Notes under the pieces: model-generated
The model's database searches: none
Seen by the model: the letters and a program-made list of their open reading frames with translations, nothing else
What the model was told of the DNA's origin: nothing
In this document: positions 1 through 36,505 of the stretch, piece after piece
How positions within the stretch are numbered: the stretch's first letter is position 1
How the letters are laid out: each line of letters starts with the position of its first letter
Made by a program: the position numbers and the translations under genes
NCBI GenBank assembly: GCA_019232665.1
Contig: JAFANN010000247.1
Location: 1-36,505, forward strand
Direction: 5' to 3'
Length of the DNA: 36,505 nt
From: Caulobacteraceae bacterium
GTDB taxonomy: Bacteria > Pseudomonadota > Alphaproteobacteria > Caulobacterales > Caulobacteraceae

Positions 1-618
1 CTGGGCGGCTATCCGGCCGACACGCTCGCGGAAGATCAGGATCTGACGCTGGCGGTTCAGCGCGCCGGCTGGCGGGTCGAGTTCGACGCCAGCGCACGCG
101 CCTACACCGAGGCTCCCGACACCGTGGACGGCCTCCTCAAGCAGCGCTTCCGCTGGTCGTTCGGCACCCTCCAGTGCATCTGGAAGCACCGCGCCGGCCT
201 GTTCAATCCGAAGCGGCCGATTCTCGGCTTCGTGGCAATGCCGCAGATCTGGCTGTTCCAGATCTTCCTGACCGTCGCCGCGCCTCTGGTCGACCTGGCG
301 ATCGTCTCGTCCCTCGGCTGGGCGATCTACGGCCGGTTCTTCCATCCCGTGGAGTGGTCGCCGGACGACTTCATCCGTTCGGTGTTCTATTGGGCCGCGT
401 TCATTTTCCTTGACCTGTCGGCCGGCGCGCTGGGCATGGCGCTCGAGCGGCGCGCGCCCTGGCAGGACCTGGTCTGGCTGCCAGTGCAGAGGTTCGGATA
501 CCGCCAGTTGATGTACTACGTGGTCGTCAAATCGGTGATCACCGCCATCCGCGGCTATCGCGTGGGGTGGGGCAAGCTCGAAAGGCGGGCGACGGCCGTG
601 GTTGGGAAAGCCGCCTGA
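1..618 (+). CDS. Family 2 glycosyltransferase, C-terminal fragment (5' truncated by window edge)
   Basis: Frame open from base 1: LGGYPADTLAEDQDLTLAVQRAGWRVEFDASARAYTEAPDTVDGLLKQRFRWSFGTLQC. Contains the EDxDL and QRxRW motifs of processive GT2 enzymes, followed by hydrophobic segments. Confidence 0.88.
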   Translation: MGGYPADTLAEDQDLTLAVQRAGWRVEFDASARAYTEAPDTVDGLLKQRFRWSFGTLQCIWKHRAGLFNPKRPILGFVAMPQIWLFQIFLTVAAPLVDLAIVSSLGWAIYGRFFHPVEWSPDDFIRSVFYWAAFIFLDLSAGALGMALERRAPWQDLVWLPVQRFGYRQLMYYVVVKSVITAIRGYRVGWGKLERRATAVVGKAA

Positions 619-2054
619 GGTTGGAAGGGCTTGGCGGCCATCCGCCGGACGAGGGCGGCCATGGCGGCGAGGTCGAGCAGGTAGAGATAACGATAGTCGC
701 AAGCGAGGGACGCCAGGAAGAAGGTCCCGACGTAGGCAAAGGCGGCCGCCAGCAGGCCGATCGCCGCGAAGACCCCGGGCCGACAATCCCCCTTCGCCAC
801 GTCGCGGAAGTCCAGGCCTATCAGGGACAAAGCCAGGATCGCCCACGCCAGGTGGGAGAGGACCGGCGTTCCCCAGAAATCCCAGACGTATTCCTCGTCC
901 CACTGGTCCCTGCGGTTGAGCCGGGGCCTGAGACCCGCGCGGGCGAGTTCAGCCCGATCCCGGCTCTGGATCCCCACTGAGACCAGGGGACAGTCGGCGG
1001 AGTCCGGCGTGGCCAGGGTCATCCAGAACACCTGCGCCCTCACCCGGGCGTAGCGCCACGGGTGGCGGATGACGAGGCTCCACCAATCCGCCTCCAGCGC
1101 GGCCGTCCGCGGGGGCAGAAGGCGCGCGGCCCCAGGCAAATCGTCCAGCCCGTCGATCGTGTTCGCCTTCCACGCCGGCGCCGCGACCACTCGCTCGAAC
1201 CGCTCGAGCGCCGGCGCGCGGGCGTGGAGCGCGCGCAACGGCAGGTCCGGCTCCAAGCGCAGGGCGCCGGCGAGGTCGTAGACACGAAGCATCGCCAATT
1301 GCGCCGCGGCTCCGGGCCGACCATCGCTTCGGGCCGCGAACGCGGCATGGCTGAGGACGGCGATTATCCCAACGGCAAGAAGGCCGACGCCCGCCCCCGC
1401 GAGTGCGCGCGTTAGCGTGCGGCGCCGCCCACGGACCTCAATCGCCACATACACCCCGGCCGCAGCCACCGGGACGACGAATCCGGTCTGGCGCACGAGC
1501 GCGGCGACGACGCAGCAGACGAAACCGGCGGCGAGCCAGGAGCCGCGCCCAACTCCATCGGCTCGTCCCGCATGGGCGAAGGCGACGAAGGCGGCGAGCG
1601 CAGCGTCCGCAAAAACGATGTCCTTCCAGACAACCCCCTGGAACACGAGCGCCTGCGGCGAGGCCGCCACCAGGGCGAGGACGAGGAGGGCTCGCGCCCG
1701 CGGCCTTCCGTCGGCGAGGATCCATCCCAGAAGGCTGAGGAAGAAAACCGTCACGTCGGCGACGACGAACAGGGCAGCGCCCGGGGTCACTCGGTCGGTG
1801 AGCCCCAGCAGCCACGCCATCAACGGCGGGTGCCAGTCGTCGAACCGCCCCGTTCGTCCCTGGGCCAGCTGTGAGACCGAATCCACGGAGAAATGTCCCG
1901 GGACGCCGGCAGCGAGAGCGGCAAGCCATCCCAGCGTCAGAACCGCGCAGAACGCGGCCATGCGCCCCTCTCTCGGGAACGCTCCCAATCGAACGGAGCG
2001 AAGGAGAGAGACCGGAAGCTGACGCATCAAGCTGGCAAGGGCAGGTGACCACAC
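555..2054 (-). CDS. Polytopic membrane protein, putative glycosyltransferase-like (WHPP motif)
   Basis: 499-aa ORF with many hydrophobic segments and '[13 protein letters not shown]' near the N-terminus. Start could be a downstream ATG. Confidence 0.75.
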
Positions 2055-2139
2055 GCGGGCGCAAGGAGCAGCCGTCGCACCCGTACTGGATCGTCAGCTT
2101 CGGGTTTACGGCAGCGCCAGCCAGCCATATTAACCGCGC

Positions 2140-2153
2140 CGCGCCGCGGCGCG
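2140..2153. promoter_or_regulatory. 14-bp perfect GC palindrome just upstream of sucC
   Basis: cgcgccgcggcgcg, 17 bp before the sucC ATG. Confidence 0.4.
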
Positions 2154-2170
2154 TACTCAGGCGAGGCTTT

Positions 2171-3337
<1,167 letters not shown>

Positions 3338-3433
3338 GAGGGGCGCGGGGCTTGGCGCACGACGCGTCATGGCCTTAAGGGTCATCCGACCTGAGCGTCG
3401 GACGGCCCGTCCGCAACTCCAATCGAAGAGGGA

Positions 3434-4000
3434 ATGCACGTGACGCCACTGAAATGCGCTGCCGCCGGGCTGGCTGCGGTCCTGGGCCTCGCTGGGGCGA
3501 GCGCCGCGGCCGCGCAGGCCGCCGATCCGATCTTCGTCGCCTTCCACGACGCCTGCATCTCGACGAGCGCCGAACCCGCCGCGGTGACAAGCTTCGCGAC
3601 CAGCCACGACTGGAAGAACAGCGATGTGGCGGGGACGCCGATCAGCGGTTTCGCCGTCGACAACAAGGTGTCCAAGTCCGCCCGCGTGGGCGATGCGGAC
3701 CTGAAGCTGTTCGCCTGGCACGGGACCAAAGGACCGATCCAGGCGAGCGAGTGTCAGATCGCGGTCTCCAAGGCCGACTTCGCCGCAGCTCGTAGCGCCG
3801 TCGCCACGTCCCTCGGTTTCGCCGCTCAGCAGGACACCGCCGACAAGTCGGTGTTCCAGTTCGCCGGCCCCACGAGCGCGCCGAAGGCCGTGGACAGCAG
3901 CGGGTTCGACCAGGCCGCCGGTTCCGGCGGACTGAACCTGCTGACGGTCTCCAAGCAGGGCGCCGGCGTCTTCCTGGAACTGCTGCGGATCCAAAAGTAG
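3434..4000 (+). CDS. Secreted hypothetical protein encoded between sucC and sucD
   Basis: 188-aa ORF with an N-terminal signal-peptide-like stretch ([29 protein letters not shown]) and two Cys in the mature part (DACIS, SECQ). Confidence 0.8.
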
Positions 4001-4031
4001 TCGGGGGCCCCCTCCCGTTCGACGCCCCCGA
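4001..4031 (+). promoter_or_regulatory. Intercistronic hairpin before sucD
   Basis: tcgggggc ... gcccccga, perfect 8-bp stem with 15-nt loop. Confidence 0.5.
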
Positions 4032-4047
4032 AGCAAGAAAGAGTCAG

Positions 4048-4926
4048 ATGTCGATCCTCATAGGCGCCAAGACACGCGTCATCTGCCAGGGCATGACCGG
4101 AGCCCAGGGCACGTTCCACACCGAGCAGGCGATCGCCTATGGCACCGCCATGGTGGGGGGCGTGTCCCCAGGCAAGGGCGGCTCGACGCACCTGGGCCTT
4201 CCTGTGTTCGACACTGTCGCCGAGGCCGCCCAGGCGACCGAGCCCGACGCCAGCGTGATCTATGTCCCGCCGCCGTTCGCCGCCGATTCGATCCTCGAGG
4301 CGATCGACGCGGAGATCCCACTGATCGTCTGCATCACCGAAGGCATCCCGGTGGAGGACATGGTGCAGGTGAAGCGGGCGCTTCAGGGCTCGTCCTCGCG
4401 CCTCATTGGCCCCAACTGCCCGGGCCTGCTGACGCCCGAAGCGTGCAAGATCGGCATCATGCCCGGTTCGATCTTCAAGAAGGGCTCCGTCGGCGTCGTC
4501 TCGCGTTCGGGCACCCTGACCTATGAAGCCGTGTTCCAGACCAGCCAGGTTGGCCTTGGCCAGACCACGGCAGTCGGCATTGGCGGTGACCCCGTCAAGG
4601 GGACCGAATTCATCGACATTCTGGAAATGTTTCTTGCCGACCCCGAAACCGAGTCGATCATCATGATCGGCGAGATCGGCGGCTCGGCCGAAGAAGACGC
4701 CGCGGCCTTCATCAAGGACTCGCAGGTCAAGAAGCCGATGGTTGGCTTCATCGCCGGTCGTACGGCGCCTCCCGGTCGGCGGATGGGTCACGCCGGTGCG
4801 ATCATCTCCGGCGGCCACGGCGGCGCGGAAGACAAGATCGCGGCCATGGAGTCGGCGGGCATCCGCGTCTCTCCGTCCCCGGCCGCGCTTGGCCAGACCC
4901 TTGTGGAAGTCCTCAAGGGCGCGTGA
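4048..4926 (+). CDS. sucD: Succinyl-CoA synthetase subunit alpha
   Basis: [33 protein letters not shown]; '[30 protein letters not shown]'. Confidence 0.97.
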
Positions 4927-5001
4927 ACCCGCCGCACCCGGCTGGAATGACCGGCGCCCGCCCACCACATAGCGGCCGGGCGAGGGTGAGGAATTAAAGA
5001 G

Positions 5002-5655
5002 ATGTCTCCTGACGAACGATCCCTGCTGCAGAACTTCCTCAACGATCTGACGGCCTCTCGCGCAGGCCAGAAGGACGGAGAGGCAGAGCGGATGATCTAC
5101 GACGCCCTGCGCGCATCGCCCGACGCCGCCTACCTGCTGGTCCAGCACGCGATCCTGTCGGACCAGGCCCTGCACGCTGCCCAGGACCAGGTCGCCCACC
5201 TGCAGGAGCAGGTCCGCAACATGCCGGTTCCCGCTCAACAATCCGCCGGCTTCCTGGGTGGCCAGGGCGGTCAGCCTGGACCGAGCCCGTGGGCGCGCGC
5301 CGCAGCGCCTCCCCCGCCGCAGGACCAGTATGCGCCGCCTCCGCCGCAAGGCGGCGGTTTCTACGGACCGGGGCCCTTCAACCGCGGCGGCGGCCTGGGA
5401 AGCTTCCTGCGTAACGCCGGGACGACGGCGGCCGGCGTCGCTGGCGGCGCCCTGTTGTTCGACGGCCTCTCGAACCTGTTCGGCGGACACCACGGAGGCG
5501 GGTTCGGGGGCTTCGGCGGTTTCGGCGGCCAGCCGACCGAGATCGTCGAAAACAACTACTATGACGACAATTCCGGCGGCGGGTTCGACCAGGGCGGCGA
5601 CTCTGGCGGCTGGGACACCGGCGGAGATGACGGTGGCGGTTCGTTCGACACCTGA
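5002..5655 (+). CDS. DUF2076-type protein with Gly-rich C-terminus
   Basis: MSPDERSLLQNFLNDLTASR...DAAYLLVQHAILSDQALHAAQDQVAHLQEQV, then Pro/Gly-rich tail 'EIVENNYYDDNSGGGFDQGG'; matches the DUF2076 pattern from memory. Confidence 0.85.
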   Translation: MSPDERSLLQNFLNDLTASRAGQKDGEAERMIYDALRASPDAAYLLVQHAILSDQALHAAQDQVAHLQEQVRNMPVPAQQSAGFLGGQGGQPGPSPWARAAAPPPPQDQYAPPPPQGGGFYGPGPFNRGGGLGSFLRNAGTTAAGVAGGALLFDGLSNLFGGHHGGGFGGFGGFGGQPTEIVENNYYDDNSGGGFDQGGDSGGWDTGGDDGGGSFDT

Positions 5656-5860
5656 GGGCGGGTTAAGGACCCGCAAAGCTTCGATCCGGACACATGACGG
5701 TCGAGCTTGGGTGACCAGAGCGGCCGGTGGCGAGGCTTCTCGCCGTATTTTCCGCTTCTGGGCGCCCTAAGGGTTCATCGACGTCCGGGTGTGGGATAAT
5801 TACGTAGGCGTCGCGCCGCTCACGCTGGCGTGAAGTGCGAAAAGGTCAAGAGTTCACAAA

Positions 5861-8812
5861 ATGGCAGACGACGCGGGACGGCGCAGCGAGATCCTGGCCG
5901 AGACCTCGTTTCTTTACGGCGGAAATGCAGGCTTCGTCGAAGACCTGCAGGCCAAGTGGGCGAAGGACCCGGGCTCCGTCGAGCGGTCGTGGGCGGAATT
6001 CTTTACATCTCTCGCCGATCCGCCAGAAGCTGTTCGCCAGGCGGGCGAGCCGCCGCCGTGGGCTCCTCCGGTCGAGCCTGCGCCGCGTCCGGACTGGTTG
6101 GCGCCAATCGACGGACTTTGGCCTGCCGTCGAAACGAAGCTGCAGCGCCGGATCGAGCAGCAGGCCCCGGCGGCCAGCGTCGACGAGGTACGGTCCCGCA
6201 CGCTCGACTCCCTGCGCGCGATCATGATGATTCGGGCTTACCGGATCCGCGGACACCTCAAGGCCAACCTCGACCCTCTCGGCCTGGCTGTCACCGCAGG
6301 CGACGCGTCCGAACTCGATCCGGCCACCTACGGCTTCTCTGAGTCCGACTACGACCGGCCCATCTTCCTCGACTACGTGCTCGGGATGGAGACGGCCTGC
6401 CTGCGCGACATCCTCGCGATCCTGCGCCGGACCTACTGCGGCAGCGTCGGCGTGCAGTACATGCACATCTCCAATCCGGCGGAGAAGGCGTGGCTCCAGC
6501 GGCGGATCGAGGGGCGCGACAAGGAGATCACCTTCACCAAGGAAGGCAAGGTCGCCATCCTCAAGAAGCTGATCGAGGCCGAGGGCTTCGAGCGCTTCCT
6601 GGCCCGTCGTTATCCCGGTACCAAGCGCTTCGGCCTCGACGGGGGAGAGGCGGCGGTTCCCGCTCTCGAGCAGATCATCAAGCGGGGCGGCGCTCTTGGC
6701 GTGCATGAGATCGTCCTGGGGATGCCGCACCGTGGCCGCCTGAACGTGCTGGCCGCCGTCATGGGCAAGCCGTATCGCGCGATCTTCCACGAGTTCCAGG
6801 GCGGCTCGTCGATGCCCGAGGATGTCGAAGGCTCGGGCGACGTGAAGTACCACCTGGGCGCCAGCTCGGATCGCGAGTTCGACGGGAACAACGTCCACCT
6901 GTCGCTCACGGCCAATCCCAGCCACCTCGAGATCGTCAATCCTGTCGTGCTGGGAAAGGCGCGCGCCAAGCAGGCGTTCACCCTGCGTGAGACGCCAAGC
7001 GCTGGCCGGGGCCATGTGCTGCCGTTGCTGATGCACGGCGATGCGGCCTTCGCCGGTCAGGGGGTTGTCGCCGAGTGCTTCAACCTGATGGGGATCCGAG
7101 GCTACCGGACGGGCGGCGCGATCCACTTCATCGTCAACAACCAGATCGGCTTCACGACGAGCCCGGCCTACTCGCGCACGAGTCCTTACCCGTCTGACAG
7201 CGCGTTGATGGTCCAGGCGCCCATCTTCCACGTCAACGGCGACGATCCGGAAGCGATGACCTTCGCGGCCCGGGTGGCGGTCGAATACCGCCAGGAGTTC
7301 GCCAAGGACGTTGTCATCGACATGTTCTGCTATCGGCGGTTCGGCCACAATGAGGGCGACGATCCGACGATGACGCAGCCCCTGATGTACAAGGCGATCA
7401 AGGGCCATCCGAGCACGCGCGAGGTCTACGCCAAGCGTCTCATCAGCGAGGGCGTCACAACGGCCGAAGAGGTCGATGGATGGGTGTCGGAATTCGCGGC
7501 GTTCCTCGACGCGGAGTTCGAGGCCGGCAAGACCTGGCACGCCGACAAGGCGGACTGGCTGGATGGCAAGTGGTCCGGACTGGCCTTGCCCGAAGGCGAG
7601 GATCGTCGCGGCGAAACCGCCGTGCCCGTACAGAAGCTCCGTGATCTTGGGATGAAGTTCACGGCCATACCCGAGGGCCTCGACGCTCACCGCACCGTGG
7701 CGCGGGTCATCGAGGGGCGACGGCAGGCGATCCAATCCGGAGAGGACCTCGATTGGGCCACGGCCGAACACCTCGCTTTCGCCAGTCTCCTGGATCAGGG
7801 TTTCCCGGTCAGGCTGTCCGGACAGGACAGCGTTCGAGGCACCTTCACCCAGCGCCACTGCGACCTCGTCGACCAGACGACCGAAGAGCACTACACGCCA
7901 CTCCGGCATCTTCGCCCGGGACAGGCTCACTTCGAGGCGCTGGACTCGGCGTTGTCGGAGGAAGCCGTCCTCGGCTTCGAGTACGGATTCTCCCTGGCGG
8001 ACCCTAGGACCCTTACCCTCTGGGAAGCGCAGTTCGGGGACTTCGCCAACGGCGCTCAGGTCGTGATCGACCAATTCCTCTCTTCGGGAGAGCGCAAGTG
8101 GCTGCGGATGTCCGGCCTCGTCATGCTGCTTCCGCATGGCTACGAGGGCATGGGTCCCGAGCACTCTTCGGCCCGGCTCGAGCGCTATCTGCAGCTTTGC
8201 GCCGAAGACAACCTGCAGGTGGCGAACTGCTCGACGCCGGCCAACTACTTCCACATCCTGAGGCGACAAATCCTGCGGGAATTCCGCAAGCCTCTCGTGA
8301 TCATGACGCCGAAATCTCTCCTGCGTCACAAGAAGGCTGTCTCTCCTTTGTCGGAAATGGCGGAAGGCTCGTCATTCCACCGCGTTCTGCAGGACGACGC
8401 GCAGTACGGGCGGCTTACCAGCGTCGTCCTCAAGCCGGATGATAAGATCCGTCGCGTCGTCCTTTGCTCGGGCAAGGTTTACTATGATCTTCTTGAAGAG
8501 CGGGAGAAGCGGGGCGTCGACGACGTCTACCTTATGCGTCTCGAACAGTTCTACCCTTGGCCGGTGAAGTCCCTGACGACGGAACTGTCCCGGTTCAAGT
8601 CGGCAGAACTGGTGTGGTGCCAGGAAGAGCCGAAGAACATGGGGGGCTGGACCTTCGTCGACCCGTGGCTGGAGCTTACTCTCGCGAAGATGACCATCTC
8701 CGCGAAGCGCGCCCGGTACGTGGGCCGTCCTGCGTCTGCGTCGACGGCGGCGGGTCTGATGAGCCGTCACCTCAAGGAATTGCAGACCTTCCTCGGTCAA
8801 GCCCTGGGCTGA
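5861..8812 (+). CDS. sucA: 2-oxoglutarate dehydrogenase E1 component
   Basis: 983 aa: '[21 protein letters not shown]', '[26 protein letters not shown]', '[13 protein letters not shown]', '[22 protein letters not shown]'. Confidence 0.98.
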
Positions 8813-8833
8813 CCCAGTCCGACCTGACAACGC

Positions 8834-8856
8834 CCCGGCGCGGAGGACGCGCCGGG
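8834..8856 (+). promoter_or_regulatory. Intercistronic hairpin sucA/sucB
   Basis: cccggcgcg-gagga-cgcgccggg, perfect 9-bp stem. Confidence 0.6.
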
Positions 8857-8882
8857 CGCCTTCGATCCGGAGAGTTCTTTCG

Positions 8883-10148
8883 ATGACTGACATAATGACC
8901 CCCGCGCTCGGCGAATCCGTCACCGAGGCGACCGTCGCCCGCTGGGCCAAGCGGGCCGGCGAGCGGGTCAAGCGAGACGAAGTGATCGTCGAGCTGGAGA
9001 CGGACAAGGTGAGCCTGGAGGTCGCCGCTCCAGAGGACGGCGTGCTCAGCGTCATCGACGCGGAAGAGGGCGCGACGGTCGTTCCGGGCCAGCGCCTCGG
9101 CGTCGTCGGCGCGTCGGGGCCCGCGACGGCCCCAGCTCCGGCCAAGGCGCCGGAGACGGCGGCCGCGAAACCAGCGCCGGTCCCCGCCGCCGCGGCCGCT
9201 GCTGCTGCGGCTTCCGTCGCCGTCGCGCCGGCCAAGACCGCTCCGGAAGTCCCCCTTTCGCCGGCGGTGCGCAGGATCGTGGAGGAGAACCAACTCGATC
9301 CCTCCGTCATCGGAGGATCTGGCAAAGACGGCCGCCTGACCAAGGGCGACGTCCTGGCCGCGGTTCAATCGCGCGCAACGCAGGCGGCCGTCGCTCCCGC
9401 GATCACCGCGCCGACTCCCGTCGTCGCGCGCCCAGTCCGTGCCCCGAGTGAACGCGAAGAGCGCGTGCCGATGACGCGGCTGCGCCAGACCATAGCTCGT
9501 CGCCTGAAGGAGGCGCAGCAGAACGCGGCCATGCTGACGACCTTCAACGAGGTCGACATGAGCGCGGTTATGGCGCTGCGAAATCAGTACAAGGACGCCT
9601 TCGAGAAGCGCCACGGCGTGCGGCTCGGGTTCATGGGCTTCTTCGTCAAGGCCTGCATCGCCGCGCTCAAGGATGTGCCCGCAGTCAACGCGGAAATCGA
9701 CGGGACGGACCTGATCTACAAGAATCACTATGACATCGGCGTCGCAGTCGGCACCGAGCGTGGGCTCGTGGTGCCTGTCGTCCGGGACGCCGACGCGATG
9801 TCCATCGCCGACGTCGAGCGGGAAATCACGAACCTGGGCAAGAAGGCGCGAGACGGCGCCCTCGCACTCGAAGACCTTCAGGGGGGTACGTTCACGATCT
9901 CCAACGGAGGCGTGTACGGATCACTGATGTCCACGCCGATCCTCAATGCGCCGCAGTCAGGCGTGCTCGGCATGCACAAGATACAGGACCGGCCGGTCGT
10001 GGAGAAAGGTCAGATCGTGGTGCGGCCGATGATGTACCTCGCCCTCTCCTACGACCATCGGGTCGTCGACGGACAGGGCGCGGTGACCTTCCTGGTGAAG
10101 GTGAAGGAACACATCGAGGATCCGCAGCGCCTGCTGCTCGAGATCTGA
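8883..10148 (+). CDS. sucB: Dihydrolipoyllysine succinyltransferase (2-oxoglutarate dehydrogenase E2)
   Basis: Lipoyl domain '[17 protein letters not shown]', E3-binding domain, catalytic '[18 protein letters not shown]'. Confidence 0.97.
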
Positions 10149-10157
10149 CGCGATTGG

Positions 10158-10177
10158 GCGCGCGGCGCTCCGCGCGC
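10158..10177 (+). promoter_or_regulatory. Intercistronic hairpin sucB/lpdA
   Basis: gcgcgcgg-cgct-ccgcgcgc, perfect 8-bp stem. Confidence 0.55.
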
Positions 10178-10200
10178 ATCTCAACAACTAGGAAAACCAT

Positions 10201-11598
10201 ATGGCCGGCTATGACGTGGTGATCATTGGCGGCGGCCCGGGCGGCTACAACGCCGCCATCCGGGCCGGCCAGCTGGGGCTGAAGGCAGCCTGTGTGGAGA
10301 TGCGCGCCAGTCTCGGCGGCACCTGCCTCAACGTCGGCTGCATCCCGTCCAAGTCCCTGCTGCACGCTTCCGAACTCTTCGAATTGGCGAAGGACGACTT
10401 CGTCAAGTTCGGCATCGACGTCACCCCGCAGCTCAATCTGCCCGTGATGATGAAGCAGAAGGCGGAGTCCGTCGGCCAGCTCACCAAGGGCGTGGAGTTC
10501 CTGTTCAAGAAGAACAAGGTGGAGTGGATCAAGGGACGCGGTCGCCTGGCCGGACCTGGAAAAGTCGAGGTCGTCGCCGAGGACGGAACCTCGTCGGTGC
10601 TCGAAACTCGCCACGTGGTGATCGCCACCGGCTCGGAACCTTCCCCCTTGCCCGGCGTGACCGTCGATCAGCAACGGATCGTCGATTCGACCGGCGCGCT
10701 CGACCTTCCTGAAACTCCAGGCCATCTCGTCGTGATCGGCGCGGGTGTCATCGGGCTCGAGCTGGGATCGGTCTGGCGGCGCCTCGGCGCCAAGGTCACG
10801 GTGGTGGAATTCCTCGACCGGATCACGCCGACCGTCGACGCGGAGACAGCCAAGACCTTCCAGCGGTCTCTGACGAAACAGGGCATCACCTTCCGGCTCG
10901 ACGCCCGCGTGACGGGCGCCACCATCAAGAACGACGGCGTGGACGTGACCTTCGAACCGGTCAAAGGCGGCGAGCCCGAGACGATCTCCGCCGACTATGT
11001 GCTGCTGGCCATCGGCCGTCGGCCGTTCACCGATGGCCTTGGACTCGACTCGGTTGGCCTGACCACAGATCGCCGTGGATTCATCGAGACCAATCGCGCC
11101 CGCACGGCGGCGGAAGGGGTCTGGGCGATCGGCGATGTCACCTACGGGCCGATGCTGGCGCACAAGGCTGAGGACGAGGCTGTGGCCTGCATCGAGACCA
11201 TCGCCGGACGCGCAGGGCACGTGAACTACGAGGTGATCCCGAACGTGATCTACACCTTCCCCGAAGTGGCGACCGTGGGGCGCACCGAAGAGGAGCTCAA
11301 GGCCGACGGCGTCGCCTACAAGGTCGGCAAGTTCCCGTTCACGGCCAACTCGCGGGCCAAGGTCAACCATGAGGCGGAAGGCTTCGTGAAGATCCTGGCC
11401 GACGCACAGACCGACCGGATCCTCGGCGTGCATATGATCGGACCGGACGTTAGCGAGATGATAGGCGAGTACTGCGTCGCCATGGAATTTGGCGGCTCAT
11501 CCGAAGACGTCGCACGCACTTCCCACCCCCATCCCTCCCGTTCTGAAGCCCTGCGTCAGGCGGCCATGGGCGTCGAAGGCTGGACGATGCAGGCCTGA
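10201..11598 (+). CDS. lpdA: Dihydrolipoyl dehydrogenase (E3)
   Basis: 'VVIIGGGPGGYNAAIRAGQLG', redox-active 'GGTCLNVGCIPSK', C-terminal 'SHPHPSRSEALRQAAM'. Confidence 0.97.
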   Translation: MAGYDVVIIGGGPGGYNAAIRAGQLGLKAACVEMRASLGGTCLNVGCIPSKSLLHASELFELAKDDFVKFGIDVTPQLNLPVMMKQKAESVGQLTKGVEFLFKKNKVEWIKGRGRLAGPGKVEVVAEDGTSSVLETRHVVIATGSEPSPLPGVTVDQQRIVDSTGALDLPETPGHLVVIGAGVIGLELGSVWRRLGAKVTVVEFLDRITPTVDAETAKTFQRSLTKQGITFRLDARVTGATIKNDGVDVTFEPVKGGEPETISADYVLLAIGRRPFTDGLGLDSVGLTTDRRGFIETNRARTAAEGVWAIGDVTYGPMLAHKAEDEAVACIETIAGRAGHVNYEVIPNVIYTFPEVATVGRTEEELKADGVAYKVGKFPFTANSRAKVNHEAEGFVKILADAQTDRILGVHMIGPDVSEMIGEYCVAMEFGGSSEDVARTSHPHPSRSEALRQAAMGVEGWTMQA

Positions 11599-11608
11599 CG
11601 GCGAGACC

Positions 11609-12529
11609 TCAGGGGCGCGGATGAGCCCCTGCATAGGCCCTCATGAGACCCGCGGCGTCCACGGCGGCGTAGCGCTGGGTTGTGCTCAGCGACGCGTGAC
11701 CCAGCAATTCCTGGATCGAGCGCAGGTCCGCCCCTGCTCCCAGGAGGTGGCTCGCGAAGGCGTGACGCAAGGCGTGAGGCGTCGCGCTTTCAGGAAGCCC
11801 GAGGGTCTGCCGAAGGCCCTGGACCAGCGCCTGCACCTGGCGCGGCCTCAGCGGCCCGCCACGCGTAGCTCGGAAGAGGGGATCGTCCGTCCCGATCTGA
11901 AATGGGGCCGCTGCAACATAGGCTCCTATTGCGTCCCTCACCGGCTGCAGGACCGGAACGAACCGCGTTTTGTCCCCCTTGCCGATGACCCGTACCGATT
12001 CCGGGAGCGGGAGATCACCGCCGCGGAGGCTGAGCGCCTCGGAGATGCGCAGGCCGCATCCCCACAGCAGGATCAGGACGGCGCGATCCCGGGCTGTGAC
12101 CCACGGAACTGTCGGACGATCCGACGCGCCGGCGACCAGTTCGTGCGCCTCGACGACCGAGACCGGCCTTGGAGCCGCTGGCGCGACACGGGGGCCGCGT
12201 ACGCGCAGCACATCTTCATTCGAGAGGCCGTGTCTGGAATCCAGGTACCGATAGAAGCCCCGGATGGCGGAGACCGCCTGAGCGAGGGATCTGGACGACA
12301 GATGATCCTCGGAGCGTCGAAAGGCGAGATAGGCGCGGAAGTCCGCCGCGCTGATCCTCGCCAACGCCTCGGGCGACGCCGGACCGTCCAGGTGAGCGGC
12401 CAGGAAACTGACGAAGGACTCGAGGCACGCCCGGTAGGCGGCGACCGTGCGGGGACTTGCGCGGCGTTCCAGCGCCAGATGGGCCAGCCACTCCTCAACG
12501 ACGGCCTGAGACGTCAGGGGGAGGGCCAT
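11609..12529 (-). CDS. xerC: Tyrosine recombinase XerC
   Basis: 306 aa with core residues: 'LWGCGLRISEAL', 'GKGDKTRFVPV', 'HALRHAFASHLL', 'LGHASLSTTQRYA'. Confidence 0.92.
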   Translation of the reverse strand: MALPLTSQAVVEEWLAHLALERRASPRTVAAYRACLESFVSFLAAHLDGPASPEALARISAADFRAYLAFRRSEDHLSSRSLAQAVSAIRGFYRYLDSRHGLSNEDVLRVRGPRVAPAAPRPVSVVEAHELVAGASDRPTVPWVTARDRAVLILLWGCGLRISEALSLRGGDLPLPESVRVIGKGDKTRFVPVLQPVRDAIGAYVAAAPFQIGTDDPLFRATRGGPLRPRQVQALVQGLRQTLGLPESATPHALRHAFASHLLGAGADLRSIQELLGHASLSTTQRYAAVDAAGLMRAYAGAHPRP

Positions 12530-13212
12530 CTCTCGGCCGTTCGTTCGACGACTCGCGCAAGGAAGGTCACGAGTTCAGCGCCCATGTCTTCGCTGAAAGC
12601 CAACGCGTCGACGGCGCCGAAGGCGATGACGCCCTGGCGCGCCGGTTTCCACATCTGAAGCCGCAGGAGAGCCGCGCTGCCGATCTCCGGCCCCAGAGGC
12701 CCGAACAGGCCCACAGCGGTCGGACAGCGCCCAAGTTTCGAGAGCCTGTGAGAGCCGATCAGGGCGTCCACCTGCCCCGACACCAGTGGAACCCACCCGT
12801 CAGGGGTCCCACCATCCCCCTCGAGCGCGATTACGCCGGTCGCAAGGCCAAAACGGGCCCGGGCGAGCTCATCCAGTCGCGCTGCGAGGTCCTGGAGCGA
12901 CTCGGCCTCGAGGAGATCGATCACAGCCGCATGCGTCTGAGCCTGAGCGGCATAGTTCGCGCGAGCCACGGCTTCCAGTCGGCGACGCTCGCTCGATTCG
13001 CGTTGATGCGCCTCGCTCACACGGGAAAGCGCTATCGGTCCGAAGTCGACGAGGTTCGCCACATCCTCGCGCAGGCCCAATTCGCCCAGCAGCTCGGTCT
13101 CGCCTTTGAGCCACTCCCGATGGGCCCGAATGAGCGATCGCATCGAATCCGGGTCGACCGCATCGACCGATTCCTGTTCGGATGCGTCGCTTGTCGAGAC
13201 TCGCAGCGCCAA
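12514..13212 (-). CDS. DUF484 family protein (GAF-like)
   Basis: 232 aa directly upstream of and overlapping xerC by 16 bp, the usual DUF484-xerC arrangement; ends 'LVTFLARVVERTAERWPSP'. Confidence 0.8.
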   Translation of the reverse strand: MALRVSTSDASEQESVDAVDPDSMRSLIRAHREWLKGETELLGELGLREDVANLVDFGPIALSRVSEAHQRESSERRRLEAVARANYAAQAQTHAAVIDLLEAESLQDLAARLDELARARFGLATGVIALEGDGGTPDGWVPLVSGQVDALIGSHRLSKLGRCPTAVGLFGPLGPEIGSAALLRLQMWKPARQGVIAFGAVDALAFSEDMGAELVTFLARVVERTAERWPSP

Positions 13213-13270
13213 GAGAACCCTCTCCGTTCGAATCGCCCATTATGCCTGCCCTGCAAGCGCGGCCGCACTG

Positions 13271-15523
13271 ATGAAGAGCGCTGGACTGGTTAAGAGCGGG
13301 TTGCGTTCGCTGCGCCGGACGGGGATGACCAGCACGATGGACGTCGACATGGATCCGCTGGGTAACACCTGTCGTATCGCGCAGGTGCTTTTGCCCCTGC
13401 CGCTCCCGGAGGCGTACGACTACGCGGAGCCCCCTGGCCTGGAGCTCGCGATCGGCGACATCGTGGTTGCGCCTCTTGGACCGCGGACGATCGTCGGTGT
13501 GGTGAGCGGCTTCAAACCTCCAGCGGGAAGCAACCGCCGGCTGCGCCCTATCATCGGGCTGTTCGACGCTCCGAGGCTGCCCCCGGGCGCACTAACCTTC
13601 GCCCGCTGGGCTTCTGATTACGCCGCGGGTGCGCCGGGAGCGGGGCTCGCTCTTGCCTTGCGGGGACTGGGAGCGCCACGGCCCGTCTTGCGACCTCGAT
13701 TTGTTCGGTCCAGAGAGACCGCGTCAAATCTCACTCCCGCCAGACTCAAGGTGTTGGAAGCCGCCGCGTCGCCGATGACCCGCGCGGAGCTTGCGCGGGC
13801 GTCAGGGGTTTCCGCCGGCGTGATCGCCGACATGATCCGGGTGGGCGCGCTCGTACCGGCGAAGGCCGAAGACCCGCCCCGCGAGACCTTTGACGCGGAT
13901 CACTCGCCCTCAACCCTGAACGAAAGTCAGGCGGCCGCGGCGGAGGCGATCGGCCAGATGGTCGCCGCCGGAAAGTTCAGTGTCGCGCTGTTGGATGGCG
14001 TAACCGGCTCGGGCAAGACCGAGGTTTACCTGGAAGCGGCAGCGACGGCGCTCCGGCTGCGCCCCACGTCCCAGGTGCTCGTCCTGCTTCCCGAGATCGC
14101 GCTGACCGAGGCTGCGATTCGGCGCTTCCAGGATCGGTTCGGCGCCGCGCCCGCGCAGTGGCACTCGGGCGTTGCTAGCCCGCGAAGGCGCGAGACATGG
14201 GAGGCCGTCGCCGAAGGTCGCGCGCGGATCGTGGTTGGAGCGCGCTCGGCGCTCTTCCTGCCATTCGTCGACCTGCGCCTCATCATCGTCGATGAGGAAC
14301 ACGACGGTTCGTACAAGCAGGACGAGGGCTTTGTGTACCACGCGCGTGACCTCGCGGTGGCCCGCGGAAAGATCGAACGGTCGCCGGTAGTCCTGGCTTC
14401 AGCCACGCCGTCGCTCGAGACCTTGTGGAACGCCAGGTCGGGACGCTACCGCCACCTGCGGCTCGCGGACCGGCATGGGCCCGCGATCCTGCCGGACGTC
14501 GGGCTCATCGACCTGCGCGTGTCTCCTCCGGAGAATGGACGGTGGCTCTCTCCACCTCTCGTCGCCGCCGTCCAGGACACCTTGGATCGTGGAGAGCAGG
14601 CCCTGCTCTTCTTAAATCGCCGCGGCTACGCGCCGCTCGTAATCTGCCGGTCCTGCGGCGAGCGCATGAAGGCGCCGGACACCGACTCATGGCTCGTAGA
14701 GCACCGCTACACTCGACGGCTCGTCTGCCATCTTACGGGATTCTCAATGCCAAGACCGGAGCTTTGCCCGGCTTGCGCATCGCGCGACAGTCTCGTTTCC
14801 GTCGGCCCGGGGGTCGAGCGAGTGGAGGAGGAAGCGCGCTTGTTGTTTCCAGACGCCCGCATCGCCGTCTTTTCTTCGGACACCGCGCCGGACGCGCGAA
14901 GCGCGCGGGCCATGATCGAGGCCATGGAGCGGGGCGATTACGACATCATGGTCGCCACGCAGTCGGCGGCGAAGGGCCACAATTTCCCTAAACTGACGCT
15001 CGTGGGCGTGGTCGACGCCGACGTCGGACTTCGAGGCGGCGATCTGCGCGCGGCGGAGCGGACGTTCCAGCTTCTCACCCAGGTGGCCGGACGCGCCGGG
15101 CGGGCCGACCGACCGGGTCGCGCGCTGATCCAGACATGGTCCCCCGATCACGCCGTGATGCAGGCTATCGCCTCGCAGGACCGCGATGGCTTCTTGACGA
15201 CCGAACTGGCGGAGCGCGAGGTCCTTGGGCTGCCGCCTTTCGGTCGGCTCGCAGCAGTGATCCTCTCCAGCCACCGTCCGGACGTCCTCGAGGACTTCGC
15301 CCGCGCGTTCGCCGCCGCGGCGCCCAATGCGCCCGACGTGACCATCTTCGGACCGGCCGACGCGCCCCTGGCGGTGGTGCGGGGCCGGCGACGCAAACGG
15401 ATTCTCGTCAGGGCGGCGCGATCCGTCGACATTCAAACATTCCTGCACGTCTGGCGTTCGCGGCGGCCCCCGCCAAACTCGGTGAGGATCGACGTCGACG
15501 TGGATCCTTACAGCTTCCTGTGA
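13271..15523 (+). CDS. priA: Primosomal protein N' (PriA helicase)
   Basis: Walker A 'LLDGVTGSGKTEVYLEA', DEEH 'LIIVDEEHDGSYKQ', 'VDADVGLRGGDLRAAERTFQLLTQVAGRAGRADRPG'. Start uncertain (13271, 13325 or 13337 region). Confidence 0.94.
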   Translation: MKSAGLVKSGLRSLRRTGMTSTMDVDMDPLGNTCRIAQVLLPLPLPEAYDYAEPPGLELAIGDIVVAPLGPRTIVGVVSGFKPPAGSNRRLRPIIGLFDAPRLPPGALTFARWASDYAAGAPGAGLALALRGLGAPRPVLRPRFVRSRETASNLTPARLKVLEAAASPMTRAELARASGVSAGVIADMIRVGALVPAKAEDPPRETFDADHSPSTLNESQAAAAEAIGQMVAAGKFSVALLDGVTGSGKTEVYLEAAATALRLRPTSQVLVLLPEIALTEAAIRRFQDRFGAAPAQWHSGVASPRRRETWEAVAEGRARIVVGARSALFLPFVDLRLIIVDEEHDGSYKQDEGFVYHARDLAVARGKIERSPVVLASATPSLETLWNARSGRYRHLRLADRHGPAILPDVGLIDLRVSPPENGRWLSPPLVAAVQDTLDRGEQALLFLNRRGYAPLVICRSCGERMKAPDTDSWLVEHRYTRRLVCHLTGFSMPRPELCPACASRDSLVSVGPGVERVEEEARLLFPDARIAVFSSDTAPDARSARAMIEAMERGDYDIMVATQSAAKGHNFPKLTLVGVVDADVGLRGGDLRAAERTFQLLTQVAGRAGRADRPGRALIQTWSPDHAVMQAIASQDRDGFLTTELAEREVLGLPPFGRLAAVILSSHRPDVLEDFARAFAAAAPNAPDVTIFGPADAPLAVVRGRRRKRILVRAARSVDIQTFLHVWRSRRPPPNSVRIDVDVDPYSFL

Positions 15524-15588
15524 GGGCGAAGGCAGGTCGGCGAAATGCGAGCGGCTAGGCGGACTACGATGCAGTCGAGGCGGTCCCG

Positions 15589-16326
15589 ATGCTCAGCTTC
15601 CTGAATGGTGGGACACTAGCCTCATTCGCCACTCTCACCTTTCTCGAAATCATCCTCGGGATCGACAACCTCGTGTTCCTGGCGCTCGCCGTGCAGCGGC
15701 TTTCGCCCGAACAGCGCGATCGAGGCCGACTCCTGGGGCTGATCCTGGCGATGGTCCTGCGCATCCTGATGCTTGTCGGCCTGGTCTGGGTCGCGAACAT
15801 CGACATCGTCATCTTCGCGGCCCTTGGTCGATCAATAACCGTGAAGGACGTCGTCCTGATTTCCGGCGGCCTCTTCCTCCTCACCAAGGGGACCGTCGAG
15901 ATCCATGGCGAACTTGAAGCGCCACCGACGCTAGGCGCGAACTCGCCCGAAGCATCGCGAGCGTCTTTCCTGGGCGTGGTCGGACAGATCGGGCTGATCA
16001 ACATCGTCTTCTCGCTCGACAGCGTCATAACCGCGGTCGGCATGACCAGCGATCTTTGGGTGATGATCGCCGCAGTGGTGGCGTCGACCCTGGTGATGCT
16101 GCAGGCGGCGGCGCCGGTCGAGACGTTCATCCACAGCCGCCCGACGATGAGGATGCTCGCGTTCGCCTTCATCCTTCTGGTCGGAGTCGCCCTGGTCGCC
16201 GACGGAATCGGATTTCATATTCCGCGTGGCTACGTTTATTTCGCTATCGCTTTTTCGCTCTTCGTCGAGCTGCTCAACGGCGCCTATCGGCGAATCCGGG
16301 ACAGCAGTGGCTCCTCAAAACTGTGA
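15589..16326 (+). CDS. TerC-family integral membrane protein
   Basis: 'FATLTFLEIILGIDNLVFLALAVQRL' and 'VGQIGLINIVFSLDSVITAVGMT' are TerC hallmark segments. Confidence 0.93.
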   Translation: MLSFLNGGTLASFATLTFLEIILGIDNLVFLALAVQRLSPEQRDRGRLLGLILAMVLRILMLVGLVWVANIDIVIFAALGRSITVKDVVLISGGLFLLTKGTVEIHGELEAPPTLGANSPEASRASFLGVVGQIGLINIVFSLDSVITAVGMTSDLWVMIAAVVASTLVMLQAAAPVETFIHSRPTMRMLAFAFILLVGVALVADGIGFHIPRGYVYFAIAFSLFVELLNGAYRRIRDSSGSSKL

Positions 16327-16344
16327 ATGATCGGCGACAATCGA

Positions 16345-16359
16345 GCGACGGATCGTCGC
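16345..16359 (+). terminator. Hairpin after terC-like gene (weak terminator candidate)
   Basis: gcgacg-gat-cgtcgc, 6-bp perfect stem 18 bp after the stop; no T-tract. Confidence 0.35.
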
Positions 16360-16679
16360 AGTAGGCCACGTCAGCAAAGGTCGGAAATCCATCAAAAAAA
16401 TTTGATTTCAATCTACCTTTTGCAGTATATGTCCGGCCCAATTCGCACATTAATTGTTACGTCACGTGACATATTGTGTCTATTTCCGCGCATATGACCC
16501 CTCTCTTGCCAGATAAGTTTCATGAATACTTTTCTCCACCGACTATATTTGGTTCATCGTTCTTTCCCTGATTCGATGAATTAATCTCGATTAGACGCTT
16601 ATGGGGGATCAGAAAGAAATTATTCTTATTTGTGCAATGAAACGCCGAGCTCAACCAGGACTCGGGGAAGCTGCGCTCT

Positions 16680-16774
16680 GGCCACACTGCGGCGCAAAGT
16701 GGCCTGCCCTGCGCGCGTAAACCGTCTTTTCATCCCTTAGGGGCACGGTTACGCAGGACCCTGCTCCAGCGGGG
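16680..16774 (+). promoter_or_regulatory. Candidate structured 5' leader RNA of the CHAP-domain gene
   Basis: Three successive inverted repeats: ggccac(16680-16685)/gtggcc(16699-16704); cctgcg..taaaccgt(16708-16725)/acggttacgcagg(16745-16757); ccctgct(16759-16765)/agcgggg(16768-16774) adjoining the SD-like gggggagaga. Confidence 0.4.
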
Positions 16775-16789
16775 GAGAGATCCGTTAGT

Positions 16790-17452
16790 ATGGCCATACG
16801 CGTAAGACCCATAATTGGTTCATTGGCGGCAGCCATTGTGCTCTGCATGGGTCCGGTGAACGCCGCGGCCGAATCCTATTGGGAATGCGTGCCGTTTGCC
16901 CGGCTGATGTCAGGTATTCAGATTTTCGGCGACGCCTACACCTGGTGGAATCAGGCTCTGGGAAGATACCAGACCGGCTTCAAGCCGAAACTGGGCGCGG
17001 TGCTCTGCTTTAAACCTACCGGTCGGATGCGCCTGGGCCACGTGGCAGTGGTCAGCCAAGTCATCACCGACCGTATCATTCAGATCACCCATGCGAACTG
17101 GTCACCGATCGACGGATCGAGGGGGCAGATCGAGAACAACGTGACGGTTATCGACGTCTCGCCCGCCGGCGACTGGAGTCTCGTGAAGGTTTGGTACGAC
17201 CCCTCTCGGGATCTCGGCAATACGACCTACCCCACTTATGGCTTCATCTATCAGGACGGCCAGGCCTCGCATTACGCGACTGCGCAGAAGGCGGCTGTCC
17301 AGGTGGCGCAGAACGCGGCCAACCGCGTGGTGGCGGCCGTGCGTCCCGGCGCCTCGCCCCTCCAGATGCTGGGACAGGTCGCCGACTCGACCGACCGGAT
17401 CGCCGCCCTCATCGAGATGGCCACGAGCCAGGGTGGATCGGACAAGAAGTAG
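16790..17452 (+). CDS. Secreted CHAP-domain (amidase/peptidase) protein
   Basis: Signal-peptide-like N-terminus, 'YWECVPFARLMSG' (Cys), 'LGHVAVVSQV' (His), 'ITHANWSP' (Asn) in CHAP order. Confidence 0.88.
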   Translation: MAIRVRPIIGSLAAAIVLCMGPVNAAAESYWECVPFARLMSGIQIFGDAYTWWNQALGRYQTGFKPKLGAVLCFKPTGRMRLGHVAVVSQVITDRIIQITHANWSPIDGSRGQIENNVTVIDVSPAGDWSLVKVWYDPSRDLGNTTYPTYGFIYQDGQASHYATAQKAAVQVAQNAANRVVAAVRPGASPLQMLGQVADSTDRIAALIEMATSQGGSDKK

Positions 17453-17478
17453 CCAAAGGCTGACTTCGCCACTTGCAC

Positions 17479-17504
17479 CGCCGCCTCTCGCCCTTTAGGC
17501 GGCG
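17479..17504 (+). terminator. Intergenic hairpin between CHAP gene and hydrolase
   Basis: cgccgcct / aggcggcg perfect 8-bp stem with 10-nt loop, ending 4 nt before the likely GTG start at 17509. Confidence 0.45.
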
Positions 17505-17508
17505 ATCG

Positions 17509-18390
17509 GTGGATCAGATCGAAGACCTGCCCTTCCGCCAGTTCAGCCTTCCTCTTCCCGACCGCGGCCCTGGCGAGGTTGCGGTGCTGGATTTCGGCCG
17601 GCTCGACGCGCCCGTCGCCGGCGTTTTTCTGCACGCCAATGGGTTCAATGCGAGGACCTATCGACGTCTGCTGGGCCCCCTGAGCAGGTTTGGACGGATC
17701 CTGGCCTTCGACCAGAGGGGCCACGGGAGAACCACCCTGCAAGCCCAACCCGAAGGACGTGGGGACTGGCTGGACCTGCGAGACGACCTGTTGGCGTTCC
17801 TGGAGGCCCTCGATCTCGAGGACGTCGCGCTCGCCGGCCATTCCATGGGAGGAACAGTGAGCCTGCTTGCAGCGCGCGATGCGCCGGACCGGGTCAGCCG
17901 CCTGTGCCTTCTCGACCCGGTGATGGTTCCAAAGACGTCGGCTCCCGTGGGAGACGCATCGCCGATGATCGCAGGCGCGCTTCGCCGGCGGGCCACATTC
18001 GCCAGCCGCGCCGAAGCCCGAGCGGCGTATCTCGGGAGGGGCGCCTTCGCGACCTGGCCCGCGGCGATGCTCGAGGACTATGTGGAGGATGGATTGGGTG
18101 ACCGGCCCGACGGGGCCGTTGAGCTGAGCTGCGCGCCGGCCTGGGAGGCGTCTAACTACGCTGCTCAGGCTCATGATCCTTGGGGGGCGCTGGCGTCGTA
18201 CGCAGGTCCAGTGAAGATCCTAGCGGCCGAAGTCGGATCCACCTGCCGCGAACCGCCCGGATCCGACATGGAAACGCTGGGGCCGCGGGTTTCCCTTGAG
18301 AGGATCCTTGGGACGACGCATTTCCTCCCGATGGAGCGGCCGGACTTGGTGGTGAGCGCCTTGGCGGATACGCTCCTGGCCCAGGCGTAA
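17509..18390 (+). CDS. Alpha/beta hydrolase
   Basis: 'GVFLHANGFNARTYRRLL', 'LAFDQRGHGRT', nucleophile elbow 'LAGHSMGGTVSLLAA', C-terminal 'GTTHFLPMERPDL'. GTG start gives VDQIEDLPFRQF. Confidence 0.88.
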   Translation: MDQIEDLPFRQFSLPLPDRGPGEVAVLDFGRLDAPVAGVFLHANGFNARTYRRLLGPLSRFGRILAFDQRGHGRTTLQAQPEGRGDWLDLRDDLLAFLEALDLEDVALAGHSMGGTVSLLAARDAPDRVSRLCLLDPVMVPKTSAPVGDASPMIAGALRRRATFASRAEARAAYLGRGAFATWPAAMLEDYVEDGLGDRPDGAVELSCAPAWEASNYAAQAHDPWGALASYAGPVKILAAEVGSTCREPPGSDMETLGPRVSLERILGTTHFLPMERPDLVVSALADTLLAQA

Positions 18391-18394
18391 CCGC

Positions 18395-19336
18395 TCAGAA
18401 CCTGAGGCCCGGGATCACCTGGGATTCGAGCCGCGCTCGCCTCTCCTTCGAAAAGGCAATGAGCTTCCGATCCTCCAGATCGAGATCGGCCGCGACAGCC
18501 AGGGCGGTCCCCCAAGGCCGGCCGCTTGTCGGATCAAGAATCCAGTGGACGAAGCGCTGGGTCCGATCATCGACCGCCGCGAGACCCGAACGAACGACCA
18601 GACGCGCACCGACCTCGGGCCACCCCAGATAGGCTATCCGGTATTCAAGAACCGCGCCGCCGATTCTCTGTCCCTCCGTGCCGACAGGGACGTCGCCGTT
18701 CAATCGGCTACGCAGCGCGGGAATACCATCGGAGATCCTGCCGACCAGCACTTCGGGCCGCATACGGCCAAACACGTCGCAGTCCTGGATACCCACAGAT
18801 CCGACGGAAATCGGAAGCAGGCCGAAGGCGTTTGCGTCCGCCATGGATCCGCAGCCGGCGCTTTCGGAAAGGCTCAGACTACGCGGCTGGGCGGCCGGGG
18901 GCGCCTCCATTCTCAAGGATTCGAGGCCCTGCCGACTCCGGGACGACCAGGGGAAGGGGCGCCGCTCCTCGACCGTCACGTGAGCGACCACAGTCTGGAA
19001 ACTGGCAGCCAGCTCGCCCGTCATCGAGTGGGCGAGGAGTTGGAGGATGCGGGCCTCAGTGTCCGAGACCTCGATCACGCTCGCCGTCATATGAAGCGCG
19101 GCGGGGGGCCTGGCTTCCCGCATGAAACGGATATGCTGATCCTTGACGAGCAAAGTGCTCGCCGCCCTCCGACCGAACGCTTTCTCTAGTCCGATTTCCG
19201 CAGCGAAACCGACAAGGCCCTCCATCGCCCTGGCGATGTAGAAGCGCACGTTCATGTGCCCCATGTGGTCGCATTCCCAAGCGTTGACCCCGCCGCGCCA
19301 GACCTCCACGCCGGGGGTCGTTCCGGCGGACTTCAC
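18395..19336 (-). CDS. Double-hotdog acyl-CoA/acyl-ACP thioesterase-like protein
   Basis: 'NAWECDHMGHMNVRFYIARAMEG' and a second hotdog-like half. A GTG start at 19336 gives GTGA overlap with the upstream gene stop; the ATG at 19375 is the longer alternative. Confidence 0.78.
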   Translation of the reverse strand: MKSAGTTPGVEVWRGGVNAWECDHMGHMNVRFYIARAMEGLVGFAAEIGLEKAFGRRAASTLLVKDQHIRFMREARPPAALHMTASVIEVSDTEARILQLLAHSMTGELAASFQTVVAHVTVEERRPFPWSSRSRQGLESLRMEAPPAAQPRSLSLSESAGCGSMADANAFGLLPISVGSVGIQDCDVFGRMRPEVLVGRISDGIPALRSRLNGDVPVGTEGQRIGGAVLEYRIAYLGWPEVGARLVVRSGLAAVDDRTQRFVHWILDPTSGRPWGTALAVAADLDLEDRKLIAFSKERRARLESQVIPGLRF

Positions 19337-20112
19337 CAGGGGGTCCGCGCCGTGAGCGCTTCTTCCGTGCGACATGCATTTGGCTCCGGAGCTTCACGGA
19401 GGGATGCGAGCTGCATACGGGCGGCGCGAAGATCCTCCTGGAAGGCTGGCGACGCCTGAAGCGCAGCAAACAGGGTGGAGGCCGCCGTGCGCGCTTCGGT
19501 CACCGCGCTGGCGCTATGGACGCCACAGACTGCGCGGCTTTCACCAAATGCGCGCGCCCGCTGAAGGATGGGCCCCGCGCGATCGGGGATCAGCTCCGCC
19601 AGGATCAGGCCGTAGGTCCAGGCAAAGGTGGCGTGGCCCGACGGGTAGTCGAAGGTCTCATCCAACGCCTTGGATCGCGGCGTGCAGATTGGCCCCTCGT
19701 CCCGCATGTAGGGGCGGGGCCGACGATAGAGATCCTTCGGAGTGCTATAGGCAGCCGCGATGTCCGGAGAGAGCCGCTTGAGGATCGTCACCAGCGCCGG
19801 CGCTTTCTGCTCGCTCAACGCCACGCCAGCGGCGCAGCTGAAGTCTTTCAGGACCGCTGGTATCGTCACCACGGCGTCGTTCTGCGCCAGCGTCCACCGG
19901 GGAGACCCCTGTAGGGCGCGTGTCGCCTTGAAGATCGCCCGGTCTTCGACATCGCGCGGGGACTCCGGAGCAGGCGCCTGAGGCACGACGGCGACGGTGT
20001 CAGGCTCGTGGCCTGCGAGATACCCGCCGGTTGGCGAAGATTGGGCCAACGCGACGGCGGCCGCGGCGCAGACCGCCCCGACACCTGCAGTCAGACCCCA
20101 TCTGCGCCGCAT
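19333..20112 (-). CDS. PAP2 / class A acid-phosphatase-like secreted protein
   Basis: Signal peptide; 'KDLYRRPRPYM', 'FDYPSGHATFAWTYG', 'GESRAVCGVHSASAVTEAR', matching the class A acid phosphatase motif order. Confidence 0.85.
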   Translation of the reverse strand: MRRRWGLTAGVGAVCAAAAVALAQSSPTGGYLAGHEPDTVAVVPQAPAPESPRDVEDRAIFKATRALQGSPRWTLAQNDAVVTIPAVLKDFSCAAGVALSEQKAPALVTILKRLSPDIAAAYSTPKDLYRRPRPYMRDEGPICTPRSKALDETFDYPSGHATFAWTYGLILAELIPDRAGPILQRARAFGESRAVCGVHSASAVTEARTAASTLFAALQASPAFQEDLRAARMQLASLREAPEPNACRTEEALTARTPW

Positions 20113-20183
20113 GCGCTCCGCCTCCCAGCGCTAGGACCACCTAGTGACAAGGAATTCTGGCAGCCTCAAGCCCCAGCTGAGCT

Positions 20184-21260
20184 TCAGACGGGACCAGCGC
20201 TCACCTGCGCCTTGCGAGCGAAGAGCTGCGCGTACTGGCGCTTCCTCCGTGTACGCCAGCCGCCCCGATGGTACGCATCGGAAACGATCAGGGGCGCCAC
20301 TGTGGTCGCCTCGGCAAAGACCATCTGCTCGTGGGTCACATCCACCTTCCCCCAGGAACAGGCTTCCTTGAGGGTCGAAGACGAGCACGCGCCGTCTCGG
20401 ACATCGGCGACGGTGATCTGAACGGCATACTTGTGCATATCGGCCTCGATCCCGAGGATTTCTGCACAGACCACGGTGTCCTGCGCGAAGTTTTTGGGGA
20501 CCCCGCCACCAACCATGAAGAGACCCGTTGTGCCGGCGTCGATCTTGACGTCTGTCAGTTCCCGAAAATCTGCGACGGAGTCGATCGTCAGATAGGGACG
20601 CCCGGCCTTGATCCTCTCGACCTGGTGCTTGACCAGTCCAAAGCCGGCGGAGCTATCGGTGAAGGCGGGGCAGAAGATCGGGCAACCCTCTTCATATGCA
20701 GTCTGAATGAGGCTTCCGGGTTTCTTCGCGTTGCCGTTAGAGAGCCACCGTCCGATCTCATGGATGAATTCACGCGAAGAGTACGGCCGCGGCTCGAGGG
20801 AGTCGGCGATCGCCTTGATGGCGTGGTCGCAGGCCTGCAGTTCCTCTTCGTCGATGTAGGTATCGTAGATGCGGTCGATGTAGAGCGCCCGCAGGTCGCG
20901 GTCGTCGACACCGCCCTTGGCCTGGTAGTGACGGAAACCAAGCGCTTCGAAGAAATCCATGTCGATGATCGAAGCGCCGGTCGCAACCACCACGTCGGCC
21001 ATACCGTACCGGAGCATGTCCCGGTACACGTGCATGCATCCCCCGGCGCTCGTCGAGCCTGCCAGGGTCAGCCACACTGAACAGGCCGTATCCTCGATGG
21101 CCATGTTCAGGATGTCCGCCGCTCGCGCGGTGTCGCGTGATGCGAAGCTCATCTTTCGCATGGCGTCGATGACCGGTCGCGCGTCGTACGCGGCGATGTC
21201 CACATGCTCGACGGTATCCGCGAGGAGCTCCGCCTTCGCGTTGCTGGCAGGCGTGTTCAT
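20184..21260 (-). CDS. Deoxyhypusine synthase-like protein (bacterial DHS family)
   Basis: 'LTLAGSTSAGGCMHVYRDMLRYGMADVVVATGAS', 'TGLFMVGGGVPKNFAQD', 'ACSWGKVDV' (SWGK active-Lys motif of the DHS family). Confidence 0.9.
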   Translation of the reverse strand: MNTPASNAKAELLADTVEHVDIAAYDARPVIDAMRKMSFASRDTARAADILNMAIEDTACSVWLTLAGSTSAGGCMHVYRDMLRYGMADVVVATGASIIDMDFFEALGFRHYQAKGGVDDRDLRALYIDRIYDTYIDEEELQACDHAIKAIADSLEPRPYSSREFIHEIGRWLSNGNAKKPGSLIQTAYEEGCPIFCPAFTDSSAGFGLVKHQVERIKAGRPYLTIDSVADFRELTDVKIDAGTTGLFMVGGGVPKNFAQDTVVCAEILGIEADMHKYAVQITVADVRDGACSSSTLKEACSWGKVDVTHEQMVFAEATTVAPLIVSDAYHRGGWRTRRKRQYAQLFARKAQVSAGPV

Positions 21261-21335
21261 GTCTGCCCCTCCTTCGGGCGATGAAACGGAATTGTCCGCC
21301 GGTGGCGATACGGCGGGATGATATCGAAAATACCG

Positions 21336-21359
21336 CGGGCGTTCCCGAAGGAACGCCCG
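21336..21359 (-). terminator. cUUCGg-capped hairpin in decarboxylase / DHS-like spacer (attenuator or mRNA-processing element)
   Basis: Plus strand cgggcgttcc-cgaa-ggaacgcccg, perfect 10-bp stem; minus-strand RNA reads CGGGCGUUCC UUCG GGAACGCCCG followed by CGGUAUUUUCGAU. Confidence 0.65.
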
Positions 21360-21363
21360 AAGC

Positions 21364-22605
21364 TCAGCGGCGACGGCGGCGGCGGCCCTTCGACCGCGGC
21401 AACCTGACGACGGAGTCCGCCTCGGGCTTCACAGTCGGAATCGAGCGGGGCGCCAGGCCGTACATGGAGCCCATCGGCGCATCCCCAACCTCCACGGTTT
21501 CGAGATCTCCAAACCCATTGAAGCGCGTGGTCATTGCGACGCCGTAGGCGCCGAGCATGCCGATCTCGATGAAGTCGCCCTCCTGGACGTCCTCCGGAAG
21601 ACGGAAAGGACCAGGCATATGATCCAGGGAGTCGCAGGTGGGTCCGTAGAACTGAAAACCGCGCAGCGGAGCGCTCGATGGCTCTCCGGGGCGGATCAGC
21701 TTGGCAGGAAAGGGCCACTTGGCGTGGGCGGCGTCGAACAGCGAGCCGTAGGCCCCGTCATTCAGATAGAGGGCGTCGCCCTTACGGAGTTCCACACGGG
21801 TCAGGAGCGACGTGCCCTCCGCCACGAGCGCACGACCAGGCTCGCACCAGAGCTCGGTGGTTTCGTGCACCATCATGTCGGAGAACCCGCGATCGATAGC
21901 CGCGAGGTATTCATCCAGGTCCGGTGGGGCCATGCCCGGGTAGACCGACGGGAAGCCTCCGCCGACGTCAACGACGTCCGCGAGCACGCCGGCGCGCACC
22001 AGCGCCCGCGAGGCCTGCGCCATCGCCGCCTGGAAGGCGGAGGGGCGCATGCACTGGCTGCCGACGTGAAAGCTCACGCCCATGATTTCCTGGGTCGAGC
22101 GACGGGCCGCCAAAAGAAGGTCGGGCGCGTCGGCGGTCGAAACGCCGAACTTTCCCGCCAGAGCGTAAGCCGCCCCGGGCGCCTCGACAGCCAGGCGGAC
22201 GATGAGTTCGAGATCGCTGGCGCCGCCAGTGACGTCGAGGATCTTCGCCAGCTCGGCTTCGCTGTCGATGGCGAACGTCCGGACACCGTAGTCGGAATAG
22301 GCGGAGGCGATCGCCTGCCTGCTCTTGACGGGGTGCATGAAGGCCATGCGCGCGTCGGGCGCGTGCGCACGCACGAGCTCGATTTCCGGAATGGAGGCCA
22401 CGTCGAAACGACGCACGCCGCCGCGCTGGAGCTCACGGATGACCCACGGCGAAGGGTTCGCCTTCACCGCATAAAAGACGTCACCCTTGAAGTTTTGGCT
22501 GAACCAGCGTGCCGCTAGCTCGACGGCGCCCGGTCGCACGAGTGCGACAGGACGTTCCGGCGACCGCTCACGGACCAGGTCCAGGGGCGAATGGTACGTG
22601 TGCAA
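21364..22605 (-). CDS. Type III PLP-dependent ornithine/lysine decarboxylase (alanine racemase fold)
   Basis: 'DVFYAVKANPSPWVIREL' (PLP Lys), 'HVGSQC', 'VDVGGGFPSVYPG', 'CEPGRALVA', 'FYGPTCDSLDHMPGPF'. Confidence 0.93.
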   Translation of the reverse strand: MHTYHSPLDLVRERSPERPVALVRPGAVELAARWFSQNFKGDVFYAVKANPSPWVIRELQRGGVRRFDVASIPEIELVRAHAPDARMAFMHPVKSRQAIASAYSDYGVRTFAIDSEAELAKILDVTGGASDLELIVRLAVEAPGAAYALAGKFGVSTADAPDLLLAARRSTQEIMGVSFHVGSQCMRPSAFQAAMAQASRALVRAGVLADVVDVGGGFPSVYPGMAPPDLDEYLAAIDRGFSDMMVHETTELWCEPGRALVAEGTSLLTRVELRKGDALYLNDGAYGSLFDAAHAKWPFPAKLIRPGEPSSAPLRGFQFYGPTCDSLDHMPGPFRLPEDVQEGDFIEIGMLGAYGVAMTTRFNGFGDLETVEVGDAPMGSMYGLAPRSIPTVKPEADSVVRLPRSKGRRRRRR

Positions 22606-22808
22606 CTCACGTAACCCCCTGCAGATTGTTAACCCAGACCGGCGTTAGCAGCGGTGTCTGAAGGACGTCGGGTCCGCCGGAGCGCGCCACATAAGGACGC
22701 TGCGCCCACATGTAAAGCTCAAATCGGCGATGGCGGGTCGTTTCGTTACCGGGTTATCGGGCGATCGCATGGCGTACGCCGGGCGCGGCGACGGCGCCTG
22801 CGTGGGGA

Positions 22809-23921
22809 TTAGGCCGCCGATGCGCGGTTCGCCGTCGGCGCCCTTCGGCGCAGTCGTCCCAGGCGACGCAACCTGCGCCAGAACCGGCTCTTTTCCGGTT
22901 CCGGATACGGCTGAAGCAGCCTGAGGAATTCCTCCGCGCAGGCTCTCCAAGAGTATTGCAGGGCCACCCGCCGCACCTCGGCCCGATCTATCTTGAGGGC
23001 GGCCAGGCAGGCTTCTTCTAGCCCGCCGTCCCGAGCCGCGGCGAGGACCCCTGCGCCGGTGCCCGGGATGATATCGATTGGTCCAGGCGCCGGGAAAGCG
23101 GCGACAGGCGTTCCCGCTCCCCATGCCTCGAGGATCACCAGGCCAAACGTGTCGGTAAGTGAAGGGAAGACGAACACGTCGGCGCAAGCGTAATGGGCGG
23201 CAAGTTCAGCGCCAAATTTCGCCCCGACGAACCTCACGTCAGGAAACTTCGCCTGCAGTTCCTCACGCTGCGGCCCGTCGCCCACCACGACCTTTGTGCC
23301 CGGGAGATCCAGCCCGACAAACGCTTCGATGTTCTTCTCGACGGCGACACGGCCGACGTTCAGCCAGATAGGTCGAGCGAATCCCGCGAACACGTCCGGC
23401 TCGCCCGCGCCACGCGGCCGGAACAGCTCCGTATCGAGGCCCTTCGCCCACAAAGAGATATTGCGGAAACCATGGGCCTCCAGCTCATCGCGCATCGTCG
23501 GCGTAGCGACCATCAGCCGACCGGACGGTCGATGAAACCACCGCATGTAAGCATAGCCGGCGGCCAGGGGGACCGGGAGGCGTGCGGACACGTATTCGGG
23601 AAATCTTGTGTGGTAGCTCGTCGTAAAAGGGAGCTTCCACTCCAGACAGATGCGGCGCGCCGCCAGGCCGATTGGCCCCTCCGTGGCGATGTGGATGGCC
23701 TCCGGCTCGAACGCCTTGAACCGCTCCTGCACCCGCTCATAGGCGCCGACCGCGAGTTTGATCTCCGGGTAGGTCGGCATCGGAAAGGTCGGAAACTGGT
23801 CGGGGGTGATGACCTCGACGTCCTCGCTCATCTCCCTCAGTTCGGCCACGACCCGAGTGAGCGTTCGCACGACGCCGTTGACTTGGGGCTCCCAGGCGTC
23901 GGTGGCGAGAAGGACTCTCAT
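22809..23921 (-). CDS. Glycosyltransferase family 4 (group 1)
   Basis: MRVLLATDAWEPQVNGVVRTLTRVVAEL..., 'FVFPSLTDTFGLVILEAWGAGTPVAA'. Start 23921 forms TGATG overlap with the upstream gene. Confidence 0.9.
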   Translation of the reverse strand: MRVLLATDAWEPQVNGVVRTLTRVVAELREMSEDVEVITPDQFPTFPMPTYPEIKLAVGAYERVQERFKAFEPEAIHIATEGPIGLAARRICLEWKLPFTTSYHTRFPEYVSARLPVPLAAGYAYMRWFHRPSGRLMVATPTMRDELEAHGFRNISLWAKGLDTELFRPRGAGEPDVFAGFARPIWLNVGRVAVEKNIEAFVGLDLPGTKVVVGDGPQREELQAKFPDVRFVGAKFGAELAAHYACADVFVFPSLTDTFGLVILEAWGAGTPVAAFPAPGPIDIIPGTGAGVLAAARDGGLEEACLAALKIDRAEVRRVALQYSWRACAEEFLRLLQPYPEPEKSRFWRRLRRLGRLRRRAPTANRASAA

Positions 23922-24748
23922 CAGGCGGGGGCAGGTTCCAGTAGGGGTTTGGCCGCGCGCTTTGCGCGACCGCCTTGCTGTATCATGGACGAAGACGCGC
24001 GCGCCGCCCAATCGACGATTTCCAGGCGGCCGTCGCCATGCTCCACCAGAACCGTGCAGCTCTCAACCCAGTCGCCATCATTGGCGTAGAGCACCGTTCC
24101 GATCTGGCGCATGGCCGATTGATGTATATGTCCGCAGATCACGCCATCGAAGCCCCGGCGGCGTGCGCCTTCGGCGGCGGCTTCCTCGAACGCCTCGACG
24201 ATCCTGCGAACGCTCCGAAGCTTGGACTTCAGCTGGCTCGAGAGGCTCCAATAGGGAAGCCCCAGTCGTTCCCGAAACCGAAGGATTGCCGTGTTGAGCC
24301 CGAGCAGCGCCTTGTAGCCCAGGTCGCCCGCCACCGCCTGCCACCCCGGTCGCGCGGCCGAAGAGTCGAACTCGTCGCCGTGGGTGACGAGGAAACGGCG
24401 GCCGTCGAGCGTCTCGTGCACGGCGTCCCGCGCCACGCGGACACCGGCGATATGGATGCCGCAGAAATCGCGCACGCGGTCGTCGTGATTGCCGGGGATG
24501 TACGTGAGGACGGCCCCGTGGCGGACAAGCCGCAAGAGTTGGTGCAGCACCTCGTGGTGCGATGACGGCCAGCTCCAGCCACCCTTCATCTTCCAGCCAT
24601 CGACGATGTCGCCCACCAGATAAAGGCGATCGCAACTCAGATGACGGAGGAAATCGACAAGCTTCTCAGCCTGACAAGCCCTGGCGCCAAGGTGGACGTC
24701 CGAGATGAAGACAGACCTCAGATGAACGGAGCGCGATATGTCGTTCAC
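23921..24748 (-). CDS. LpxH-like metallophosphoesterase (UDP-2,3-diacylglucosamine diphosphatase-like)
   Basis: 'VFISDVHLGARACQAEKLVDFL', 'LVGDIVDGW', 'IPGNHDDRV', 'VTHGDEFD', 'VICGHIHQSAMR'. GTG start at 24748 after gaggg; ORF extends to ATG 24829. Confidence 0.87.
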   Translation of the reverse strand: MNDISRSVHLRSVFISDVHLGARACQAEKLVDFLRHLSCDRLYLVGDIVDGWKMKGGWSWPSSHHEVLHQLLRLVRHGAVLTYIPGNHDDRVRDFCGIHIAGVRVARDAVHETLDGRRFLVTHGDEFDSSAARPGWQAVAGDLGYKALLGLNTAILRFRERLGLPYWSLSSQLKSKLRSVRRIVEAFEEAAAEGARRRGFDGVICGHIHQSAMRQIGTVLYANDGDWVESCTVLVEHGDGRLEIVDWAARASSSMIQQGGRAKRAAKPLLEPAPA

Positions 24749-24989
24749 AGGCAGACCCTCGCGTGATGGGCCTCCGCTAAGCTGATTGGTTGAATTTTTT
24801 ATGACCGGACGCCAACAAGCGCCCCCCAAACGTCCTGGTTATTTTAGATGTCTTCCTACGTAACGTTATGCGGAACAATCCAACGCCGCAGAATGCTTCG
24901 GCGACGCCAGATGGCTGCACAGATCATCAGAGCCCTGCGAAGCTCTCCGTCAACGGAATGACTCAGCACGGACGCAGATGATGTCGACG

Positions 24990-25496
24990 TCAGGCCGTTG
25001 AAGTTCCGAACGTAGTGGAGAGGATCGACTGCAGGCCACTGGCGTCCGTCTCATCGAAGGTCGCAAGGTCCGCGCTGTCGACGTCAAGCACGCCGAGCAA
25101 CTCGCCCGCCGCATCCAGCACGGGGAGAACGATCTCGCTCCTCGAACGGGAATCGCAAGCAATGTGGCCTTCGAAGGCGTCCACGTCGGGCACAATCAAC
25201 ACGCGCCGGTCTGCCGCTGACGTGCCGCAAACGCCTCGGCCGAATGCGATTCGAAGGCAACCCAGCTGCCCCTGGTACGGCCCAATGACGAGTTCGTCCG
25301 AACGTCGTGGATCGACGCGATAGAAACCCGTCCAAAGGAATTGCGGGAACGCAGCCGCGAGCATCGAGGAGACCGTGGCCATCCGCGCGATTGGATCAGG
25401 CTCCCCCTCCAGGACCGCGCGGATCTCTTCCGCCAATTCGGCATACCGGGCGGCCTTTTCAGGCGACAGTCGAGCGGCGGAGAATGTTTCGGCCAT
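24990..25496 (-). CDS. Free methionine-(R)-sulfoxide reductase (GAF domain, fRMsr)
   Basis: 'FLWTGFYRVD', 'GPYQGQLGCLRIAFGRGVCGTSAADRRVLIVPDVDAFEGHIACDSRSRSEIVLPV' with the three family Cys. Confidence 0.92.
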   Translation of the reverse strand: MAETFSAARLSPEKAARYAELAEEIRAVLEGEPDPIARMATVSSMLAAAFPQFLWTGFYRVDPRRSDELVIGPYQGQLGCLRIAFGRGVCGTSAADRRVLIVPDVDAFEGHIACDSRSRSEIVLPVLDAAGELLGVLDVDSADLATFDETDASGLQSILSTTFGTSTA

Positions 25497-25676
25497 AGAC
25501 CGCCACATAGTGCGGACTGCCCGCGGCTCAAGAAAAATATCCGCTGCGGCGACAGCGCGGCTTGAATGCCATGCTGCAGCGCAGCATTTATTGGCGGACC
25601 ATACCGGCGGCCTGCTGAGGCAAAAACAGCGCCGCCTCGCCAAGAGCTGAACCACACTCTTTGTCAGACTGCGACC

Positions 25677-25991
25677 ATGAAGACCTACAACCTCGATCTC
25701 CGCCATGCCTCATCCAAGCGTCGCCTGAACGCCACGCCAGGGAACCGACTGGAGCCTCTGAAGAACCGTCTCGCGGATGACAGCGCCGCCATAGACTGGG
25801 CGCAGGCCGAACTGCTCGACTTCGCACGGCGCGCGCGGGGGGACGACTACCAGTACGTGGAGGGTGCGGTCACGGAGCTGCTGCCGTTCGGCACCCTCAT
25901 AGACGGCAAAGACTATCGCCGGCTGGGTCGATGGGTTTGCAACGCTGATGGTCTCGTTTGGCGGGATTCCATGGCGGCGATGGAGGAATAA
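25677..25991 (+). CDS. Small hypothetical protein (104 aa)
   Basis: MKTYNLDLRHASSKRRLNATPGNRLEPLKNRLADDSAAIDWAQAELLDFARRARGDDYQYVEGAV...; divergent from fRMsr; no family recognised. Confidence 0.55.
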   Translation: MKTYNLDLRHASSKRRLNATPGNRLEPLKNRLADDSAAIDWAQAELLDFARRARGDDYQYVEGAVTELLPFGTLIDGKDYRRLGRWVCNADGLVWRDSMAAMEE

Positions 25992-26002
25992 CCCCTCCGC
26001 GG

Positions 26003-26075
26003 TAGGCCCGGCAGGACTCGAACCTGCAACCAGACCGTTATGAGCGGCCGGCTCTAACCATTGAGCTACGGGCCC
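26003..26075 (-). tRNA. tRNA with CAU anticodon, most like tRNA-Ile2 (lysidine type); elongator Met not excluded
   Basis: GGGCCCG TA GCTC AATGGTTA GAGC C GGCCG CTCATAA CGGTC TGGTT GCAGG TTCGAGT CCTGC CGGGCCT A folds as a complete cloverleaf; 3' CCA not encoded. Confidence 0.93.
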
Positions 26076-26128
26076 CCGCGGGGAGTGTGGGGGGTAACAC
26101 GCGGCGCTGGCCGGCGGAAAGCCGTCGG

Positions 26129-26635
26129 TTAGAGCCCGGCGTTCTGGAACGCGTCGGCGAGCCGCGCCGCCATCTCATGCCCCGGGAGCGCCTTCTGGCC
26201 TTCCATCACCGCAGAATATTCAAGGTTGGGCGACCTGGACCCGACGAGACCTTCCGCCCATCCCACTGTTCGGGACCCATCGGGAACAGAGTTGCAGCTC
26301 GTTTCGCGGCCTTGAGGCTGGTTGGCGAACGCCAGCGCCTGTCTGCCGGAGAGAACGCCAGGCCGGTCGCATGCGGGCAATCCCCTCACGCAATTGAAGA
26401 GCTCGCCGTACTGGTAGACGACCTTGCCGGTCGTCTTGTCGGCGATCAGGACGCAAGTGGTCGGATCGCCAATACCCGTCCCAATTCCCTGATCGAGCGC
26501 CGCCGACGGCAGATGATGGCCACTATCCTCCGCCAGCGAGCCGCCCTTCTTGGCGGCCGGCGGAGAACAGGCCGCCAGCGCCAGAAGGGTCACGAGCGCA
26601 GTCGATCGGGCGGCTTGGAATTCATTGCGCAACAT
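26129..26635 (-). CDS. Putative lipoprotein
   Basis: N-terminus MLRNEFQAARSTALVTLLALAACSPP with lipobox LAAC; four further Cys in the mature part. Confidence 0.7.
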   Translation of the reverse strand: MLRNEFQAARSTALVTLLALAACSPPAAKKGGSLAEDSGHHLPSAALDQGIGTGIGDPTTCVLIADKTTGKVVYQYGELFNCVRGLPACDRPGVLSGRQALAFANQPQGRETSCNSVPDGSRTVGWAEGLVGSRSPNLEYSAVMEGQKALPGHEMAARLADAFQNAGL

Positions 26636-26686
26636 GGGCGAACGGTCCGGAAATAGGAGCGTCGTGGCAGGATCGCTCCGAAGGTC

Positions 26687-27772
26687 TCAACTCGTCCAGC
26701 GCAGCGTCGTTGGCTGCACCGGATTGACGAACGGCCGGCCTTCGCGACGGCTCGCGAGCCATTCCCGTTTCAAAGCCTGATACCAACGCGCCTGCCTGTC
26801 GGCGTCGTCGATCCAGATCAGGGAAGGATCGTACCGGAGGCCCTCGTTCTGGAGGTCCACCATGCGCCCATCCTGCTCGAGGAATCGCCGGGCTGCGAGG
26901 CGGACGAGAGGTCCGGCCAGCCAGAAGACGGGGTGGTCCGACCAGATGATCTGCGTGATCCGCGTCGCGCGATCATTCGTTGGCGTGAGACAGGTCAGCG
27001 CGAGGACCTGGTTCGCGCCGACGATGACATGCTCCCAGCGCAGGGACGGGAGTCGAAAGGTGATTTCCGTCTCGGGGGAGCCGCCGAGAGCCGCATAGGC
27101 GCGGGAGTTCGATGAAGGCGGATGTCGAAGCATCACGAAACCCTCGGGCGATGGCGCGAAGGATTTCGACTTCTCATGCGCCGAACGGCGTGAGCGCCAC
27201 CACCATTGCTGATGCACGTACGGCCCGTGCGCCGGATCCATGAGACCCACGATGGCGTGGTCGATGTGGGCGGCGAACGTGCGACGCTCCACGATTCGCG
27301 GAGCTGCGAGCGCAATATCCGGAAAGCGGGGCGGCGGCGGAGGTTCGATCTCGCTTCGCCGATCACTAGCGATGAATACGAAGATCATCCGCTGGCTCTC
27401 GGCCACAGGGTAGGACCGCACACGTATTCGCGCGACCTCCAGATCCTGGCCGGCCACGATCGAGGGTATGGCCGCGCAACTCCCATCGGCCCGGAAGCGC
27501 CAGCCGTGATACGGGCACTCCACGGTCGGCTGCCCATCCGGCTCACGCGCGAACCGGCCACGGGAGAGGGGCGCTGCGCGATGCGGGCAGACATCGCGAA
27601 GAGCAAAGAGCGAACCGTCTGGGGACCGGCCCAGCAACACCGGCTCGCCAAGCATTTCCAGGCGCTGCAAACGATCGCGCCGGACGTCGCGGGACATGGC
27701 TGCAAAGTACCAGGCGTCGGTCAGGAAGCCCCTGCCGAAACTTGGCTCGTCCCGCTCGGTGTCTCGCGCCAT
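26687..27772 (-). CDS. Rieske [2Fe-2S] aromatic ring-hydroxylating oxygenase alpha subunit-like
   Basis: Rieske motif 'CPHRAAPLSRGRFAREPDGQPTVECPYHGWRF' and mononuclear iron motif 'DPAHGPYVH'. Confidence 0.9.
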   Translation of the reverse strand: MARDTERDEPSFGRGFLTDAWYFAAMSRDVRRDRLQRLEMLGEPVLLGRSPDGSLFALRDVCPHRAAPLSRGRFAREPDGQPTVECPYHGWRFRADGSCAAIPSIVAGQDLEVARIRVRSYPVAESQRMIFVFIASDRRSEIEPPPPPRFPDIALAAPRIVERRTFAAHIDHAIVGLMDPAHGPYVHQQWWWRSRRSAHEKSKSFAPSPEGFVMLRHPPSSNSRAYAALGGSPETEITFRLPSLRWEHVIVGANQVLALTCLTPTNDRATRITQIIWSDHPVFWLAGPLVRLAARRFLEQDGRMVDLQNEGLRYDPSLIWIDDADRQARWYQALKREWLASRREGRPFVNPVQPTTLRWTS

Positions 27773-27903
27773 GGTCCGCTTAAAGAGGCACGATCCTCTC
27801 CCCGCAAGCCCCTCGCCTTCGCCTTGACCTGGCGCCGGTCGCCCACGATGGTGCGCGCAATTTCACGCGGCAGGTTCAAAGAGCGCAAGAAGTGGAGAGG
27901 CCC

Positions 27904-28665
27904 ATGGAATTGTTCGACCTCACGGGAAAGGTCGCTGTCATCACCGGATCCTCGCGAGGGATCGGAAGGGCGATGGCGGAGCGGATGGCCGACCACGGCG
28001 CCAAGGTCGTCATCTCGTCGCGCAAACCCGGTCCCTGCGAAGAGGTCGCCAAGGAAATCAACGAGAAGCACCCGGGCGCCGCGATCGCCGTGCCTGCGAA
28101 CATCTCATCCAAGGACGACTTGCAGCGGCTCGTCGACGAGACACGCAAGGCGTTCGGAAAGATCGACGTCCTGGTCTGCAACGCGGCGTCCAACCCCTAC
28201 TATGGGCCGATGAGCGGCATAACCGACGACGCCTTCCGCAAGATCCTCGACAACAACATCATCTCCAATCACTGGCTGATCCAGATGGTCGCTCCGGAGA
28301 TGAAGGAGCGCCGCGATGGCGCGGTCATCATCGTCTCTTCGGTGGGGGGTCTGCGCGGCAACGCGGTGATCGGGGCCTACAACATCTCGAAAGCCGCGGA
28401 TTTCCAACTCGCGCGCAACCTCGCTCACGAGCTTTCGCCTCACAACATCCGCGTCAACTGCATCGCCCCGGGCCTCGTGAAGACCGATTTTGCTCGCGCC
28501 TTGTGGGACACGCCGGAGGCCGAACGCCGCTCGAGCTCGACCACGCCGCTGCGTCGCCTTGGCGAGCCTGACGACATCGCAGGCGCCGCCGTATTCCTGG
28601 CTTCAAAGGCGGGGTCGTGGATGACCGGCCAGGCTGTGGTCGTCGACGGCGGCGCGACCATCTAA
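27904..28665 (+). CDS. SDR-family oxidoreductase
   Basis: 'GKVAVITGSSRGIGRAMAERMA', 'VCNAASN', 'VSSVGGLRGNAVIGAYNISKAA', 'VNCIAPGLVKTDFA', 'VVDGGATI'. Confidence 0.95.
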   Translation: MELFDLTGKVAVITGSSRGIGRAMAERMADHGAKVVISSRKPGPCEEVAKEINEKHPGAAIAVPANISSKDDLQRLVDETRKAFGKIDVLVCNAASNPYYGPMSGITDDAFRKILDNNIISNHWLIQMVAPEMKERRDGAVIIVSSVGGLRGNAVIGAYNISKAADFQLARNLAHELSPHNIRVNCIAPGLVKTDFARALWDTPEAERRSSSTTPLRRLGEPDDIAGAAVFLASKAGSWMTGQAVVVDGGATI

Positions 28666-28717
28666 GGCGCATGGCGCGGCCGCCGACTGCGGTGGCGCCA
28701 GCCTCGAGTCTCTCGCG

Positions 28718-30118
28718 ATGACCCCTGCGGACACACGGGTCGGCTGGGGCGAGGTGCTCTCGCCGGCCTTCCTGGCGCGCGCCATGCTGGTGCTTCTAGG
28801 CGTGTGGCTGAACGCGGCGGACACCCTCGTCACCGCGACGCTGATGCCGAGCGTCGCGCGAAGCATTCATGCTTTCGCCGGCTTTGGTCTTGCCGTCGCC
28901 GGGTATCTGACCGGCGCCATAGTCGCGGGGGCGAGCGCAGGTCGCCTGTCGGAGCGTACGGGCCTGAAGCCAGCGATGGTGCTTGCGGGCGTGACCTATT
29001 CGGTCGGATGCCTGATGAGCGCCATTGCGGGCGGTCTGGACCTCTTCGTTGGCGGCCGGATCGTGCAGGGCGTGGGAGCGGGCTGGATCGTCGGCTTCTG
29101 TTATGTCGCGATCGGTCAGGTCTTCCCGGAGCGGCTGTGGCCGCGGATGTTCGGACTTATGTCCGGCGTATGGGGCGTCGCCAGCCTGCTGGGGCCGCTG
29201 GTCGGCGGTGTGTTCGCCTCTTTGGGCCTCTGGCGCGGGGCCTTCTGGATGTTCCTCGCTCAGGGGCTCATCTTCGCCGCTGCGGCAATAGCCTTGGTGC
29301 CGCAACACGTTGTGCGCGAGGCGTCGTCGCCTCATACGCCCTGGAAGACACTCGGCGTGCTCACGCTCTCCGTCTCGGCCATTGCCGCGGCAGGCGTTCT
29401 GAGTCACGCCAGCGTGGCGGCGATGGCGGCCTTGGCCGGTCTCGCGATGCTGATCGTCGCGGCCCGCGTCAATGCTGCGTCTCATGAACGCCTGCTGCCG
29501 GCAGAGGCGACCCAGATAGGGACGGTCGCCGGCGCGGGCTACGCCTCGACTTTCAGCCTCTCAGCGGCCGGAGCCGTCCTGACCGTGTATGGCGCGGCCA
29601 TGCTTCAGGCCTTCTATGGCCTCTCACCGTTGACGGCGGGCTACGTGATTGCAGCCGAGGCGATGGGCTGGACGGTTGCGGCGATCCTCGTGTCGGGCGT
29701 TTCGCTAGTCCGCTACCGCCTTCTGATCCGTGCAGGCGCCGGCCTCGTCGTCACCGGAGTCGCTCTGATCGCCATATGCATGGGCCGGGCGCCGCTGCCC
29801 GTCACCGTTGGCGCTGTGCTGGTCCAGGGGACCGGCTTTGGCCTGTGCTGGTCATTGATCACCGCGCAAATCCTTCGGGCGCTCCCGGTGGACGACCTCG
29901 CCATCGGCTCATCGGCCGTGCCCACCTCGCAGATCATCGGTGGCGCCGTCGGCGCCGCCGCCGCCGGGGCGCTCGCTAACCTGCTGGGTCTGGCGCACGC
30001 GTTCGCGCCTAGCGTAGCACATGGGGGTGAGCCCTGGCTGTTCGGAGCCTTCGTGGCGCCCGCTATACTCGGCCTTTGCTCTGCCGTGCGGCTGACGGCT
30101 CGCGACCGCCCCGAATAG
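28718..30118 (+). CDS. MFS transporter
   Basis: 466 aa, many transmembrane-like segments, 'GRLSERTGLKPAMVLAG', 'GRIVQGVGAGWIVGF', 'VWGVASLLGPLVGG'. Confidence 0.9.
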   Translation: MTPADTRVGWGEVLSPAFLARAMLVLLGVWLNAADTLVTATLMPSVARSIHAFAGFGLAVAGYLTGAIVAGASAGRLSERTGLKPAMVLAGVTYSVGCLMSAIAGGLDLFVGGRIVQGVGAGWIVGFCYVAIGQVFPERLWPRMFGLMSGVWGVASLLGPLVGGVFASLGLWRGAFWMFLAQGLIFAAAAIALVPQHVVREASSPHTPWKTLGVLTLSVSAIAAAGVLSHASVAAMAALAGLAMLIVAARVNAASHERLLPAEATQIGTVAGAGYASTFSLSAAGAVLTVYGAAMLQAFYGLSPLTAGYVIAAEAMGWTVAAILVSGVSLVRYRLLIRAGAGLVVTGVALIAICMGRAPLPVTVGAVLVQGTGFGLCWSLITAQILRALPVDDLAIGSSAVPTSQIIGGAVGAAAAGALANLLGLAHAFAPSVAHGGEPWLFGAFVAPAILGLCSAVRLTARDRPE

Positions 30119-30341
30119 CGACGCCTGCACCGCCGTCGGAGGCCTACTGTTTGGCTGACAAAACGGCCCACGGCAGGACGAGGCTTTCGGGCCTCGGTTG
30201 GGAAACGCTGCCACTAGAACATGACGCCTTTCGTAGCGCAGGTTGCATCGAAGTGCGTTGGATCCCGTGGCTTCCCGCCCCCGCGTGAGAAATGCGCGCC
30301 GGGCCGAGGTAGCAGACGAGACCGGCGCGCCGCGTTCGGCA

Positions 30342-32381
30342 TCACGGCTGCGAAGGGATTGGGCCATTGCCTAGACCTTGGAACTCGCCAACCACTGCCG
30401 GTGCTCCATATTGGAGGAAGGGCGGAAGGCGCACCCGCGTAGTGTCTAATGCGTTGGGCTTGTAGCTCCGCATTATCTGAGCGGTCGTCGCCGGGTCCTG
30501 GTAAAGCAGACCGCCGAGAGAGTTCCGGCCCGCCATATTCAGCGGCGCTTGACCCGCTGCGCGGAGGCGCTGGTAGAGACCATCCCGCCCTGTTGGGGGT
30601 GGCTTTTCGAAATCGGCCATAGTCCCCTCCGTTGTCAAGGCATCGGCTAGGCGTTGTGCGCCAGTCTTCCCGAACAACACTCCCATCTTCTCGAAAACAG
30701 CCGGGTCCGAGACGATTCCAGCATCGAAAGGATGCTTGTAGGCGAGATTTGCGATGTCGCCGGCTCCCGCTGCAGCAGCCGCGTTTCTTTCGAACGGCAT
30801 GAGTGCCGAGAATTGACTATCAAAGCTCAGAGGGTCGACTGAAGGATCGAGGAGCCGGCCCTGCGCATTCCGCCAAGCTGATGCGTTCGACGCATAGTCA
30901 CCTTGATATTCATGTGCCTTGGCGTAAGCCTCGCCGGTCGGAAAAGAATTGATCAGTTTCGTGTGCAGTTCGTCAGCAATCCTTTTCATCGTTCTCTGCT
31001 CTTTGTTCAGTGGCTCAGGCTCTCCTTCGATGAGACCTTGAAGACGGTTTTTGAGCGCGTCGTAAGAATCTATGCTCAACATAACTTTGTTGGGTTGAGG
31101 GGTCCACGCATGCGACATTTTCTTATTTGGCAATTCACCCCTAAGGATGGCCGTCGAACGGTCGTTGTAATATTGTGCGGGAGAGCGTTCCATATACTTT
31201 AAGCCTCTAGACTTCACGTCCCGGCGCACATCTAATTCCTGGCCGTTCAACTCCGGCGAATAATATAGGTTAGCAAGAGGAAAGTCGAGAGGCGGGGGCA
31301 ATCGTCTTGCTTCCTCCATGTATGGCGCACCTCTCTCGCGAGAAGCCTTGAATAATTCGTAGGGGTCGCCCATGACCGCTGACGGATGTGCCTCGGCGAC
31401 TTGGCTGGCATCCATCAGAACGCGATCGGGGCGTAAACCCGCCCTTTGGTCCAGTGCTGCACTGGCAATCGCGTTGGTCGTCCCCGCCCGGCCCCTCAAC
31501 CCTTGGGCAAGCTCCATCCCGTCAGGTCCAATCGCTTCGGCCGTAGTAATAGGCTTGCCGGCGGCGGCGCCCTGGACCTGCTCAAGCGCCTCAGGCGTCA
31601 CGCCCATCTGGCGCAACAGGCGAACGGCATCCATCTCACCGCGCGAATCTGCAAGGGCGGGGATCTTTTGCGGCTGATCGGACGGAGTAAGTCCGAAGGC
31701 GGCGCGGTGAAGCGAGTCGATCAATTCCGACCCGACGGCGCCAGTCCTGGGCGCCATTTCGCCTACATGTCTAGCGAAGGCTGTGGCGGCCCGCGCCCCA
31801 AGCGGGAGGCCCGCGCCCCACGCGGCGCTAGGCGCCAATGCGTCCGTCGCGTTCTGCATCCTCTGCCGAAACGTACCGGGCTCAGCTGCTCCATAGGCTC
31901 CGCCGACAACCGCGCCGCCGAATGCGTTCCGAACTGTGCTCCTCATCAGCTTCCTTGTGGCTGAGCCACTAGCCGCAGCCTCAGCGCCGGATGCGGCCGG
32001 AAGTCGCAGCCCCGCTGCCCGCGCCGCTCGATCGATGCCCAGCCCTGCGACGGCTATCGGGGCCGCGGCGCCGAGCGCAGAGGCGGTGTTCGCAAGGATT
32101 GGGTGTCCGCCGCGGAAGGAGTCTACGATCGCCTGTTGCTCAGCCCTCGCGCGGGTCCAGTTAGCGGCAGGATCGGGCGCCCGGCCAGCAAGCAGGTCGT
32201 CGAGAGATCGCACACCGGCGCTCCAGCCCGCGCCCGCTTCCGTAAGGAAGGGAACCGCCCTCGCCGCTGTGGTCAGATAGTCCGTCGCCCCATCCGCGGA
32301 CATCTTCAGCGCCTTGAGGACGTCCTGCGCCTCGATACGGATCGGACGACCGTCAGGCGTGCGGATCGTGTAAGTGGGCAT
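30342..32381 (-). CDS. Large phage protein, ejection protein (gp16-position) candidate
   Basis: 679 aa; last gene of the structural module; Ala/Gly-rich segments 'GGAVVGGAYGAAEPG'; C-terminal 'FGKTGAQRLADALTTEGTMADFE'. Confidence 0.6.
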   Translation of the reverse strand: MPTYTIRTPDGRPIRIEAQDVLKALKMSADGATDYLTTAARAVPFLTEAGAGWSAGVRSLDDLLAGRAPDPAANWTRARAEQQAIVDSFRGGHPILANTASALGAAAPIAVAGLGIDRAARAAGLRLPAASGAEAAASGSATRKLMRSTVRNAFGGAVVGGAYGAAEPGTFRQRMQNATDALAPSAAWGAGLPLGARAATAFARHVGEMAPRTGAVGSELIDSLHRAAFGLTPSDQPQKIPALADSRGEMDAVRLLRQMGVTPEALEQVQGAAAGKPITTAEAIGPDGMELAQGLRGRAGTTNAIASAALDQRAGLRPDRVLMDASQVAEAHPSAVMGDPYELFKASRERGAPYMEEARRLPPPLDFPLANLYYSPELNGQELDVRRDVKSRGLKYMERSPAQYYNDRSTAILRGELPNKKMSHAWTPQPNKVMLSIDSYDALKNRLQGLIEGEPEPLNKEQRTMKRIADELHTKLINSFPTGEAYAKAHEYQGDYASNASAWRNAQGRLLDPSVDPLSFDSQFSALMPFERNAAAAAGAGDIANLAYKHPFDAGIVSDPAVFEKMGVLFGKTGAQRLADALTTEGTMADFEKPPPTGRDGLYQRLRAAGQAPLNMAGRNSLGGLLYQDPATTAQIMRSYKPNALDTTRVRLPPFLQYGAPAVVGEFQGLGNGPIPSQP

Positions 32382-32953
32382 TATCGCTCGACTCCTAGGA
32401 TCGTGAAGCCTTGGGCGGCGTGGCTGGTCCTGCTTGCTGGCGGAGCGAAGGTCCGAACGGCTGAACCCTTGTCCGTCCCGACTGGGACGCCAGGCCTGAC
32501 GGACTGACTGCTCACCCCGGTGACCCCAGTCGCCGCCTTTGCCGGAAGATTGGCGAGGGCGACCTTCACGGCTGCTTCAATCATGAGATGATGCAGTGCC
32601 GCGATGTTCTCGTCGCTCATCGCCTGCGGCGTCAGCATGCCGGGATCGATCCCCATTTCCGGATGCGTCTGAGCGATGTGCTGCGCCATGCGCGCTCGCT
32701 CGAGCGGCTCATTCGTCTGGCCTCGGATGGCCTGGGCGATCTGATCGATCAGTCGTAACCGCTGCAGGATGACCGCTTGCTGCTCAGGAGGCGCAGCAGC
32801 GATCGAGGCGTGGACCTGCGCCGGATCGTCCGCATGCGGGGCGGCGTCGAGGCCAGGTCCGCCGAGGCCAGCCCCCGGATAGGGGGCATTGGGGGCTGGC
32901 GCCGCACGCGCAGCTTCGCCCATGCCGGCGGGAATCGCCTGCACGTCGGTCAT
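32381..32953 (-). CDS. Phage hypothetical protein (gp20-position)
   Basis: 190 aa, stop shares a base with the start of the 679-aa gene; no domain recognised beyond context. Confidence 0.6.
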   Translation of the reverse strand: MTDVQAIPAGMGEAARAAPAPNAPYPGAGLGGPGLDAAPHADDPAQVHASIAAAPPEQQAVILQRLRLIDQIAQAIRGQTNEPLERARMAQHIAQTHPEMGIDPGMLTPQAMSDENIAALHHLMIEAAVKVALANLPAKAATGVTGVSSQSVRPGVPVGTDKGSAVRTFAPPASRTSHAAQGFTILGVER

Positions 32954-33014
32954 TTGTTCGTCTCCGCGATGGTTTTCCGGGGCTCAGCACCCGGTTCGAA
33001 GCGCTGTTCGCGCT

Positions 33015-33698
33015 CTAGCCGCCGATCATGTTGCCGATGCCCGAAGCGTAGCCGCCGCCAGCACCACCGCCGAAGCTCGATCCGCCTTTGGCGTAGTTGA
33101 AAGCGTTCATGGCGTTGCCGAGCAGGCCGTTGAAGGTGTTGGCGCCGCTCAGGAATGCGTTGCCGGCGGCGTTCGCGGCGTTGTTGTTGTTGCTTGAGAC
33201 GGCGTTGGCGTAACTCTGTCCCTGCCCTGCCAGGGCGCTGGCCGCGGCCTGTCCCGTGCCGGCGACATTCTGAAGGTTCTGCTCATACTGCTGGCCGTAT
33301 TGATTGGCCTTGCCAGTGGCGAAACTGTCCAGCGCCTGCAGAGTCGAGCCGGAGCCGAGCAATCCCTTTGCGGCCTTGCTTGTCTCCACCGCATCCAGGC
33401 CCTGGTTCAGGTCGAACTGATAGCCCGTCGAGTTCAAATAGTTGGAGAGGGCCTTGTGGCTCGCCGCGGGGTCGCCGCCGATGCCGAGGAAGCCTTGTAA
33501 GGCTGAGTTCGCTGCGTCTCCGGCCTGGATGTACGGCTGAGCATTGGCGCTGTTTTGGCCATAGATCTGGCTCTCTAGCGCATTGCTCTGGTTGGCTGCG
33601 CTCTTGGCGGCGCCGGCCGCCTCGCCCGAGCCGATCAGGCTCGCGCCGGCGCCCAGTCCAGCTGCGCCAACGATGGCCAGGGGGATGGCGACAGGCAT
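33015..33698 (-). CDS. Phage DNA-ejection/internal virion protein candidate (gp7-position)
   Basis: MPVAIPLAIVGAAGLGAGASLIGSGEAAGAAKSAANQSNALESQIYGQNSANAQPYIQAG..., Ala/Gly/Asn-rich composition seen in such proteins. Confidence 0.65.
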   Translation of the reverse strand: MPVAIPLAIVGAAGLGAGASLIGSGEAAGAAKSAANQSNALESQIYGQNSANAQPYIQAGDAANSALQGFLGIGGDPAASHKALSNYLNSTGYQFDLNQGLDAVETSKAAKGLLGSGSTLQALDSFATGKANQYGQQYEQNLQNVAGTGQAAASALAGQGQSYANAVSSNNNNAANAAGNAFLSGANTFNGLLGNAMNAFNYAKGGSSFGGGAGGGYASGIGNMIGG

Positions 33699-33709
33699 GT
33701 TTTCCTCCG

Positions 33710-34174
33710 TCAGTTCAGGGTTTGCACCCGCCGGTGCGCTGCAGGCGAAGTGTTCCAGCTCTCGCGCGTGACCAGCCAGTGCCGGGCGTCGCCCCAAGGC
33801 GTCGATTTCCAGTCCCCGCACCGCTGGAAACCGAAGGTGCGCGCCGGCCGGCTGCGCGGGTTCGACCTCATCTCCAACGTGACGATGGTCTGGAAGCCGC
33901 ACGCCCACACCACTCCGATCGCTGCGATCCCCGCCAGAACGACCTCACGACCCCATCCTTCGGGGGTGAAGAGCGTGTGCAGTTCGGCGATCATGCCAAG
34001 CGGGTCGAGGCGTCTGAGAAGGAAACCTCCGTGCACGGCGGCGATTGGTAGGACATCATCCTGTTGCGCCAGCATTCCTACGCCATCGGGCTTCGCTCCC
34101 ATCAGCGCCTGGGCGCAAGCGGGATATCCGGCGACGGTCGACCAGAAGGCCGGGTCGCGCTCGATCCGGATCAC
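33710..34174 (-). CDS. Phage protein, gp14-like / GNAT-like candidate
   Basis: 'AVHGGFLLRRLDPLGMIAELHTLFTPEGWGREV...TLEMRSNPRSRPARTFGFQRCGDW'. GTG start at 34174 overlaps the upstream stop (GTGA). Confidence 0.65.
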   Translation of the reverse strand: MIRIERDPAFWSTVAGYPACAQALMGAKPDGVGMLAQQDDVLPIAAVHGGFLLRRLDPLGMIAELHTLFTPEGWGREVVLAGIAAIGVVWACGFQTIVTLEMRSNPRSRPARTFGFQRCGDWKSTPWGDARHWLVTRESWNTSPAAHRRVQTLN

Positions 34175-34557
34175 AGGCCGCCCGTCCTCGAGACTTTCAC
34201 GCTGTACGTGAAGCTGGCGAGCGTCGTGCCGGCGGTGTCGTTCTCCACCGTGACGGTCCCAGCGACGTTTCCGCCGGATGTGTTCACGCCCCAGCAGAGC
34301 GTCTGGCCCTCCGGCCATAGGAACGGTCCGGTGTAGAACTGCCCGGCGCCCCCGTTCAGGACGTAGAACAGTCCGCCCGCCCCGGTGATCGAGGCGCTGA
34401 CCAGCATCGAGCCGGTGACGCCCGTGAGTGTCTGATTGTTGTTCGTCCCGCCGTCGAAGGCGTTGATGTTTCCCCAGGAAACGGCCCCCGGAGATCCGGA
34501 ATAGCCGCCGGTCGTCCCGGCGACGCCGCCCGTCAGGGCCAGGACCGCGCCGGTCAT
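34171..34557 (-). CDS. Phage hypothetical beta-rich protein
   Basis: 128 aa, Gly/Thr/Ser-rich; start overlaps the upstream stop as TGATG. Confidence 0.6.
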   Translation of the reverse strand: MTGAVLALTGGVAGTTGGYSGSPGAVSWGNINAFDGGTNNNQTLTGVTGSMLVSASITGAGGLFYVLNGGAGQFYTGPFLWPEGQTLCWGVNTSGGNVAGTVTVENDTAGTTLASFTYSVKVSRTGGL

Positions 34558-35342
34558 CAGCTCACGCCCGCCCCGCTAATCCACCAGGTGTTGTTCGCCT
34601 CGCCTCCGATTGAGGCCAGGGCGCCGGGCGCGAGCGTCCAATCCTTCGAGGTCGTGCCTCCAGCGCCGTAAAGCGTCACTCCCGAGCCTCGCGCGACGGT
34701 GAGGCTCGCGGTGGAGTTCGCGGCGTTGCGGACAAGGATCACCTGGCCCAGCTGCGCGAAGTTGGGCGGCACAGTGTAGGTCGCGGCGCCCGAGATCATC
34801 GCCCGCACCATCTTCCCCGCATCCGAGCACTGGAGCGTATACGAGCCGTCCTGCTCGTTGATCGGCGCGCCGAGGTACCCGGCGCTGTTCACCGCGAAGG
34901 CGCTGAAGGCGAGCTGCAGGTTCGTGGCGGTGTCGCCTGCCTTGTTGAGTGGGGTGAACCCGAGGGCCGCCGCGATCCCGGTCCAGGCCGCCAATTTGGC
35001 CGGGCTGACGAAGACGCCGGTCGCCGTCCCCGCGTTCACCTGCGCCTGCGTCGCCTCGACCACGCTCTCGGACACCGGATCGATGTCCTGAACGAGCGCG
35101 CCCACGGACGTTAGCAGCTGCACCCTGTACGTGACCGTGGGATCCAGCCACATCGACGGGAAAAGGCCGCCGGAATCTGCGACGACGGGGTTGCTGAGCG
35201 GCGTGGAGAGCGCGGCCGACGAATAGACCGGGGTCGGCGTGGTCGTGCCGGTCAAATAGAACTGCAGTTGAGCTCCCGGCATTGGCGCACCCGTGGCGTC
35301 CACAGCCCGGAAGACGGGCTGGGCGAGAAGAAGTCCGCTCAT
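34557..35342 (-). CDS. Phage tail fibre/needle-like protein
   Basis: N-terminus 'LLLAQPVFRAVDATGAPMPGAQLQFYLTGTTTPTPVYSSAALSTPLSNPVVADSGGLFPSMWLDPTVTYRVQL', typical of phage fibre/appendage proteins. Confidence 0.7.
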   Translation of the reverse strand: MSGLLLAQPVFRAVDATGAPMPGAQLQFYLTGTTTPTPVYSSAALSTPLSNPVVADSGGLFPSMWLDPTVTYRVQLLTSVGALVQDIDPVSESVVEATQAQVNAGTATGVFVSPAKLAAWTGIAAALGFTPLNKAGDTATNLQLAFSAFAVNSAGYLGAPINEQDGSYTLQCSDAGKMVRAMISGAATYTVPPNFAQLGQVILVRNAANSTASLTVARGSGVTLYGAGGTTSKDWTLAPGALASIGGEANNTWWISGAGVS

Positions 35343-35358
35343 CTTAGATCCTTGAAGT

Positions 35359-35778
35359 TCAGGAACTCACGGCTGCGCCGCTGTCCACGGCGAACCAGGC
35401 GCCGTTCGACCACCAGCACGGGACGCCGGTGCCGGCGCCTGCCGCCTCGCCCAGCTTCCGCCCGTCTATGGCGTACGCCCAGTCCCCCACCGCCGCCGAG
35501 GACGGAAGATTGGCTACGCTGGTCATCGCCGCATACAGCGCGACAGGCGCATTTGGGCCAATCTGGCCGCCGCCTTGCAGGCCGGCGCCCGCGACGACCT
35601 CCGCGGACGCCGGCGCCGCCGCTCGCGCGAGGGCATAGCCGGCGTGAACCTTGTCGAATGCGCCTCCCGTGCGCGCGTACAGGGTCTGGATCACCGGCTG
35701 CCATGCGCGCGAGACATAGCCCTGGGCGTCGGTCAGCGGGACGCTGAACGGCGGCGCGGACACTGTTATCGAAGGCAT
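35359..35778 (-). CDS. Phage hypothetical structural protein
   Basis: 139 aa MPSITVSAPPFSVPLTDAQGYVSRAWQPVIQTLYARTG..., in line with neighbours. Confidence 0.6.
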   Translation of the reverse strand: MPSITVSAPPFSVPLTDAQGYVSRAWQPVIQTLYARTGGAFDKVHAGYALARAAAPASAEVVAGAGLQGGGQIGPNAPVALYAAMTSVANLPSSAAVGDWAYAIDGRKLGEAAGAGTGVPCWWSNGAWFAVDSGAAVSS

Positions 35779-35782
35779 GGGC

Positions 35783-36505
35783 CTACCTCGCTGGCCTTGT
35801 CGCGTTGAGCTCGAGGTGGCTGAAGGCCACGTCGACCGGATCTGAGCACCGCACCTGGACCAATCGGCCGGGTGCGCGCATCAGACCCAACCTCTGCCAG
35901 AGCGCGCGATTGCGATAACGTCCCCGCGCCCCCAACAGCGCCGAGCGCCACGGCCCGAAGGTCTCACCCTGATCGTCCGAGTACCTCATCTCGACGACGG
36001 GCGAGGACCCAACCCCGGAATCCGTCCCCTGGCCCATGACCGCGTGCAGGACGATGTTGAGACAGCGAGGCGCGCCTTCCTCGACCTTGATAAAAGCGCT
36101 CGCCTGGCGCGTGAGCGGGCCATCGGCGTCGGACCAGGCTCCGACCTCCATCACCCAAAGATCGTTGGTGGTATCGTCGCCGACGTAGACGACGCCGTTC
36201 AGCATGCAGGCGACCTGGCCGCGGAATTGCGCACGACCGTAGCTTTTCCACTCCTGCCACTCGCCCCGCGAGTAGCTGTCGCCATAGGCCTGGGCTTGGG
36301 TCCCCACCCGACTGATGTCGTAGGCGAACGACCCGACACCGGGAATGTTCAGTACATAGAACTCGTGACCCTCGAAGGTCGCCACGATCGCGCTTAGAGC
36401 GCCGGGATTGGCGCACTGACGGATCTTGTCCTCGATCGAACTCGAACTGATCCGCTGGGGAACGCTTCCCACCCGGTAGACGACCTTGTTGTCGCCGACC
36501 CAGAA
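35783..36505 (-). CDS. P22 gp10-like packaged-DNA stabilisation / tail hub protein (5' truncated by window edge)
   Basis: Frame open to the edge: FWVGDNKVVYRVGSVPQRISSSSIEDKIRQCANPGALSAIVATFEGHEFYVLNIPGVGSFAYDIS... Confidence 0.78.
   Translation of the reverse strand, partial: FWVGDNKVVYRVGSVPQRISSSSIEDKIRQCANPGALSAIVATFEGHEFYVLNIPGVGSFAYDISRVGTQAQAYGDSYSRGEWQEWKSYGRAQFRGQVACMLNGVVYVGDDTTNDLWVMEVGAWSDADGPLTRQASAFIKVEEGAPRCLNIVLHAVMGQGTDSGVGSSPVVEMRYSDDQGETFGPWRSALLGARGRYRNRALWQRLGLMRAPGRLVQVRCSDPVDVAFSHLELNATRPAR

Follow-up and report, generated by a model that had tools for sequence, protein, structure and literature searches.

Does the short spacer between a decarboxylase gene and a deoxyhypusine-synthase-like (DHS-like) gene carry an RNA that controls the second of the two? 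The question was raised by a 36,505-nucleotide stretch of DNA from a Caulobacteraceae bacterium (assembly GCA_019232665.1, contig JAFANN010000247.1), called the window here, in which a decarboxylase reading frame ends in a run of arginine codons and is followed at once by a hairpin with a UUCG loop. The original prediction had joined these two elements into a polyamine-sensitive switch controlling the DHS-like gene. The comparison covered the locus in related genomes and 80 additional public contigs. At a probability of about 70%, the results are read jointly as a lineage-specific hairpin in the window and, in the corresponding spacer of the family, a conserved pseudoknot leader of the DHS-like gene.

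Genes and features of the window

The features of the locus are collected in Table 1. Lysine and ornithine decarboxylases were the nearest solved structures for the decarboxylase. The DHS-like protein scored 561 bits against NF002699 (cut-off 500), for which the NCBIfam name is 1,9-bis(guanidino)-5-aza-nonane synthase. The decarboxylase terminus, RSKGRRRRRR-stop, was confirmed from the minus-strand sequence and its translation, the arginine codons (21384-21367) reading CGC CGC CGC CGT CGC CGC before a TGA at 21366-21364. The perfect 10-bp UUCG stem was likewise found as described, 4 nt past the stop codon and ahead of the DHS-like gene; the stop is followed by GCTT and then by CGGGCGTTCC-TTCG-GGAACGCCCG (21359-21336, minus strand).

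Table 1. Features of the decarboxylase/DHS-like locus in window coordinates.
Feature	Position	Strand	Basis or remark
PLP-dependent ornithine/lysine/arginine-type decarboxylase gene, TTG start, 413 aa	21364..22605	-	Pfam PF02784/PF00278
Six C-terminal Arg codons of the decarboxylase, within the conserved basic tail	21367..21384	-	translation
Perfect 10-bp UUCG-loop hairpin, in this genome only among those read	21336..21359	-	
103-nt decarboxylase/DHS-like spacer; site of the probable pseudoknot leader in most Caulobacteraceae, leader absent here	21261..21363	-	
CTTCGGGCG, 9/9 complementary to the strand beside the ribosome site	21354..21362	-	seen post hoc, one genome
CGCCCGAAG, partner strand of CTTCGGGCG, overlapping the ribosome site AGGAGG (21273-21268)	21272..21280	-	
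DHS-like gene, 358 aa	20184..21260	-	Pfam PF01916, E 4.6e-87; NF002699

The UUCG hairpin and the basic tail

The hairpin has a folding energy of -19.0 kcal/mol and lies 75 nt upstream of the DHS-like gene. A 192-kb portion of this genome contained about six distinct perfect stems reaching 10 bp or more around loops of 3-8 nt, or about one per 30 kb; with overlapping registers counted, 11 such stems were observed against 2-9 in random Markov versions, so that the hairpin is unusual and its length alone not clearly beyond chance. Its exact 20-nt core, with up to two mismatches allowed, occurred once in the 3.83-Mb genome. As in an intrinsic terminator, a stable G+C-rich stem-loop stands past the stop codon. 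The T-run is weak, the 8 nt past the stem including 4 T and the run beginning 4-5 nt late (CGGTATTTTC), and a reading as a terminator is uncertain for that reason. In a background drawn from 316 kb of the 3.83-Mb genome, only 7 of 547 hairpins had at least 5 T in the following 8 nt.

The hairpin was found in none of the relatives read, including those whose DHS-like proteins are 86-91% identical, and was rejected as a genus-conserved element. The comparison with relatives that had been proposed as a check on the switch therefore fails for the hairpin, and the arginine codons are not conserved as such; what is kept of the tail is only its basic Lys/Arg character. Of 79 distinct decarboxylase tails of Caulobacteraceae, 76 had five or more Lys or Arg residues among their last 10, and at least six consecutive arginines were seen in two (the window and one other). 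Lys and Arg codons substitute for one another, which points to selection on the protein and not on the Arg codons; a conserved stalling device made of Arg codons was rejected because these are not conserved. The basic tail was present whether the spacer measured 5, 18, 100 or about 2,000 nt. A Lys/Arg-rich decarboxylase C-terminus (21367-21393 in the window) is conserved across Caulobacteraceae and Maricaulis-like genomes.

The window hairpin is thus an ordinary, genome-specific hairpin adjoining a conserved basic protein tail. Among the genomes compared it shows no conserved pairing-up with the Arg run, and it is most likely a lineage-specific stabiliser of the upstream mRNA end or a weak, leaky terminator.

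A conserved leader in the Caulobacteraceae

The spacers of many relatives share one block, consisting of a stem, GUCGCUCCGUCC and then GACGGGCG. Genomes were searched for the exact pattern GTCGCTCCGTCC-N8-38-GACGGGCG, with the reversed pattern as a control. Of 299 family genomes, 224 carried the pattern, almost always as a single copy, and the reversed controls gave 0 matches; the family of the pattern-bearing genomes was identified as Caulobacteraceae from the titles of the matching records. Two matches each were found in three genomes of one genus, with copies near contig ends in two of them. At all 30 loci fetched by the pattern alone, the start codon of the DHS-like gene followed 23-29 nt downstream on the same strand, which is the fixed position before one gene expected of a cis-regulatory leader. 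One example is found in Caulobacter vibrioides (locus L129).

The element lay anywhere between tens of bases and about 2,000 from the decarboxylase gene. In one Asticcacaulis genome (G029) about 1.6 kb, including a gene on the opposite strand, separates the decarboxylase gene from the element and the DHS-like gene that follow. This separation, the variable distance to the decarboxylase and the fixed distance to the start codon identify the element as the leader of the DHS-like gene and not as the tail of the decarboxylase gene. No promoter was seen at a fixed place before the stem. Elsewhere in Asticcacaulis (L056 and L057), two copies of the element lie about 320 nt apart; the first precedes a short reading frame (MRKHSPDFSFRADI) and a SEC-C-like fragment, and the second precedes the DHS-like gene.

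Only weak matches were obtained outside the Caulobacteraceae among 289 genomes across the alphaproteobacterial class. The exact pattern was missing from the window genome, and a covariance model run with filters off found no element, even a diverged one, in the window spacer. A weak model match of 24.5 bits elsewhere in the window genome (G000:C285) was taken as chance. Exact copies were present in 2 of the 16 genomes searched from the genus of the window (G007 and G010); the others had unrelated spacers or almost no spacer. The window hairpin therefore occupies the spacer in which most of the family carries the element, and the element, tied to a single gene and lost across most of this genus, is not essential. 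The expectation of an RNA structure in the spacer before the DHS-like gene was borne out for the family, which conserves one there; the structure is a different one from that predicted, a probable pseudoknot leader, and is absent from the window.

Structure of the leader

The leader consists of a stem, P1, with a 10-nt loop (UCGCUCCGUC), followed by the strand GACGGGCG. The CGC and CCGUC of the loop are complementary to the GCG and GACGG of the downstream strand, with one bulged base. P1 was counted on 56 distinct Caulobacteraceae sequences, the two leader types described in this work being counted apart. Double-sided changes were found at 11 of 11 pairs (177 cells, against 67.5 in shuffled alignments, with 0 of 500 shuffles reaching the observed value), and sliding the partner strand of P1 destroyed the signal. 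The element thus has the covarying secondary structure of a cis-regulatory leader. In 8 of 85 distinct copies the pair closing the P1 loop is A-U in place of G-C; the first and last loop bases are paired.

The predicted pseudoknot pairs were retained in 99.8% of cells and are near-invariant within the family, with only G-U changes. Because they hardly vary, the pseudoknot is without covariation inside the Caulobacteraceae, and it is supported by this invariance and by the leader type of a sister family. Plain secondary-structure prediction often paired the GACGGGCG strand elsewhere. The distance from block to block varied from 8 to 22 nt. The stretch from the strand to the start codon folded better than shuffled sequence, with a mean z of -0.97 (63 tails) and of -1.85 for the sister type (12 tails), and folding often placed the ribosome site of the DHS-like gene in a small hairpin.

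Leaders in sister families

A related type was found in 22 of 200 genomes of the order, in the family designated f3. Its loop (GGCG..GCGUC) and strand (GACGC-CGCC) are complementary throughout, GCGUC with GACGC and GGCG with CGCC, and it has its own covarying P1. From their common layout, this type and that of the Caulobacteraceae are inferred to be homologous. If they are, the sister type provides compensatory evidence for the pseudoknot.

Other conserved leaders were seen before the DHS-like gene. In the family designated f5 (Parvularcula-like) the leader has the form ACGGCCCUCCGCG-stem-CGCGGCCCGGAUCCGG, with GAAAGGACCG at the ribosome site. Among 200 genomes of the order, 10 have it, in one copy each; 5 of its 14 predicted pairs covary, and the copies tested had no Rfam match (loci L174, L176, L178, L187, L189-L191, L199, L215, L042 and L142; alignment A3). 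Part of family f3 (Aquidulcibacter/Phycosocius-like) has another conserved block, GGAGUUCCGGCGC..CGCUGGCC (L164-L166, L168, L169, L171, L214, L216 and L217; alignment A4), and in family f2 there is a possible further type, CUGGACCC ... CGUUAnAACGC ... GGAGUCCC (L202-L206 and L208). The occurrence of apparently unrelated conserved DHS-like leaders in sister families suggests that control at the leader level arose more than once.

Two unrelated kinds of element were encountered in passing. The spacers of L011, L013, L025 and L031 hold palindromic intergenic repeats, CTCATCCC..GGGATGAGCGG, which are probably a mobile repeat family. A TPP riboswitch scoring above the gathering score lies near this locus in one relative (L024:202-309, minus strand).

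Interpretation

P1, the invariant complementary strands, their location, the near-single copy number in each genome and the association with a single gene can be taken as established at the level of sequence. On these features the family element is probably an undescribed cis-regulatory RNA, a gene-control element before the gene of a polyamine enzyme. P1 would present its 10-nt loop, from which CGC and CCGUC would pair with GACGGGCG as an H-type pseudoknot. The start codon of the DHS-like gene follows about 25 nt past the pseudoknot, its ribosome site often in a small predicted hairpin, and formation or melting of the pseudoknot nearby could switch translation of the DHS-like gene. The signal may be feedback by a polyamine or guanidino-polyamine, bound directly, as in a riboswitch, or through a protein; a signal from this pathway is guessed because the element is tied to the DHS-like gene alone. 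It is tentatively proposed, at rather less than even odds, that the Caulobacteraceae leader and its sister version form a new riboswitch class for a polyamine or guanidino-polyamine (homospermidine, agmatine or the bis-guanidino product) exerting feedback on the DHS-like enzyme. The other leader types that precede this gene in related families may have a like role.

Two further accounts of the conserved element are each somewhat less probable than the riboswitch. The element could be a binding site for a protein, such as the DHS-like enzyme or, by way of its basic tail, the decarboxylase, which would repress translation without any riboswitch. Association with a single gene is typical of such autogenous control and the adjoining enzyme carries a conserved basic tail; that tail, however, is also found in Maricaulis-like genomes, which have next to no spacer, and in genomes lacking the element, and a compact, near-invariant pseudoknot is typical of small-molecule aptamers too. 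To the same degree unlikely is a constitutive, signal-free knot acting on translation or stability, which would protect the downstream message or set the ratio of the two enzymes. Most genomes have the element between genes of an operon and show no consistent promoter ahead of it, which fits this account, but the near-invariance of loop and strand implies more than a protecting stem, and the distance to the decarboxylase gene varies widely.

The switch as originally conceived, in which slowing of ribosomes on the Arg codons changes how the UUCG hairpin folds and thereby makes DHS-like expression responsive to polyamines, or in a variant the 5' arm pairs alternatively with the ribosome-site strand, is now very improbable. 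The window does contain both the Arg run and the hairpin, and the 9-nt pairing of the 5' flank with that strand, reached in 49 of 5000 shuffled tails, gives a competing fold just 2.1 kcal/mol less stable. This pairing was noticed post hoc in a single genome, however, and is given little weight on that account; moreover, no relative has the hairpin, and the Arg codons as such are not conserved. Still less credible, and largely excluded, is a DNA operator with two half-sites in place of an RNA. GTCGC-T-CCGTC and GACGG-GCG do make an imperfect inverted repeat, but the spacing of the blocks varies (8 to 22 nt), P1 covaries at every pair, and the element keeps a fixed distance to the start codon and not to a promoter.

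Under the preferred joint reading, a compact and highly conserved pseudoknot leader for one polyamine enzyme, in a genetically tractable family, is a directly testable candidate. Should it bind a polyamine, it would reveal how Caulobacteraceae adjust their polyamine supply; with a protein as its partner, it would be an unusual autoregulatory site. On its own, the window hairpin would matter little.

Comparison with known RNAs

The window hairpin resembles intrinsic terminators and UUCG-capped intergenic hairpins in its stable G+C-rich UUCG stem just past a stop codon, and differs from intrinsic terminators in its weak, late T-run. The leaders matched no Rfam 15 family when searched with covariance models at lax E-values (SAM-II, speF, guanidine-III and others), and no published description of the element was found in the open-access literature.

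The guanidine-III riboswitch (ykkC-III, RF01763) is a compact, G+C-rich pseudoknot. Its guanidino chemistry may link to agmatine-type substrates, and the resemblance is a lead only, the element having no match to this family at E up to 5. The speF leader (RF00518) is, like the element, an alphaproteobacterial RNA before a polyamine gene, and bound no ligand among those tested (PMC1273637). It is long and precedes the decarboxylase itself, whereas the family element precedes the DHS-like gene and does not match it in Rfam. Convincing riboswitches for polyamines are scarce, with one spermidine class reported in 2023 and more classes expected by its authors (PMC10853860). That polyamine-sensing class is a variant of the SAM-I architecture (PMC10853860), and the leaders gave no match of this type. 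From SAM-II (SAM_alpha, RF00521) the element differs in sequence, in the lack of an Rfam match and in its gene (polyamine versus methionine). Like SAM-II and other small H-type pseudoknot riboswitches, it is made of one stem and, as predicted here, a pseudoknot in less than 70 nt and, as with SAM-II, it is an alphaproteobacterial leader near the start of a metabolic gene (PMC1273637).
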